Source: Halomonas organivorans
Lineage (GTDB): Bacteria; Pseudomonadota; Gammaproteobacteria; Pseudomonadales; Halomonadaceae
Length of the DNA stretch: 64,000 nucleotides
Assembly (NCBI RefSeq): GCF_014192055.1
Contig: NZ_JACHXM010000006.1
Span: 62,001-126,000 of the forward strand
Direction: 5' to 3'
The notes below the pieces were generated by a model. That model made no database searches, had not been told where the DNA came from, and worked only from the letters and a program-made list of their open reading frames with translations. Of the stretch, positions 1 through 64,000 are shown piece after piece. Every line of letters begins with the position of its first letter. Within the stretch, counting starts at the first letter, position 1. Position numbers and translations under genes: made by a program.

Positions 1-550
1 ATTCCGGGCTGCCGTCGTCGAGGGTGAAGGCCTCCGGGTGGCGCGCCGCGGCCGCGAGGGCCTGCCACCAGGCCTCGCCCAGTGCCAGGCACAGCAGCAC
101 GATGCCGCCCAGCATGGCCGACTGCGGCAGCCACAGCGGGATGCTCAACAGGCCGTAGGAGGTCTCGCCGAAGGCGATGCTGTCGGCCAGCAGTCGATAC
201 GTATAGAAGGTCAGGTAGAGACACAGTGCCAGTGCCACGCTAAGGCAGGCGGCCTCGACGTAGACCCGCCGCCGGGCCGGCAGCCGGCCGATCAGCAGGG
301 TCACGCGTATGTGGGCGCCGTGGATGAAGGTATAGGCCAGCCCCAGAAAGGTGGCGCCGACCAGCAGGAACCCCGAGATTTCGGCCAGCCCCGGAATGGC
401 CAGGCCGATGCGCTCGCCGCCCAGGGCGGTGGCCACGAGATCGACGATCCGACCGATGATCTGCGCGGTAATCAGGGCGCAGATCAGCACCAGGCAGGTG
501 GCCGAGAGATAGCCCCCCAGTATGTAGAGGGGCCTGAGCCGATAGGTCAT
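1..550 (-). CDS. dctQ: TRAP transporter small permease DctQ (3' end cut by window edge)
   Basis: Small membrane subunit of a tripartite ATP-independent periplasmic transporter; with the large DctM subunit it uses the ion gradient to import an organic acid delivered by DctP. About 182 residues are visible without a stop codon, so the C-terminus lies outside the window. Four hydrophobic segments are visible, beginning near residues 10, 45, 85 and 125, the DctQ pattern. An ATG at 556 is also in frame, but the GAGG just upstream sits only 3 nt from it and 9 nt from the ATG at 550, so 550 is preferred. The gene follows dctP in the same direction, and dctM would be expected next, beyond the left edge. 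Confidence 0.85.
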   Translation of the reverse strand, partial: MTYRLRPLYILGGYLSATCLVLICALITAQIIGRIVDLVATALGGERIGLAIPGLAEISGFLLVGATFLGLAYTFIHGAHIRVTLLIGRLPARRRVYVEAACLSVALALCLYLTFYTYRLLADSIAFGETSYGLLSIPLWLPQSAMLGGIVLLCLALGEAWWQALAAAARHPEAFTLDDGSPE

Positions 551-605
551 GGTCATGGTCCTCGACGCCGGGTCCGGGGGCTTCCCGAGCCCGGCGGTTG
601 GCGTT

Positions 606-1607
606 CTACTGTTTGGAAGCCCGATAGGCCTCGAGGATGGCGGCGCCCTGCTTGCCGGCGCGCTCGGCCCATTCCTCGGTCATGGTGGTGCCGATCTCCT
701 CGAGCTTGGCGGCCAGCGCCGGCGTTGGCGTGGACACCTCGATGCCATGCTCCTGCAGCACCTTCAGCGCCTCGTCGGTCTCCTCGCGGCTCATTTCCCA
801 GCCGCGCTGCTCGGCGGCGTCGGCAGCGTCCAGCAGCGCCTGCCGGGTGGCGTCGTCGAGCTGCGAGAGGGCCCGCTCGCTGACGATCACCATGTTCTTG
901 GGCAGCCACAGCTGGGCGTGGTTGAAGTGGCTCAAGTAATCCCAGGCCTTGGTGTCGGCGCCGGTGGCCGGCGAGGTGATCATGGCGTCCACCCGCCCGG
1001 TGCTGAAGGCGGTGGGAATGTCCGGGACCTCGACCTGGGTGGGCACCGCGCCGGCCAGCTGGGCGAGCCGTTCGCTGGCGGCGTTATAGGCGCGCATGCT
1101 CAGGTTCTGCAGGTCCTCCGGGGCCTCGATCGGCTGCTTGGTGTAGATGCCCTGGGGTGGCCAGGGCACGGCGAACAGTAGCCGCAGGCCCTGGGCGGAC
1201 AGCTCCTCGGCGATGACCTCGCGGGAGGCGTCCCACAGGGCCTGGGCGTCGTCGTAGCTGGCCGCCAGGTAGGGTACGGAGTCGACCTCGAAGATGGGGT
1301 TCTCGTTGGCCAGTCGCGACATGATCAGCTCGCCGATCGGCACGATGCCGCGGCGCACCGAGTTCTTGATCTCGGCGTGGCCGATCAGCGATCCGTTGGA
1401 ATGCACGGTGATGTCCAGCTCGCCGTCGGTCGCCTCGCGCACGTCGTCGGCGAACTCTCGGATGTTGACGGTGTGGAAGGTGCGGTCGCCGTAGGGGGTG
1501 GGCATGTCCCACTCGGTGGCGGCCTGGGTCGAGACGGCCTGGGTGGCGAGGCCGGCGCCGAGCACGGCGGCGGTGGCCAGGCGGGGCAGAGCGTGACGCA
1601 GGGTCAT
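606..1607 (-). CDS. dctP: TRAP transporter substrate-binding protein DctP
   Basis: Periplasmic solute receptor of a TRAP transporter, 333 residues, the usual size. It opens with a Sec signal peptide (MTLRHALPRLATAAVLGAG..., probable cleavage after the Ala-rich stretch near residue 29). The mature part has the DctP fold signature, including the segment RVDAMITSPATGADT where TRAP receptors contact the substrate carboxylate. GAGAGGA lies 7 nt before the ATG. It is the first gene of the dctPQ(M) operon and is divergent from pxpABC across 228 bp, which suggests 5-oxoproline or a related acid as substrate. The substrate cannot be read directly from sequence. Confidence 0.9.
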   Translation of the reverse strand: MTLRHALPRLATAAVLGAGLATQAVSTQAATEWDMPTPYGDRTFHTVNIREFADDVREATDGELDITVHSNGSLIGHAEIKNSVRRGIVPIGELIMSRLANENPIFEVDSVPYLAASYDDAQALWDASREVIAEELSAQGLRLLFAVPWPPQGIYTKQPIEAPEDLQNLSMRAYNAASERLAQLAGAVPTQVEVPDIPTAFSTGRVDAMITSPATGADTKAWDYLSHFNHAQLWLPKNMVIVSERALSQLDDATRQALLDAADAAEQRGWEMSREETDEALKVLQEHGIEVSTPTPALAAKLEEIGTTMTEEWAERAGKQGAAILEAYRASKQ

Positions 1608-1835
1608 GGGCGAATCCTCTCGCGGGTCGGTGCGGGAAATGTCGTTGCTATCGACGTCGCTTGGTCTCGAGCGCTGTCGAATGACATGACAATGCCCTGA
1701 GCATAGCGGCTGCGGCCGCGAAGACCTCGGCGGCGACGGCGGCGTGAGTCAACGCTGTGCCGTCGGCGTCGGGGATGTCATGGCGTCGGCACCCTGATAG
1801 GTTATGGCCGACCAAACGTTTCAGCCGAGGTGCCT

Positions 1836-2588
1836 ATGAAGACCCTGTTGCTCAATGCCGATATGGGCGAAAGCTTCGGCGCCTGGACCATGGGCATGGA
1901 TGCCGAGGTGATGCCGCATGTGGACCTGGCCAACGTGGCCTGCGGGTTCCATGCCTCCGATCCGGACGTGATCCGCATGACGGTGCGCCTGGCGCGCAAG
2001 CACGGCGTCACCGTGGGAGCGCACCCGGCCTATCCCGACATGGTGGGCTTCGGCCGGCGTTCCATGGCCTGTACGCCGGAAGAGATCGAGAACCTGGTGC
2101 TGTATCAGGCCGGGGCCCTGGCGGGCGTGTGCCGCGCCGAAGGCCTGTCGCTCGGCTACATCAAGCCCCACGGGGCGCTTTACAACGACATGATGCGCGA
2201 CCCGGAGGTTCTGGCCGGCGTGATGCGGGCGCTGGTCGCCTTCGATCCCGAGCTGCCGCTGATGGTCATGGCCACCCGCGACAACTCTCAGGCCGAGGCC
2301 CTGGCCGCCGAGCACGGCGTCACCCTGTGGTTCGAGGCCTTTGCCGACCGCGCCTACGATGCCGAGGGGCGTCTGGTCTCGCGGCGCGAGTCGGGGGCGG
2401 TGCATCACGATCCCGAGACGATCGTCGACCAGGCGCGGCGCATCGCCCGCGGCCTGCCGCTGATCGCCCGCGACGGCAGCGAGTTGGTGCTGCGTGCCGA
2501 CACGCTCTGCGTGCACGGCGACAACGCCGAATCGATCGCCGCCATACGGGCCATCCGTGCAGCCTTGCACGAGCCGGAGGCCTCCTGA
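1836..2588 (+). CDS. pxpA: 5-oxoprolinase subunit A (LamB/YcsF family)
   Basis: Subunit A of the bacterial ATP-dependent 5-oxoprolinase, which opens 5-oxoproline (pyroglutamate) to glutamate together with PxpB and PxpC; cytoplasmic. The 250-residue product starts with the family hallmark NADMGESFG and carries the conserved [10 protein letters not shown] and CVHGDNAES segments. A GTG two codons upstream is possible, but GAGG overlaps it and sits 5 nt before the ATG chosen here. It is the first gene of a tightly packed operon; its TGA overlaps the pxpB ATG by one base. Confidence 0.95.
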
Positions 2589-3310
2589 TGGCTGGCCGGA
2601 CGCTGCCACGCCTGGAAGCGGCCGGCCTGGACGGCTGGCTGGTCCGGCTGTTCGAGGCCATCGACGAGGCCAACCTGCCTTGGCTGACGGCCCTGGTGCG
2701 CGACTGCGAGACCGCCTTCGGCGAGGCGCTGGTCGACCTGGTGCCGTCCTACACCACCCTGCTGGTGGTCTTCGACCCGCTCGCGCTGACGCCCGCCGAG
2801 GCACGGCAGCGCCTATCCGCTGTACTGGCGAGCCTGACGCCCCACGATGACGCGGATCGCGAGGCGCCCTTGCGCGAGCTGCCGACCTGGTACGACGAGC
2901 GGATGGGACCGGAGCTGCCGCGGCTGGCCGAACGGGCAGGGATGAGCGTGGCCGATATCGTTGCCTGCCACGCCGGGGCCACCTACCGGGTCTATGCGCT
3001 GGGCTTCGCGCCGGGGTTCGCCTTTATGGGCAGTGTGGCGGAATGCCTCGAATGCCCTCGACTCGAGACGCCGCGCAAGAAGGTACCCGCCGGCAGCGTG
3101 GGTATCGCCGGGCGTCAGACCGCCGCCTACCCGGCCGTCTCGCCGGGCGGCTGGAACCTGATCGGGCGCACCTCGGCACGACTCTTCGATCGAGACCGCG
3201 AGGGGTTTGGCCTGCTGGCGCTGGGCGACCGGGTGCGTTTCGTGGCGGTGACGCGGGACGAGTTCGAGCGGCTGGGCGGCGATCCGCGCCCCATGGAGGC
3301 GGGACGATGA
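2588..3310 (+). CDS. pxpB: 5-oxoprolinase subunit B (KipI-like)
   Basis: Subunit B of 5-oxoprolinase, homologous to the allophanate hydrolase subunit 1 domain and to KipI; 240 residues. Conserved family segments include PSYTTLLVVFDP, GFAPGFAFMGS and TPRKKVPAGSVGIAGRQTA. Start and stop both overlap the neighbours (TGATG with pxpA, ATGA with pxpC), indicating translational coupling and fixed stoichiometry. The reading frame stays open far upstream through pxpA, but that part is antisense-free shadow; the ATG at the overlap gives the family length. Confidence 0.93.
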   Translation: MAGRTLPRLEAAGLDGWLVRLFEAIDEANLPWLTALVRDCETAFGEALVDLVPSYTTLLVVFDPLALTPAEARQRLSAVLASLTPHDDADREAPLRELPTWYDERMGPELPRLAERAGMSVADIVACHAGATYRVYALGFAPGFAFMGSVAECLECPRLETPRKKVPAGSVGIAGRQTAAYPAVSPGGWNLIGRTSARLFDRDREGFGLLALGDRVRFVAVTRDEFERLGGDPRPMEAGR

Positions 3311-4245
3311 GCGATTCGGTGACGGGGCTGCGCGTGGTACGAGCCGGTCCACTGGGGCTGCTTCAGGATGCCGGTCGCTTCGGCGTGCGTCGACTGGGGG
3401 TGACCCAGGGCGGGCCCGTCGACCTGCATGCCTGGGCCTGGGCCAATCGCCTGGCGGGCAACGCCTGGGGCGCGGCGGCCCTGGAGGTGACCCTCGGCGG
3501 CCTGACGCTCGAAGCCGAGCGAGACCTGACCCTGGCGGTGTGTGGTGCCGACCTGGGCGCGACGCTGGATGATGCTCCCTTGGCGTGCTGGCGGCGTTTC
3601 TCCATGCGCTCCGGCCAGATCCTTCGTTTCGCCCAGCCGATCAGCGGTCTGCGTGCCTACCTGGCCGTGGCCGGCGGCTTTCGCGCCGCGCCGGTGCTGG
3701 GCAGCATCAGCGCCGTGTCACGCGAGGGCCTGGGGGGGCACGACGGGCGCGGACGGCCGCTGGCCGCCGAGGATCTTCTGGCCGTCGCTCCGGAGGCGGG
3801 GCAGGGTAGCGGCGCGGCGGAGGTGCCGGGCGAGCACCGCCCTGACTATGAGGCCGTGCCGCGACTGGCCCTGATGCCCGGCGCCCAGATCGCCGACTTC
3901 GAGGGTGCAAGCCTGTTCGCGGCTTTCAACCGGCGTTGGACGGTCGACGATCGGGCCGACCGCATGGGCGTGCGGCTCACGGGGCCGCGGCTGCACTGCC
4001 GGTTGACGAGCATGATCTCGGAGGGCCTGGGGCTGGGCGCCGTACAGGTGCCGCCGGACGGCCAGCCCATCGCGCTGCTCAACGACCGCCAGACCATCGG
4101 CGGTTATCCTCGTCTCGGGGCCTTGACGCCGCTGGCCTGCGCGCGTCTGGCCCAGTGCCTGCCCGGCCGGGAGGTACGCCTGACGGCGGTGTCGGCCGAG
4201 CGGGCACTGGACGAGTACCGTCGTTTTCGCCGCCTCTTCGCCTGA
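3307..4245 (+). CDS. pxpC: 5-oxoprolinase subunit C (biotin-dependent carboxylase-like)
   Basis: Subunit C of 5-oxoprolinase, a member of the allophanate hydrolase subunit 2/urea amidolyase-like family; 312 residues. The N-terminus has the family signature GLLQDAGRFGVRRLGVTQGGPVD, split here as GLLQDAGRFG near residue 16 and GVTQGGPVD near residue 30. SEGLGLGAVQVPPDGQPI and the following GGYPRLG are also conserved. It overlaps pxpB by 4 nt (ATGA) and ends the operon, facing the ribbon-helix-helix gene. Confidence 0.93.
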   Translation: MSDSVTGLRVVRAGPLGLLQDAGRFGVRRLGVTQGGPVDLHAWAWANRLAGNAWGAAALEVTLGGLTLEAERDLTLAVCGADLGATLDDAPLACWRRFSMRSGQILRFAQPISGLRAYLAVAGGFRAAPVLGSISAVSREGLGGHDGRGRPLAAEDLLAVAPEAGQGSGAAEVPGEHRPDYEAVPRLALMPGAQIADFEGASLFAAFNRRWTVDDRADRMGVRLTGPRLHCRLTSMISEGLGLGAVQVPPDGQPIALLNDRQTIGGYPRLGALTPLACARLAQCLPGREVRLTAVSAERALDEYRRFRRLFA

Positions 4246-4255
4246 AGCCCGCAGC

Positions 4256-4474
4256 TCAGGCCCCCAGCCCGCTCTCGCGCAGCAGCTGGTCGATGCTGCG
4301 CTCGGCCCGGCGCAGGCCGGCGCCTTCGATCATCAGCTCGGTCTCCAGGCTGGCCAGTCCCTCGGCCACCAGGCGTTCGAGAAGTTCGCTGCGCGACAGG
4401 TTGCAGCGCTCGGCGAGACGGTCGAGGCGCATCTCCTGGTCGCGGGTCAGGCGCAGCAAGTGGGGCATGGGCAT
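4256..4474 (-). CDS. Small ribbon-helix-helix (CopG-like) protein
   Basis: A 72-residue protein with a beta-strand followed by two helices (HLLRLTRDQEMRLDRLAERC, then LSRSELLERLVAEGL), matching the ribbon-helix-helix DNA-binding fold of CopG/MetJ-type regulators. Its target is unknown. A longer frame upstream exists, but GAGGAG lies 8 nt before the ATG chosen here. It lies between pxpC (convergent) and the GntR regulator (same strand). There is no toxin-like partner, so a stand-alone regulator is more likely than an antitoxin. Confidence 0.7.
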   Translation of the reverse strand: MPMPHLLRLTRDQEMRLDRLAERCNLSRSELLERLVAEGLASLETELMIEGAGLRRAERSIDQLLRESGLGA

Positions 4475-4619
4475 GGCGAGCACTCCTCTATGGGCTATTC
4501 GGAGTGTCGCATCGCGCCGTGACAGGATCATGACGGTGAACGACATCGGCGTGCCGGATTCAGCCGGACTGCGTCGCTGGCCATGGCGCCGGCGAGGAAT
4601 GGCGGCGGCGGTTTGGCGT

Positions 4620-5306
4620 TCAGGCCAGGCCGCGCTGCTGCATGACGTCGAGGATGATCGGTACCGGCGTCATCAGGTGGTCGCGCATCATGTGGCGGGC
4701 TCGCTCGGTATCACGTGCCAGGATGACCTCGACCAGGGCAGCATGCTCCTGGCGTTTGCTCTCCAGGGCCTGTTCGGAGAATACCGTCTCGCATAGCCAC
4801 AGGTGACGATAGCGCTCGACCTGATCGAACAGATGCTGACGCAGCTGCATCAGGTGGGGAGAGTTGCAGCCGGCGGCGATGGCAGTATGGAACGCCTTGT
4901 GACGGGCGTCCCAGACGTCGAGCATCTCCTCCGCGGAGTGGACTTCCATGACCTTGGCCAGGGTGTGGGCCTTGGCCAGGATGTCGGCCTCCCAGGCATC
5001 GTCGCCGCGCTCGATGGCCAGCTCCAGCACCAGCCCCTCCAACTGGGCGCGGGCATCGTAGAGATCGGCCAGTTCTTCCCGGGACATCGTGGCGACGCGA
5101 TAGCCGCGCTGGCTGATGGCCACCACCAGGCGTTCGGCGACCAGTTGGGACAGCGCCTCGCGCAACGGGCCGATGCCCAGGTCGTAGCGTTCCTTCAGCC
5201 GGCTCATCAGCAGCTTCTCGCCGGGCTGGAAGACCCCGCGGATGATGTCGTGCTTGAGCCAGCTGTAGGCGCTGATGCCGAGATTCTGCTTGGGCGTGCT
5301 GTCCAT
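4620..5306 (-). CDS. GntR-family transcriptional regulator, FCD subgroup
   Basis: A 228-residue regulator with an N-terminal winged helix-turn-helix (about residues 12-78; core LKERYDLGIGPLREALSQLV) and a C-terminal all-helical FCD ligand-binding domain (about 85-215). The FCD metal/ligand residues appear as D-A-R at the start (LYDARAQLEG) and as the H in RHKAFHTAI and in RQEHAALV. Such regulators usually respond to small carboxylates. Its position beside pxpABC and dctPQ suggests that it controls 5-oxoproline uptake or degradation, but this is inference; CsiR-like dicarboxylate regulators look similar. Confidence 0.88.
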   Translation of the reverse strand: MDSTPKQNLGISAYSWLKHDIIRGVFQPGEKLLMSRLKERYDLGIGPLREALSQLVAERLVVAISQRGYRVATMSREELADLYDARAQLEGLVLELAIERGDDAWEADILAKAHTLAKVMEVHSAEEMLDVWDARHKAFHTAIAAGCNSPHLMQLRQHLFDQVERYRHLWLCETVFSEQALESKRQEHAALVEVILARDTERARHMMRDHLMTPVPIILDVMQQRGLA

Positions 5307-5431
5307 GGTGTGGCCGTTCCCGTGAATGGGCGATCATGATACCCGATCATCGCCACTCTCGAGAATCGTGGCCACTTCCCAAGACGATCGTCATCCCGGC
5401 AGATAGTGGATATTTTCTGCGAGCGTTGAGC

Positions 5432-6130
5432 TCAAAAGCGCAGTCTGGCGCCGCGTACCGGCGTCAGCCGACCATGATCGATGATCGGCCCGCTGGGCTT
5501 GCCCTCGGGGGCGCCGCCCTCGGGTTCGACGCTCACCGCCAGGTCAGCGGTCATCAGCCGCTCGCGAAGGGCGGCGTCGGGCCTCAGCAGCCGGGTACCG
5601 CGCTCGGGCAGCAGGCCGAGCGAGATCGGTGTGCCGTCGGCGACCAGCCACAGCTCGCCGGTCTGGTCGGCCCCCACGCGGTGCGGCTGCACGGCGCGTA
5701 CTCGCAGCGCTCCTTCTTCGGTGGCGCTGATGATCCAATCCGGGTTGCGCGACTCGTCGAGCACGACGTAGACGGCGGCCTCGTCCGGCGACGGGGCGGA
5801 AGGCGCGAGCCACAGCAGGGAAAACGCCATCGCCAGCACGGCGAAACCGCCGGCCAGAGCGCGCCACAGCGCCAGCGAACGCCAGCGCGCGGCGCCGGTG
5901 CGTTCGGCGATTGCCCGCCACACCGAGTCAGGAGGCGTTACCGGGTCCAACTGCTCGTTGAACAGCTGCAGGCGTTCCCGCCAGTCGGCGAGGTCGCGCT
6001 GCACGTCATGGCTGACCGCCAGCAGTGCCTCGAAGCGTGCCCGCTCGTCCGCGGACATCACGCCCAGGGCGTACTCTCCTGCCGCCAGATGGCGCTCGTC
6101 GGGGCGGCTCAGATCCCATTGGTCAGGCAT
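5432..6130 (-). CDS. Anti-sigma factor, RskA type
   Basis: Membrane-bound anti-sigma factor of 232 residues. The N-terminal ~85 residues resemble the anti-sigma domain (HLAAGEYALGVMSADERARF). One membrane helix follows at about 95-115, then a periplasmic RskA C-terminal domain (DEAAVYVVLDESRNPDWII...). It is expected to hold the ECF sigma factor inactive at the inner membrane. The start codon lies inside the 3' end of the sigma gene (22-bp overlap), so the two are translationally coupled. Upstream in-frame codons were rejected because they would extend deep into the sigma gene. Confidence 0.88.
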   Translation of the reverse strand: MPDQWDLSRPDERHLAAGEYALGVMSADERARFEALLAVSHDVQRDLADWRERLQLFNEQLDPVTPPDSVWRAIAERTGAARWRSLALWRALAGGFAVLAMAFSLLWLAPSAPSPDEAAVYVVLDESRNPDWIISATEEGALRVRAVQPHRVGADQTGELWLVADGTPISLGLLPERGTRLLRPDAALRERLMTADLAVSVEPEGGAPEGKPSGPIIDHGRLTPVRGARLRF

Positions 6131-6654
6131 GACTTCAACCTCTCGAGTCCGCGTCGAATCCAGCTCTTCACCGTGCCCAGCGGCTGGGCCACTCGTTCGG
6201 CCAGTTCGCCGTGGGTCAGTCCCTGGAAATAGGCGAGCTCCATGGCCTGGCGCTGCTCCTGGCCGAGGACCGCCAGGCAATCGTGCAATGCCTGGGCGCT
6301 CTGCAGGGCCACGCTATCGTCCTCCGGCCGGTGGCCGCCGTCGAGGGCGTCCACCGCGGCTTCGTCCCCTTCGGGCCGGCGGCGACGCAGCCAGTCGATG
6401 CCGACGTTGCGGGCCAGGGTGGACAGCCAGGTCATCGGCCGAGCGCGATCGGGATCATAGTGGTCGGCCGACTGCCAGGCGCGCAGGTAGACCTGCTGCA
6501 AGCAGTCCTGGGCGGCCGTCTCTTCCCTGACGATACGCAGCAGCTGCGCATACAGACGCGCACTGGTGGCGCGATAGAGGCGGGACAGGGCGCGATGCTC
6601 GCCTCGGGCACAGCCGGCGAGATCGTCGAGGAGTCGTTGTGACGGATCACTCAT
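6109..6654 (-). CDS. ECF RNA polymerase sigma factor (SigK-like)
   Basis: Extracytoplasmic-function sigma factor of 181 residues. Sigma region 2 spans about 15-85 (ending in RPMTWLSTLARNVGIDWLRR) and region 4 about 110-175, with the helix-turn-helix LTHGELAERVAQPLGTVKSW that reads the -35 element. It is co-transcribed with the RskA-type anti-sigma gene and is divergent from a secreted fasciclin protein. This is the same trio as SigK-RskA-MPT70/83 in mycobacteria, so the fasciclin gene is the obvious first target. Confidence 0.92.
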   Translation of the reverse strand: MSDPSQRLLDDLAGCARGEHRALSRLYRATSARLYAQLLRIVREETAAQDCLQQVYLRAWQSADHYDPDRARPMTWLSTLARNVGIDWLRRRRPEGDEAAVDALDGGHRPEDDSVALQSAQALHDCLAVLGQEQRQAMELAYFQGLTHGELAERVAQPLGTVKSWIRRGLERLKSCLTNGI

Positions 6655-6743
6655 GCCGCGTCCTTGGGCTGGGGGCGAAGGCCCTTGATGGTCTCGGGTG
6701 GGGGACCGGGAGTAAACCTCGGGCCGTCAACGCACCGTTGCTG

Positions 6744-6770
6744 CATCCATCTCGCGTCCGGATGCGTATT
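6744..6770 (+). promoter_or_regulatory. Possible ECF-sigma promoter of the fasciclin gene
   Basis: CATCCA (6744-6749) is followed after 15 bp by CGTATT (6765-6770). This resembles the CCATCC/CGAAT pattern of SigK-type ECF promoters and lies about 50 bp before the fasciclin start. The segment also contains an inverted repeat, GCATCC/GGATGC (6743-6748 and 6760-6765). It is a single-site match by eye and remains tentative. Confidence 0.3.
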
Positions 6771-6822
6771 CCTCCATGAGCCTTCCCGATGGAAGGCGAC
6801 ATCCCGACAAGGAGAGATCGCC

Positions 6823-7380
6823 ATGAATACCCTTAATCGTTTCCTCTGTAGCTTCCTGTGCACGGCGGCCCTGGCCGCGGGTCAGGCCCAGGCCGACCAT
6901 GGTCCGACCAGCGTTGGCGGGGCGTCGATGCTGCCCGAGCGCAATATCGTCGAGAACGCGGTGAATTCTGCCGACCACGAGACCCTGGTGGCCGCCGTCC
7001 AGGCGGCGGGGCTGGTCGACACGTTGAAGGGCGATGGTCCCTTCACCGTCTTTGCGCCGGTCGATGCCGCCTTCGATCGTCTGCCCGATGGCACCGTCCA
7101 GTCGCTGCTCGAGCCGCAGAATCGCGACAAGCTGCAGGCGCTGCTTACCTACCATGTGGTGCCTGGCCGACTGACCAGCGAGGATCTGCATGAGGCCGTC
7201 ATGGAGCGCGGCGATGCGGCAAGCTTCGAGACCGTGCAGGGCGAGCGGCTGACGGTGGTGCCGAATGGCAACAACCTGATGCTGATGGATGCCCAGGGCC
7301 ACAGCGCCGATATCACCATCGTCGATGTTGCCCAGGCCAACGGCGTGATCCACGTCATCGACCGGGTGATGATGCCCTGA
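6823..7380 (+). CDS. Secreted fasciclin (FAS1) domain protein
   Basis: A 185-residue exported protein: signal peptide (about residues 1-25, ending AQA) followed by one FAS1 adhesion domain. Visible FAS1 hallmarks are LVAAVQAAGLVDTLKGDGPF, FTVFAPVDAAFDRLP, the LTYHVVPG (H2) box and VIHVIDRVMMP at the C-terminus. FAS1 proteins act at the cell surface or in the periplasm in adhesion or envelope functions; the exact role here is unknown. AGGAGA lies 8 nt before the ATG; an in-frame start farther upstream lacks a ribosome site and would disrupt the signal peptide. It is divergent from the ECF sigma/anti-sigma pair. Confidence 0.92.
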   Translation: MNTLNRFLCSFLCTAALAAGQAQADHGPTSVGGASMLPERNIVENAVNSADHETLVAAVQAAGLVDTLKGDGPFTVFAPVDAAFDRLPDGTVQSLLEPQNRDKLQALLTYHVVPGRLTSEDLHEAVMERGDAASFETVQGERLTVVPNGNNLMLMDAQGHSADITIVDVAQANGVIHVIDRVMMP

Positions 7381-7398
7381 ACCAGCGGTACCCGCTGC

Positions 7399-7427
7399 CC
7401 GAAGGCCGGCCGGGTGCCGGCCTTCGG
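7399..7427. terminator. Hairpin between convergent fasciclin and SulP genes
   Basis: A 12-bp perfect GC-rich stem (CCGAAGGCCGGC with its complement) closes a 5-nt loop between the two stop codons. No U-run follows on either strand, so it may act as a weak bidirectional terminator or protect the 3' ends. Confidence 0.6.
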
Positions 7428-7431
7428 CACG

Positions 7432-9144
7432 TCAGGACGACGGCCGGCTGAGCTCGCTCCAGGCCGAATAGGTGCTGAGGAAGACGCGCCCGGCGAGGTC
7501 GTCGAGGAAGCTGCTCTTCTTGAGCTGGTCCATCACCGGGCCCTTGACTTCGGCGAGGTGCAGGGTGACCCGGGAGTCCTTGAGACGGGCGTTGATGGCA
7601 TCCAGGCTTTCCAGGGCCGAGGCATCGATCAGGTTGACCGCCGAGCAGATCAGCACCACGTGCTCCAGCTCCGGTCGGCTCGCCACCAGGGCGTAGAGGG
7701 TGTCTTCCAGGTAGCGGGCGTTGGCGAAGTAGAGACTTTCATCGATCCGCAGCAGAGCCAGGTGGCTGACCGTTTCGGTGTCGTGGCGGGTCACGCTGCG
7801 GAAGTGCTCGGTGCCCGGAATACGGCCGACCACCGCGCTGTGCGGGCGGCTGGTACGGTACAGGAACAGCATGATCGACAGCAGCACGCCCCCGATGATG
7901 CCCGCTTCGACGCCTTCCCCCAGGGTCAACGCCATGGTCAGCGCCATGGCCGAGAAATCGCTGCGCGAGTAGCGCCAGGTCCGGCGGATCAGCGGTACGT
8001 CGACCAGGGTCAGGATGGCCACGGTGATGGTGGCCGCCAGGGTGGCCACTGGCAGGTGGGCAAGCAGTGGGGTCAACGCCAGGGTCACCAGCCCGATGCC
8101 GAGTGCCGCGAACAGCCCGGCCATGGGGGTGCGGGCGCCGGATTCGAAGTTGATCACGGTGCGAGACAGGCCGCCGGTGACGGGCATGCCGCCGGAGACG
8201 GCCGCCAGCAGGTTGGCGCCGCCCAGTCCGATCAGCTCCTGGTTGGGTGAAATCCGCTCGCGGCGCTTGGCGGCGAGCATCTGCGCCATGGAAATCGATT
8301 CAACGAAGCCCACCACGCTGATCAGCAGTGCCGGCACCAGCAGCTGGCGCCACAGCGGGCCATCGAAGCCGGGCAGGGTCAGCGGCGGCAGCCCCCCGGG
8401 AATGGTGCCGACCACTGCCACTCCATGTTCGGCCAGGTCGAGCCAGGCGCTCAGCGCCGTGGTGGCGATCACCGCGAACACCGGTCCGGCGCGGGCGATC
8501 AGGGCGGCGAGCCCCCGGGGCAGGCCGATGGCCCGCAGCGCCGGCTGTCCCCAGCGTCGCACCGCGACCAGAAACATCAGGCTGCCGGCGCCGACGGCCA
8601 GGGTCGGCCAGTGCAGCGTCGGCAGGTGGCGCGACAGGCTGGTCAGCAAGGCGAAGGCGGTGTAGCCGCTGGCGTCGACGCCGAGCAGGTGGGAGAGCTG
8701 GCTGATGGCGATCAGCAGCCCCGAGGCGGAGAGGAATCCGCCGATCACCGGATGGCTGAGGAAGTTGGCGAAGAAGCCCATGCGCAGCACGCCCATTACC
8801 GCCAGCATGGCGCCTGAGAGCAGCGACAGCACCAGGGCGGCCTCCAGGTAGGCCGGGCTGCCCGGCGGCGCTACGCCCGACAGGGCCGCGCCGGTCATCA
8901 GCGCGATGATGGCTACCGGGCCGACCGCCAGGGTACGACTGGTACCGAGCAGGGCATAGGCCGCCAGCGGCAGGATACTGGCATAGAGGCCGACCACGGC
9001 GGGCAGTCCGGCCAGCAGGGCATAGGCCAGCGACTGGGGAATGACCATGATGGTGACGATCAGGCCGGCCAGCAGGTCGGCGCCGCACAAGCGGCGGTTG
9101 TAATGGGGAAGCCAGGCGAGGATCGGCAGGTAGCGTTTGAGCAT
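7432..9144 (-). CDS. SulP family anion transporter with STAS domain
   Basis: Inner-membrane anion transporter or symporter of the SulP (SLC26) family, 570 residues. About the first 400 residues form the multi-helix transport core, with the family motifs VIPQSLAYALLAGLPAVVGLY and ISPNQELIGLGGANLLAAVSGG. The C-terminal ~120 residues form a cytoplasmic STAS domain (SLYFANARYLEDTLYALV... and the loop VNLIDASALESLDAIN). Family members carry sulfate, bicarbonate or dicarboxylates; the substrate is not evident. It is transcribed away from the SelD-type oxidoreductase with about 100 bp between, and is convergent with the fasciclin gene. Confidence 0.9.
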   Translation of the reverse strand: MLKRYLPILAWLPHYNRRLCGADLLAGLIVTIMVIPQSLAYALLAGLPAVVGLYASILPLAAYALLGTSRTLAVGPVAIIALMTGAALSGVAPPGSPAYLEAALVLSLLSGAMLAVMGVLRMGFFANFLSHPVIGGFLSASGLLIAISQLSHLLGVDASGYTAFALLTSLSRHLPTLHWPTLAVGAGSLMFLVAVRRWGQPALRAIGLPRGLAALIARAGPVFAVIATTALSAWLDLAEHGVAVVGTIPGGLPPLTLPGFDGPLWRQLLVPALLISVVGFVESISMAQMLAAKRRERISPNQELIGLGGANLLAAVSGGMPVTGGLSRTVINFESGARTPMAGLFAALGIGLVTLALTPLLAHLPVATLAATITVAILTLVDVPLIRRTWRYSRSDFSAMALTMALTLGEGVEAGIIGGVLLSIMLFLYRTSRPHSAVVGRIPGTEHFRSVTRHDTETVSHLALLRIDESLYFANARYLEDTLYALVASRPELEHVVLICSAVNLIDASALESLDAINARLKDSRVTLHLAEVKGPVMDQLKKSSFLDDLAGRVFLSTYSAWSELSRPSS

Positions 9145-9246
9145 CCGGTGCCCGTCGTGGTCAGGCGGCTGTCAGTCTGTTGCTTCAGACTAAACGATCG
9201 ACGGCTTCGATACATCCCGTGAAGGCCTGAGCGATGCGGCGTGGGC

Positions 9247-10392
9247 TCAGCGGTAGGCCGACAGAAAGCGCTCGTCCAACTGGCGTTTCCACCACCAGGC
9301 CAGGCGTCCTCCCCACCAGTAGCGTCCACGAATGGCCAGCGCCTGGCCATCGCCGAGGTCGAGGATCGACAGCGCACGAGGCTGGGGATGATAAGGGTGT
9401 AGTTCGCTGCCCTGGAGATAGGCGGCGATGTTGGCCAGCAGCACCGGCGCCTGACGTACTCCGTAGACGCCGAGTCGCGGCAGCTCATGATCGATCATGG
9501 CCGCGCAGTCGCCGGCGGCGAAGACCCAGGAAGCCGCCGGGCTCTGCAGGGTGGCGGTGATCGCCAGGCCGCGGTCGGGCAGGGTCGGCAGTCCGAGCCG
9601 TTCGACGATGTCGGGAGGCGACAGCCCGGTGGCATGGACGACATGATCCGCGGCCAGGAACCGGTAGCTGTCTTCGCCCCAGGGCTGGTTCGGCGACGCC
9701 ACCATCACGCCGCCGCGGGTAGGCCCGCAGCATTCGAGCCCGGTCATGACGGTAATGCGGCGCCTGGCGAGCCGGCGTCTCAGCCAGTTGACGGCGCCCC
9801 TTGGGGCGCCCGGCAGCAGTGCCGGCGCACGGGTCAGCAGGCGGATCTCGGGGGTGGCGGCGTGGCGCTCCGCCAAGGCGCGTAGCTGGCAGGCCACCTC
9901 GATGCCGCTGGCGCCGCCGCCCACGACCACCAGGTGGAGCCGCTGGTGGCTATCGAACGCCCGACTCAAATGGCGCCGCAGTGCCAGGAGGCGCGGAATC
10001 GGCTTGACCGGCCACAGGGCGGGGCCTTCGGGATGCGCAGCCGGGAGGTGCAGCGTCGATCCCAGGTTCAGCGAGGTGGCAGCGATGGCCAGTCGGCGTC
10101 CGTCCGCCAGCAGGGCCTCGCGTCGATCCAGGTCCAGCCCCGACAGCCGGCCACGGATGCCTTCCACGCCATGGCGCCGGGCCAGTTGCATTGGGTCGAG
10201 GCGATCGGCCTGTGGCATAAACTGCCCCCCCAACATGCCGCTGGCCATGCCGGAGTACCAGAAGCCACCGGGATCGAGCAGTATGACCCGCTGCGCGGGC
10301 AGCTGCCGGCGTTGGCGGATCAGGTGAAGGTGCGCATGGCCGGCGCCCACGAGCAGCAGCGGGGCGCCTGAGGGGGGAGGGTCGACGATCAT
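9247..10392 (-). CDS. FAD-dependent pyridine nucleotide oxidoreductase, SelD-N-terminal-domain type, stand-alone
   Basis: A 381-residue flavoprotein with an N-terminal FAD-binding Rossmann motif (LLLVGAGHAHLHLIR), a second NAD(P)-binding motif (LVVVGGGASGIEVACQL, about residue 150) and the late FAD motif WVFAAGDCA. The GAGHAHLHLI pattern is typical of the oxidoreductase domain often fused in front of SelD (selenophosphate synthase). Here no SelD follows; the protein ends after the oxidoreductase. It may act as an NADH dehydrogenase or sulfide:quinone-type enzyme. The electron acceptor is unknown. Confidence 0.8.
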   Translation of the reverse strand: MIVDPPPSGAPLLLVGAGHAHLHLIRQRRQLPAQRVILLDPGGFWYSGMASGMLGGQFMPQADRLDPMQLARRHGVEGIRGRLSGLDLDRREALLADGRRLAIAATSLNLGSTLHLPAAHPEGPALWPVKPIPRLLALRRHLSRAFDSHQRLHLVVVGGGASGIEVACQLRALAERHAATPEIRLLTRAPALLPGAPRGAVNWLRRRLARRRITVMTGLECCGPTRGGVMVASPNQPWGEDSYRFLAADHVVHATGLSPPDIVERLGLPTLPDRGLAITATLQSPAASWVFAAGDCAAMIDHELPRLGVYGVRQAPVLLANIAAYLQGSELHPYHPQPRALSILDLGDGQALAIRGRYWWGGRLAWWWKRQLDERFLSAYR

Positions 10393-10478
10393 GTCGGGAG
10401 ATTAGCCGACCCATGTCCATGCCGCGAGCGTGATCCCGAGATCTCGGACGCCGGGCCGGGTCGCCCACCTCACCATGA

Positions 10479-11384
10479 TCAGCGTTGCGCCGCGGATACC
10501 GTTCGCCGTGGCCAGAGCGTCCAACTGTAGAGTGCCAGCCCGACCCAGATCAGCATGAAGGTGCCCAGGCGTATCGGGTCCAGGGGCTCGTCGAAGACCA
10601 GCAGGGCGAGCAGGAACTGCAGGCTGGGATTCAGGTACATCAGAAAGCCCAAGGTGGCCAGGCGCAGGCGGCGGGCGGCGCCGGCGAAGGCCAGCAGGGG
10701 CAGCGCGGTGATCACGCCGCTGGCCACCAGCAGCCAGGTGGTGCGTGGCTCGCCCAGGAAGTGCGACATGCCGGCCTGTTGGAGCCCCGCCAGGGCCAGC
10801 AGGCCGAGCGGCATCAGCAGCAGCGTTTCGACGAACAGGCCCGAGAGGCCGTCCAGCGGCACCTGCTTGCGCAACAGGCCGTAGGTGCCGAACGTCAGGG
10901 CCAGCACCAGGCTGATCCACGGCAAGGCGCCGATCAGCGCCACCTGCAGCGCGATGGCGCCGCCGGCCAGCGCCACGGCCAGGCCCTGCAGGCGGCTCAT
11001 GCGCTCGCGCAGCACCAGCATGCCAAGCGCCACGTTGACCAGCGGCGTCAGGAAGTATCCGAGGCTCGCCTGCAGCACCTGGTGGGACTCGACGGCATAG
11101 ATGTAGAGTCCCCAGTTGGCGGCGATCAGTACCGCGCAGGCCAGCACGCGCCCCAGGCGGCGCGGATGAGCAAGCGCTTCGGTCACCGGTCGCCAGCGGC
11201 GCAGAAGCGTCACCACGCCGGCCAGGAACACGCAGGACCACAGCACCCGGTGCACGAGGATCTCATAGGCCGGGACGCCCTCGAAGAGCGCGAAGAACAG
11301 CGGAAAACAGCCCCACATCAGGTAGGCGGCCAGGCCGAAGCCCACCCCTTGGGTGGCCCGAGGATCGGTGGTCGTCGCGTTCAT
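10479..11384 (-). CDS. rarD: EamA-family transporter RarD
   Basis: Inner-membrane drug/metabolite transporter superfamily protein of 301 residues with ten predicted helices arranged as two EamA repeats. The opening GVGFGLAAYLMWGCFPLFFALFEGV and the HRVLWSC segment are typical of RarD (chloramphenicol-sensitive protein). The substrate is undefined. Upstream in-frame ATGs exist at 11393 and 11411, but AGGA lies 8 nt before the ATG chosen. It is divergent from yafV over 127 bp. Confidence 0.88.
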   Translation of the reverse strand: MNATTTDPRATQGVGFGLAAYLMWGCFPLFFALFEGVPAYEILVHRVLWSCVFLAGVVTLLRRWRPVTEALAHPRRLGRVLACAVLIAANWGLYIYAVESHQVLQASLGYFLTPLVNVALGMLVLRERMSRLQGLAVALAGGAIALQVALIGALPWISLVLALTFGTYGLLRKQVPLDGLSGLFVETLLLMPLGLLALAGLQQAGMSHFLGEPRTTWLLVASGVITALPLLAFAGAARRLRLATLGFLMYLNPSLQFLLALLVFDEPLDPIRLGTFMLIWVGLALYSWTLWPRRTVSAAQR

Positions 11385-11511
11385 GCTTAACATCCTAACG
11401 AAGAAAGCCACAGCCTAGCGCCGATGGCCCGGCGTGTCATGGCTCGGTGGCTGCGTATGGCCGCCGTCTCGGGTAGGCTGGAGGCGTTGCCCGATCCCGA
11501 TGGAGCCCCCG

Positions 11512-12327
11512 ATGAGCGAACTGAGAACCACCCTGGTGCAGGCCGATCTGCGCTGGGAAGATCCCGAGGCCAATTGCCGGATGCTGGAGTCGGCGCTCGG
11601 CGAGCTCGGCGGTGACGACACCGACTTGATCGTACTGCCCGAGATGTTCGCCACTGGCTTCACCATGAACTCGCGTGAGATGGCCGAGCCCATGGACGAG
11701 AGTGCCACCGTGGCCTGGCTGCGCGACCAGGCGGCAAGCCGCGGTTGCGTGGTGACCGGCAGCGTGGCCGTGGTGGAGGACGGCGAGTATTTCAATCGCC
11801 TGGTCTGGGCGCGCCCCGATGGCAGCCTGGTGCACTATGACAAGCGTCATCTGTTCCGCATGGCCGGCGAGCACGAGCGCTACGCCATGGGTCACGAGCG
11901 GGTGATCGTCGAGCTCAAGGGTTTCCGCCTGCTGCTCAGCGTCTGCTATGACCTGCGTTTCCCGGTCTGGCTGCGTCAGCAGCCGGCGCCGGGCGAACAC
12001 TTCGAATACGACGCCCTGCTGTGCGTGGCCAACTGGCCGGCGCCGCGCCGCCATCCCTGGCGAGTGCTGCTGCAGGCTCGGGCGGTGGAGAACCTGTGTC
12101 CGGTGATCGGCGTCAATCGGGTCGGCGAGGACGCCAAGGGCCTGGCCTATGCCGGCGATTCCATGCTGGTGGACGCCAAGGGCGAGCCGCTGATCGACGA
12201 ACCGCGGGATACGCCCTTCGTCAAGACCGGCACGCTGTCGCTGGACGAACTCGAGGCCTTCCGCGAGAAGTTTCCGGCCTGGCGCGATGCCGATCATTTT
12301 GACCTGTCTGACGGGGTGGGCGCCTGA
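11512..12327 (+). CDS. yafV: Omega-amidase YafV (nitrilase superfamily)
   Basis: Cytoplasmic carbon-nitrogen hydrolase, 271 residues. The catalytic triad is visible: Glu in VLPEMFATGF (about residue 42), Lys in HYDKRHLF and Cys in LLSVCYDLRFPVW. The YafV subgroup hydrolyses alpha-ketoglutaramate or ketosuccinamate in methionine-salvage and transamination repair. The start chosen gives the family length (the E. coli protein is about 256 residues). The stop overlaps the rsuA start (TGATG), so the two genes are coupled. Confidence 0.9.
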   Translation: MSELRTTLVQADLRWEDPEANCRMLESALGELGGDDTDLIVLPEMFATGFTMNSREMAEPMDESATVAWLRDQAASRGCVVTGSVAVVEDGEYFNRLVWARPDGSLVHYDKRHLFRMAGEHERYAMGHERVIVELKGFRLLLSVCYDLRFPVWLRQQPAPGEHFEYDALLCVANWPAPRRHPWRVLLQARAVENLCPVIGVNRVGEDAKGLAYAGDSMLVDAKGEPLIDEPRDTPFVKTGTLSLDELEAFREKFPAWRDADHFDLSDGVGA

Positions 12328-13031
12328 TGCGGCTGGATCGTTTCCTCTCCGAGAGTACCGAGCTGACCCGCAGCCTGGCCAAGCGAGCCTTGTCCCGCGG
12401 TGAGGTCGATGTCAACGGCGAGCTCGAGAAGAAGGGCGCCCGGCACATACAAGACGCTGATCGGGTGACCTGGAACGGTCAGCCGCTGGCGCTGGTGGGG
12501 CTGCGCTACGTGATGCTGCACAAGCCGACCGGGGTCGAGTGTACGGCGCGGCGTGGGCTCTATCCGCGGGCGGTGGATTTGATCGACCTGCCCAAGGCCG
12601 AGCGGCTGCAGCCGGTGGGGCGGCTCGATGTCGATACTACCGGCCTGCTGCTGCTCAGCGACGACGGCCAGTGGTCCCATCGGGTCAGTTCGCCGCGACG
12701 CGGCTGCGCCAAGGTCTATCGGGCCGAGTTGGCCCGGCCGCTGGCCGGGGCGGAGGCCGAGCGTGCCGTGACTGCCGTTGCCGAGGGCATCTTGCTGGAG
12801 GGGGACGAGCAGCCGACCCGGCCGGCGGAACTGGCGCTGCTCGATGCCCATCATGCCCGGCTGACCATTCACGAGGGACGTTATCATCAGGTGCGGCGCA
12901 TGTTCGCGGCTCTCGGCAACCACGTCGAGACCCTGCATCGCGAGTCGATAGGCCCGTTGCACCTGGACGATGATCTCGCGCCCGGTGAGTGGCGCGAACT
13001 CGACGATGCCGAGGTCAAGGCCTTCTACTAG
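12327..13031 (+). CDS. rsuA: 16S rRNA pseudouridine synthase RsuA
   Basis: Pseudouridine synthase that modifies U516 of 16S rRNA in the family prototype; 234 residues. An N-terminal S4 RNA-binding domain (MRLDRFLSESTELTRSLAKR..., about 1-60) precedes the catalytic domain with the motif VGRLDVDTTGLLLLSDDG, which holds the catalytic Asp, and EGRYHQVRRMFAALGNHV near the end. It is translationally coupled to yafV and convergent with the diguanylate cyclase gene; no clear terminator is seen in the 74-bp gap. Confidence 0.93.
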   Translation: MRLDRFLSESTELTRSLAKRALSRGEVDVNGELEKKGARHIQDADRVTWNGQPLALVGLRYVMLHKPTGVECTARRGLYPRAVDLIDLPKAERLQPVGRLDVDTTGLLLLSDDGQWSHRVSSPRRGCAKVYRAELARPLAGAEAERAVTAVAEGILLEGDEQPTRPAELALLDAHHARLTIHEGRYHQVRRMFAALGNHVETLHRESIGPLHLDDDLAPGEWRELDDAEVKAFY

Positions 13032-13105
13032 CCCGCGACCAAAAGCCGCTGTCCCGGCATCGCCGGCGTCGCTAGGGTCTGGCGGCCGGTTCGCAGCGTG
13101 TCGAT

Positions 13106-14845
13106 CTAGGCGTAGACGGCGACGCGAGCCCTGCCTCCTTGCTTGGCGGCATAGAGGGCGCGGTCGGCGAGCCCGGCCAGGGCCATGGGGCTCGTGGAGT
13201 GCGTTGGATAGACGGCGATGCCGCAGGAGATGGTGACGGGGCCCAGCATGCGTTCCCCGTGCCAGTAGACGCGCCCCGCCAACTGGGTCATCAGTGTCTC
13301 GAGCCTGTTGCGTGCCGTATCGGCATCCGCGCCTGGCAACAGCACCACGAATTCCTCTCCACCCAGCCGGCAGACCACGTCGGCATCGCGGAAGTGGTCG
13401 TTCAGGATAGTGGCCACGCCGGCCAGCACCCTGTCGCCCGCCTCGTGGCCGTGGCGGTCGTTGACCCGCTTGAAGTGATCGATATCGATCATCGCCAGGG
13501 CCAGCGGCGTGAACTCGCGCTGGGCCTGGCGAGCCTCATGCTGCAGCAGTTCGTCGAAATAACGGCGATTGTGCAAGCCGGTGAGGGGGTCGGTATAGGA
13601 GTAGGTCTCCAGGCGTTCCACCAGCGTCTGCAGCTGCTGTGTCCGGGCGGATACTTCCGCCTCCAGACGTTGATTCAGACGCTTGAGGTCGCGCTGGGTG
13701 TGGGCATAGTCAAGCAGCGAGATCACCACGATGGCCAATGCGAACACCAACGCGCCGACGCTCACCGGAATGCGGGTCCAGGGCAGCAGGCCGTGAGCCA
13801 CCGCCATGTCGGCCAGCAGCAAGGCACCGAACAGCGCGAAGGTGGCCAGGATGGCACGTTGGCGCCCTTCGAGCCGATGCAGCCGTGGGGCGATGGCCGC
13901 CATCAGCAGCGCCAGGCTGGCGACCAGCAGGGCGTCGAACACTGGAAAGGTGATCGCCAGGTCGATCCAGCCGAGCCCGGCGGCGCCCAGGGCCGCGACC
14001 AGGTAGGCCAGATGTGCCTGCCAGATGCGCCGGATCAGCCGTGGGCGCGTCTTGGCGAACCAGTGCTCCAGCAGCAGGCCGAGGGCGATGGGTAGGGTGT
14101 AGTAACCGCCGGCGGCCAGGAAGTCCCACAGCAGTGGGGCATCGAGCAGCAGCTGGCTGGCCTGGGATTCGGCCAGGATCATGGTGCCGGCGGCCAGGCC
14201 GAACAGCGCAATGGCGGCGAAGCTGCGACGGTTGGCCTGGATGACGGCGAAGATGCCGGCCAGCAGGGCGAGCAACAGGCATAGCGGGCTGACGACCATG
14301 GCACTGGCGGAGTGCTTCAGGATGTAGCCGAGAAGATCGGCGCGCTCCATCAGCTTGATCTCGCCCCACAGGCCGATATCGGTGTAGTTGGAATAGACGC
14401 GGAAGTACAGTTGATGTCCCGCGGCATCGGTGGGCAGGGGGATCATGTGCCATGGCCAGCCGGCGAAACGGCCTTCGCCGGCGGTGTCGAAGGCGCCGTG
14501 ACGGTAGATGCGCTTGCCGTCCAGATAGGCCTCGGCGATCAGGTCGATGCTATAGACGTAGAGCACCGGGTCGCGCCAGTCGCCCTCCGGCAGGGTCACG
14601 CGGAACCAGGCGTGATGGCGACCTTCGCGATGGGGCGGATTGGAGGGGAAGCCGATCGCGTGCCAGGCCTCGTCCTTGCCAGGTTGTATCCAGGCTGGCG
14701 TGCCGTCGGCGAGCCGCGGAGAGTCGCCCCAGCGATATTCCCAGCCGCTCTCCAGATCGCGAGATGACGCCAGGGCCGTGGTGGCCAGCAGGCTCAACAC
14801 GCACAGCAGCATGACGACCGCCCACCGGTTTCCCGCTTGCCCCAT
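13106..14845 (-). CDS. Membrane diguanylate cyclase (7TM-DISM sensor + GGDEF)
   Basis: Predicted c-di-GMP synthase of 579 residues. A signal peptide is followed by a periplasmic 7TMR-DISM-type sensing region (about 35-180), a block of seven membrane helices (about 185-375), a short coiled coil (LKRLNQRLEAEVSARTQQLQ) and a GGDEF domain (about 415-579). The active-site loop reads RLGGEEFVVLL, so it should be catalytic. An earlier in-frame ATG at 14878 was rejected because it overlaps a TATAAT -10 box. The signal sensed is unknown; DISM domains often bind carbohydrate-like ligands. Confidence 0.9.
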   Translation of the reverse strand: MGQAGNRWAVVMLLCVLSLLATTALASSRDLESGWEYRWGDSPRLADGTPAWIQPGKDEAWHAIGFPSNPPHREGRHHAWFRVTLPEGDWRDPVLYVYSIDLIAEAYLDGKRIYRHGAFDTAGEGRFAGWPWHMIPLPTDAAGHQLYFRVYSNYTDIGLWGEIKLMERADLLGYILKHSASAMVVSPLCLLLALLAGIFAVIQANRRSFAAIALFGLAAGTMILAESQASQLLLDAPLLWDFLAAGGYYTLPIALGLLLEHWFAKTRPRLIRRIWQAHLAYLVAALGAAGLGWIDLAITFPVFDALLVASLALLMAAIAPRLHRLEGRQRAILATFALFGALLLADMAVAHGLLPWTRIPVSVGALVFALAIVVISLLDYAHTQRDLKRLNQRLEAEVSARTQQLQTLVERLETYSYTDPLTGLHNRRYFDELLQHEARQAQREFTPLALAMIDIDHFKRVNDRHGHEAGDRVLAGVATILNDHFRDADVVCRLGGEEFVVLLPGADADTARNRLETLMTQLAGRVYWHGERMLGPVTISCGIAVYPTHSTSPMALAGLADRALYAAKQGGRARVAVYA

Positions 14846-14876
14846 GACATGTCTCGTCATCAGATCGTGTGGGCCC

Positions 14877-14882
14877 ATTATA
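14877..14882 (-). promoter_or_regulatory. Candidate -10 element of the diguanylate cyclase gene
   Basis: A perfect TATAAT on the minus strand lies about 32 nt before the chosen ATG. No good -35 hexamer is found 16-18 bp upstream (the best is GCGGAC), so the promoter may need an activator. It argues for the downstream start codon. Confidence 0.45.
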
Positions 14883-15029
14883 GCCGGGGCAGACGTGGAG
14901 TCCGCCGCGGGAATGCCTGCTCGACTTCAACGAGATCAGGTCTTCTCCAACGCCGAACAAACCGGTTTTTTATACCGTTATCTCATGCAGTTTAAACCTG
15001 TCATCCACCCCGTGAGCCTGAACGATCCA

Positions 15030-16619
15030 TCAGGCGGCCGGGAAGAGGCCGGCGGCCTCGACCAGGGCGCGGGTATAATCGGTGGAAGGGTGGGTCAGTA
15101 CGCTCTCGCAGTCGCCCTGTTCGACCACCTCGCCGTCCTTGAGCACCAGCAGGCGATGGGCCATGGCGCGCACCACGGCCAGGTCGTGGCTGATGAACAG
15201 GTAGCTGAGCCCGCGCTTGCGCTGGAGCTCGCGCAGCAGGGTGACCAGCTGCTTCTGCACGGTGCGGTCCAGCGCCGAGGTAGGCTCGTCGAGCACCAGC
15301 AGCGACGGTTCGAGAATGACCGCTCGGGCCACGGCGATGCGCTGGCGCTGGCCGCCGGAGAACTCGTGGGGATAGCGGGCACCGCATGCCTCGGGAAGGT
15401 CGACCTCGCGCAGGGTATCGCGCACGCGGCGGTCGACCTCGGCGTCGTCCAGTTCGGGATGGTGAAAGCGCAGCCCTTCGCTGACGATATCGGCCACCGG
15501 CATGCGCGGGGACAGCGAGCCGTAAGGATCCTGGAACACCACTTGCAGCCGCCGCCGCTGGCGGCGCAGGGCGTCGCCATGAAGGGTGTCGAGGCGTTCG
15601 CCGTCGAATTCGATTTCGCCGTGGCTTTGCTGCAGGCGCAACAGCGCCAGCGCCAGGGTGGTCTTGCCGGAGCCGGATTCGCCGACGATGCCGAGCGTCT
15701 CGCCCGGCGCCACTGACAGGTCCAGCGGCTTGACCGCCTCGAACGCCGGCGGGCGGCGGCTGAACAGCTTCTTCGGCCGCTGGAAGCGAATGCCCAGCCC
15801 ACGGGCGCTGAGCAACGGTGCGCCATGAGCGACCGGCTCCGGGCGACCGGTGGGGTCGGCGGCCAGCAGCTCTCGCGTATAGGCGCTCTCGGGGCGCTCG
15901 AACACCCGTGACACGGGACCGGTCTCCTGCACCTGCCCGTGGCGCATCACACACACCCGGTCGGCGTGGCGGCGCACCAGGTTGAGGTCGTGGGTGATGA
16001 ACAGCATGCCCATGCCGTGGGTATCGCGCAGCTCGGCGAGCAGTGCCAGGATTTCCTGCTGCACGGTGACGTCCAGCGCGGTGGTCGGCTCGTCGGCGAT
16101 CAGCAGCCGCGGATGGTTGGCGATGGCCATGGCGATCATCACCCGCTGGCGCTGGCCGCCGGAGAGCTGGTGGGGCCAGGCGTCGAGCAGTTCTTCGGCG
16201 CGCGGCAACTGGACCTGCTCGAGCAGCTCGCGAGAACGCCGGCGTGCGGCCGCCCCCCGAAGCCCCTGGTGCAGGCGTAGCGTCTCGCCGATCTGGCGGG
16301 CCACGGTGTGCAGCGGATTCAGCGAGGTCATCGGTTCCTGGAACACGAAGCCGACCCGGCCGCCGCGCAGTGCCCGCCAGTCTCGCGTCGAGAGCCTTGC
16401 CAGATCGGTATCGCCGAGCCGGCGTGTGCCGCTCACCTGGGCCCCGGGTGGCAGCAGTCCCAGGGCGCCGAGCGCCGACACCGACTTGCCGGAGCCGGAC
16501 TCGCCGACCAGCGCCAGGGTCTCGCCGCGGCGCACCTCCAGCGACAGCCCCTCGACCACCGGCGCGTCGTCGAAGGCGATGGTCAAATCCTCGAGGCGCA
16601 GCAGGGTCTCGTCGCTCAT
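15030..16619 (-). CDS. yejF: Peptide ABC transporter ATP-binding protein YejF (two ATPase domains)
   Basis: Double ATPase that powers the YejABEF importer of oligopeptides; in enterobacteria this system also takes up microcin C. 529 residues. Each half has Walker A (GESGSGKSVSALGALGL near 37 and GESGSGKTTLALALLRLQ near 320), an ABC signature (LSGGQRQRVMIAMAIANH and FSGGQRQRIAVARAV) and Walker B (LLIADEPTTALD and LLVLDEPTSALD). The start overlaps the yejE stop by ATGA. It is the last gene of the operon. Confidence 0.95.
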   Translation of the reverse strand: MSDETLLRLEDLTIAFDDAPVVEGLSLEVRRGETLALVGESGSGKSVSALGALGLLPPGAQVSGTRRLGDTDLARLSTRDWRALRGGRVGFVFQEPMTSLNPLHTVARQIGETLRLHQGLRGAAARRRSRELLEQVQLPRAEELLDAWPHQLSGGQRQRVMIAMAIANHPRLLIADEPTTALDVTVQQEILALLAELRDTHGMGMLFITHDLNLVRRHADRVCVMRHGQVQETGPVSRVFERPESAYTRELLAADPTGRPEPVAHGAPLLSARGLGIRFQRPKKLFSRRPPAFEAVKPLDLSVAPGETLGIVGESGSGKTTLALALLRLQQSHGEIEFDGERLDTLHGDALRRQRRRLQVVFQDPYGSLSPRMPVADIVSEGLRFHHPELDDAEVDRRVRDTLREVDLPEACGARYPHEFSGGQRQRIAVARAVILEPSLLVLDEPTSALDRTVQKQLVTLLRELQRKRGLSYLFISHDLAVVRAMAHRLLVLKDGEVVEQGDCESVLTHPSTDYTRALVEAAGLFPAA

Positions 16620-17713
16620 CTGGCGCTCCTGGTGGCGGTCTGGCGCTGGCTGCCGGCCGGAGTGGCCTTGCCGCTGGCGTGCTGGATATGGCGCGGGTCG
16701 AAGGCGTCACGCAGCCCTTCGCCGATGAACACCAGCAGCGACAGCATCACCGCCAGGGTCAAGAAGGCGGTGATGCCGAGCCACGGCGCCTGGAGGTTGT
16801 TCTTGCCCTGGGCCACCAGCTCGCCCAGCGACGGCGAGCCCGGCGGCAGCCCGAAGCCGAGGAAGTCCAGGGCGGTGAGGGTGGTGATGGCGCCGGTGAA
16901 CAGGAACGGGATGAAGGTCAGGGTGGCGACCATGGCGTTGGGCAGCACGTGGCGACGCATGATGATCCGCGAGGGCAGGCCCATGGCCCGGGCGGCGCGC
17001 ACGTACTCCAGGTTGCGGGCGCGCAGGAACTCGGCGCGCACCACGTCGACCAGCCCCAGCCAGGAGAACAGCAGCATGATGCCGAGTAGCCACCACAGGT
17101 TCGGCTCGACCAGGCTGGCCAGGATGATCAGCAGGAACAGCACCGGCAGGCCGGACCAGATCTCGATCAGGCGCTGGCCGATCAGGTCGACCTTGCCGCC
17201 GAAGTAGCCCTGCACGCCGCCGATGAATACGCCCAGCGCCAGCGAACCGGCGGTGAGCGCCAGGGCGAACACCACCGACAGGCGGAAGCCGTAGATCACC
17301 CGGGCCAGCACGTCGCGGCCCTGGTCGTCGGTGCCCAGCCAGTGGCGGGCATCGGGCGGCGAGGGCGCCGGATGGTCGAGTTCCTGATCGAGGGTATCGT
17401 AGGAGAACGGGATCGGTGGCCACAGCATCCAGCCGTCGGCCTCGATGGCCTCGCGGGTGTAGGGGTCGCGATAGTCGGCCGGCGTGGGCAGGAAGCCGCC
17501 GAACTCGCTGTCCGGATAGTCGACGATCAGCGGTGCGTACCACTGCCCCTGGTAATGGACCAGCAGTGGCCTGTCGTTGGCCACCAGCTCGGCGCCGAGA
17601 CTGACCGCGAACAGCACCAGGAACACCCACAGCGACAGGCGCGCGCGGGGGTTGCCGCGGAACACCGCCAGCCGGCGGCGGGTGATGGGAGAGAATCGTT
17701 CGCTCAGTGCCAT
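16616..17713 (-). CDS. yejE: Peptide ABC transporter permease YejE
   Basis: Inner-membrane permease of the Yej peptide importer, 365 residues. One N-terminal helix (about 30-48) is followed by a periplasmic segment (about 50-150, with HWLGTDDQGRDVLARVIYG) and five helices with the permease EAA loop (EYVRAARAMGLPSRIIMRRHVLPNA, quoted in part: ARAMGLPSRII). In-frame codons upstream were rejected because they run into yejB. The chosen ATG is 2 nt after the yejB stop, so the genes are tightly coupled. Confidence 0.94.
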   Translation of the reverse strand: MALSERFSPITRRRLAVFRGNPRARLSLWVFLVLFAVSLGAELVANDRPLLVHYQGQWYAPLIVDYPDSEFGGFLPTPADYRDPYTREAIEADGWMLWPPIPFSYDTLDQELDHPAPSPPDARHWLGTDDQGRDVLARVIYGFRLSVVFALALTAGSLALGVFIGGVQGYFGGKVDLIGQRLIEIWSGLPVLFLLIILASLVEPNLWWLLGIMLLFSWLGLVDVVRAEFLRARNLEYVRAARAMGLPSRIIMRRHVLPNAMVATLTFIPFLFTGAITTLTALDFLGFGLPPGSPSLGELVAQGKNNLQAPWLGITAFLTLAVMLSLLVFIGEGLRDAFDPRHIQHASGKATPAGSQRQTATRSAR

Positions 17714-17715
17714 GC

Positions 17716-18792
17716 TCAGGACTCCCGGGTCTCGAAATCGATGCGGGGATCGACCCACACGTAGGTCAGGTCCGAGACCAGCTTCAGTATCAGCCCGATC
17801 AGGGTGTAGAGATACAGGGTGCCGAAGATCACCGGATAGTCACGCTGCATCACCGCCTCGAAGCCCAGCAGGCCCAGGCCGTTGAGCGAGAAGATCACCT
17901 CGATCAGCAGCGAACCGGTGAAGAAGATCGCCACCAGCGCCGAGGGCAGGCCGGCGATGATGATCAGCATGGCGTTGCGGAACACGTGGCCGTAGAGCAC
18001 GCGGCGGTCGCTGGCGCCCTTGGCGCGAGCGGTCAGCACGTACTGCTTGTGGATCTCGTCGAGGAAGCTGTTCTTGGTCAGCATGGTCAGGGTGGCGAAG
18101 CTGCCGATCGCCGACGCCAGCACCGGCAGGCTGATGTGCCAGAAGTAGTCCTTGACCTTGCCCCAGGAGGAGAGCTCGCCGAAGTCCGGCGAGGTCAGGC
18201 CGCGCAGTGGGAAGACGTCCCAGTAGCTGCCGCCGGCGAACAGCACGATCAGCAGGATGGCGAACAGGAAGCCGGGAATGGCGTAGCCGACGATCACCAG
18301 CCCCGAGCTCCAGACGTCGAAGCGCGAGCCGTGGCGCAGCGCCTTGCGGATGCCCAGCGGGATCGAGATCAGATAGACCAGCAGGGTGGTCCACAGGCCC
18401 AGCGAGATCGACACCGGCAGGCGCTCGAGCATCAGTTTGGTGACCGGCTCTCCGCGGAAGAAGCTCTCGCCCAGGTCGAAGGTGGCATAGTCGACGAGCA
18501 TGTCGAGGAAGCGCTGGTAGGCCGGCTCGTCGAAGCCGAACTGAGTCTCGAGGCGGTCGATGTACTGCTGCGGCACTCCGCGGGAGCCGCGGGACTCGCC
18601 GCTGCCACCGGCGCTGTCGCCGCCGCCGCCCTCGAGGCGGGTACTGGCCTGGGTCGACAGGCCTTCGAAGCGGGCTAGCATCTGGTCGATGGGGCCGCCA
18701 GGGGCGGCCTGCACGATGAGGAAGTTGAGCAGCATGATTCCCAGCAGGGTGGGAATCATCAGCAGCAGGCGGCGCAGTACGTAGGCGGCCAC
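17716..18792 (-). CDS. yejB: Peptide ABC transporter permease YejB
   Basis: Partner permease of YejE, 358 residues with six predicted helices. The N-terminus [19 protein letters not shown] is typical of DppB/YejB permeases. The EAA loop is present as [21 protein letters not shown] Gly/Ser-rich low-complexity stretch (about residues 54-70) sits in the first periplasmic loop and looks like a flexible insertion. It is separated from yejA by 201 bp in which no gene is seen, longer than the other spacings of the operon. Confidence 0.94.
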
Positions 18793-18993
18793 GGAGTGTC
18801 CTTAGGGCTTCTATGGAATCTCAACGAATGATGAGCTTTCGCGGCGACAAGCCCCGAAGTGTCGGACCATCGCGAGGACGCGATAAACCCATCCCTGGGC
18901 GCTTCTCTTGACGTCCCTGTCAAAAGAACCCCGCTTCGCCTTGTCCCCGGCGCTCATCTACCAGCAGCGTCAATATCGAACCTCGAACCTGTA

Positions 18994-20814
18994 TCACCGA
19001 TTCCTCTGTCGTGCCTCGATCTCGGCGCCGCGTTCGGGGTCGACCCACCAGGCGTCGAGGTCGAGATTGTACTCGGGGAAGGGCTCCTTCCAGCCAAACT
19101 TGTCCCACACCGCGATGCGAGTGCTGTCCATGTGCCACTGCGGAATGACGTAGAATCCCCAGCGCAGCACGCGGTCGAGCGCCTGGGCGGCAGTGTCGAG
19201 CGCCTCGCGGCTGTCGGCAGCGATCAGGTCGTCCACCAGAGCGTCGATCGCCGGGTCGGCGAGTCCGATCAGATTGCGGCTCTGCGGCGCATCGGCGTAC
19301 TCGCTGCCCCAGAACTCGCGCTGCTCGTTGCCCGGGTTGGCGGACTGCGGAAAGCCGCCAACCACCATGTCGAAGTCGAAGTCGCGCAGTCGGTTGAGGT
19401 ACTGGTTGACGTCGACGATGCGAATGTCGCCCTTCACGCCGAGCCGCGATAGGTTACGCAGCAGCGGCTGGACCACGCGCTCGAACTGGGTGTCGTAGAG
19501 CAGCACCTCCAGGGTCAGCGGCCGGCCGGTCTCGGCGTTGACCAGGGTGCCGTCATCGGTATTTTCATAGCCGGCGTCGTGCAGCAGGTCGAGTGCCTTG
19601 CGCAGGCGGGCACGCATGTCCTGTGGCTGCTCGATGGGCAGCGGTCGGTCGAAGACTTCGTCGGGAAGCTCATCGCGGTAGGGCTCGAGCAGCGACCGTT
19701 CGGCATCGCTCGGCAGGCCGTCGGCGGCCATCTCGGAGTTCTCGAAGTAGCTGTGGGTGCGCTGGTAGGCACCGTAGAAGAGGTTCTGGTTGAGCCAGTC
19801 GAAATCGAAGGCCAGGTTCAGCGCCTCGCGTACCCGCACGTCCTGGAACTTGTCGCGGCGCAGGTTCATGACGTAGGCCTGCATGCCTGCCGGCTGTCCG
19901 TTGGGCACCTCGAGCCGCTTAACGAAGCCGTTGTTGGCGGCAGGAAAGTCGTAGGCGGTGGCCCAGTTGCGGGCGCTGGACTCCACGCGCATGTCGAGGT
20001 TGCCGGCCTTGAAGGCTTCGAGTGCGACGGTCTGGTCGCGATAGTAGTCGAACACCAGGCGATCGATGTTGTACCGGCCGCGATTGACGGGAAGGTCTCG
20101 GCCCCAGTAATCGTCGACGCGTTCATAGGCGATGCGTCGTCCCGGATCGATCTCGGCGATACGGTAGGGGCCGGAACCGAGCAGGGCGTCGCGGGTGGGC
20201 CGTTCGAAGTCGCGGCCTTCCCAGTAGTGGGCCGGCAGGATCGGCAGCTGGCCGAGGATCAGCGGCAGCTCGCGGGACTCGCCGGCGGCGAGGTCGAAAT
20301 GCACGGTGTCCTCGTCGACCGCTCGCACGTCGCTCACGTCGGCGTAATAGGCGGCATAGAACGGCTGAGCCTTCTCGGTGAGGGTGTCGAAGCTGAAGAC
20401 CACGTCCTCTGCGGTCACCGGTTCACCGTCGTGGAAGCGAGCCTCCGGGTCGAGATCGAACTCGATCCAGCGGCGCTCAGGGTCGAGGCGAATGCCGGAG
20501 GCCAGCAGCCCGTACATGGTAAAGGGCTCGTCGGGGTTGGCGACCATCAGGGTGTCGTAGATGGCGGTCAGGCCCGCGGCCGGGGTGCCCTGGACGATGA
20601 ACGGATTGGTGGAATCGTAGCTGCCGCTGGCGCCGCGGGTCAGGGTGCCGCCCGTCGGAGCATCGGGATTGACGTAGGGAAAGTGGTTGAAGCCGGCCGG
20701 CAGCGCCGGGTCGCCGTAGAGCGCCAGGGCGTGGCGAGTGGGCACGTCAGCCGGATCTGCGGCCAGGGCGGGGATCGCCGCCATGGCCGCCGTCAGCAGC
20801 ACGATCGATCGCAT
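18994..20814 (-). CDS. yejA: Peptide-binding protein YejA (family 5 extracellular solute-binding)
   Basis: Periplasmic receptor of the YejABEF system, 606 residues, the usual size of YejA. The signal peptide is MRSIVLLTAAMAAIPALAA (cleavage near residue 19). The mature N-terminus HALALYGDPALPAGFNHFPY is family typical, and the SBP_bac_5 core follows (RFHDGEPVTAEDVVFSFDTL at about 130). It is the first gene of the operon. The mltD start lies upstream on the same strand with 43 bp between the mltD stop and this ATG's upstream region, so read-through is not excluded. Confidence 0.93.
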   Translation of the reverse strand: MRSIVLLTAAMAAIPALAADPADVPTRHALALYGDPALPAGFNHFPYVNPDAPTGGTLTRGASGSYDSTNPFIVQGTPAAGLTAIYDTLMVANPDEPFTMYGLLASGIRLDPERRWIEFDLDPEARFHDGEPVTAEDVVFSFDTLTEKAQPFYAAYYADVSDVRAVDEDTVHFDLAAGESRELPLILGQLPILPAHYWEGRDFERPTRDALLGSGPYRIAEIDPGRRIAYERVDDYWGRDLPVNRGRYNIDRLVFDYYRDQTVALEAFKAGNLDMRVESSARNWATAYDFPAANNGFVKRLEVPNGQPAGMQAYVMNLRRDKFQDVRVREALNLAFDFDWLNQNLFYGAYQRTHSYFENSEMAADGLPSDAERSLLEPYRDELPDEVFDRPLPIEQPQDMRARLRKALDLLHDAGYENTDDGTLVNAETGRPLTLEVLLYDTQFERVVQPLLRNLSRLGVKGDIRIVDVNQYLNRLRDFDFDMVVGGFPQSANPGNEQREFWGSEYADAPQSRNLIGLADPAIDALVDDLIAADSREALDTAAQALDRVLRWGFYVIPQWHMDSTRIAVWDKFGWKEPFPEYNLDLDAWWVDPERGAEIEARQRNR

Positions 20815-20857
20815 CGGTCAGCATCCTTGTACCAGATCGGGGGCGACGGGCCCCCCG

Positions 20858-22048
20858 TTATCTACCGGAAAGTGTCAGCTGCTGGCCGGGTTGTAAAGCG
20901 TTGGGGCTGTCGAGGCCATTCCAGCGGGCCAGGTCGGCGACCGCCACGGCATGCTCCGAGGCGATGGCGGACAGGGTGTCGCCACTCTGTACCACGTGGA
21001 TCTCGGAGGTGTTGCGGCTGGGCGGTCCCGGGCGACGCATGGCGGCCAGCAGCGGCTCGGCTCTGTCGACGGGAACCAGCAGTTCGCGGACCTGGCCGGG
21101 GCGAGCGGTGTTGCTGCGCAGCCCGGGGTTCAGCGCTGCCAGCTGGCCGGTCGGAACGCCGGCCAGACGCGCGGCCTCGCCGATGTGCACGGTGCGTGTG
21201 ACCGGCACGCGTTCGAAGGCGGGTGACCCCTCGATCTCGGGCAGCGTGACGCCGTAGCGCTCGGGGTCGCTGACGATGGCGGAGATCGCCAGCAGCTTGG
21301 GGATGTAATCCATGGTTTCGCTGGGCAGCTGGAGGTCCCAGTAGCTGCCTGCCTGGCCACTGGCCAAGGCGCGGCGCTTGGCACGATTCACCGTGCCGGC
21401 ACCGGCGTTGTAGGCGGCCAGCGAGAGCTCGATATCACCCTGGTACCACTGCTCGGCCTGGTATTCGATGTAGTCCAGCGCGGCCTGTGTCGAGCGGACC
21501 ACGTCGAGCCGGCCGTCCCAGCTTCCCGAGCGCCGCAGGCCCAGCGCGTCGCCGGTACGCGGCATGATCTGCCACAGGCCAGCGGCACCGAAGTGGCTAC
21601 GCGCTTCGGGATCGAAGGAACTCTCGATGAAGGGAACCAGGGCCAGCTCGCCGGGCAGGCCGCGGTCCTCGACGCGCTCCAGGATCCAGGCCAGCCAGGG
21701 GCGGGCCCGTTCAGTGATCTCGACGATATTGTGAGGCTTGGCGCTGTACTCGTCGATCCATTGCTGCACGCGCGCGTGCCCGGCACCGTTCTGCCACTGT
21801 CCCTGCCACTGGAAGGTGTCGCGCAGCCGCGACCAGGCGTCGGCGGGTTGCAGCTGCAAGTGGCTCCAGAAGGTGCGTCGGCCTGCCGGTTCACCGCGAT
21901 GAGTCGGCGTGAACGTCGGCATGTCGGCGCCCAGGCGGCCGGCGGGGAGCGTCGATGCCTTGCTGTAGGCACCGGCGATCAGGGCGCCGGTCATGGCGAT
22001 CGTGCTGGCGAATCCGAGGAGACGTCGGCGCGATGTGTGATAGGTCAT
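20858..22048 (-). CDS. mltD: Membrane-bound lytic murein transglycosylase D
   Basis: Cell-wall lytic transglycosylase that cleaves peptidoglycan between MurNAc and GlcNAc; 396 residues. The SLT domain (about 120-260) has the catalytic Glu in LVPFIESSFDPEARS and the motif GLWQIMPRTG. One clear LysM peptidoglycan-binding module is at the C-terminus (VVQSGDTLSAIASEHAV...). A degenerate LysM-like stretch (about 285-335) precedes it. E. coli MltD has two LysM modules and is longer. The N-terminus is a twin-Arg/hydrophobic export signal without an obvious lipobox. GGAG lies 8 nt before the chosen ATG. Confidence 0.9.
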   Translation of the reverse strand: MTYHTSRRRLLGFASTIAMTGALIAGAYSKASTLPAGRLGADMPTFTPTHRGEPAGRRTFWSHLQLQPADAWSRLRDTFQWQGQWQNGAGHARVQQWIDEYSAKPHNIVEITERARPWLAWILERVEDRGLPGELALVPFIESSFDPEARSHFGAAGLWQIMPRTGDALGLRRSGSWDGRLDVVRSTQAALDYIEYQAEQWYQGDIELSLAAYNAGAGTVNRAKRRALASGQAGSYWDLQLPSETMDYIPKLLAISAIVSDPERYGVTLPEIEGSPAFERVPVTRTVHIGEAARLAGVPTGQLAALNPGLRSNTARPGQVRELLVPVDRAEPLLAAMRRPGPPSRNTSEIHVVQSGDTLSAIASEHAVAVADLARWNGLDSPNALQPGQQLTLSGR

Positions 22049-22117
22049 GCAGGGGTCTCCGGGGGCGCACGGTGTCCACCGTGACGGCGGCATTGTCTGG
22101 CGCCCGGCGGCTGGGTC

Positions 22118-22885
22118 TCAGAAGTCGTCTTTCCAGGCACGCAAGGTGGCGAAGGTGGCCACAGCATCCGCGGTGTCGCCTTGGGTGGCGGCGGCACGAC
22201 GAACGCCGGCGTCTTCGCAGCGCAGGAAAGGGTTGATGCGCCGCTCTCGCCCGATGGTGCTGGGCAGAGTGGGGCGCTCGAGCTCCCGGGCCCGCCGGCA
22301 CTCCTGCTCGGCGGTGTCGATGTCGGGGTTGTCGGGATCCGCTGCCTTGGCGAAACGCAGGTTTGCCAGCGTGTACTCATGGGCCGCGAAGACCAGGGTG
22401 TCCTCGGGAAGCGCCGTGAGGCGCGACAGCGAGGCGTGCATCTGCTCGGGTGTCCCTTCGAACAGGCGTCCACAGCCGGCACTGAACAGGGTGTCGCCGC
22501 AGAACAGCAGCGGCGGAATGCCGGCGGTGAAGAAGGCGATGTGATCCAGGGTATGGCCCGGGACCTCCAGAACTTCGAAAAGGCGTCCCATGACCCGCAC
22601 CTCGTCGCCGGCAGCGACGCGCTCGTCGATGCCGTCGATCGCCGGGTTGTGGGGGCCGATGACGCGGGGCGCATAGCGTGCGATCAGCTCTGGCAGGCCA
22701 CCCACGTGGTCCGGATGATGGTGGGTGATCAATACGCTGCCCAGCGTCAGTCCTTCCCGCTCGAGGGTCTCGATCACCGGGGCGGCGTCGCCCGGGTCTA
22801 CTACGCAGACATCGTCGCTCGTATCCTGGCGGAGCAGCCAGATATAGTTGTCGCGAAAGGCGGGAATCGGTGTCACGCTCAACAT
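22118..22885 (-). CDS. gloB: Hydroxyacylglutathione hydrolase (glyoxalase II)
   Basis: Hydrolyses S-lactoylglutathione to lactate and glutathione, the second step of methylglyoxal detoxification; 255 residues. The metallo-beta-lactamase metal site is intact: THHHPDHVGG near residue 55, then the His in VPGHTLDHI and the Asp in LLFCGDTLFSAGCGRLFEGT, and the late His in FAAHEYTLANL. The C-terminal substrate domain is present. Upstream in-frame codons were rejected because the chosen ATG gives the conserved MLSVTPIPAFRDNYIWLL start. It is divergent from yafS over 101 bp. Confidence 0.95.
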   Translation of the reverse strand: MLSVTPIPAFRDNYIWLLRQDTSDDVCVVDPGDAAPVIETLEREGLTLGSVLITHHHPDHVGGLPELIARYAPRVIGPHNPAIDGIDERVAAGDEVRVMGRLFEVLEVPGHTLDHIAFFTAGIPPLLFCGDTLFSAGCGRLFEGTPEQMHASLSRLTALPEDTLVFAAHEYTLANLRFAKAADPDNPDIDTAEQECRRARELERPTLPSTIGRERRINPFLRCEDAGVRRAAATQGDTADAVATFATLRAWKDDF

Positions 22886-22986
22886 GGGCTCGGGGTCCTT
22901 GCGCCGCGGTCGAGGGCCTGGGAGCCGCGGGCGTCTTGGTTCAAAATCGTTCACAAAGCCGATCACTTTGGAGAGATGAACGGATC

Positions 22987-23754
22987 ATGTCAAATTCGCA
23001 GGATGCGATGATCATGGCGCGGCTGGTGCGCGAAGGCCGTCGTTACTGGGCAGGCCCCGCCGGTCAGGGCGTCTGGCAGGCCCAGCGAGCCTGCCTGGGA
23101 CCACTCTGCGAGCGCTGGTTCGGCGTCCATGGCCTGGAGCTCGGCCTGGCCCCGACCCTCACCGACATGTGTCCTGTCCGTCACGCCCTGCGCTGGTCGC
23201 CGACCCGCGAGCTGGCGCAGACCGACAACACCCTGGTCTGCACGCCCGATGCCCTGCCGTTGCCCGACGGCTGCCTGAGCCTGGTGGTGGTGCATCATCT
23301 GCTCGAGGTGGTCCCCGATCCCCATCATCTGCTGCAGGAGGCGGCGCGGGTCACCGCCGACGATGGCCATCTGATCCTGTTCTGCTGGCATCCCCTGGGG
23401 CCGGGAGGCTGGCTGCGCTGGTGGCCGGGGCAGCGTCGCCGGCTTCCCGGGCGCGGCCGCTGGCGTATGCCGGCGCGGCTCGCCGACTGGCTGGCGTTTG
23501 TCGACTTCGAGGCCCAGCGGGTAGACTACTGCGGCTTTCGCCTGCCCGGAGGACTGGTGCACAACACCATGCTCGAGACCCTGGGGCGCCGGCACAACCT
23601 GCCGTTCGGCGATAGCTTCATGATTCATGCGCGGCGCCGGTCCCAGCTGGCCCAGCCCCGGCGCGGCCGGGTGGTCTTCCCGACGCCGATCGCCGGGTCG
23701 ACGCTGGGCAATGCTACCGGCCGGGCCGCCTCCGGAGAGGGTGACCGAGGGTGA
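22987..23754 (+). CDS. yafS: Class I SAM-dependent methyltransferase (YafS-like)
   Basis: A 255-residue protein with a partial methyltransferase fold: no strong GxGxG glycine motif, but the later motifs are recognisable ([20 protein letters not shown] and the [12 protein letters not shown] strand). Family assignment rests on these plus its exact position between gloB and rnhA, as in E. coli yafS. The substrate is unknown. The reading frame is open upstream into gloB, but the ATG chosen lies after gloB's divergent start. The stop overlaps the rnhA GTG start (GTGA). Confidence 0.8.
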
Positions 23755-24221
23755 CAGACCAACCACAGTCAGGGGCGTTGCCCGAAGTGACGATCTATAC
23801 CGACGGCGCCTGCCGCGGGAATCCCGGCCCCGGCGGCTGGGGGGCGCTACTGTGCAGTGGGCCTCACGAAAAGCCCCTGATGGGCGCTGAAGAGCTCACC
23901 ACCAACAATCGCATGGAGCTGATGGCCGCTATCATGGCCCTGCGCGCGCTGACCCGCCCCTGTCGGGTATCGCTGTGGACCGACTCGGAATACCTGCGGC
24001 GCGGGATTACCGAGTGGATTCACGGCTGGATCAAGCGTGGCTGGAAGACCGCCTCCAGGCAGCCGGTCAAGAACGCCGAGCTGTGGCGGGCGCTGCACGA
24101 GGAAGCCCAGCGACACGCCATCGAGTGGCACTGGGTAAAAGGGCACAGCGGCCATCCCGGCAACGAGCGTGCCGATGCCTTGGCCAACGAGGCCATCGAC
24201 GAGATGCTGGCACGGGCGTGA
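23751..24221 (+). CDS. rnhA: Ribonuclease HI
   Basis: Degrades RNA in RNA-DNA hybrids (R-loops, primers); 156 residues. All four catalytic acids are present: Asp in [16 protein letters not shown], Glu in [12 protein letters not shown], Asp in [11 protein letters not shown] and the late Asp in [12 protein letters not shown]. The start is a GTG that overlaps the yafS stop, which is unusual and suggests coupled, modest translation. About 40 bp separate it from dnaQ. Confidence 0.96.
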
Positions 24222-24261
24222 GCCCGGCCAATCCGGAACGTCATCCAACAGGGGACGCCCC

Positions 24262-25023
24262 ATGCGCCAGATCATTCTGGATACCGAGACCACCGGCATC
24301 GATCCCCGCGACGGCCATCGCCTGATCGAGATAGGCGCGGTGGAGATGGTCAATCGCCGACTGACCGGCAACACCTATCACCAGTACATCAATCCCGAGC
24401 GGGCCATCGACGCCGAAGCGGTGGCGGTTCACGGCATCACCGACGAGCGGGTCGCCGACGAGCCGCTGTTCGCCGACGTGGCCGACGCCTTCTGGGCCTT
24501 CATCGAAGGCGCGGAGCTGGTGATCCACAACGCCCCCTTCGACGTGGGCTTCATCGACCACGAGCTGGGTCGCCTGAACCAGGCTCGCGGCGAGCCGCGC
24601 CTGGGGCCGGTGGCCGAGCACTGTCGCATCCTAGATACCCTGCAACTGGCCCGCGACAAGCACCCGGGCCAGCGCAACAATCTCGATGCGCTGTGCAAGC
24701 GCTACGAGATCGACAACGGTCACCGTGTGTTGCACGGCGCCTTGCTGGATGCCGAAATCCTGGCCGACGTCTATCTGGCGATGACCGGGGGACAGACCGC
24801 GCTGTTGCTGGATGCCTCCGCCTCCAGTGAAGAGGGCGCGGCCGCGGCCAGCGGCGGTCTCAACGTACGCCGGCTGTCGCTGTCGCCGGGGTCCCTGCGG
24901 GTTCAGGCGCCGGACGATGCCGAGTGGCAGGCTCATCGCGACAAGCTGGCCACGATTCGTGACGCCGGTGGCGAGTGTCGTTGGGATGGCCTGGATGGCT
25001 GGCCTGGGCAGGAGGCGCCTTGA
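24262..25023 (+). CDS. dnaQ: DNA polymerase III epsilon subunit (3'-5' proofreading exonuclease)
   Basis: Proofreading subunit of the replicative polymerase, 253 residues. DEDDh exonuclease motifs are visible: ILDTETTGIDP (ExoI), IHNAPFDVGFIDHE (ExoII) and HGALLDAEILADVYL (ExoIII, with catalytic His). The C-terminal ~60 residues form the flexible tail that binds the alpha subunit. AGGGGA precedes the ATG. Its stop overlaps the nudC start (TGATG), coupling the two genes. Confidence 0.96.
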   Translation: MRQIILDTETTGIDPRDGHRLIEIGAVEMVNRRLTGNTYHQYINPERAIDAEAVAVHGITDERVADEPLFADVADAFWAFIEGAELVIHNAPFDVGFIDHELGRLNQARGEPRLGPVAEHCRILDTLQLARDKHPGQRNNLDALCKRYEIDNGHRVLHGALLDAEILADVYLAMTGGQTALLLDASASSEEGAAAASGGLNVRRLSLSPGSLRVQAPDDAEWQAHRDKLATIRDAGGECRWDGLDGWPGQEAP

Positions 25024-25793
25024 TGCTGCGACGCGAGTTGCCCCACGAGGAAACGTCGGGCCACGTGATTCGGCTGGCAGAGGGACGAATCGCCCCGGGA
25101 CCGGACGGTGGGCCGCTGCAGCCCGTGCAGCCCTGGCTGCCCGCCATGCAGCCGCTGTGCTGGTGGCAGGATGTCCCGGTCGCCCTGTCGCTGGAGCCGT
25201 CGCCCGGCGACGACTGGATCGAGGGGCGGGCGTGGCTGGCACGGTTGCCGGAGTCCTGGTTCGCACTGGTCTCCACGGCGCTCCAGGTCGGTGCCTGGCT
25301 ACGCCATCATCGGTTCTGTGGCAGCTGCGGGGCGCCGGCCTCGCGGCTTGACCATGAGTTCGCCATGCACTGCGAGCGCTGCGGTCACCGCAACTATCCG
25401 CGCATCTCGCCGTGCATCATCACCCTGGTGACCCATGGCGAGTCGTTGCTGCTGGCACGCAGTCCGCGTTTCCCGCCGGGGCGCTATTCGACGCTGGCCG
25501 GCTTCATCGAGCCAGGGGAATCCGCCGAGGAGGCGGTACGGCGCGAGATCTTCGAGGAGGTGGGGCTGACCGTGGGGCGGCTTCGCTACTTCCTGAGCCA
25601 GGCCTGGCCCTTTCCGCATTCGTTGATGCTCGGCTACTTCGCCGAGGCGGCCTGCCGACGCATACGCATCGACGGCCACGAGATCGCCGATGCCGCCTGG
25701 TTCTCGCCGCGGCGGCTGCCCCAGCTACCGCCCCCCTATTCGATCTCACGGGCACTGATCGAGACCCATCTGGCCGAGGTGGGCGCGCGCTAG
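25023..25793 (+). CDS. nudC: NAD+ diphosphatase / NAD-RNA decapping Nudix enzyme NudC
   Basis: Hydrolyses NAD(H) to NMN(H) and AMP and removes NAD caps from RNA; 256 residues. A zinc ribbon (CGSCGAPAS ... CERCGHRNYPRISPC) precedes the Nudix box, visible as GFIEPGESAEEAVRREIFEE followed by VGL. The diagnostic SQAWPFPHSLM (SQPWPFPxS) motif downstream confirms NudC rather than another Nudix enzyme. It is translationally coupled to dnaQ, a link with no obvious functional reason. Confidence 0.95.
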   Translation: MLRRELPHEETSGHVIRLAEGRIAPGPDGGPLQPVQPWLPAMQPLCWWQDVPVALSLEPSPGDDWIEGRAWLARLPESWFALVSTALQVGAWLRHHRFCGSCGAPASRLDHEFAMHCERCGHRNYPRISPCIITLVTHGESLLLARSPRFPPGRYSTLAGFIEPGESAEEAVRREIFEEVGLTVGRLRYFLSQAWPFPHSLMLGYFAEAACRRIRIDGHEIADAAWFSPRRLPQLPPPYSISRALIETHLAEVGAR

Positions 25794-25846
25794 GCCAGGG
25801 CACGCCGGCCTGCGCGTGTCATGCACTGGCCGGTCGCGCCAAGGGA

Positions 25847-26161
25847 TCAGTGGCGTCGCGGGAAGAGGCTGCCCAGCTTGGTCGCCAGCATGACGTTACC
25901 GGTAGCCTTGAGCTTGCCGCTCATGAAGGCGCTCATGCCACTGATGTCGCCGCTCATCACGCCCTTCAGCGTCTCGGTGCTGAGGCTGAGACTGATCGAG
26001 GGGTCGTCGTGCACGCCCTCATGGACCGCCAGTTGCCCGTCCTGGACCACCAGGTGGTAGTCCCCGGCGTCACTGAAATGGAACTGGAAGACCTCGTCCA
26101 TGCCGCGGGCGGCTTCGGGATCGAAGCGGTCATGGAGCTTGTCGAGGGTGCTGTCGGTCAT
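25847..26161 (-). CDS. SCP2 sterol-carrier-like domain protein
   Basis: A 104-residue stand-alone SCP2 domain (DEVFQFHFSDAGDYHLVVQDGQ, quoted in part as DAGDYHLVVQDG, then SLSLSTETLKGVMSGDISGMSAFMSGK quoted as GVMSGDISGMSAFMSGK). Such small bacterial proteins bind hydrophobic ligands, perhaps fatty acyl groups; their cellular role is unclear. A longer reading frame upstream was rejected because GGAG lies 8 nt before the ATG used. It is divergent from sohB. Confidence 0.85.
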   Translation of the reverse strand: MTDSTLDKLHDRFDPEAARGMDEVFQFHFSDAGDYHLVVQDGQLAVHEGVHDDPSISLSLSTETLKGVMSGDISGMSAFMSGKLKATGNVMLATKLGSLFPRRH

Positions 26162-26294
26162 CGGGTGACTCCGGGGGTCGTCTGGGGATCGATCCGCGAG
26201 CGTAGGGAAAACCGCCGGGCGCATCAAGTGGCCGGCTTGTCGCGGCAGTCGTCGCTGGGCAGGATGTGGGCAGACACCCCGAAGGAGAGACAAG

Positions 26295-27329
26295 GTGAAC
26301 GAGTGGCTGACGGATTTCGGCATGTTCCTGGCGCAGCTGGTGGCGGTGGTGGTCATCGTGACCCTGGGCGTGCTGGTAGTGATGCGGGCTCGCGGTGGAG
26401 ACGGCGAGCGCGTCAGGCTCCGTGTCGAGGAGCTCAACGACGATCGCCGGCGACGGCGGCGTCGATTGCAGCTGGCGGCCAGCGAGCCCGGGGCGCGCAA
26501 GCGCCTGCAGAAGGCGTTTCGGCGCGACGACAAGGCGCGCGGCAAGCGTCAAGGCGATGACGATGCTTCCTCGATGGTCTGGGTGCTGGATTTTCACGGC
26601 GATCTCAAGGCCAGCGTCACCGGACGCTTCGCGGAGGAAGTGTCGGCGGTGCTGGACGTGGCCGGCGAGAAGGACGAGGTAGTGGTGCGGCTCGAGTCTC
26701 CCGGTGGGCTGGTGCACGCCTATGGCCACGCCGCCGCCGAGCTCGATCGACTGCGTCAGGCGGGGCTGTCCACCACGGTATGCGTCGACAAGGTGGCGGC
26801 CAGCGGTGGCTATCTGATGGCCTGCTGTGCCGACCGGCTGCGGGTCGCGCCCTTCGCGGTGCTGGGCTCGATCGGCGTGGTCGCCCAGGTGCCCAACCTG
26901 CATCGTCTGCTCAAGCGCCACGACGTTGACGTCGAGGTGCTGACCGCCGGACGCTACAAGCGCACCCTGACGGTGTTCGGCGAGAATACCGAAGAGGGGC
27001 GCGAGAAGTTCCTGGAAGACCTCGAGACCGTGCATGGTCTGTTCAAGCGCTACGTGTCGGAGCGTCGCCCCGACCTGGATATCGAGGCGGTGTCCACCGG
27101 CGAGATCTGGTACGGGCAGGACGCGCTGCCGCGTGGGCTGGCCGATGAGCTGGGAACCAGCGAAGCTTACCTGGTGGAACGCATGGCCTCCGCCCGCGTC
27201 GTGACCCTGCGGCTGGAGCGCCGCCAGCCGCTGGTCGAGCGGCTGGGGCTGACGGTATCTCGCGGCCTGGAGCATGGTGTGGAGAGGGTCGTCGAGGGCC
27301 TGGAGGCACGCGGCTGGCAGAAGCGATGA
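26295..27329 (+). CDS. sohB: Inner-membrane protease SohB (peptidase S49)
   Basis: Signal-peptide-peptidase-like serine protease, 344 residues. An N-terminal membrane helix (about 8-30) and a basic linker (NDDRRRRRRRLQLAASEPGA) precede the S49 catalytic domain. The catalytic Ser is in DKVAASGGYLMACCADR and the Lys in TAGRYKRTLTVFGENTEEGR. The start is GTG with AGGAGA 5 nt upstream. The active site should face the periplasm. It is convergent with the ArsR-family regulator, with only 5 bp between the stops. Confidence 0.92.
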   Translation: MNEWLTDFGMFLAQLVAVVVIVTLGVLVVMRARGGDGERVRLRVEELNDDRRRRRRRLQLAASEPGARKRLQKAFRRDDKARGKRQGDDDASSMVWVLDFHGDLKASVTGRFAEEVSAVLDVAGEKDEVVVRLESPGGLVHAYGHAAAELDRLRQAGLSTTVCVDKVAASGGYLMACCADRLRVAPFAVLGSIGVVAQVPNLHRLLKRHDVDVEVLTAGRYKRTLTVFGENTEEGREKFLEDLETVHGLFKRYVSERRPDLDIEAVSTGEIWYGQDALPRGLADELGTSEAYLVERMASARVVTLRLERRQPLVERLGLTVSRGLEHGVERVVEGLEARGWQKR

Positions 27330-27334
27330 GAGGC

Positions 27335-27661
27335 TCAGCCGTCGTACAATCCCAGCTTGTCGAGGGCTGCCAGGATGATCTGGGCGCGCTCTCCCTGTAG
27401 CGAGTAGTAGATGGTTTGTGAAGCCCGGCGCGTGCTGACCAGTTCCTCGCGCCGCAGGATGGCGAGATGCTGGGAAAGTGCCGACTGGCTAAGCGCAAGT
27501 TGCCGATTGAGCTCGGTGACCGATAGCTCCTGGCCGTCCAGCAGGCACAGGATCCGCAGTCGGTTGTCGTTGGCCATTGCCTTGAGCAAGGCGCTGGCCT
27601 GGTCGATCACTGCGTCTCCGCCTTTCAATAGTCGCGCCGCCTGGCCTTGCGAGCTGCTCAT
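27335..27661 (-). CDS. ArsR-family transcriptional regulator, HlyU-like
   Basis: A 108-residue winged-helix repressor. The helix-turn-helix LSVTELNRQLALSQSALSQHLAILRREELVSTRR (quoted in part: LALSQSALSQHLAILRR) closely follows HlyU/BigR-type sequences, with LLKAMANDNRLRILCLL before it. It lacks the ArsR metal site (no CxC) and has only one cysteine, so it is not a classical arsenic sensor; redox or sulfur signals are possible. It is divergent from prpE across 319 bp, which is its likely regulatory target region. Confidence 0.85.
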   Translation of the reverse strand: MSSSQGQAARLLKGGDAVIDQASALLKAMANDNRLRILCLLDGQELSVTELNRQLALSQSALSQHLAILRREELVSTRRASQTIYYSLQGERAQIILAALDKLGLYDG

Positions 27662-27980
27662 GATATCACCCCCTCTGACGTTGTCAGGGTGGCTTGAGAC
27701 GGCCCTCCCTTGCCGATCAGGCCTGTGCTGTGTGCCGGGCGACCGCCCTCGTTGCCCGCTGCCGTATCTCTTTCGTTTCCTGATTCAGCCATCACTCAAT
27801 TATAGCTCAGTGTGGCCAGTGTTACTGGGCTTCTCCGTGATCAACAGGTGTTTTTTGTCGACAATTTAGCGTGACTTGTCGTTCTTTTGTCGAATATTAG
27901 TCCTTTGTATGAGGTTTTTACTTCCCTGCTGTCCTAGAGTGTCAACAATTGTGACATCCTCGTTGAGCAGGCAATTCCTC
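27662..27980. other. 319-bp AT-rich divergent regulatory region (HlyU-like regulator / prpE)
   Basis: No gene is seen. The region is clearly more AT-rich than its surroundings. A perfect TATAAT on the minus strand (27799-27804) could start the regulator transcript, though its -35 is poor. On the prpE side there are two imperfect direct repeats, TTTTGTCGACAATTTAG (27853-27869) and TTTTGTCGAATATTAG (27885-27900), 32 bp apart. The first contains the palindrome TTGTCGACAA. A near-palindrome TGTCAACAATTGTGACA (27940-27956) lies 25 bp before the prpE start. These are candidate operators or activator sites. Confidence 0.55.
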
Positions 27981-29891
<1,911 letters not shown>

Positions 29892-29944
29892 CTCGCCACA
29901 GGGCATCAGGCCCGTCACAGGGCATGGCGCGAGGGGCAAGGGGT

Positions 29945-29973
29945 TTGGCCCGGAGCGGAGGGGTGCGTATAAT
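29945..29973 (+). promoter_or_regulatory. Sigma-70 promoter of yhhQ
   Basis: TTGGCC (29945-29950) and a perfect TATAAT (29968-29973) are separated by 17 bp, so transcription should start near 29980. That gives a leader of about 70 nt. The leader holds a 12-bp self-complementary stretch CCGGAGCTCCGG (29987-29998) followed by the preQ1-like aptamer. Confidence 0.7.
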
Positions 29974-30011
29974 TCGCCTCCGTCCGCCGGAGCTCCGGCC
30001 TGCCATTCGAT

Positions 30012-30044
30012 GAGGGTTCCCTCACCCCTCTCGCCAAAAAGGTG
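30012..30044 (+). promoter_or_regulatory. Candidate preQ1-I riboswitch controlling yhhQ translation
   Basis: GAGGG (30012-30016) pairs perfectly with CCCTC (30026-30030), enclosing the 9-nt loop TTCCCTCAC. An A-rich tail (TCGCCAAAAAGGTG) follows, in which AGG (30040-30042) can pair with the loop CCT (30020-30022) to make an H-type pseudoknot. The layout, including GGGTTC, the C before the 3' stem strand and the A5 run, matches the preQ1 class I aptamer. The AAGG of the tail is also the ribosome-binding site, 6-9 nt before the yhhQ ATG, so ligand binding would block translation. The downstream gene imports queuosine precursors, which fits. Confidence 0.7.
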
Positions 30045-30048
30045 CCCG

Positions 30049-30729
30049 ATGTTCGTGCTCTCCGCCGCCCAGACTCGCCGCTGCCTGACGTGGCTGGTCG
30101 CTTTTCATATCCTGGTGATCGCCGCCAGCAACTACCTGGTACAGCTGCCGTTCAGCCTGTTCGGCCTGCATACGACCTGGGGCGCCTTCAGCTTTCCCTT
30201 CATCTTTCTGGCCACTGACCTGACCGTGCGGCTGTTCGGCAAGGAGCCGGCGCGGGCGATCATCCTGCGGGTGATGTTCCCGGCACTGGTGATCTCCTAT
30301 GTCGTGTCGGTGGTGTTCCCCCGCGGCGGCTTCGCCGGCCTCGATGCCTTGGGTGAGTGGAACCTGTTCGTGGCGCGCATTGCGCTGGCCAGCTTCATGG
30401 CCTATGTGCTGGGCCAGTTGCTCGACGTCACGGTATTCGACCGCCTGCGCCGGCTGCGTGCCTGGTGGGTGGCGCCGGCCATGTCGACGCTGCTGGGCAA
30501 TCTGGCAGATACCTTCGCTTTCTTCTCCGTTGCCTTCCACCGCGGGCCCGACGCCTTCATGGCCAGCCACTGGCCGGAGATCGCCTGGGTGGACTACGGG
30601 ATCAAGCTGGGCATCAGCCTGGCGTTCTTCCTGCCCCTGTATGGCGTGCTGCTGGCCTGGCTGACGCGGCGGCTGGTGGCCGCTACCGGCGAATCCGACC
30701 TGGCGCCGGAGCGGGCCCAGGTGCGCTAA
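30049..30729 (+). CDS. yhhQ: Queuosine precursor transporter YhhQ (VUT family)
   Basis: Inner-membrane importer of 7-deazaguanine precursors of tRNA queuosine (preQ0/preQ1); 226 residues with about six helices. The family segments FPFIFLATDLTVRLFGKEPARAII (quoted as FIFLATDLTVRLFGK) and GNLADTFAFFSVAF are present. An in-frame ATG 39 nt upstream lies inside the aptamer stem and lacks a ribosome site. The chosen ATG follows AAGG. It is probably co-transcribed with ybfF, 18 bp downstream. Confidence 0.9.
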   Translation: MFVLSAAQTRRCLTWLVAFHILVIAASNYLVQLPFSLFGLHTTWGAFSFPFIFLATDLTVRLFGKEPARAIILRVMFPALVISYVVSVVFPRGGFAGLDALGEWNLFVARIALASFMAYVLGQLLDVTVFDRLRRLRAWWVAPAMSTLLGNLADTFAFFSVAFHRGPDAFMASHWPEIAWVDYGIKLGISLAFFLPLYGVLLAWLTRRLVAATGESDLAPERAQVR

Positions 30730-30747
30730 CCCGTCAAGGAGTTCTCG

Positions 30748-31524
30748 ATGACGCTTGCTCTCCATCATCTCGACACCGGTGGCGACGGCACGCCCCTGGT
30801 GGTGATCCACGGCCTGCTGGGTAGCGCCGACAACTGGCGCTCGCACATCAAGAAGTGGCAGCAGCGAGGGCGAGTGATCGCCCTGGATCTGCGCAACCAC
30901 GGGCGCTCGCCTCATGCGCCGGGCATGGGCTACGCCGAGATGGCCGGCGACGTGCTGGCGCTGCTGGATCAGTTGAACGTGACGAAGGCCCACGTGCTGG
31001 GCCATTCCATGGGTGGCAAGGTAGCGATCACCCTGGCCCGGATGGCGCCGCAGCGCATCGCCTCGCTGATCGTCGCCGATGTGGCGCCGCAGGCCTACGG
31101 CCACGGTCACGACAACGAACTGGGCGCGCTGAGGCGAGTGCGCGACGAGCGGCCCGCCGACCGCCGTGCGGCGGATGCGTTGATGGCCGAGTACATCGAT
31201 GAACGCCCCACGCGCCTGTTCCTGGCCACCAATCTTGTGCGAGGCGAGGAGGGCATGACAGTGCGCGTCGGGCTGGACGAGATCGCCGATGACTATGCCT
31301 CGATCAGTGGCGCGCCGGATGGGCAGGGCGCCTACGAGGGGCCGACCCTGGTGGTGCGCGGGGCGCGCTCGTCTTATGTGACCGACGCCATGCTGCCGGT
31401 GCTGCGCGAGGTGCTCCCACGTGCGGAACTGGAGACCCTCGACGCGGGCCATTGGCTGCATGCCGAGCGACCGGAGGAGTTCCAGGCGGCGGTCAATCGC
31501 TTCCTGGCGAGCCAGGCCGACTGA
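30748..31524 (+). CDS. ybfF: Alpha/beta-hydrolase, acyl-CoA esterase YbfF family
   Basis: Cytoplasmic esterase/thioesterase-like hydrolase of 258 residues. The oxyanion region HGLLGSADNW, the nucleophile elbow LGHSMGGKVAI (Ser near residue 88) and the C-terminal His in LDAGHWLHAERP are visible; the acid is probably the Asp near VADVAPQAY or later. E. coli YbfF acts on short acyl-CoA and palmitoyl-CoA in vitro. AAGGAG lies 6 nt before the ATG. It follows yhhQ in the same direction and may be in the same transcript. Confidence 0.88.
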   Translation: MTLALHHLDTGGDGTPLVVIHGLLGSADNWRSHIKKWQQRGRVIALDLRNHGRSPHAPGMGYAEMAGDVLALLDQLNVTKAHVLGHSMGGKVAITLARMAPQRIASLIVADVAPQAYGHGHDNELGALRRVRDERPADRRAADALMAEYIDERPTRLFLATNLVRGEEGMTVRVGLDEIADDYASISGAPDGQGAYEGPTLVVRGARSSYVTDAMLPVLREVLPRAELETLDAGHWLHAERPEEFQAAVNRFLASQAD

Positions 31525-31546
31525 CCTCGTCCTTGAGGCGGCTCGT

Positions 31547-32725
31547 TCATCGATTGGGATCGACGGCCAGCCTGCTCACCGGCGTGGTCGCCGAGACCAT
31601 GTGATGATCCGCCAGAAAGCGTTCGAGATCGATGTAACGCTTCCGATGCAGGGCGGCGGGCGTCAGGCTGAGCCGGGCCATGGCCTCGGGCCAGGCGCTG
31701 CGGTTGGTCGGGGTGTCGAGTGCGGGCTCGGCGGTGACCAGCAATTCCCAGCTTCGTTCGGGGTTCTCGAGGATCCAGGCGGTGGCTTCCTCCAACGCGT
31801 CCACCAGCCGCACGATGGCGTCGCGCTGCTGGGCCAGGTGGTGGCGATTGGCGACCAGGATCAGGCCATCATAGCGCGGGACACCCATTGCCTCGGTGGT
31901 GTAGGTGCGGGTCGACAGGCCATCGTCGGCCAGCGAGCGGGGCAGCAGATAGCGCACCGCGCCGATTACGCCATCCACGCGCCCCTCGCGCATGGCTTGC
32001 TCCAGGCGGAAATGCAGGTCTGGGCTGTCGAGGGCGTCGCGAGGTATGTCGTGCCTGGCCAACAGACTGGCCAGCAATACCACCTCGTCATCCAGGTCGG
32101 CATGGCCGATGCGCGTGCCGGCGAGGTCCGCTGGTCCCTCGATGCCGGCATCGTCGTCGATCACCAGCGCTGCCAAGGGAACGCCAACCAGGGTGGCCAC
32201 CCGCACCAGGGGCTGCCCCTGGTCGACCAGCAGGTGCAGCAGTGGCTGCCGAGTGAGCGCCAGATCGACCCGCGAGGCTGCGAGCAACTTGGTGGGGACG
32301 TCGGGGTCGGCGGGCGTGCGGATATCGACGTCCAGTTCGCGGCTGGCGAACATGTCGAGCGCACGGGCCACGAACAGTGCCGCATGACGCGGGCTTGGGT
32401 ACCAGTCGAGCATCAGCGACAGGTGGCTGACCGGGGGCGGCGCGATCGGGCCTACAGGCCCGCTGGCCATGGCCGGTGCGGCCGGTCGCGTGGGGGTATC
32501 CACGGCCGGACCGCCGATGTGTCCCTCGAAGTCGGCCAGTACATCTTCGTTCGTCGACGGTGCCAGGTCCGGCACCATGACCTCGGTGCCGAGCGGCGGA
32601 TAGCCTGACGCGGGGGCATCTCCCGGGTTGGCATTCCCGGCCAAGGGGAGGGCCGGCAGGACAACGGCGAGGGCCGGCGAGGCCCAGCGCCGCATCCGGG
32701 CCAGGTAGCGTGTCATTGACGGCAT
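31547..32725 (-). CDS. Orphan NMT1/THI5-like periplasmic substrate-binding protein
   Basis: A 392-residue exported protein. Signal peptide about residues 1-32 (RRWASPALAVVLPALPLAGNA), then an unusual Pro/Ala-rich region of about 75 residues, then an NMT1-like domain starting LSLMLDWYPSPRHAALFVAR. That opening matches receptors for pyrimidine (thiamine precursor), taurine or riboflavin-type ABC importers. No ATPase or permease gene is adjacent, so its transporter is elsewhere or it acts as a sensor. GGAG lies 9 nt before the ATG; a longer upstream frame was rejected because it has no ribosome site and would bury the signal peptide. Confidence 0.75.
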   Translation of the reverse strand: MPSMTRYLARMRRWASPALAVVLPALPLAGNANPGDAPASGYPPLGTEVMVPDLAPSTNEDVLADFEGHIGGPAVDTPTRPAAPAMASGPVGPIAPPPVSHLSLMLDWYPSPRHAALFVARALDMFASRELDVDIRTPADPDVPTKLLAASRVDLALTRQPLLHLLVDQGQPLVRVATLVGVPLAALVIDDDAGIEGPADLAGTRIGHADLDDEVVLLASLLARHDIPRDALDSPDLHFRLEQAMREGRVDGVIGAVRYLLPRSLADDGLSTRTYTTEAMGVPRYDGLILVANRHHLAQQRDAIVRLVDALEEATAWILENPERSWELLVTAEPALDTPTNRSAWPEAMARLSLTPAALHRKRYIDLERFLADHHMVSATTPVSRLAVDPNR

Positions 32726-32903
32726 GCACAGTGACTCCAGCGGGGCCCCGGTGGTGACGACGCGAGGCTCGGGGCCGGGGCAAAACGCGGCTAGTCTAGC
32801 GGCGAGCGGTCCCGCCTGGCCAGCACCGCGATCAACGTAGGTCGGTCGTCGCGAGCGGGCGTGCGGCGTGAGATACTTCAGCTCATCTCTGAGGCAGGAT
32901 GCC

Positions 32904-34610
32904 ATGGACACGATCAACACTCTCTTTTTGCTCAGCGGCTTCCTGATTGCCTTGAGCGTCCTTGCCAGCCGGCTCTCCACCCTGGTGGGCGTGCCGCTGC
33001 TGCTGCTGTTCCTCGGCCTCGGTATGCTGGCCGGGGAGGAGGGGCTGCTCGGCATCGAGTTCGACGACTATCCGCTGGCCTTCCTGATCGGTCACCTGGC
33101 GCTGGCGATGATCCTGCTCGACGGCGGCCTGCGCACCCGGCTCAAGACCTTCCGGGTCGGCTTCAAGCCCGCGCTGTCGCTTGCGACCCTGGGCGTATTC
33201 GTCACCAGTGCGCTGGTGGGGATGATCGCCATGTGGGTCTTCGGGCTGAGCCTGGTCCAGGGCCTGCTGGTGGGGGCCATCGTCGGTTCCACCGACGCCG
33301 CTGCGGTGTTCTCGATGCTGGGCGGGCGTGGCATCAACCTCAACGAGCGGGTCGGGGCGACGCTGGAGATCGAGTCGGGCACCAACGATCCCATGGCGAT
33401 CTTCCTGACCTTGATGCTGGTCGAGTTGCTGGTCGGCGACATTGGCGGGTGGCTCGAAACGTCGCTGTTCTTCCTCCAGCAGTTCGGCCTGGGTATCGCC
33501 CTTGGGCTCGGCGCCGGCTGGCTGATCGCCCGGCTGCTGACCTGGCTTGACCTGGCGCCGGGGCTCTACTCGCTGCTGGCGCTGGCGCTGGGGTTCTGCG
33601 TATTCGGCATGACCAGCGCACTGGGCGGCAGCGGCTTCCTGGCCATCTACCTGACCGGGCTGATGATCGGCAACCGGCCGGGGCGCCACCTGAACTTCAT
33701 TCTGCCGGTCCACGATGGCCTGGCCTGGCTCAGCCAGATCGGCTTGTTCCTGGTGCTGGGGCTGCTGGTCACGCCCAGCGAGATGATGGCCTACGCCCTG
33801 CCGGCCGCGGTGGTGGCCCTGGCGCTGATCTTCGTGGCCCGTCCGCTGGCCGTGCTGGTGGCCATCAAGCCGTTCTTCCGCTTTCGCTGGCGCGAGGTCG
33901 GCTTCATTGCCTGGGTGGGGCTGCGGGGCGCCGTCCCCATCGTACTGGCGATCTTCCCGGTGATCGGCGGCGTGGAGAATGCCTCGCTGTACTTCAATGT
34001 CGCCTTCGCGGTGGTGCTGTTGTCGTTGCTGATCCAGGGGGGCAGCCTGCCGTGGATGGCTCGCCGGCTGCGGGTGGAGATACCGCCCAGCATCACGCCC
34101 AGCCGTCGGGGGCCATTGGGTATCCAGTCCGCCAACGACTACGAGATGCTCGTCTATCGGGTCGAGAGCGCAGACCTCGAGGACGTGCCGATCCGGCTGC
34201 TGCGCTTCCCCTCCGGGGCGCTGATTGCCTCGTTGTTCCGGGACGGCGTGATGCTGCATCCCAAGGGCAGCACGCGGCTGTGTCGGGGCGATACGGTCTG
34301 TGTGATCGGCCGCGAGGATGACTTGCCGGCCCTCAACCGGCTGTTCAACGGCGATGCCACCCTGCGGCGGCAGAGCGCTTTCTTCGGTGCCTTCAACTTC
34401 GACGGCGAGGCGCGTCTCGGCGATATCGCCGATGCCTACGGCCTGACCCTCAGCCCGGGTGAGCAGGAGATGACCCTTGCCGAGTTCATTGCCCTGCGTG
34501 TCGGCGGCCATCCGGTGGTGGGCGATGACGTGGACTGGCACGGCATCCACTGGGTCGTCAACGAGATGGACGGCAATCGCATCACCCGGGTGGGGCTGCG
34601 TCTCTACTGA
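32904..34610 (+). CDS. cvrA: Potassium/proton antiporter CvrA (NhaP2)
   Basis: CPA1-family cation/proton antiporter of the inner membrane, 568 residues. About twelve helices form the exchanger domain, with GAIVGSTDAAAVFSML and the ATLEIESGTNDPMAIFL motif carrying the ion-binding Asp/Asn and Glu residues. A cytoplasmic C-terminal region (about 400-568) contains a TrkA_C/RCK-like domain and a CorC-type end. NhaP2 in vibrios exports K+ in exchange for H+; a role in salt and pH homeostasis is natural for a halophile. GAGG precedes the ATG by 9 nt. Confidence 0.9.
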   Translation: MDTINTLFLLSGFLIALSVLASRLSTLVGVPLLLLFLGLGMLAGEEGLLGIEFDDYPLAFLIGHLALAMILLDGGLRTRLKTFRVGFKPALSLATLGVFVTSALVGMIAMWVFGLSLVQGLLVGAIVGSTDAAAVFSMLGGRGINLNERVGATLEIESGTNDPMAIFLTLMLVELLVGDIGGWLETSLFFLQQFGLGIALGLGAGWLIARLLTWLDLAPGLYSLLALALGFCVFGMTSALGGSGFLAIYLTGLMIGNRPGRHLNFILPVHDGLAWLSQIGLFLVLGLLVTPSEMMAYALPAAVVALALIFVARPLAVLVAIKPFFRFRWREVGFIAWVGLRGAVPIVLAIFPVIGGVENASLYFNVAFAVVLLSLLIQGGSLPWMARRLRVEIPPSITPSRRGPLGIQSANDYEMLVYRVESADLEDVPIRLLRFPSGALIASLFRDGVMLHPKGSTRLCRGDTVCVIGREDDLPALNRLFNGDATLRRQSAFFGAFNFDGEARLGDIADAYGLTLSPGEQEMTLAEFIALRVGGHPVVGDDVDWHGIHWVVNEMDGNRITRVGLRLY

Positions 34611-34715
34611 CAGTCGCGCCGCGGTGGTCGACACTGCAGTCGAAAGCCGGCCCGAGCCAGTCCGCTGGGGGCGGTGTCGGCAGCTTCCGCCACTCTAATC
34701 CGCGGAGCGGTCACC

Positions 34716-35366
34716 ATGATCCGGCACTCGACCAATGCATGGGGGCGCGATTTTTTCGTGGGCGATCTCCACGGCGAGTACGAACAGTTGATGAGGCTTC
34801 TCGAGAGCGTCACCTTCGACGTGCGGCGTGATCGCCTGTTCTCCGTCGGCGATCTCATCGATCGTGGGCCACGTTCGCGAGACTGCCTGGCGCTGGCCCT
34901 CGAGCCGTGGTTCTTCGGCGTGCGAGGCAATCACGAACTGCTGGCGCGCGATGCCCTCGCCAAGGATGGCGATGCCATGGCCCTGTGGCAGCTCAACGGC
35001 GGCGGCTGGGCGTTGGCAGAGGATCAGCAGTCGCTCGGTCGCCTGCTCGAGGCGGCATTGCAACGCCTGCCTTATGCCCGCGAGATCGCCGTGGGAGATC
35101 GGCGTATCGGCCTGTTGCATGCCGAGCCGCCGACGGACTGGTCACGTATCGACGATAGCGATCGCCATGACCTGGTGTGGGGCAGGCGGCGCATCCGCTG
35201 TGGCGACGATACGCCCGTGGCCGGGATCGATGCCGTCGTGGTGGGCCATACCATCCTCGAGTCGCCGACGACCCTGGGCAACGTGCATTACATCGATACC
35301 GGGGCTTTCGCCACCGGCAACCTGACGCTGATCGAGGCCCGTGAGCTGCTGTCTGGCATGGCCTAA
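34716..35366 (+). CDS. Metallophosphoesterase, PrpA/PphA-like serine/threonine phosphatase
   Basis: A 216-residue PPP-family phosphatase. The metal-binding and catalytic motifs are complete: GDLHGEYEQL (about residue 17), GDLIDRGPRSRDCL (about 47) and GVRGNHELLARDAL (about 73), followed by the late histidines in LLHAEPPTDW and VVGHTILESP. Homologues (PrpA/PrpB, lambda phosphatase) dephosphorylate Ser/Thr and Tyr and signal misfolded proteins. The context gives no specific partner. Confidence 0.88.
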   Translation: MIRHSTNAWGRDFFVGDLHGEYEQLMRLLESVTFDVRRDRLFSVGDLIDRGPRSRDCLALALEPWFFGVRGNHELLARDALAKDGDAMALWQLNGGGWALAEDQQSLGRLLEAALQRLPYAREIAVGDRRIGLLHAEPPTDWSRIDDSDRHDLVWGRRRIRCGDDTPVAGIDAVVVGHTILESPTTLGNVHYIDTGAFATGNLTLIEARELLSGMA

Positions 35367-35469
35367 GCGTGTTTCCAGGCGGCTATCTGCAGGCGATTCG
35401 TCGTCGCCGTTGAAGGAACTGGCTGCTTGCCCCGCTTCTGCCGCCGGAAATCTGTCGGCTTGATGATTA

Positions 35470-35487
35470 ATTAAGAAATTTCTTAAT
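35470..35487. promoter_or_regulatory. 18-bp perfect palindrome in the NRPS promoter region
   Basis: ATTAAGAAATTTCTTAAT is perfectly self-complementary and lies in an AT-rich segment about 115 bp before the NRPS start. A weak -35 (TTGATG, 35460-35465) and -10 (TAATAA, 35484-35489) flank it, so a dimeric regulator bound there would cover the core promoter. No regulator gene is adjacent. Confidence 0.5.
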
Positions 35488-35600
35488 AAGAATTTCCTTT
35501 ACAGCCCCTGACCCTCTCCTACGCTTGGTGCGAGGGATAGCCTCCCTCTATCGGGAAAGTGTGCCTCATTGGTCGTTAATCATCAGAAAAAGGAATTATC

Positions 35601-38600
35601 ATGATGACGGATCGCGCCACAGTGCTTCATCATTTCCTGTATCACGCCGAACGGACTCCGACCGAGATTGCCCTGGTCGACCCGGGGTCCCGTCTTTCTT
35701 ACCGGGAGCTGGATCGCCGCAGCGATGCCATCGCCAGCTTCTTGAGGAAAAAGGGGGTGGGCAAGGGCGATCTGGTGCCCCTGCTGTGCGATCGAACGCA
35801 TCGTTTCGTGGCGGCCATTCTGGGGGTCATGAAAAGCGGTGCCGCCTATATCCCCGTTGACGTTCGCTATCCACTGCAGCGCCAGCAACGCATCCTGTCG
35901 CAGAGCGGTGCTGCCTTTGCACTGGCGGCTTGCGCCGAACCTCCTCGCGACGCTGCCTTTTGCCTGCATGCGATCGACGACCTGCAGGACGTCGAAGATG
36001 CCCCGGGTGTCTTGCCGTCGTCCCAGGATCTGGCTTACGTGATCTTCACGTCGGGCACGACGGGCAACCCCAAGGGAGTGATGGTGGAGCACCATGCCTT
36101 CAACCGTGTGGTGGTCGCCCACAACGACAACCTGGGCGTGACCTCGGACAGCCGCTCCACGCTGATGGCCGGCACCGGCTTCGACGTGGCGCAGTTGGAA
36201 GTTGCCTCGATGCTGATCGCCGGGGGTACCCTGATCCTGCCCGATGAGGAAACGCGACTTGATCCCGATCGGCTACTGAGATTCTTCGCCGACCAGTGCC
36301 TCTCGCATGCCTTCGTCCCCACCGCCCTGGTACCGGCCATCACCGCGCGACCTCAGCCGAAGGAACTGGCGCTGACGCATGTCTACACGGCGGGGGAGAA
36401 GCTGACGCCACCGCCAACCGAGCACTTGCCCTATCAGCTGGTGGATTGCTACGGACCGGCGGAGGCCACTATTTTCGCCACCATCCATCGAGTCCCGGGC
36501 AGCCAGGTGGATGATCGCCCCGCCATTGGCCGACCCATGGCAGGCAGTGACATCTTCCTGCTCGATGAGCACCTGGATCCCGTACCGGACGGCGAGACCG
36601 GCGAGATCTTCATCGGCGGCGACAATCTGGCCAGGGGATACCTGCATAATGAGCCGCTGACGCGGGAGAAATTCATCATCCATCCCCAGTGGCGACAGCG
36701 CTTGTACCGCAGTGGCGACCTGGCTCGCTGCCTGCCGGACGGGCGCCTGCAGTTCCTTGGTCGCCTGGACGATCAGGTGAAGATTCGCGGCAACCGCGTC
36801 GAGCTGGCAGAAGTCGAGGAAGCCCTGAACGCACAGCCCGGCGTACGAGAGGCGGTGGTGCTGGTGGCGTCGACGGAGACCGGCGGCGAACACCAACTGC
36901 TGGCCTTTATCGTGCCCGATGATACGCAGCCGGTAGCGGAAAGCGAGCTCCGTCGGGGTCTGATGGACACCCTCCCGGATTACATGGCACCGGCGGCCAT
37001 TCTGCGGCTCGATGCCTTGCCGCTGAATGCCAATGGCAAGACGGACAAGCCGGCGCTGCTGCAGAAGTATCATCGGCTGATAGGCAGTACCGACAACGGC
37101 GTCAGTGAACGCGCACCAGAGGAGGTATATGCCACTCGAATTGAAGCTGACCTCGCCGACGCCTGGGAGAGGGCCCTCGGTCATCGACGCTTCGGCCGCA
37201 ACGACCGCTTCTTCGACGTCGGTGGCCACTCCTTGCTGGCCGCCCGCCTGATGCAGGATGTGCGTGAGCGATTGTCCGTTCAGGTGTGGATCCGCGATCT
37301 CTTCGAATACGATACCATCGCCTCGCTGGCAGGCCTGCTGGAAGAGCGGCGCGGAGAAGGGCGGCCTCGGACCTCATTGGACCGGGAGCGTATTCACCCC
37401 TTGCGAGAGGATGCCGCGCTCCCCGATGAGCTGGCGTTCTCGCCCTGGGCGTCGCCGGACACGCTGACTCACCCTCGTCACATCCTGCTGACCGGTGTCA
37501 CCGGTTTCGTCGGTGCCCATCTGCTGTCGGACCTGCTTGCCACTACCGACGCATGCGTCCACTGTCCCGTCCGGGCGCGTTCAGGCACCGACCCCTGGCG
37601 GAGACTGGAGGACACCCTGGCGCGCTACGGCATCACGCTCTCCGAGGCAGAGCGTGAGCGCATCGAGGTCTATCGGGGCGACCTGGCAGAACCGCGTCTC
37701 GGGCTGACGGCAACGCATTATGAGCAGCTCGCCGGTCAGGTGGACGTGATCTACCACTCGGCCAGCGCGGTCAACTTCATCCAGCCCTATTCCTACATGA
37801 AGCGGGATAACGTCCAGGGTCTGCTGGAGCTGCTCAATTTCGCCGCCGCCGTGCGCACCAAGCCATTGATTCTGCTCTCGACAATTTCCGTATACAGCTG
37901 GGGCCACTTGCATACTCGCAAGCGCGTGATGTTTGAGAGCGATGATATCGATCAGAACCTGGAGGCGGTGATCACCGATATCGGCTATGTGCGCAGCAAG
38001 TGGGTCATGGAAAAGATCGCTGATCAGGCCGCCGAGCGTGGCTTGCCGCTGATGACCTTCCGTCTGGGCTATGCCACTTATCATAGCGGCCGAGGCGTGT
38101 GTGCGGATTACCAGTGGTGGGGGCGTCTGGTGAAGACCTGCGTGACGCACCAGAGCATCCCGGATCTTGCAGCGTTACGCGAGGGGCTGACCAGCGTCGA
38201 CTACATGACGGCGGCGATCGCGCACATATCCCGAAACCCGGAAGGTCTGGGGCACAAGTTCAACCTCATTCATGAGGGAGACAACAATCTCACGTTAAAG
38301 GAATTCTTCCGCCGTCTGGAAGAGCACTTCGGTTATCGCTTTCGGGCGCTTCCCTATGCGCAATGGAAGGCGCAGTGGGAGCATGATGACAAGGCACCGC
38401 TGTATCCCTTGCTGAGCCTGTTCAACGACATCATGTACGAGGATCAGTCCACGGTGGAGCTTTATCAGAACACCTACCTCTGGGATTGCCGGAATACCAA
38501 GCACTTTCTCCGTGACAGCGGTATCGAGGAGCCGGTATTCGCGCGCGAAGAGCTGGAGAGCTACCTGTCGTATCTCGGCGTGCCGATCCCGCAGGGGGAA

Positions 38601-38612
38601 GCCGTCGACTAG
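35601..38612 (+). CDS. Single-module nonribosomal peptide synthetase: adenylation - carrier - thioester reductase
   Basis: A 1003-residue enzyme expected to activate one amino acid, load it on a carrier and release it reductively as an aldehyde or alcohol. Adenylation domain, about 10-500: A3 motif YVIFTSGTTGNPKG at 146-159, FDVAQLE with Asp195 (equivalent of the amino-binding Asp235 of GrsA), CYGPAEATIFA, and catalytic Lys480 in LNANGKTDK. Carrier domain, about 515-590: phosphopantetheine Ser544 in FFDVGGHSLLAARL. Reductase domain, about 625-1000: NADPH motif TGVTGFVG (Gly632/635/638) and catalytic Tyr796/Lys800 (YVRSK). No condensation domain. A by-eye specificity code is D-V-L-A-Y-A-C-I-F-K, which I cannot match. 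AAGGA lies 6 nt before the first of two adjacent ATGs. Confidence 0.93.
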   Translation: MMTDRATVLHHFLYHAERTPTEIALVDPGSRLSYRELDRRSDAIASFLRKKGVGKGDLVPLLCDRTHRFVAAILGVMKSGAAYIPVDVRYPLQRQQRILSQSGAAFALAACAEPPRDAAFCLHAIDDLQDVEDAPGVLPSSQDLAYVIFTSGTTGNPKGVMVEHHAFNRVVVAHNDNLGVTSDSRSTLMAGTGFDVAQLEVASMLIAGGTLILPDEETRLDPDRLLRFFADQCLSHAFVPTALVPAITARPQPKELALTHVYTAGEKLTPPPTEHLPYQLVDCYGPAEATIFATIHRVPGSQVDDRPAIGRPMAGSDIFLLDEHLDPVPDGETGEIFIGGDNLARGYLHNEPLTREKFIIHPQWRQRLYRSGDLARCLPDGRLQFLGRLDDQVKIRGNRVELAEVEEALNAQPGVREAVVLVASTETGGEHQLLAFIVPDDTQPVAESELRRGLMDTLPDYMAPAAILRLDALPLNANGKTDKPALLQKYHRLIGSTDNGVSERAPEEVYATRIEADLADAWERALGHRRFGRNDRFFDVGGHSLLAARLMQDVRERLSVQVWIRDLFEYDTIASLAGLLEERRGEGRPRTSLDRERIHPLREDAALPDELAFSPWASPDTLTHPRHILLTGVTGFVGAHLLSDLLATTDACVHCPVRARSGTDPWRRLEDTLARYGITLSEAERERIEVYRGDLAEPRLGLTATHYEQLAGQVDVIYHSASAVNFIQPYSYMKRDNVQGLLELLNFAAAVRTKPLILLSTISVYSWGHLHTRKRVMFESDDIDQNLEAVITDIGYVRSKWVMEKIADQAAERGLPLMTFRLGYATYHSGRGVCADYQWWGRLVKTCVTHQSIPDLAALREGLTSVDYMTAAIAHISRNPEGLGHKFNLIHEGDNNLTLKEFFRRLEEHFGYRFRALPYAQWKAQWEHDDKAPLYPLLSLFNDIMYEDQSTVELYQNTYLWDCRNTKHFLRDSGIEEPVFAREELESYLSYLGVPIPQGEAVD

Positions 38613-38635
38613 CGGGTAACCACGCCTCGATCATT

Positions 38636-38715
38636 CATGGCCAAGGCCAGCGGGCGCCGACTATTGGCTGGCGCCCGTGCATGTCCATGCGCTGACCCCG
38701 AGGCGCTTGGCCATG
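38636..38715. terminator. Nested inverted repeats between convergent NRPS and PPTase genes
   Basis: An inner 8-bp hairpin (CGGGCGCC 38651-38658 with GGCGCCCG 38670-38677, 11-nt loop) lies inside a larger pair of 10-bp arms (CATGGCCAAG 38636-38645 and CTTGGCCATG 38706-38715). There is no U-run. It probably separates the two converging transcripts. Confidence 0.45.
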
Positions 38716-38724
38716 CACACGGCG

Positions 38725-39369
38725 CTACAGCACGCAAAGCGAAAGGCACAGGTCGGCGTTGGTCCATTGGCATACAGGGAGCAGAGCGCCGCGATGAAAG
38801 CCGGGGACCGGGAAGCGAAAGCGCAACCCTAGTGGCGTGACTTCCAGGGCATCGAAGTCCAGGGGCGTTCGGCTGATGGGGTATTGCGCCTTGTAGGCGG
38901 CCTCTTTCATGGAAAAGACGCGTAGCGCTGCCAGCCCGACAGGGGCATTCATGCAGGCCAGCTCCCGGGGACTGGCTATGTCTGCCGCGAGGTCATCGTC
39001 CAGCGACGTCAGGTTCTCGACATCAATGCCGATGGCCCGGACATTGCAGGATAACGCTGCGACCGCCACACAGACGTCCTGGCTATGCGAAACGCTGCCA
39101 ACGACGTCCGATGGCCAGATGGGGGCTCGATCCCGACCCATCGGAATTGACGTGGCAGGGCAGCCGAGGCTTTCCAGCACGGCGTGGCCAGCCGAACGTC
39201 CGGCTGCGAACTCCATTCGCCGTTTGATGCCCATACCCGTGATGGCGGCTTCTTCATCGGCGTAAAGCGATAGATGCGGCTCACGCGGGTCGCGAATGGC
39301 ATGGGCCACGCCTGCCGGCCAATCCTGCCGATGCCGGGCTATCAGGCTGCTGAGTGACGCTGTTCCCAT
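38725..39369 (-). CDS. 4'-phosphopantetheinyl transferase (EntD/Sfp type)
   Basis: Attaches the phosphopantetheine arm of coenzyme A to carrier-protein serines; 214 residues, the EntD size. The family motifs are visible: GRSAGHAVLESLG and GSVSHSQDVCVAVAA (P1/P2 region), the Mg-binding IGIDVENL motif (about residue 115) and FSMKEAAYKAQYP (the WxxKEAxxK equivalent). It is convergent with the NRPS, and Ser544 of that enzyme is the obvious substrate. The start is weakly supported: no strong ribosome site precedes the ATG. Confidence 0.88.
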   Translation of the reverse strand: MGTASLSSLIARHRQDWPAGVAHAIRDPREPHLSLYADEEAAITGMGIKRRMEFAAGRSAGHAVLESLGCPATSIPMGRDRAPIWPSDVVGSVSHSQDVCVAVAALSCNVRAIGIDVENLTSLDDDLAADIASPRELACMNAPVGLAALRVFSMKEAAYKAQYPISRTPLDFDALEVTPLGLRFRFPVPGFHRGALLPVCQWTNADLCLSLCVL

Positions 39370-39637
39370 TGGGCTGCCATGACAAGGAGGGAGGGGACGG
39401 TAGCTTGCCGCACTATGACTCGAGCGCCCAGGTTGGCGAGCAGCGGCCGAGCGGGGTGTTCGACGATATTTCCGCCATCGAACACGCGATAAAGCGGATC
39501 AGCGAATTCGCTGCTCCCTTGAATTGTGTGTTGCCGTGGCAGCCCGCCATCGCGTTGCACCATCCCACCCATGCTTTAGCGAGCGGCCTGGCATCATCGA
39601 AAGCAGACCGCGGCAGGGGCGAAAGCCGCAAGGCGAT

Positions 39638-40111
39638 TTATTCGGCGAGCTCTGCCCGGAAGATGTCGGCACCCTGGAGCGCCACCTCCGCTACGTTTCG
39701 GCTAAGCGGGACGCGGCCATCGCCCAGACCCTGAATATCGAAATAGCCGGCTTCGAGGGCATCGTCACCCGCAGCAGGTTCGCCGGCTCGCCAGGTGCAC
39801 AGCACGGCGATGAGAACGAAGTGATGCCGAAGCCTGCCGTCGTCGCCAACGTCGAACGCATCGATGGCATTGAAGGTCCTGTGCGCGCTTGCCACGATAC
39901 CGGTTTCTTCGTGCAGTTCGCGCATGGCAGCCTGCTCTATGCTTTCTCCCCGCTCGATCTTTCCACCCGGAAAGCCCCACAGGCCGGCGTCGGGTGGATT
40001 GGCGCGACGCACTAGAAGAATCCGGCCGTCCCGAATCAATACGGCAATCGTCGCTACCACGGGGTATGGATCCTCGTGCGTGGTGAAGATGCCTGTGTCT
40101 CGATGGGTCAT
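39638..40111 (-). CDS. Nudix hydrolase (MutT-like)
   Basis: A 157-residue Nudix enzyme with an intact Nudix box, visible as GFPGGKIERGESIEQAAMRE followed by LHEETGI. The N-terminus (PYPVVATIAVLIRDGRILLV) and the WGFPGGKIE context resemble ADP-ribose pyrophosphatase/MutT-type proteins acting on nucleoside diphosphate derivatives; the substrate is unknown. It lies upstream of the PPTase on the same strand, with 268 bp between in which no convincing gene is seen. Base composition is lower in GC than the flanking core genes. Confidence 0.85.
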   Translation of the reverse strand: MTHRDTGIFTTHEDPYPVVATIAVLIRDGRILLVRRANPPDAGLWGFPGGKIERGESIEQAAMRELHEETGIVASAHRTFNAIDAFDVGDDGRLRHHFVLIAVLCTWRAGEPAAGDDALEAGYFDIQGLGDGRVPLSRNVAEVALQGADIFRAELAE

Positions 40112-40429
40112 GAGAAGACTCTTGCGGCGTCCGCTCGGCGGTAAATCCTTCGGATCATATCAGCCAGAGGACGCAGGCGCAGCACGGCGGCGCTTGGCCG
40201 AAAGAAAGATGGCGGAACGCGCTAAAACGCCATTGTGACAGGTGGATCGTCCAAGCGGTGCAGGTCGCCCCGAGCAAGCCTCGGATGCCGCTTTCTCTCG
40301 CAAGCCGGGCCGTCCTCGATTTCCGTGATACCTGCCTTGCGGGCGGTGCAGGGGAAGAGGGAAGAGGGAAGAGGAATGTCGGCCGGTCCCCAAGCCGCTG
40401 CTCTGCTGGCGACACCTCAGGGGGCTCGA
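40112..40429. other. 318 bp without a convincing gene, between Nudix gene and tRNA terminator
   Basis: Short open frames on both strands lack ribosome sites and recognisable sequence. The only structure noticed is a 7-bp tandem repeat near its right end. The Nudix gene (minus strand) presumably has its promoter in the left part. Confidence 0.5.
40352..40372. repeat. Three tandem copies of GGGAAGA
   Basis: Three perfect, contiguous heptamers in non-coding DNA, about 60 bp beyond the tRNA terminator. The copy number may vary between strains. Confidence 0.9.
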
Positions 40430-40465
40430 AAACGAAAAAGGGGATCAGCTAAGTAGCTGATCCCC
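40430..40465 (-). terminator. Intrinsic terminator of tRNA-Ser
   Basis: Reading the minus strand, a 12-bp perfect stem (GGGGATCAGCTA and its complement, 40440-40465) with a 2-nt loop is followed by TTTTTCG TTTT. It begins 12 nt after the tRNA CCA and is the clearest rho-independent terminator in the window. Confidence 0.92.
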
Positions 40466-40476
40466 TTGGAAAAAGG

Positions 40477-40566
40477 TGGCGGAGGGACAGGGATTCGAAC
40501 CCTGGGTAGGCTCTCACCTACGCCGGTTTTCAAGACCGGTGCATTCAACCGCTCTGCCATCCCTCC
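40477..40566 (-). tRNA. tRNA-Ser (anticodon UGA)
   Basis: A 90-nt class II tRNA including an encoded CCA. The acceptor stem GGAGGGA pairs with TCCCTCC; the D-loop contains GCGGTTGAATGCA; the anticodon stem CCGGT/ACCGG encloses CTTGAAA with anticodon TGA. There is a long variable arm (GTAGGTGAGAGCCTAC) and a T arm with GGTTCGAATCC. It reads UCA (and other UCN) serine codons. It is divergent from yccA, the same neighbourhood as serT-yccA in E. coli. Confidence 0.98.
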
Positions 40567-40877
40567 GGCTCACGGCGAGCTACTTTACCATTATTTTTTC
40601 GGAGGTCAAGACTCTCGTGCGATCAAGGTGTTATCGCATGTTCTCTGCGCCGGCGAAGATGAGGTCGTGGGGCCGGCCGGCGCGAGCCCCACAGCAGCGC
40701 AATGCGCCGGCGTTCGTGGCGACGCCCCATGAATTGGCCGTTGCCGAGCGGCTGCTGGCTGGCTTCGCTGCGCCAGAAGTTCGTTGAATCGCGCCCGGGG
40801 CGATACTTGCGTCGGGAACCCCCAGGCGGCATCCTGTGTCCACATTGCCAGGATCAACCAAAGGGAGCTCTGGATCG
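40567..40877. other. 311 bp between tRNA-Ser and yccA
   Basis: The left 45 bp hold the tRNA promoter. The remaining ~265 bp upstream of yccA contain open frames on both strands but none with a ribosome site or recognisable product, and I see no clear sigma-70 promoter for yccA. Confidence 0.5.
40582..40609 (-). promoter_or_regulatory. Promoter of tRNA-Ser
   Basis: On the minus strand TTGACC (40604-40609) and TAAAGT (40582-40587) are 16 bp apart, and transcription would begin a few nucleotides before the mature 5' end of the tRNA. The spacer is AT-rich. Confidence 0.65.
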
Positions 40878-41546
40878 ATGGCTTACCAAGACACACGAGT
40901 GACAACGCAGCGGACAGGTGCCGTCAGCGCCAACAAGGTGCTGCGCAATACCTATGGCCTGCTGGCGATGACCTTGTTGTTCTCCGCCGTGACGGCGGGT
41001 GCCGCCGTGGCTCTGGGCATCCAGCAGATGAACATCCTGGTCTTCTTCATCGGCGCCTACGGGCTGATGTTCCTGGTCCACAAGACCGCCAACTCCGCCA
41101 TGGGCCTGCTGGCGACCTTCGCCTTCACCGGGTTCATGGGCTTCACGCTTGGGCCGATCCTCAGTGCCTACCTGACACTGCCAAACGGTGCCGAGCTGAT
41201 CATGACCGCCCTCGGGCTGACCGGTCTGACGTTCTTCGGTCTTTCCGCCGTGGCGCTGGTGACGCGCAAGGACTTCAGCTTCCTCGCCAACTTCATGATG
41301 GCGGGCGCCATCGTGCTGGTGCTGGCCATGGTCGCCGCGCTGATCTTCCAGATCCCCACGCTGTCGCTGATGGTCTCCGCAGGCTTCGTACTGTTTGCCT
41401 CCGCGGCCATTCTCTACCAGACCAGCGAGATCGTTCATCGGGCCGGCGAAACCAACTACATTCTCGCGACCATTACCCTCTATGTATCGATCTACAACCT
41501 CTTTGTCAGCCTGCTCTCCCTGCTCGGGGTCATGAGCCAGGACTGA
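40878..41546 (+). CDS. yccA: Bax inhibitor-1 family protein YccA (FtsH modulator)
   Basis: Inner-membrane protein with seven predicted helices, 222 residues. KVLRNTYGLLAMTLLFSAVTA, GPILSAYL and the C-terminal GETNYILATITLYVSIYNLFVSLLSLLG (quoted as ATITLYVSIYNLFVSLLSLL) match E. coli YccA, which binds and restrains the FtsH protease. Its position between tRNA-Ser(UGA) and the tus genes is the same as in E. coli. GGGAG lies upstream of the ATG. A terminator hairpin follows the stop. Confidence 0.92.
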   Translation: MAYQDTRVTTQRTGAVSANKVLRNTYGLLAMTLLFSAVTAGAAVALGIQQMNILVFFIGAYGLMFLVHKTANSAMGLLATFAFTGFMGFTLGPILSAYLTLPNGAELIMTALGLTGLTFFGLSAVALVTRKDFSFLANFMMAGAIVLVLAMVAALIFQIPTLSLMVSAGFVLFASAAILYQTSEIVHRAGETNYILATITLYVSIYNLFVSLLSLLGVMSQD

Positions 41547-41567
41547 CGCGTCAAGCGATATGAGGAT

Positions 41568-41599
41568 GCTGGCCCCGCTACGGCGGGGCCAGCCTGTTT
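41568..41599 (+). terminator. Hairpin after yccA
   Basis: An 11-bp perfect stem (GCTGGCCCCGC with GCGGGGCCAGC) closes on a TACG loop of the very stable UNCG type and is followed by CCTGTTTC. It probably ends most yccA transcripts 15 nt before the tusD start. Confidence 0.7.
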
Positions 41600-41613
41600 C
41601 TGCGAGAATGATC

Positions 41614-42006
41614 ATGCGTTATGCGATCCTGCTGATGGGGGCTCCCTACAGCGATCAGGCCAGCCATTCGGCGCTGCGTTTTGCCCGAGCGCTGGTGGCA
41701 CGGGGGCATCGCCTCGAAGCGGTGTTCTTCTACCATGACGGGGTCTACAATGCGGCCCGGCTGGCGGCACCGCCCCAGGATGAGCCGCATCTGGTCGACG
41801 GTTGGGTGGCGCTTCATGACGATCATGGTGTCGCCTTGCAGGTATGCATCGCGGCGGCACTGCGTCGCGGCCTGATGGACGCGCGAGAGGCTGCCCGTCA
41901 TGGCAAGGAAGGACATAGCGTCGCTGAGCCGTTCGAGCTGACCGGGGTAGGGCAACTGGTCGACCTGGGTCAGCGCTGTGACCGGCTGGTGACCTTCGGG
42001 CCTTGA
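41614..42006 (+). CDS. tusD: Sulfurtransferase subunit TusD (DsrE family)
   Basis: Part of the TusBCD hexamer that relays persulfide sulfur from IscS/TusA to TusE and MnmA for the 2-thiouridine of tRNA wobble bases; 130 residues. The sulfur-carrying cysteine is at position 78 (ALQVCIAAALRRG), the same number as the active Cys78 of E. coli TusD. The DsrE-like start RYAILLMGAPYSDQASHSAL is conserved. A second in-frame ATG two codons upstream is possible; the chosen one has GAGA at better spacing. Confidence 0.93.
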   Translation: MRYAILLMGAPYSDQASHSALRFARALVARGHRLEAVFFYHDGVYNAARLAAPPQDEPHLVDGWVALHDDHGVALQVCIAAALRRGLMDAREAARHGKEGHSVAEPFELTGVGQLVDLGQRCDRLVTFGP

Positions 42007-42019
42007 AAAGAGAGGAACG

Positions 42020-42400
42020 ATGAGCCACGACAATGACATGCCTGACGGCGAGCTGCTGGTCATCCTGCGTCATGGTCCCCACGGCAGCAGTTGGCTGCGC
42101 GAAGGCCTGGACGTGGCCCTGGTGGCGGCCGCCTTCGGGCGCCGGGTCTCGTTGCTTTTCATGGGAGATGGCGTCTTGGCACTCCTCGCCGGGCAGGGTA
42201 CCGGTGCCCTGGGGCAGAAAGGCACCGCGCCGACACTCGAGATGCTCGAGATGTATGATATCGAGACGCTATGGGTCGAGGCCGAGGCCCTGGCGCGCTT
42301 CGGGTTGGACGAGCACGAGCTGATGCTTGCCCCCCAAGCCCTGACCGCCGAGGCGATCGCCCATGCGGTCGAGACGCATCCTCGGGTGCTGACCTTCTAG
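42020..42400 (+). CDS. tusC: Sulfurtransferase subunit TusC (DsrF family)
   Basis: Second subunit of the TusBCD complex, 126 residues. It has the DsrE/DsrF-like fold pattern (GSSWLREGLDVALVAAAFGR, then VSLLFMGDGVLALLAGQ) and no conserved catalytic cysteine, as usual for TusC. GAGGAA precedes the ATG. It lies 13 nt after tusD and 23 nt before tusB, so the four tus genes form one operon. Confidence 0.9.
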   Translation: MSHDNDMPDGELLVILRHGPHGSSWLREGLDVALVAAAFGRRVSLLFMGDGVLALLAGQGTGALGQKGTAPTLEMLEMYDIETLWVEAEALARFGLDEHELMLAPQALTAEAIAHAVETHPRVLTF

Positions 42401-42423
42401 CCTCGGCCTGGAGCCTGACGACC

Positions 42424-42714
42424 ATGAAACTCCATATCGTGAATCGTTCGCCGGCCAGCAGCCGCGTCTACGGCCAGGCGCTGTCCGCCATGGGGCCGGA
42501 CGACCGACTGCTGCTGATCGAGGATGGCGTGCAGGGAGCCTTGCCCCAACTGGTCCGCTACTATGAGGACATCCCGGGACGGCTCTATGCGCTGCGCGAG
42601 GATCTGGAGGCGCGTGGTCTGCTTGGCCACTGCGACGCCTCGGTGCAGGTGGTGGACGTGGATGGCTTCGTCCAGTTGACCGAAGAAGCCGAACAGACAT
42701 TGAGCTGGTACTGA
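42424..42714 (+). CDS. tusB: Sulfurtransferase subunit TusB (DsrH family)
   Basis: Third TusBCD subunit, 96 residues, matching the DsrH/TusB length. MKLHIVNRSPASSRVY at the start and the C-terminal TLSWY are typical. The reading frame is open into tusC, but this ATG gives the family start. It ends 3 nt before tusE. Confidence 0.9.
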   Translation: MKLHIVNRSPASSRVYGQALSAMGPDDRLLLIEDGVQGALPQLVRYYEDIPGRLYALREDLEARGLLGHCDASVQVVDVDGFVQLTEEAEQTLSWY

Positions 42715-42717
42715 GTC

Positions 42718-43071
42718 ATGGCGAGCACCGAAATATACCGTTATCTATCCGTGCCGGAAGGCAATATCGGGCTCGACCCGGAGGGCTATCTGGTCGACCT
42801 CGGCCAATGGTCATCCACGGTGGCCGAGGCCTTGGCGGAAGAGGAAGGGATGACGCTGGAAGCCGAGCACTGGGAAGTGCTCGAGGTGCTGCGCGAATTC
42901 TATGCCCGTTACCAGATGGCACCGGCCATGCGGCCCCTGGTCAAGGCCGTCGGCCGCGAGCTGGGGCCTGACAAGGGGCGCTCGATCCATCTGATGCGGC
43001 TGTTCCCCGGCAGCCCCGCCAAGTTGGCGGCGCGCCTGGCGGGATTGCCCAAACCGACCAATTGCCTGTGA
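42718..43071 (+). CDS. tusE: Sulfur carrier TusE (DsrC family)
   Basis: Accepts persulfide sulfur from TusBCD and hands it to MnmA; 117 residues. The penultimate Cys116 in GLPKPTNCL is the conserved sulfur-carrying cysteine of the DsrC/TusE family. The second cysteine found about ten residues upstream in dissimilatory DsrC is absent here (Ala/Arg), which marks it as the tRNA-thiolation TusE type. In E. coli tusE is separate from tusBCD; here all four are together. Confidence 0.94.
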   Translation: MASTEIYRYLSVPEGNIGLDPEGYLVDLGQWSSTVAEALAEEEGMTLEAEHWEVLEVLREFYARYQMAPAMRPLVKAVGRELGPDKGRSIHLMRLFPGSPAKLAARLAGLPKPTNCL

Positions 43072-43072
43072 C

Positions 43073-43657
43073 ATGAACTTCCTGGCCCACGGCTGGCTCG
43101 CGCGCGGCGGCAGCGACGACTTCCTCTACGGCAACTTGATCGCCGACGGCGTCAAGGGCGCCGACCTGTCGGCGTGGCCGACGGCAGTGGCGGAGGGGAT
43201 CCGCCACCATCGTCGCGTGGATGCCTTCGTCGATGGTCATGCGGTGATCGGCGAGATGAAGGACAGGGCTCCCCGCGGTGGGCGCCGCGTCGCCGGCATC
43301 GCCCTCGATCTGATGTGGGATCACTGTCTGGCACGCCGCTTGACGATAGCCGAACGCGACTGGCTGATTCCCCGCTGCTACCGGCTGCTGGAGACGCGGC
43401 CGGCCCCGACGCGCCTGGCGGCCATGGCGCCGGCCCTGGTCAGCCAGGACTGGCTGCGCGGCTATGCGGATTTTCGCTTCACCTGCCGGGCCGTGGCGGG
43501 GCTGGGGCGACGGCTCTCGGGACCCAACCGGCTTGCGGAGTTGCTGCCCTGGCTCGAGCGCGACTATATGGCCCTGGACGAGGCCTTCGAGCGCCTGTGG
43601 CCGGACCTCGAGGCCAGGCTCGGGGTCCGGCCGGGGTCAGTCGACCCGCAGCCATAG
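43073..43657 (+). CDS. acpH: Acyl-carrier-protein phosphodiesterase
   Basis: Removes phosphopantetheine from holo-ACP; 194 residues. It starts MNFLAHGWLARGGSDDFLYGN with the conserved GNLIADGVKG and IRHHRRVDAFVD, which provide metal ligands in this HD-like family. The start is 1 nt after the tusE stop. The 3' end overlaps the convergent moeA 3' end by 21 bp. Confidence 0.9.
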   Translation: MNFLAHGWLARGGSDDFLYGNLIADGVKGADLSAWPTAVAEGIRHHRRVDAFVDGHAVIGEMKDRAPRGGRRVAGIALDLMWDHCLARRLTIAERDWLIPRCYRLLETRPAPTRLAAMAPALVSQDWLRGYADFRFTCRAVAGLGRRLSGPNRLAELLPWLERDYMALDEAFERLWPDLEARLGVRPGSVDPQP

Positions 43658-44842
43658 GCAGTCCACGGCAGCGCCTTTCGCCAGCGATGTCTCGGGCGGG
43701 ACGATGGCCAGGGCATCGGCCCCCACGCAGGACGACAGTACGCCGGAGTTCTGGTCGCGGAAGGCGTGGGCGGTGATGCCTTCGGCGGTGAAATCCAGGG
43801 TCACGCGCATGTAATGCTGGCGGGGGCCGGTGTGCGTCTCGAAGGCGGCACGGGCGTTGAGCCGGGGCAGGCTGCCAAGGGCAGGGCAGTCCAGCAGCGC
43901 TCCCATCAGCGGACGCAGGAACAGCCAGGCGCCGACGAAGCCGGACACCGGGTTGCCTGGCAGCCCCACGAAGCGCACCTCGCCGCTGGCGCCGGGCAGG
44001 CGCCCCAGCGCCAACGGCTTGCCGGGGCGAATCGCCAGCCGCCACAGGTCGAGCCGGCCCAGCGCCTCGACGGCGCCACGGACGTGATCCTCTTCCCCCA
44101 CGCTGACACCACCGGTGGTGATGACCACATCCGCCTGTTCGGCGGCCTGGGCGAGCAGGCGCCGCGTTCCCTCGGCGGTATCCGGGACAGTGGCGACCTG
44201 AATGACGTCGGCGCCGAAACGGGTCAGCAGTTCGCGCAGCATGGGGCGGTTCGAGTTGTAGATCTGTCCCGGGCCCAGCGGCTGGCCGGGCTCGACGATC
44301 TCGTCTCCGGTGGAGAGCAGCGCGACCCGCGGGCGACACCGGACCGAGACGTCGGTGATGCCCTGGCCGGCGAGATGGCCGAGTGCTGCGGCATCGAGAC
44401 GCGTGCCGGCGCCAAGCAGGCATGCGCCGGCCGCCACGTCGCGGCCGCGACGACGCAGGTTGTCGCCGGACGGGACGTCGGCGGGAATCCATGCCTGCTC
44501 GCCGTCCAGTTCGACCTTTTCCTGCATGACCACGCAATCGGCGCCGGGCGGGATCTCGCCACCGGTGAAGATGCGTGCGCAGCTTCCGCGCTCGAGCGGC
44601 GTGGCCACTGCACCGGCGGTGATCCGTTGGCGGACCGGCAGCCAGCGACCGGCGTCGTCGTGATGCAGCGCATAGCCGTCCATGGCGCTGTTGTCGAAGG
44701 GCGGCACGTCGAGCTGGGCCGCCACGTCCTCGGCCAGCACTCGTCCCGCGGCCTCCGAGGTCGACAGGCGCTCGGCACCGAGCGGCACGACGTCCTCGAG
44801 CAGGGCGGTGAGCGCGGCCTCGACCGGCTTGAGCTCAGCCAT
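43637..44842 (-). CDS. moeA: Molybdopterin molybdenumtransferase MoeA
   Basis: Inserts molybdenum into adenylylated molybdopterin, the last step of molybdenum cofactor synthesis; 401 residues. PPFDNSAMDGYAL near residue 47, IFTGGEIPPGADCVVMQE, the STGDEIVEPGQPLGPGQIYNSN region (quoted as STGDEIVEPG) and TTGGVSVGEEDHVRGAVEAL (quoted as TTGGVSVGEEDHV) are all present. Its start codon is preceded by GGAG inside the first of two 85-bp repeats, and the upstream mini-ORF stops within its second and third codons. Confidence 0.95.
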   Translation of the reverse strand: MAELKPVEAALTALLEDVVPLGAERLSTSEAAGRVLAEDVAAQLDVPPFDNSAMDGYALHHDDAGRWLPVRQRITAGAVATPLERGSCARIFTGGEIPPGADCVVMQEKVELDGEQAWIPADVPSGDNLRRRGRDVAAGACLLGAGTRLDAAALGHLAGQGITDVSVRCRPRVALLSTGDEIVEPGQPLGPGQIYNSNRPMLRELLTRFGADVIQVATVPDTAEGTRRLLAQAAEQADVVITTGGVSVGEEDHVRGAVEALGRLDLWRLAIRPGKPLALGRLPGASGEVRFVGLPGNPVSGFVGAWLFLRPLMGALLDCPALGSLPRLNARAAFETHTGPRQHYMRVTLDFTAEGITAHAFRDQNSGVLSSCVGADALAIVPPETSLAKGAAVDCLWLRVD

Positions 44843-44927
44843 GGGTGCCTCGCTCCGGAATCATCGGGTTGGCAGGACCTTGCAGAGAGTGACACGGCGT
44901 GTGTCGCCGGGTGCTGGTGTCATCCAT
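44835..44927 (-). CDS. 30-codon mini-ORF, copy 2, coupled to moeA
   Basis: A short frame with GGAG 10 nt before its ATG. It ends ...MIPERGTHG, the same seven-residue tail (PERGTHG) as MoaB. Its peptide is identical to that of the neighbouring copy. The TGA stop overlaps the moeA start (ATGGCTGA), so ribosomes finishing it could restart on moeA. It may be a coupling cistron rather than a functional peptide; translation is unproven. Confidence 0.4.
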   Translation of the reverse strand: MDDTSTRRHTPCHSLQGPANPMIPERGTHG

Positions 44928-45043
44928 GAGTGCCTCGCTCCGGAATCATCGGGTTGGCAGGACCTTGCAGAGAGTGACACGGCGTGTGTCGCCGGGTGCT
45001 GGTGTCATCCATGGGTGCCTCGCTCCGGAATCACCAGGTTGGC
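44841..45043. repeat. 85-bp tandem direct repeat between moaB and moeA
   Basis: Two complete units (44841-44925 and 44926-45010) differ at a single base. A partial third copy (45011-45043) lies inside the moaB 3' end. Each unit carries, on the minus strand, a GGAG ribosome site, an ATG and the end of the previous frame. The unit looks like a diverged copy of the moaB 3' end (shared CGACACA-GCCGTGT, GCCAACC and ATTCCGGAGCGAGGCAC segments) that then duplicated in tandem. Confidence 0.95.
44920..45012 (-). CDS. 30-codon mini-ORF, copy 1, coupled to moaB
   Basis: Starts at an ATG that overlaps the moaB stop (ATGGATGA, 8 nt shared) and ends in the same way over the start of copy 2. The peptide begins MDDTSTRRHTPCHSLQG and ends MIPERGTHG. 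Aligned to the MoaB C-terminus (SRHKPCN...FANLVIPERGTHG) it is clearly related. GGAG precedes it at 10 nt. No known peptide family. Confidence 0.4.
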   Translation of the reverse strand: MDDTSTRRHTPCHSLQGPANPMIPERGTHG

Positions 45044-45526
45044 GAAATTACACGGCTTGTGTCGGCTGTCGAGCTGCTCGGCGAGGATGCCGTCCCAGCC
45101 GGTGCGGCAGGCGCCGGTGGAGCCGGGCAGGCAGAACACCACGGTGGCGTTGGCCAGCCCGCCCAGGCAGCGACTCTGCACCGTGGAGCTGCCCACCTCG
45201 TGCCAGGAAAGCTGGCGGAACAGTTCACCGAAGCCCTCGATGCGCTTGTCGAGCAGCACCGAGACCGCCTCGGGCGTGGAGTCGCGACCGGTGAAGCCGG
45301 TGCCGCCGGTGGTCAAGACCACCTGGACCTCGGGATCGGCGATCCAGACGGCCACCACGGCGCGGATGCGGTAGACGTCATCGGCGACGATACGCTTGTC
45401 GGCCAGTCGATGGCCGGCGGCGGTGAGACGCTCGACCAGCGCCTGGCCGCTGCGGTCGGTGTCCTCGGTGCGGGTATCCGAGACCGTCAGAACCGCCACC
45501 GACAGCGGGATCATCGCCTCGCTCAT
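45005..45526 (-). CDS. moaB: Molybdenum cofactor biosynthesis protein MoaB
   Basis: MogA/MoaB-type protein that adenylylates molybdopterin before molybdenum insertion; 173 residues. LTVSDTRTEDTDRSGQ near the start and the molybdopterin-binding LTTGGTGFTGRDSTPEAV motif are intact, as is FCLPGSTGACRTGWDGILAEQL. The ATG overlaps the upstream DUF1244 stop (ATGA). The last ~20 residues are the source of the downstream mini-ORF repeats. Together with moeA it completes the last two cofactor steps. Confidence 0.94.
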   Translation of the reverse strand: MSEAMIPLSVAVLTVSDTRTEDTDRSGQALVERLTAAGHRLADKRIVADDVYRIRAVVAVWIADPEVQVVLTTGGTGFTGRDSTPEAVSVLLDKRIEGFGELFRQLSWHEVGSSTVQSRCLGGLANATVVFCLPGSTGACRTGWDGILAEQLDSRHKPCNFANLVIPERGTHG

Positions 45527-45855
45527 GAGTCGGCGTCCTGCTTGGCCGCTGCCTTCTGTTGCTGGCGAGCCTCGAAGGCGGCCTGCTGTTCCGGCGTGGC
45601 GTCGGCCTGATACTTGGCCTTCCACTCACCGTAGGGCATGCCGTAGACGTATTCCCGTGCAGCCTCGTAGTTCACGGTTTCTCCGCGCTCCTCGGCCGCG
45701 GCGACCAGCCATTTGGAAAGGCAGTTGCGGCAGAAGTCGGCGAGAATCATCAGGTCGATGTTCTGCACTTCCTTGTGCTCGTCCAGGTGGCGAAGCAGGC
45801 GACGGAAGGCGGCGGCTTCGAGCTCGGTGCGGGTGCTGTCGTCCAGGTGTTGCAT
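45523..45855 (-). CDS. DUF1244 family protein
   Basis: A 110-residue protein of unknown function. The DUF1244 core is visible: EAAAFRRLLRHLDEHKEVQN, then MILADFCRNCLSKWL with two cysteines (CRNC), and EYVYGMPYGEWKAKYQ. The C-terminal ~25 residues are a Gln/Ala-rich charged tail. The CxxC could bind metal. GGAG lies 8 nt before the chosen ATG; earlier in-frame ATGs lack this. It is the first gene of an operon with moaB and moeA, suggesting a link to molybdenum enzymes, but that is inference. Confidence 0.85.
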   Translation of the reverse strand: MQHLDDSTRTELEAAAFRRLLRHLDEHKEVQNIDLMILADFCRNCLSKWLVAAAEERGETVNYEAAREYVYGMPYGEWKAKYQADATPEQQAAFEARQQQKAAAKQDADS

Positions 45856-46001
45856 GGTATTGACTCCGTTGTCGTTCTGGCCCATCGGGTAGGCGTCCAG
45901 CTTACCAAATGTCGGGGTGGCTGGGGCGTCAGCGATCGAGTCGCGACGTCGCGCCTGGAGTGCCATCATGAGGGAAGCCTGTCGCCATCGGAGTCTCGCC
46001 C

Positions 46002-46844
46002 ATGTCGTCGATTCGGCTTAGTCGCGCCCGCTTGCCGGCCACCCTGGAGATCCGCGTCGTCGACGAGTTTGGCGAGGCGCGCCGCCAGGCGATCGCCGCC
46101 GAGCGTGCCTTGACGATCTATCTCAATCGTCGCGAGATCGTCACCCTGATGACGCTGGGCGACGACCCCGAGGCCCTGGTGGTCGGCTACCTGCGTAACC
46201 AGGCACTGATCGAGCGGCTCGAGGATCTCGAGGCGGTTCACGTGGACTGGGAGGTCGAAGCGGCGGCCGTGGTGACGCGTCGCGAACCCGCCGACCTGGA
46301 GGCGCGCCTGGGCCAGCGTACCGTGACCACCGGCTGCGGCCAGGGCACGGTATTCGGCCGGCTGCTCGAGGCCACCGACCTGCACGCGCCGCTGCCGACC
46401 CATTTGCGCCAGTCGGTGCTCTATTCGCTCCTCGAGAATCTCGGCGCCTATAACGCCACCTACCGCAGCGCCGGGGCGGTGCATGGCTGCGCGCTGTGTC
46501 GCCAGGCCAGGGTGCTGGATTTCGTCGAGGACGTGGGGCGGCATAATGCGGTCGATACCCTGGCGGGACGCCAGTGGCTGGGTGAGGGGAGCGCCGAGCC
46601 GCCGGATATCTTCTACACCACGGGGCGGCTGACCTCCGAAATGGTACTCAAGGTGGCCCAGTTGGGGATCGGCGTGCTGGTATCGCGCTCCGGGGTGACC
46701 CAGAAGGGGGTAGAGCTCGCCGAGCGTTTCGGGGTGCTGCTGATTGCTCGTGCCAAGGGCAAGCATTTTCAGGCCATCGGCGCCGAGGGGCGTCTCGAGC
46801 TGGACGCCATTCCCCCGCGCCGGCCTGGGGATCGAGCGGGCTGA
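46002..46844 (+). CDS. fdhD: Formate dehydrogenase accessory sulfurtransferase FdhD
   Basis: Transfers sulfur from IscS to the molybdenum cofactor before its insertion into formate dehydrogenase; 280 residues. The functional CxxC is visible as HGCALCRQA near residue 163. The conserved EDVGRHNAVDTLAG and YTTGRLTSEMVLKVAQLGI motifs follow. GGAG lies 8 nt before the ATG. It is divergent from the DUF1244-moaB-moeA operon, fitting cofactor supply. No formate dehydrogenase is in the window. Confidence 0.94.
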   Translation: MSSIRLSRARLPATLEIRVVDEFGEARRQAIAAERALTIYLNRREIVTLMTLGDDPEALVVGYLRNQALIERLEDLEAVHVDWEVEAAAVVTRREPADLEARLGQRTVTTGCGQGTVFGRLLEATDLHAPLPTHLRQSVLYSLLENLGAYNATYRSAGAVHGCALCRQARVLDFVEDVGRHNAVDTLAGRQWLGEGSAEPPDIFYTTGRLTSEMVLKVAQLGIGVLVSRSGVTQKGVELAERFGVLLIARAKGKHFQAIGAEGRLELDAIPPRRPGDRAG

Positions 46845-46850
46845 GCGCGG

Positions 46851-47483
46851 CTATTGGGTCTCGCGCGGCGTGCACACCGAGAGGACCACGGCATCTTCCT
46901 CGCTCACCGAGACCAGGGCATGGCCCATGTCGCTGTCGAAGTAGATGCTGTCGCCCTTGGCCAGGTGCAGGGGTTCGTAGAACTCCGAGAACAGCTGAAT
47001 CTCGCCCTCCAGCACCATCAGGAACTCCTCGCCGTCATGGCGCACCCATTGGCAGAATTCCTCGAAGCTGCGTGCCCGCACGATGGTCTTGAAGGGGATC
47101 ATGCGCTTCTGGGCCATCTCGCAGCTGAGCAGCTCGTGCTCGTAGGTCGGAGTCGGATGCTGTTGCCCCTCGCCGCGGCGGGTCAAATCGCGGCGTCCCA
47201 TGGTGCGCGACTGGGGACGCGGCTGGGAGAGCAGTTGCGGCAGGTCGATGTCGAGTCCGCTGATCAGCTTCTGCACGGCGCTGAAGGTCGGCGAGATCTG
47301 ATCGTTCTCGATCTTGGACAGGGTCGAGCGCGCCAGCCCGGTGCGTTCGCTGACGTCGCCCAGGGTCCACTGATTTGCCAGGCGGATCTCCTTGAGGCGC
47401 TCGCCAAGGCGCAGTGGCTCGACGAAGGGCTTGCGCCCGGAGGCAATGCGTAGCGCGGCCTCCTGGTCTTTGGTGGCGGTCAT
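46851..47483 (-). CDS. XRE-family regulator with C-terminal cupin domain
   Basis: A 210-residue regulator: helix-turn-helix at about 25-80 (LKEIRLANQWTLGDVSERTG, LARSTLSKIENDQISPT) and a cupin ligand-binding domain at about 130-205 (DGEEFLMVLEGEIQLFSEFY, DSDMGHALVSV). Regulators of this architecture control amine, amino-acid or cofactor genes, often together with their own. An inverted repeat directly upstream of the start is a likely autoregulatory operator. It is convergent with fdhD. Confidence 0.88.
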   Translation of the reverse strand: MTATKDQEAALRIASGRKPFVEPLRLGERLKEIRLANQWTLGDVSERTGLARSTLSKIENDQISPTFSAVQKLISGLDIDLPQLLSQPRPQSRTMGRRDLTRRGEGQQHPTPTYEHELLSCEMAQKRMIPFKTIVRARSFEEFCQWVRHDGEEFLMVLEGEIQLFSEFYEPLHLAKGDSIYFDSDMGHALVSVSEEDAVVLSVCTPRETQ

Positions 47484-47498
47484 GGAAGATTCACTATT

Positions 47499-47513
47499 GG
47501 AAACAAGGTTTCC
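47499..47513. promoter_or_regulatory. Probable operator of the XRE-cupin gene
   Basis: GGAAAC-AAG-GTTTCC is a perfect inverted repeat 16 bp upstream of the start codon. A second, wider repeat with the same core (AGGTTTC-N10-GAAACCT, 47609-47632) lies about 110 bp farther upstream, just past the end of the HDAC-family gene. Confidence 0.5.
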
Positions 47514-47654
47514 TACAGGCTACCACATCCGCCAGCGCATGCAGACTCCCGTCGCGACGCTGAACAGGCCGGCTGCGACGTCGTCCGGGGGCGATGACGC
47601 GGGCAGCGAGGTTTCCCGCCATCGAGAAACCTGACGCCATGGTCAGGTCCGGGG

Positions 47655-48587
47655 TCAGTCGAAGGGCAGCCCCAGCAGTGCCTTGAGATGTGCCGCCGCA
47701 CCGCGCCCCAGGGCGTCGGGGTCGTAGCCGCCCTCCAGCACCGAGACCAGGCGGTTGTCGGCGTAAAGGGCAGCGATCTCCATGGCGAGTCGGGTCACCC
47801 AGTGGTAGTCCTCGTCGTCCAGGCACAGCTCGGCCAGGGGATCATCGCGGTGGGCATCGAAGCCGGCCGAGACCAGCACCAGGTCGGGCTTGAAGGCATG
47901 AAGGGCGGGCAACCAGTCGTCTTCGACGGCGCGTCGAAAGGCGGCCCCGTCGGTGCCGGCGGGCAGCGGCGTGTCGACCACGTTGCGATGCTCGTTGCGC
48001 AGGTAGCGCCAGGGGTAGAAGGGATACTGGTAGCTGGTGCAGATCAGCACTTCGGGATCGTCACGGAAGATATCGATGGTGCCGTTGCACTGATGGACGT
48101 CGAAATCGAGGATGGCGACTCGCTGGGCACTATACCTGGCCCTGGCATGGGCCGCGCCCACCGCCACGTTGTTGTAGAAGCAAAAGCCCATGGCATCGGT
48201 CGCTTCGGCGTGATGGCCGGGCGGGCGCACCGCGCAGAAGACGTTGTCGGCCTGGTGGCGGAATACCTGGTCGACCCCGCGGACCACGGCGCCGGCGGCA
48301 TGGCGTGCGGCCAGCAGGCTGTCCGGATTCATCAGGGTATCGCCGTCGAGCGCTATCAGGCCGTGCTCGGGCAGGCACTCTTCCAGGGCTCTCAGGTGGC
48401 GGGGGGGATGCACCCGAGCAAGCTGCTCGTCGGTGGCCAGGGGGGCGTCACCCTGCATGGTCTGCTGGAGGAGGCCGTCGCGCATCAGCCGCGCATGGAT
48501 GGCCTCCAGGCGCAGCGGGCTTTCGGGGTGATCGGGGCCCATGTGATGGCGTTGGCAGTCAGGGTGGGTGAGATAGGCCGTAATCAT
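47655..48587 (-). CDS. Histone deacetylase-family amidohydrolase
   Basis: Zinc-dependent deacylase of the HDAC/acetylpolyamine amidohydrolase superfamily, 310 residues. Visible motifs: the paired histidines in AVRPPGHHAEATDAMGFCFY, the zinc ligands in ILDFDVHQCNGTIDIF and SAGFDAHRDDPLAEL, and the VLEGGYDPDALG loop. In most relatives the DVH is followed by HGNGT; here it is QCNGT. It may deacetylate proteins or polyamines. A longer upstream frame was rejected; GGAG lies 7 nt before the chosen ATG. It is divergent from a Pat-type acetyltransferase. Confidence 0.88.
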   Translation of the reverse strand: MITAYLTHPDCQRHHMGPDHPESPLRLEAIHARLMRDGLLQQTMQGDAPLATDEQLARVHPPRHLRALEECLPEHGLIALDGDTLMNPDSLLAARHAAGAVVRGVDQVFRHQADNVFCAVRPPGHHAEATDAMGFCFYNNVAVGAAHARARYSAQRVAILDFDVHQCNGTIDIFRDDPEVLICTSYQYPFYPWRYLRNEHRNVVDTPLPAGTDGAAFRRAVEDDWLPALHAFKPDLVLVSAGFDAHRDDPLAELCLDDEDYHWVTRLAMEIAALYADNRLVSVLEGGYDPDALGRGAAAHLKALLGLPFD

Positions 48588-48693
48588 GCTAGCGCTCCGT
48601 CCAGGTTCCCTTACCCTAAGCGCGCTGGGCCCTTGCGGAACAGTGGCCATAAGTCGTACACAGGAGACTGTTTGCCCGCCACGGAGTCGCCCG

Positions 48694-51441
48694 ATGAGCA
48701 CCCGCTTTCTGCACCATTTCTTCGAACCGCGCACCATTGCCGTCGTGGGCGCTTCGGAAAAGCCCCACTCGATGGGGGGGCTGGTGATCCGCAACCTGCA
48801 GGAGGGGGGATTTCGCGGTGAGCTGTGGGCGGTCAACCCGAAGGGCTACGATGCCGTCTACGGCGTGCCTTGCGTCACCGGCGTGGGGCGTCTGCCGGAC
48901 GTGCCGGACCTGGCGGTCATCTGTGCCCCGGTCACCCGCGTGCCGCGGTTGATCGGTGAGCTGGGGCGCTTCGGGGTCCGGGCGGCCCTGGTGCTGTCGG
49001 GCGGCGCCCATCTGGATGACGAGCGCGACGGCAAGGGATCGATTCGCGGACGCATGCTTGCCGCGGCGCGGGAATCCGGCATCCGGGTGCTGGGACCGGA
49101 ATGCATGGGCTTGATCGTGCCCGGGCGGCATCTCAATGCTTCCTATGCCAGCCAGCCGATCGCCAAGGGGCGGGTGGCTTACCTGGGCCAGTCGGGCATG
49201 CTCGGCAATGCCATGATCGACTGGGCCGCCGGGCGAGGCATCGGCTTCTCGCACCTGGTGACCGTTGGCGACAGCGTCGATGTGCTGTTGCCCGACCTGA
49301 TCGACTACCTCAACCAGTATGCTCCGACCCAGGCACTGCTGCTGCACCTGGAGCGCATTCTCGATGCCCAGCACTTCATGACCGCGGTGCGAGAGGCCTC
49401 GCGGCATCGCCTGGTGCTGGCGATCAAGAGCGGCCGTACCGCTGCCTCGGACATTTCCAACCTGCCTCCCACCCCGGGCGTCGCCAACCGCGACCAGGTC
49501 TTCGATGCCGCCTTCGCCCGGGCCGGCGTGGTCCGGGTCGATGATTCCGATGAACTGTTCGATGCCCTGGAGACCCTGTCGCGCATGAGACCGCTGAAGC
49601 GCGATCGTCTGGCGGTGGTCTCCAACGGCTTAGGGCCGGCGATGCTGGCGATCGACAAGCTGGTCAGCGCCGGTGGGCGGCTGGCGAGTTTCTCCGAGGC
49701 GACCCGCGACGCGCTGTGTCGCGATGACGTGGACGTCAGCAAGCCCGGGGAGAATCCGGTGGACCTGGGCGGCAACGCCACGCCGGAGCGTTTCGTCGAG
49801 GCCATCGAGCTGGTGGCCGCCGATCCCGGCGTCGATGCCGTGCTGGTGGTGCATGCGCCGACGCGGCTGGCGCCTTCCGGTGACACGGCCCGTGCGGTGA
49901 TCGAGGCGCGCAGGCGTTTCCGGCGCAACCTGCTGACCAGCTGGATGGGGCTGGAGGAGGCGTTGACGGCACGTCATGCCTGCAACGAGGCCGGCATTCC
50001 CACCTACATCTCGCCGGAGAAGGCGGTCAAGGCCTTCATGCACATGGTCGATTATCAGCGCGTCCAGGCGCTCCTCCAGGAGACGCCGCCGAGCCTGCCG
50101 TTTGCGACGACCCGCGAGAGCCGGGCGGCGTCGCGGGCGTTGATCGATGAAGCGAAAGCCGCAGGGCGTGAATGCCTGGACCACTCCGAGACGGCGCGTG
50201 TGCTCGAGGCGTACGGCATCCCGGTGGCGACCAGCCGCTATGTGACGACGCCCGAACAGGCGGCGGAGGCGACCGGCGAGCTGGAGGGCCCCCTGGCGCT
50301 CAAGGTGGTCCACGACGGTAATTGCCGGCCCTTTCGCTACCGGCAGCACCCTCACAAGCTGTCTGCCGGGCTGTTGCAGGACCTGGAAGGCGCGGAGCGG
50401 GTAGCCGAAGGCGTCCGGCGGCTGGGCGACAAGGTGGCAGAGAAGTTTCCCGAGTTTCGGGTGCGCGAGTATTGCCTGCAGTCGATGCAGCGTGGCAAGC
50501 ACTCGATGCAGCTGTGTGCCGGCATCACCCGGGATCCGGTGTTCGGCCCGGTGATCGTGTTCGGGATCGGCGGATACAAGGTCAACATCCTGGCCGATCG
50601 CCAGGTGGCCCTGCCGCCGCTGAACATGAGCCTGGCGGCGGATCTCGTCGACAGGACCCATGCCGCGCGGCTGATCCGCGAGCATTCGCGGCATCCGTCG
50701 CGGGACCTCGAGCGCATCGGTGAGCTGCTGGTGACGCTGTCGCAGATGGCCACCGATCTCACCGAACTGCGTGGCCTGGAACTGAACCCGCTGGTGCTCA
50801 ACCGTGACGGCATGCTGGCGGTGGATTTCGCCATGGACTTGGGGACGCCGGCGCGCTTCGCGATCATGCCCTATCCGGAGGAACTGCGAGAGTGGGTGAC
50901 GCTGAACAACGGTTGGGAGGTCGAGGTGCGGCCGATTCGTGCCGAGGATGCCCCGCTGATCGAGGGTTTCCATCGCCAGCTATCCGAGGAGAGCATTCGT
51001 TTTCGCTACTTCCACAACAAGGCCGACCTCAGTCAGCGCGACCTGTCGATGCTCTCGCACATCAACTACGATCGCCAGATGGCCTTCATCGCCGAGCATC
51101 CTCTTGCCGAGGGCGGCAAGGAGATGCTGGGGGTGGTGCGGGTGTGGAACGACCCGGACAACATCCGCACCGAGTTCTCGATCATCGTGCGTGACGACCT
51201 GCACGGGCTTGGCATCGGTAGCCTGCTGATGGACAAGATGATCCGCTATTGCCGAAGCGTGGGAACCCTGGAGATGATCGGCAAGATCATGATCGACAAC
51301 CAGCCGATGCGCGCGTTGATGAAGCAGCTCGGTTTCACGCTGCGCTTCAATCTGGAGGAGCAGGTCGTGGATGCGGTCCTGCGGCTTAACGAGCCTGCGA
51401 GCGACTGGCAGCGACACCGACTCGACAGTCTGCCGGATTGA
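48694..51441 (+). CDS. Pat/PatZ-type protein lysine acetyltransferase (acyl-CoA ligase-like + GNAT)
   Basis: A 915-residue enzyme homologous to PatZ/YfiQ, which acetylates and inactivates acyl-CoA synthetases such as Acs and PrpE. Order: CoA-binding domain (about 8-135; VVGASEKPHSMGGLVIRNL), succinyl-CoA-ligase-like domain (about 140-450), ATP-grasp-like domain (about 480-715) and a C-terminal GNAT domain (about 745-905; EFSIIVRDDLHGLGIGSLLM is the acetyl-CoA-binding motif). The ligase part has GPECMG where active ligases usually have GPNCxG, so it is probably regulatory. GGAG lies 7 nt before the ATG. Confidence 0.9.
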   Translation: MSTRFLHHFFEPRTIAVVGASEKPHSMGGLVIRNLQEGGFRGELWAVNPKGYDAVYGVPCVTGVGRLPDVPDLAVICAPVTRVPRLIGELGRFGVRAALVLSGGAHLDDERDGKGSIRGRMLAAARESGIRVLGPECMGLIVPGRHLNASYASQPIAKGRVAYLGQSGMLGNAMIDWAAGRGIGFSHLVTVGDSVDVLLPDLIDYLNQYAPTQALLLHLERILDAQHFMTAVREASRHRLVLAIKSGRTAASDISNLPPTPGVANRDQVFDAAFARAGVVRVDDSDELFDALETLSRMRPLKRDRLAVVSNGLGPAMLAIDKLVSAGGRLASFSEATRDALCRDDVDVSKPGENPVDLGGNATPERFVEAIELVAADPGVDAVLVVHAPTRLAPSGDTARAVIEARRRFRRNLLTSWMGLEEALTARHACNEAGIPTYISPEKAVKAFMHMVDYQRVQALLQETPPSLPFATTRESRAASRALIDEAKAAGRECLDHSETARVLEAYGIPVATSRYVTTPEQAAEATGELEGPLALKVVHDGNCRPFRYRQHPHKLSAGLLQDLEGAERVAEGVRRLGDKVAEKFPEFRVREYCLQSMQRGKHSMQLCAGITRDPVFGPVIVFGIGGYKVNILADRQVALPPLNMSLAADLVDRTHAARLIREHSRHPSRDLERIGELLVTLSQMATDLTELRGLELNPLVLNRDGMLAVDFAMDLGTPARFAIMPYPEELREWVTLNNGWEVEVRPIRAEDAPLIEGFHRQLSEESIRFRYFHNKADLSQRDLSMLSHINYDRQMAFIAEHPLAEGGKEMLGVVRVWNDPDNIRTEFSIIVRDDLHGLGIGSLLMDKMIRYCRSVGTLEMIGKIMIDNQPMRALMKQLGFTLRFNLEEQVVDAVLRLNEPASDWQRHRLDSLPD

Positions 51442-51465
51442 CGTTCCCCGCCACGGCGGGGAACG
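51442..51465. terminator. Hairpin between convergent pat-like and pdxH genes
   Basis: An 11-bp perfect stem (CGTTCCCCGCC and its complement) with a 2-nt loop starts immediately after the acetyltransferase stop and ends 9 nt before the pdxH stop. No U-run is present. Confidence 0.65.
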
Positions 51466-51474
51466 CAAGCACCT

Positions 51475-52116
51475 TCACGGTGCCAGGCGGAAGCGCTGCC
51501 AGTGGTCATCGCGACGCTCGAAGCGGATGCGATCGTGTAGACGGCTCGGTTGGCCCTGCCAGAACTCGATCATCTCGGGGACGAGGCGATAGCCGCCCCA
51601 GTGCACGGGACGCGGGATCTCTTGCCCCTCATAGGCCTGCTCGAAGCGAGCCTCGCGTTCCTCGAGCCAGTTCCTGTCGGGAATCACCACGCTCTGGGTG
51701 GCGACCCAGGCACCCAACTGGCTGGCACGGGGACGGCTGGCAAAGTAGGCATCGGATTCCTTTTCCCCGACCTGCTCGACCGGTCCTTCCACGCGAACCT
51801 GTCGCGACAGCGACGGCCACCAGAATACCAGGGCCGCATAAGGCACATTGGCCAGCTCGCTGCCCTTGTGGCTGTGGTAGTTGCTGTAGAAGACCAGGCC
51901 TTGTTCATCGGCGGCCTTGAGCAGTACCACCCGGGCATGGGGGCGTCCCTGGCTGTCGACGGTGGCCAGTGTCATGGCGTTGCCGTCTTCGCCTTCGGCG
52001 TCGAGTGCCAGGGCCAGCCAGTCGTCGAACAGCGCCAAGGGATGGTCGGGTAGTTGGGTCTCGTCCAGGCGGCCGCCCTCGTAGTCGCGCCTGATGTCGG
52101 CGATATTGCGTGTCAT
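51475..52116 (-). CDS. pdxH: Pyridoxamine 5'-phosphate oxidase
   Basis: FMN enzyme that makes pyridoxal 5'-phosphate from the pyridoxine or pyridoxamine phosphates; 213 residues. AMTLATVDSQGRPHARVVLLK and the GLVFYSNYHSHKGSELANVP segment are FMN-binding family motifs (each quoted in part: MTLATVDSQGRPHARVVLLK, FYSNYHSHKGSELA). The C-terminus WQRFRLAP is diagnostic. AGGAGA lies 5 nt before the ATG. Confidence 0.95.
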   Translation of the reverse strand: MTRNIADIRRDYEGGRLDETQLPDHPLALFDDWLALALDAEGEDGNAMTLATVDSQGRPHARVVLLKAADEQGLVFYSNYHSHKGSELANVPYAALVFWWPSLSRQVRVEGPVEQVGEKESDAYFASRPRASQLGAWVATQSVVIPDRNWLEEREARFEQAYEGQEIPRPVHWGGYRLVPEMIEFWQGQPSRLHDRIRFERRDDHWQRFRLAP

Positions 52117-52329
52117 GGTGTTCTCCTAGAATGTCCCCTCATGGTCGCCGGTTGCCGGTGAGAGCTCAACCGTTGGTGGGGATGCATGGGATTATCTTAC
52201 GCCAGACGGGGGGTATTCCCTTGAGCTGGATCATCGCCGTTGACCGGTGTCGGTGCCTCGCGCCAGTGGGGAGGGAGTCCGTGACGATCGCCTCGCGAGG
52301 CATCGCGGGACCGAGCCGGGCCCATGGCC

Positions 52330-53710
<1,381 letters not shown>

Positions 53711-53843
53711 GGGCGGTCCTTGTTTTGCTGGTATGAACGTTTCGCTGGGATGAACGCGGCTCATTGTAGGCCGCGGCGGAACGCCCCCACAACCATGCTG
53801 GTCAGGCCCACTGCCGCTGAGGCAAAGGGGATGGAGATACTAA

Positions 53844-53858
53844 ATTATACCGTTATCT
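53844..53858 (-). promoter_or_regulatory. TATAAT box within a repeated 14-mer, upstream of the ArsC-like gene
   Basis: On the minus strand AGATAACGGTATAAT contains a perfect -10 hexamer (53844-53849) about 135 nt before the ArsC-like start. No TTGACA-like -35 is present at the normal spacing. The same AGATAACGGTATAA occurs upstream of the diguanylate cyclase gene (14970-14983). Confidence 0.4.
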
Positions 53859-53889
53859 TCTTGTGGCACCTAGACTACGACTCTCCCCG

Positions 53890-54315
53890 CTAGTGTGATG
53901 GCAGCCGTCGGTAGGCCCAGACATCATCGCCATCGGCCAGCGTCACCCGTACCCGGCGATAACGCACGCCCAACCGCTCGTAGCGATCCAGTCGAGCCAG
54001 CTCGTCGGCGCTGACCGTCAGACGCAGGCCTTCCACTCGATCTCCGGGGCTCGGAGCCAGGTCGAGGCCGGTTCGCCGGTAGCCGTCCAGCGTTGCCGCT
54101 GTCGGCTCGCCGGTGCGGCCATAGACCAGCCAGCGTACCGGGGCATGGGTCAGGGTGCCGTAGACGAAGAGGGCATGCGGACCCTCGCCGATCGGTGCCA
54201 GATGATCGGGCCGCTCGTAGGTCCAGGGGCTGAGCAGGGTCAGCCATAGCCAGGCGGCGACCGCCAGCGGGGTGGCCAGCAGCGGCAGGCCGATCAGCAG
54301 GCGCGGGGAGGGCAT
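53890..54315 (-). CDS. Membrane-anchored gamma-glutamylcyclotransferase-like (AIG2) protein
   Basis: A 141-residue protein with one N-terminal hydrophobic segment (about 5-32; LLIGLPLLATPLAVAAWLWL) followed by a GGCT/AIG2-like domain. That domain starts with the substrate-loop motif ALFVYGTLTHAPVRWL and contains DRVEGLRLTVSADELARLDRYE (quoted as VEGLRLTVSADELARLD). In this family a Glu near the end of the domain is catalytic; ADELARLDRYERLGVRY includes the likely region. It could release 5-oxoproline from gamma-glutamyl compounds, but substrate and topology are unproven. Confidence 0.78.
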   Translation of the reverse strand: MPSPRLLIGLPLLATPLAVAAWLWLTLLSPWTYERPDHLAPIGEGPHALFVYGTLTHAPVRWLVYGRTGEPTAATLDGYRRTGLDLAPSPGDRVEGLRLTVSADELARLDRYERLGVRYRRVRVTLADGDDVWAYRRLPSH

Positions 54316-54410
54316 GGGCGTGGGCTCCGGGATGGCATGACGCCGCCCATGCTGCCATATCCGGCGGTTCGCCCGACAGCGCCGCTCGGTCCGACACGGC
54401 GACCCATTGC

Positions 54411-55715
54411 TCAGTCGAGGAATGCCGCCAATCCGGCGGCCTGACGGAGGACACCCTCGAAGATGGGCTCGCTGGTGGCGGCCGGGAAATCGCTGGGCAG
54501 GCGAGTCGCCAGATCGTTGACGACGCGTTCGGCGGCGCCGGCGATCTCGCCCATCAGCATGCCGACACGCTCGGGGGAATAATCGACCTGTGTCGCGGTG
54601 GCGATGAAGTGACGTGGCGCCATTCTCGCCCATCGGTAGTGGCGGTTCTTGCCCTTCAACGCCATGGCCATCTTGGCCCGTTCCGGGGCCATGCTGCCCT
54701 GGTGCATCAAGGGATAGGCCGATATCACGTCATACATCGGCGTCATGCGATAAGCGCTTCCCGGCTCGAGGAACAGGCTGAAGTTCTTGGCATGTCCATC
54801 GATGGCGGCCAGCAGCCAGAAGAGAAGCTGTGCCTTGAAGAACCTGTCCCGATCCAGGCCGGCCTGCTGGGAGCCGCGCAGCAGGCGCATGGCCTGCGCG
54901 ATACCCGGGCCACCATCGCTTTCATACTTCAGCGCCGGGGCGATCCCCAGCGCCTGGCAGAAGTCTTCCTGGGGCAGTCGCATCAGCCAGGAGCCGTCCC
55001 GCGACCAGCGTCGGTCGAAGCGCTCGACGACGAGCACTTCCTGGCCACCGAAGCGGGCGAGTTCGGTACGGGCCACCGGAAGCCCGAAGGCCTCCAGCAG
55101 GCGCAGGCATAGCCACTCGTTGGCGTTGCTCTGGCGCAGGTCGATGTTACTGTGTTCCAGAAAACCGATCGGTAGCTTGAAGATATGGCTGGTGGGCGTG
55201 CTGCCGGTGGGGCGCTGCCATTGGCCCTGGTGCCAGAGCAGAGCCGTCTTTTCCTGGGCGCCAGCCAGCGAGATGCGGAAATCCTGCCCCTCGGCCATGC
55301 CCAGGGGGGCGTCCTGGTAGCCGGACAGTAGCGCCTCGATGGCCCGCTCATCGAGCGGTGCGGCGGTGACGGCATGGACGTCGCCGGTCGCGGCGTCTTC
55401 GGGGTAGAGCTGTATCGCGCCGACGCAGTCGCGGCCTATGCTGGCCAGCAGGTCGAAGGGATGCCGCGTCGGTACCCGGAAACGGGCCTGCATGCGGGCC
55501 CGTATCGCCTCCGAATCCGGCAGCAGATTGTCGAAGAAGTTGAAGACGACCTGGCCGCGATATGCTGCCGTGGTGAGGGGGAGCGACAGCGAAATAGCCC
55601 GGGCACCTGGCCGGTCGACCCATTCCGGCCGGTACTGGAAGGTCATGGCGCCGGACCGCGCCATGCCCAGCGTGCCGATGTCGATGCCATTCATCGCGAC
55701 GGTGAGGTTCGCCAT
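54411..55715 (-). CDS. hipA: HipA-family serine/threonine kinase toxin
   Basis: Toxin of a HipBA module; in E. coli it phosphorylates glutamyl-tRNA synthetase and induces persistence. 434 residues. The N-terminal couple_hipA domain (about 1-105) and kinase core are complete: the P-loop-like SLAGAQEKTALLWHQ, SHIFKLPIG, the catalytic loop AIDGHAKNFSLF and the metal-binding MYDVISAYP. The kinase therefore looks active. The ATG lies 3 nt after the hipB stop, with GGAG inside hipB. Confidence 0.93.
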   Translation of the reverse strand: MANLTVAMNGIDIGTLGMARSGAMTFQYRPEWVDRPGARAISLSLPLTTAAYRGQVVFNFFDNLLPDSEAIRARMQARFRVPTRHPFDLLASIGRDCVGAIQLYPEDAATGDVHAVTAAPLDERAIEALLSGYQDAPLGMAEGQDFRISLAGAQEKTALLWHQGQWQRPTGSTPTSHIFKLPIGFLEHSNIDLRQSNANEWLCLRLLEAFGLPVARTELARFGGQEVLVVERFDRRWSRDGSWLMRLPQEDFCQALGIAPALKYESDGGPGIAQAMRLLRGSQQAGLDRDRFFKAQLLFWLLAAIDGHAKNFSLFLEPGSAYRMTPMYDVISAYPLMHQGSMAPERAKMAMALKGKNRHYRWARMAPRHFIATATQVDYSPERVGMLMGEIAGAAERVVNDLATRLPSDFPAATSEPIFEGVLRQAAGLAAFLD

Positions 55716-55718
55716 GGC

Positions 55719-55979
55719 CTACCACTCCTGGTCCCAGCGCGCCTCGCTGCCCGTCGAGTCCTCGGGCCGGTCGCGTTCGGTGACGTGCAGTTCCAGTTCG
55801 AGCGCCGACAGCAGCTTGAACAGCGTCTCGAGCCGGCTGCGCTCCGGGTGGTGTTCGAAGCCGGAGACGGTCGCCTGCTTGATGCCGATCTGCTCGGCGG
55901 TGGCCTGCTGCGTCAGGTGGCGACGCTTGCGCGCGTTCTTCAGCGAGTGCGCGAGCATCTCGGGTGAGGTGATCTTCAT
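55719..55979 (-). CDS. hipB: HipB-family antitoxin
   Basis: An 86-residue XRE-type helix-turn-helix protein (SLKNARKRRHLTQQATAEQI, then IKQATVSGFEHHPERSRLET), expected to bind HipA and repress the operon as a dimer. The C-terminal tail ends in Trp (RWDQEW), as does E. coli HipB, whose C-terminal Trp packs against HipA. It is first in the operon, and its start lies 2 nt from the nearest of three operators. Confidence 0.93.
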   Translation of the reverse strand: MKITSPEMLAHSLKNARKRRHLTQQATAEQIGIKQATVSGFEHHPERSRLETLFKLLSALELELHVTERDRPEDSTGSEARWDQEW

Positions 55980-55981
55980 GA

Positions 55982-56054
55982 TATCCCCTATAGAGGATAA
56001 AAATGTGTTTATCCGCTATAGAGGATATTAGCACAATATCCTTTGTAGCGGATA
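55982..56054. promoter_or_regulatory. Three HipB-type operators
   Basis: Three copies of TATCC-N8-GGATA lie at 55982-55999, 56010-56027 and 56037-56054, with centre spacings of 28 and 27 bp. This is exactly the HipB operator consensus known from E. coli. The first overlaps the hipB ribosome-binding region, so repression could also reach the translation start. The region is strikingly AT-rich compared with its neighbours. Confidence 0.92.
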
Positions 56055-56135
56055 TTATGGCGTCATCTCGACATGTGATGGCACTGAGCCATTTGCTAGG
56101 ATGAGCGTTCTACCCAGCTGGCCAGGAGGTGTGCC

Positions 56136-56726
56136 ATGACGGACCTTCACGACGATGCCGATTTCCAGGCCCTGATGGGCGACGTGAAACCCTTGTCGCG
56201 CGGCCAGGGCCGGGCGCATACCGGCCAGACCCGCCGAGTGCCCACCGAGGCTCAGCTCGCCAAGCGCGAAAGCGCCGCCGGCGGCGACTCGGGCCGCGAT
56301 ATCCTCTCCGACGACTTCGTCGACCTGGTGCCGCCCTTCGATCCGCTCGACTTCCGTCGCGACGGCATCCAGCGTGGGGTAGCGGAGCGACTGCGCCACG
56401 GTGGCTATCCGATGCAGGCCAGCCTGCACCTGCTGCGTCGCCCGGTGGAGGAGGCCCGGCGGGCGCTGCCGGCGTTCCTGCGCGAGGCCGTCGAGCACGA
56501 CCTGCGCTCGGTGATGATCGTCCACGGCCGTGGGCGCGAGATCGATAGCCCCGCCAACGTGCTGCGCTCCTACCTGGCCAAGTGGCTGCCCGCCTTCGAC
56601 GAGGTCCAGGCGTTCGCTTCGGCGAGCCAGGCCGACGGTGGCCTGGGCGCCACCTGGGTGATGCTGCGCAAGAGCGAGCGGGCCAGGGCGGCCAATCGGG
56701 AGCGCCAGCAGAAGCGCCGGGGTTAG
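56136..56726 (+). CDS. smrA: Smr-domain DNA endonuclease SmrA
   Basis: A 196-residue protein with a C-terminal Smr domain (about 90-175): SLHLLRRPVEEARRALPAFL and the VMIVHGRGREIDSPANVLRS motif (quoted as MIVHGRGREIDSPANVLRS) with the conserved HGRG. Stand-alone Smr proteins nick DNA or RNA; SmrB relatives rescue collided ribosomes, so an RNA role is also possible. AGGAGGT lies 5 nt before the ATG. It is divergent from hipBA and shares their control region. Confidence 0.88.
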   Translation: MTDLHDDADFQALMGDVKPLSRGQGRAHTGQTRRVPTEAQLAKRESAAGGDSGRDILSDDFVDLVPPFDPLDFRRDGIQRGVAERLRHGGYPMQASLHLLRRPVEEARRALPAFLREAVEHDLRSVMIVHGRGREIDSPANVLRSYLAKWLPAFDEVQAFASASQADGGLGATWVMLRKSERARAANRERQQKRRG

Positions 56727-56899
56727 GCCAGGCAACGTGACTGCGCTCCCGCCAATGCAAGTGGGAGCGCAGATCTTCTGCCGGTTCGACGCCTCGACGA
56801 ATGGCGCCGTCAGGCGCCCAAATATGCGCAGCGAGGCGGCGAAGTATCGTGCTGGAGGCCGGACTCGCGGCCTCGCAGACTCAGCATTCGATCTCGGCT

Positions 56900-56947
56900 G
56901 CCAGACACGATGAAGCCGGCCCATGGGCCGGCTTCATCGTGTCTGGC
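56900..56947. terminator. 48-bp perfect palindrome between convergent smrA and DUF934 genes
   Basis: Every base from 56900 to 56923 pairs with 56924 to 56947, a 24-bp inverted repeat without spacer. The centre reads GCCGGCCCATGGGCCGGC. In RNA it would form a very long hairpin on either strand. No U-run follows. It probably separates the converging transcripts, but its length and perfection are unusual. Confidence 0.75.
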
Positions 56948-56959
56948 GAGGCGATCGCG

Positions 56960-57478
56960 TCAGGCGACTTCGCCCTTGTGGGCCTCGCGCAGGCGGCGCC
57001 GGAACAGCGGTTCCGGGTCGTCGGTGCCGGGCTGGTAGCTGCGGCTGAAGGTGCTCAGGGCGTTGAGGGCGTCCTCGACGATCTGGTCCTCGCGCAGCGA
57101 GAAGGCGTCGAAGCCGCAGCGCGACATGTAGAACAGCTGGTCGATCAGCACGTCGCCGATGGCGCGGATCTGGCCCTTGTAGCCGTGCCGCTCGCGCAGC
57201 AGGCGAGCGATGCTGTAGCCGCGGCCGTCGGTGAACTTCGGGAAGTCGATGGCCACCAGCGGGGCGGCTTCGAGTTCACGCGCCAGTTCAGCGGTCATCT
57301 CGGTGTCGCTGGGCAGCCAGGGCGCGACGTCGTCGCCCTTGGCCGATGCCTGCCAGTCGGCAAGCGGCAGCAGGGCCGGCTGGCCCTCGGGACGCTGAGC
57401 GGCATCCTCGCAGAGGACCCACTCATCGGTCACGACGCGCCGGTCGACGATCAGGGGGCGGGAAATCTGCTCAGGCAT
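56960..57478 (-). CDS. DUF934 family protein, sulfite reductase-associated
   Basis: A 172-residue protein of unknown biochemical role. The conserved DUF934 segments VAIDFPKFTDGRGYSIARLLRER (quoted as IDFPKFTDGRGYSIARLL), AIGDVLIDQLFYMSRCGFDAF and the C-terminal FSRSYQPG are present. It nearly always follows an assimilatory sulfite/nitrite reductase gene and probably assists it. The ATG lies inside the cysI 3' end (8-bp overlap); a GTG two codons upstream is possible, but GGAG fits the ATG at 7 nt. Confidence 0.9.
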   Translation of the reverse strand: MPEQISRPLIVDRRVVTDEWVLCEDAAQRPEGQPALLPLADWQASAKGDDVAPWLPSDTEMTAELARELEAAPLVAIDFPKFTDGRGYSIARLLRERHGYKGQIRAIGDVLIDQLFYMSRCGFDAFSLREDQIVEDALNALSTFSRSYQPGTDDPEPLFRRRLREAHKGEVA

Positions 57479-59123
57479 AGACACGCTCCTTGAAGGGTTT
57501 GAGGCCGATGCGGCGATAGGTATCGAGGAAGGTCTCGTCGGGGGTGCGCTCGCCGACGTAGACCTGCAGCAGCTTGTCGATCACGCCGGGTACGTCCTCG
57601 CGATAGAAGGAGGGGCCGAGGATCTTGCCAAGCGAAGACGCATTGCCCTGGCTGCCGCCCAGCGAGATCTGATAGTACTCCTCGCCCTTCTTGTCGACGC
57701 CAAGAATGCCGATGTTGCCGACGTGGTGGTGTCCGCAGGCATTCATGCAGCCGGAGATGTTGAGCTCCAGCGGGCCCAGGTCGTAGAGGAAGTCGAGGTC
57801 CTCGAAGCGTTCCTGGATGGCATGGGCGACCGGGATCGACTTGGCGTTGGCCAGGCCGCAGTAGTCGCCACCGGGGCAGCAGATCAGGTCGGCCAGGGTA
57901 CCCACGGTGGGATTGGCCAGGCCAAGCTCGTCGAGACGCTGCCAGAGCTCCTCGATGCGGTCTACCGGCACATCGGTCAGCACCAGGTTCTGCTCGTGGG
58001 TCACGCGCAGCTCGCCGTAGCTGAACTCGTCGGCCAGGTCGGCGATGGCGCCCATCTGCTCGGAGGTGACGTCACCCGGCGAGTGCTCGCGACGCTTCAG
58101 CGACAGGGTGACGGCCTTGTAGCCAGCGACCTTGTGGTCGGTGACGTTGTTGGTCACGAAGCGGGCGAAGGCGCGATTGTCGGCGCGCAATGCCTCATAG
58201 GCCTCGATCGCCTCGGCACCGATCTCGCGACGCTCGGGATCGACGAAGTGCTCGGTCACGGCGGCCACCGCCTCGTCGGTGAGGGTCTGGGGGCCATCCT
58301 TGAGGTGCGCCCACTCTTCCTCGACGCGGCGACGGAACTCGTCGACGCCCAGCGCCTTGACCAGGATCTTGATGCGCGCCTTGAACTTGTTGTCGCGGCG
58401 GCCGAACTGGTTGTAGACCCGCAGGATCGCCTCGAGATAGGTCAGCAGGTGCTGCCAGGGCAGGTCCTCGCAGACCACGCTGCCGATCATCGGCGTACGG
58501 CCCAGGCCACCGCCGGCCAGCACGCTGACGCGCACCTCGCCGGCGTCGTCGCGCCAGAAGCGCAGGCCCACGTCGTGGACCTGGATCGCCGCGCGATCGT
58601 CCTCGGCGCCGGTCACCGCGATCTTGAACTTGCGCGGCAGGTAGGCGAATTCGGGGTGGAAGGTGGACCACTGACGAATCAGCTCGCACCAGGGCCGCGG
58701 GTCGACCTGTTCGTCGGCGGCGATGCCGGAGAACTGGTCGGTGGACGTGTTGCGGATGTCGTTGCCGCTGGTCTGGATGGCGTGCATCTGCACGCTGGCC
58801 AGATCGGCCAGGATGTCGGGAACATCCTCGAGCTTCGGCCAGTTCAACTGCAGATTGGTACGCGTGGTGAAGTGACCGTAGCCGCGGTCGTAGCGGGCAG
58901 CGATCTCTCCCAACTTGCGCAGCTGGTAGGAGGCCAGCATGCCGTAGGGAATGGCGATGCGCAGCATCGGCGCATAGCGCTGGATATAGAGACCGTTCTG
59001 CACGCGCAGCGGCAGAAATTCCTCGTCGCTGATCTTGCCCTCGAGGTAGCGACGCATCTGGTCGCGGAACTGGGCGACGCGTTCGTCGACCAGGGTCTGG
59101 TCATGGGTGTCGTAGCGATACAT
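57471..59123 (-). CDS. cysI: Assimilatory sulfite reductase hemoprotein (nitrite/sulfite reductase family)
   Basis: Reduces sulfite to sulfide for cysteine synthesis using siroheme and a [4Fe-4S] cluster; 550 residues. The two duplicated ferredoxin-like halves are present (TTRTNLQLNWPKLEDV in the first, RVTHEQNLVLTDVPVDRI in the second). The cluster/siroheme cysteines are in ICCPGGDYCGLANAKS near 412 and SGCMNACGHHHVGNIGI near 455. The electron donor gene (cysJ or ferredoxin) is not in the window. It is translationally coupled to DUF934. Confidence 0.9.
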   Translation of the reverse strand: MYRYDTHDQTLVDERVAQFRDQMRRYLEGKISDEEFLPLRVQNGLYIQRYAPMLRIAIPYGMLASYQLRKLGEIAARYDRGYGHFTTRTNLQLNWPKLEDVPDILADLASVQMHAIQTSGNDIRNTSTDQFSGIAADEQVDPRPWCELIRQWSTFHPEFAYLPRKFKIAVTGAEDDRAAIQVHDVGLRFWRDDAGEVRVSVLAGGGLGRTPMIGSVVCEDLPWQHLLTYLEAILRVYNQFGRRDNKFKARIKILVKALGVDEFRRRVEEEWAHLKDGPQTLTDEAVAAVTEHFVDPERREIGAEAIEAYEALRADNRAFARFVTNNVTDHKVAGYKAVTLSLKRREHSPGDVTSEQMGAIADLADEFSYGELRVTHEQNLVLTDVPVDRIEELWQRLDELGLANPTVGTLADLICCPGGDYCGLANAKSIPVAHAIQERFEDLDFLYDLGPLELNISGCMNACGHHHVGNIGILGVDKKGEEYYQISLGGSQGNASSLGKILGPSFYREDVPGVIDKLLQVYVGERTPDETFLDTYRRIGLKPFKERVYA

Positions 59124-59183
59124 TCAGCGCTTACCTGCAACAGGAGAGTGGTGAAGCTTGGCGACTACCTTAACGGGCCGCAA

Positions 59184-59202
59184 TTATTCTATAAAAGAAT
59201 AA
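59184..59202. promoter_or_regulatory. Inverted repeat upstream of cysI
   Basis: TTATTCT-ATAAA-AGAATAA is a perfect 7-bp inverted repeat in an AT-rich island about 60 bp before the cysI start. Its T-N11-A symmetry fits a LysR-type activator such as CysB. A -10-like TATAGA on the minus strand overlaps it. Confidence 0.45.
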
Positions 59203-59263
59203 ATCTTCATAGTTTATATTCGAAATGGAATGAGGCTGGGCGTTCACGCATGATCGTCCCGCC

Positions 59264-60592
59264 TCACACCGCGAGCCGCTGCCAGCCGCGGCGCTGCCAG
59301 ATCAGCATGAAGCCGGCGGAGTTCAGGCAGCGATAGCCGAGCTGGACCCACCAGATGCCGAGCAGGCCGGCGTCCTGGTGAACGCCGACCCACCAGGCCA
59401 GCGGCAGGAAGACCAGCCACTGCAGCGTCAGGGTGGTGGTCATCACCGTACGCTGTGCGCCGGCGCCCAGCAGCGCCTGAGCGAATACCAGGGCCGCAGC
59501 GTCGAGCACGATCATGGCCGCCGTCAACTGCAGCGGCAGGCGACCCAGGTCAATCAGTTGCGCGTCGTGAAGAAACAGCCCCAGCACGGCGTCGGGGAAC
59601 AGCACCATCGGCAGCGCGATCAGCGCCAGGCAGGGCCAGGCCAGGCGCACCACATCCCAGCCCCAGCGATGGGCGTCGAGGTGATCCTGGCGCCCCAGCG
59701 ACTGGCCAACCAGGCTCATCGCCGCCATGCCCATGCCGACGCCGGGCAGGATCAACAGCAGCGAGAGGTTCACCAGCACGTGGCCGACCGCCACGCTGGC
59801 GGTACCGATCTGTCCCAGGATCCAGAACAGCACCGCATAGCCGGCGGCGAACCAGATCTGCTGGAAGGAGTGCGGTACGGCCAGGCGCAGGGTGGTGGCG
59901 AAGGTGACCGCGCAGGGGCGACGCGTCAGGAAACCGCTGCTGCGAGCCTGACGCAGGCTGTGCAGTGCCCACAGCGCGAGGCCGGCGAACAGCGACAGGC
60001 TGGTACCGGCGCCGGCGCCGGCCGCGCCCATGGCGGGCAGGCCGGCGAGTCCGAAGATCAGGCCGATGCTGGCCACCACGTTGATCAGGTGCATGGCCAG
60101 GATGATGCGCAGGTAGAGGCCGGTCTGCTGGATGCCGTTCCAGTAGCCGCGGAAGCACAGGATCATGGCCACCGGCACAAGCGATATGACCCGCCACTGG
60201 AAATAGCCGACCGCCTCGGCGTTCACCGCCGGGTCCTGGTTGATCAGCGCCAGCAGGGCCGGTGCCTGCCACAGGCACAGCAGCGTCAACGGGCCGGCCA
60301 CGGTCAGCGCGATCGAGAGCCCGGCGTTGAGCGACACGGCGCGGTTCTTCCAGTCCTGCTCGCCGTGACGGCGCGCCGCCTGGGCCTGGACGCCGGATGA
60401 CAGCCCGAACACTACCGCGGTGATCAGGAAGATGGCGTATCCGCCGATGCCCACGGCGGCCAGCGGGACCTCGCCGAGCGAGCCTACCAGGGCGGCATCG
60501 ACGAGATTGAGCAGGCTCTGGGTGAGCATGCCGCCGATGATCGGCAGGGCGAGGCGCAGGATGGTCTGGCGACGTGAGGACTCAGGCAGCAT
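59264..60592 (-). CDS. MATE-family multidrug/metabolite exporter
   Basis: Inner-membrane Na+ or H+ coupled exporter of 442 residues with twelve predicted helices. The N-terminal half has LPIIGGMLTQSLLNLVDAALVGSLGEVPLAAVG (quoted as LPIIGGMLTQSLLNLVDAAL), and the second half has HSFQQIWFAAGYAVLFWILG, the expected pseudo-repeat. Its closest type is the DinF/NorM-like branch; the substrate is unknown. An ATG 36 nt upstream is in frame but falls in the metH terminator region; the chosen one has GGAAG before it. Confidence 0.88.
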   Translation of the reverse strand: MLPESSRRQTILRLALPIIGGMLTQSLLNLVDAALVGSLGEVPLAAVGIGGYAIFLITAVVFGLSSGVQAQAARRHGEQDWKNRAVSLNAGLSIALTVAGPLTLLCLWQAPALLALINQDPAVNAEAVGYFQWRVISLVPVAMILCFRGYWNGIQQTGLYLRIILAMHLINVVASIGLIFGLAGLPAMGAAGAGAGTSLSLFAGLALWALHSLRQARSSGFLTRRPCAVTFATTLRLAVPHSFQQIWFAAGYAVLFWILGQIGTASVAVGHVLVNLSLLLILPGVGMGMAAMSLVGQSLGRQDHLDAHRWGWDVVRLAWPCLALIALPMVLFPDAVLGLFLHDAQLIDLGRLPLQLTAAMIVLDAAALVFAQALLGAGAQRTVMTTTLTLQWLVFLPLAWWVGVHQDAGLLGIWWVQLGYRCLNSAGFMLIWQRRGWQRLAV

Positions 60593-60615
60593 GCCGGCTT
60601 CCAGCGATGATGAAG

Positions 60616-60638
60616 CCGGGCCCGTCAAGCGGGCCCGG
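60616..60638 (-). terminator. Hairpin downstream of metH
   Basis: A 9-bp perfect GC stem (CCGGGCCCG and its complement) with a 5-nt loop lies between the metH stop and the MATE start. On the minus strand it is followed by CTTCATCATC, a weak U-run only, so partial read-through into the MATE gene is possible. Confidence 0.6.
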
Positions 60639-60655
60639 GGCGAGAGCGGCCACGA

Positions 60656-64000
<3,345 letters not shown>

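Follow-up and report, generated by a model that had tools for sequence, protein, structure and literature searches.

Why are moaB and moeA of Halomonas organivorans separated by a tandem array of short open frames, and where did these frames come from? We considered these questions in the window, i.e. the whole 64,000-nt stretch of DNA that was analysed, and at the moaB loci of related genomes. The features of the locus in the window are as follows.

45523..45855, minus strand: DUF1244 gene, the first gene in the overlapping chain (sequence; Pfam PF06844, E 1.2e-36)
45005..45526, minus strand: moaB (ORF and translation; MoaB PF00994, E 1.2e-29)
44835..45043, no strand assigned: tandem array, period 85, 2.5 copies (Tandem Repeats Finder)
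45018..45026, minus strand: GGAGCGAGG, Shine-Dalgarno (SD)-like site upstream of mini-ORF 1 (sequence, anti-SD pairing)
44920..45012, minus strand: mini-ORF 1, 30 codons and TGA
45005..45012, minus strand: ATGGATGA, overlap of moaB stop and mini-ORF 1 start (sequence)
44933..44941, minus strand: GGAGCGAGG upstream of mini-ORF 2 (sequence)
44835..44927, minus strand: mini-ORF 2, 30 codons and TGA, with the same peptide as mini-ORF 1
44920..44927, minus strand: ATGGATGA, overlap of mini-ORF 1 stop and mini-ORF 2 start (sequence)
44848..44856, minus strand: GGAGCGAGG upstream of moeA (sequence)
44835..44842, minus strand: ATGGCTGA, overlap of mini-ORF 2 stop and moeA start (sequence)
43637..44842, minus strand: moeA, 401 codons (MoeA PF03453, PF00994, PF03454)

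The TGA of the DUF1244 gene overlaps the moaB ATG as ATGA; the chain then runs from moaB through two 30-codon ORFs to moeA, with a ATGNNTGA overlap, preceded by GGAGCGAGG, at each stop/start. The initial annotation had described two 85-bp units with a partial third in the moaB 3′ end, and a minus-strand chain of 30-codon frames whose stop overlaps the next start. Both descriptions were confirmed, the second from the ORFs and the sequence; the array occupies exactly 44835–45043, and its Tandem Repeats Finder score is 390, against 64 for the next-best tandem repeat in the window. The partial third unit is the last 39 bases of moaB. In the body there is a single mismatch between the two full units; if the last overlap is counted in, 2 of 85 bases differ, the second difference being ATGGATGA versus ATGGCTGA at moeA. 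Translation also bore out the earlier statement that the two peptides are identical (MDDTSTRRHTPCHSLQGPANPMIPERGTHG). The moaB product, with the C-terminus ...RHKPCNFANLVIPERGTHG, has its best solved-structure matches in 1r2k and 1mkz (‘Molybdenum cofactor biosynthesis protein B’), and its nearest named proteins are the MoaB of H. maura and H. stenophila (97% identical). Three copies of the SD-plus-start word GGAGCGAGGCACYCATGG are present in the window, all of them in the array (mean in shuffles 0.02; up to two mismatches allowed). In a comparison of a unit model with the 4.8-Mb genome, the moaB 3′ end and the two units took the top three places (E 1.3e-16 to 5.8e-11); no further unit was found elsewhere in the genome by this search, the next place having E 0.13.

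The assembly is a draft in 72 contigs, and a repeat in a draft may be an artefact of assembly, as the initial annotation had warned. Nevertheless, the array of 209 bp sits inside a 205-kb contig, and units are present at the moaB–moeA junction in 33 other genomes of the family, at least two of them complete-chromosome records with one-unit loci (H. beimenensis, NZ_CP021435.1, and Halomonas sp. Y3, NZ_CP099975.1); an artefact is thus hardly credible.

A moaB gene of this kind is present in all 90 genomes of the genus group. Our chain script found mini-ORFs in 26 of them; the 27th is G024, in which the array is split over two contig ends (L236 and L235), one adjoining a run of N. At least 34 of the 275 family genomes carry units: 27 of the genus, 2 of group g3 and 5 of g16, where the counts outside the genus come from loci selected by the model and short remnants would escape. 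Copy number among relatives varies from 0 to 4, with four units in H. maura and H. nitroreducens, three in H. ramblicola and one in H. beimenensis and H. getboli. Most units measure 82, 85, 88, 94 or 100 nt from start to start; a few are shorter or longer. As no unit was seen in 63 of the 90 genus genomes, the unit is dispensable. On a quick tree of 157 rows, which does not distinguish gain from loss, presence changes to absence or the reverse at least 18 times, and 12 of these changes are forced by well-supported branches. At the level of the order 105 genomes matched. Thirty loci were fetched, four of them from Halomonadaceae; moeA follows moaB on the same strand in 25 of the 30, and in the six wide moaB–moeA gaps that were read by eye no mini-ORF chain was seen outside the family.

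As to origin, the unit had been taken initially for a diverged copy of the moaB 3′ end that was later duplicated, and this is well supported by its likeness to the MoaB tail and by the loci of relatives. The likeness had been placed in a common PERGTHG tail; it does exist, but it extends further if the unit is taken to have an insert of 4 residues, with RHKPCN-F-ANLVIPERG of MoaB aligned to RHxPCxSLxxxANxxIPERG of the unit. The moaB tail coding for ANLVIPERGxHG contains the SD-like site and the start of moeA. In the other families of the order, 26 MoaB tails all lacked ANLVIPERGxHG and none was ANLVIPERGQHG-like, with PCNF being widely kept. In 24 first units, third codon positions of LVIP match those of moaB from the same genome with frequency 0.82, versus 0.47 in shuffled pairs; for P-C the frequencies are 0.60 and 0.42. 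Units within an array are 0.94 identical (21 pairs), and units of different species 0.71 (716 pairs). Since the 3′ parts of units are closest to their own moaB and the arrays are internally alike, we conclude that the units derive from the moaB 3′ end. They seem to be still homogenised with this end and with one another, and the 12-base insert common to the units suggests a single origin followed by many losses.

How strictly is the chain of overlaps kept? We considered 156 distinct moaB loci (158 rows minus two repeats of the same genome). An unbroken overlap chain leads from moaB to moeA in 145 of them, directly in 113 and through mini-ORFs in 32 (one mini-ORF in 18, two in 9, three in 3 and four in 2). 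In the other 11 loci the genes are apart (eight), the locus is at a contig end (L029 and G024) or moeA is degenerate (L080). In the last case (genome G059), the moeA that follows moaB is degenerate or deleted; L029, cut by the contig end, nonetheless reaches the moeA start. Inserts between moaB and an adjacent moeA come in 16 sizes from 31 to 376 nt at 33 loci (L029 included), and no broken chain and no broken frame was met at loci with inserts; with random insert lengths about two-thirds would be expected to fall out of frame, although many of the loci are related.

Every junction in the 33 loci with mini-ORFs reaching moeA is a stop/start overlap, of 8 bases (the −8 class). G024 differs: its shortened last unit, of 53 nt, ends on moeA with an ATGA overlap instead of ATGNNTGA, which makes one −4 junction. 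Locus L029 has a single 40-codon frame, apparently two merged units, that ends on the moeA start. The second unit of L050 (L050:993-1220, minus strand) has a multi-copy repeat inside, an inverted-repeat element with GGGGTCAGACCCC ends, and its frame is still open over 75 codons; the element has matches at 39 places of the genome, counting the one in the unit. Anti-SD pairing of −6 kcal/mol or stronger is available to 88.6% of 44 mini-ORF starts versus 25.9% of 992 ATGs of the window. A frame rule was rejected as separate proof: that all 44 units are 1 mod 3 in length merely follows from the definition of a unit as starting 5 nt before the previous stop. In a simulation of stop codons in 24 species, on average 5.6 species acquired a stop and the probability of none was 0.002, a rough figure in which species are independent draws from the consensus and the 24 had been selected for open frames.

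In eight genomes moaB and moeA lie 0.6–13 kb apart, and seven of the eight keep a private leader of 23–29 codons ending on the moeA start. Seven of these genomes are of the Vreelandella type, with 0.6–7.7 kb between the genes; they were found with a leader model, and six have the private ORF. In five of them, the ones from which the model was built, the leader is such as MPSLHNTRFMLTNLVIPGRGQHG followed by a stop. The leader of G223 has its peptide rewritten (MPLLDNIQFVITYLTSSAQKQHGEVAHG and a stop), with the end on ATGGCTGA retained. The leader frame of G222 runs on into moeA, without a stop there, through a single-base difference in a run of G; this fusion is possibly an error, the assembly being 86% complete with 6% contamination. 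In H. salicampi the two genes share a contig but are ∼13 kb apart; moeA stands behind a transposase-like frame (by eye) and has a new frame of 23 codons ending on its start. This single case is weak because an open frame of 23–29 codons before moeA can arise by chance. Coupling thus appears to be kept in seven of eight separated genomes, two of them lacking the usual peptide. A second moaB–moeA pair of H. salicampi (L278) also overlaps, as ATGA.

The Vreelandella-type moaB–moeA junction is also a spot of repeated cargo insertion, as judged by eye from translations: restriction-like or ATP-binding-like genes are there in L237, L240 and L239, TRAP-transporter-like and other genes in L238, L241 and L242, and a transposase-like gene in L277. 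Behind the cargo moeA mostly retains an overlapping leader ORF.

We propose that the unit is probably a translational-coupling mini-cistron, made from a duplicated moaB 3′ end, that relays ribosomes into moeA. Of three functions suggested initially (ribosome relay, tuning of moeA by copy number and a new peptide) the relay is the best supported, by comparison of loci in which the overlap chain is kept and private leaders persist. In most relatives examined the moaB 3′ end itself bears the SD-like site and the start of moeA, so ribosomes terminating on moaB could restart at the overlapping ATG and translate moeA. A copy of this end that had gained a short insert and another 5′ part, if in frame with the next start, would make an extra cistron, which recombination could then duplicate, delete and homogenise to give 0–4 copies, while ribosomes from moaB would restart at successive ATGNNTGA until they reach moeA. 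Only inserts framed to end on the next start would survive, because an untranslated spacer would cut the supply of ribosomes to moeA. Under this mechanism the mini-ORFs are presumably translated, moeA would depend on reinitiation, and copy number may affect MoeA.

Experiments with other gene pairs are relevant here, as given in the available text of the respective papers. In six gene pairs a gap of ∼20 nt nearly abolishes coupling, and in two pairs coupling needed no more of the upstream gene than its last 15 nt (PMC10666635). Three overlap types are enriched, and the −8 spacing is among them (PMC12548453). From these two sources we infer that moeA should stay coupled behind a duplicated 3′ end if this brings an SD and an overlapping start. 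In reporter studies overlaps longer than 4 nt reduced coupling (PMC12548453), thus −8 junctions may be leaky and chains of them leakier.

The same mechanism could operate with no benefit from the units, if the junction is duplicated recurrently and duplications are purged only when translation of moeA breaks. This reading differs from an adaptive relay only with regard to fitness, so that our odds for the two overlap; taken by itself, neutrality is a real possibility that we hold to be somewhat improbable. It agrees with the many changes between presence and absence on the tree, with relatives lacking units being common and with the homogeneity of the arrays. On the other hand, units with a similar insert (12 bases, or 9 in L164) have lasted in three genus groups even though a single recombination with the moaB end could remove them, and core amino acids are conserved.

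The repeat could also work at the RNA or DNA level, as an RNA structure, a riboswitch or a promoter for moeA. A small GACAC..GTGTC hairpin is possible in the window unit, and mycobacterial interspersed repetitive units (MIRUs) at senX3-regX3 are said, in the available text of PMC4213456, to drive senX3-independent expression of regX3. However, the consensus fold of 30 units has 3 pairs at −1.3 kcal/mol, with no conserved RNA structure, and the fold of the window array is no more stable than those of shuffled sequences (z +0.94). Rfam gave no match for the array; no terminator-like site was seen in it, nor any promoter-like site in a search confined to the sigma-70 type. We regard this possibility as very unlikely.

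Is the peptide itself under selection? In 24 first units compared with their own moaB, codons for H, P, C, A, N, I and P (columns chosen after they had been seen to be conserved) differ at 51 of 168 third positions and at 3 of 336 first and second positions; in a free unit the rate at first and second positions would be expected to be about half the third-position rate or more. Over all moaB-like codons the mismatches are 88 of 360 and 54 of 720, respectively, in sums that omit the rows P C and H P C A N I P (repeats) and Q H G. All codon counts omit five mini-ORFs outside 29–35 residues (L025 unit 2, L029, L030, L050 unit 2 and L163) as well as the near-copy L023, the duplicate L157 and the second-genus units. 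We do not favour gene conversion alone as the explanation of the conserved core, for its third positions have drifted from moaB of the same genome and its first and second positions have not. Among 25 first units Cys is present in 25, Pro in 24 and Ala-Asn in 25. The Asn that follows Cys never varies among 24 aligned MoaB sequences but is free in the unit; the constraint on the unit is therefore not just that on MoaB. The core thus appears to be conserved beyond the needs of a bare relay, which counts against a pure relay, and its pattern, HxPC..AN.VIPERG, hints that the peptide may be selected as well. In column 27 of the first-unit alignment the third codon position is T in all 24 units having this column and the first two positions vary (GGT, CTT, ATT, CAT, GTT).

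One form of this idea takes the unit for the gene of a functional small protein, paralogous to the C-terminal tail of MoaB and acting with MoaB or MoeA, e.g. by occupying the place of the MoaB tail, with coupling being merely its mode of expression. We judge it unlikely. A broader form, doubtful in our estimate, sees in the mini-ORF a new small-protein family kept by selection (HxPC-x6-AN-x-VIPERG) that arose when part of the moaB 3′ end was duplicated; its peptide, nascent or free, would act on termination-reinitiation or on MoaB/MoeA, and its gene copy number would set the MoaB:MoeA ratio. The conserved core speaks for a protein function, but no coding constraint was seen in the N-terminal codons (divergence 0.347 at third and 0.399 at first and second positions) or in the middle codons found only in the unit (0.204 and 0.243). 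The HxPC core is lost and the overlap kept in L030, L025 unit 2, L163, L050 unit 2, the last unit of G024 and the leader of G223; in the second genus Pro is lost in one unit and Asn of AN in another; and sister genomes do without units. AlphaFold gave no structure for the mini-peptide (mean pLDDT 66.5); in its model of MoaB residues 161–170 have mean pLDDT 74 and the last two 44. A search of public proteins with a 40-residue mini-ORF matched only the query itself. The new small peptide of the initial annotation is thus in second place: its core is conserved at the amino-acid level, but several units have lost the core and kept the overlap.

In the papers searched we found no description of this array and none joining Halomonas, moaB and moeA. 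The arrangement for termination-reinitiation, an SD with a stop/start overlap in one of the spacings −1, −4 or −8, is present here, with SD pairing absent at the moeA start after the L029 array (+0.4 kcal/mol). The majority of Halomonadaceae loci, 113 of 156, have a like junction and SD-bearing tail with no mini-ORF, i.e. the direct moaB/moeA overlap. Upstream ORFs and leader cistrons, the natural counterparts of bicistronic design, are likewise short, coupled upstream ORFs (available text of PMC12548453), but the Halomonas units are tandem, lie inside an operon and descend from the 3′ end of the upstream gene. Salmonella mgtQ, between mgtC and mgtB, is also an intergenic mini-ORF that promotes downstream translation; it is described, in the portion of PMC8092293 available, as acting with alternative stem-loops and ribosome-destabilising residues, whereas the Halomonas array has no conserved structure.

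The closest likeness is to MIRUs, described in accessible parts of four papers (PMC12548453, PMC4213456, PMC2734929, PMC9392950) as short tandem units of variable copy number between neighbouring genes, whose ORF is coupled to the next gene through overlapping codons; an example is the three 77-bp units between senX3 and regX3 of Mycobacterium tuberculosis H37Rv. The Halomonas array too has tandem units, mostly within 40–100 bp, in variable copy number and an ORF–gene overlap. According to the same sources, MIRUs are at 41 locations, are said to appear mobile and overlap by −4 nt; the Halomonas unit is at one locus, overlaps by 8 bases (−8 class), and can be traced back to the 3′ end of the gene before it, with which its own 3′ end is homogenised. 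We did not class it as a MIRU because it is not dispersed, being present in the window's genome at the moaB–moeA junction only.

The locus gives an example of an in-frame mini-gene born and kept, though too short for usual annotation, and its origin is readable: the 3′ end of an operon gene was duplicated along with the ribosome-binding site of the next gene. Relatives provide a natural series of 0, 1, 2, 3 and 4 coupled cistrons before one gene, which makes testable both the passage of ribosomes through successive termination-reinitiation and the tuning of a downstream enzyme by copy number. In comparison with the mycobacterial units, the array looks like a second, independent invention of MIRU-like architecture.
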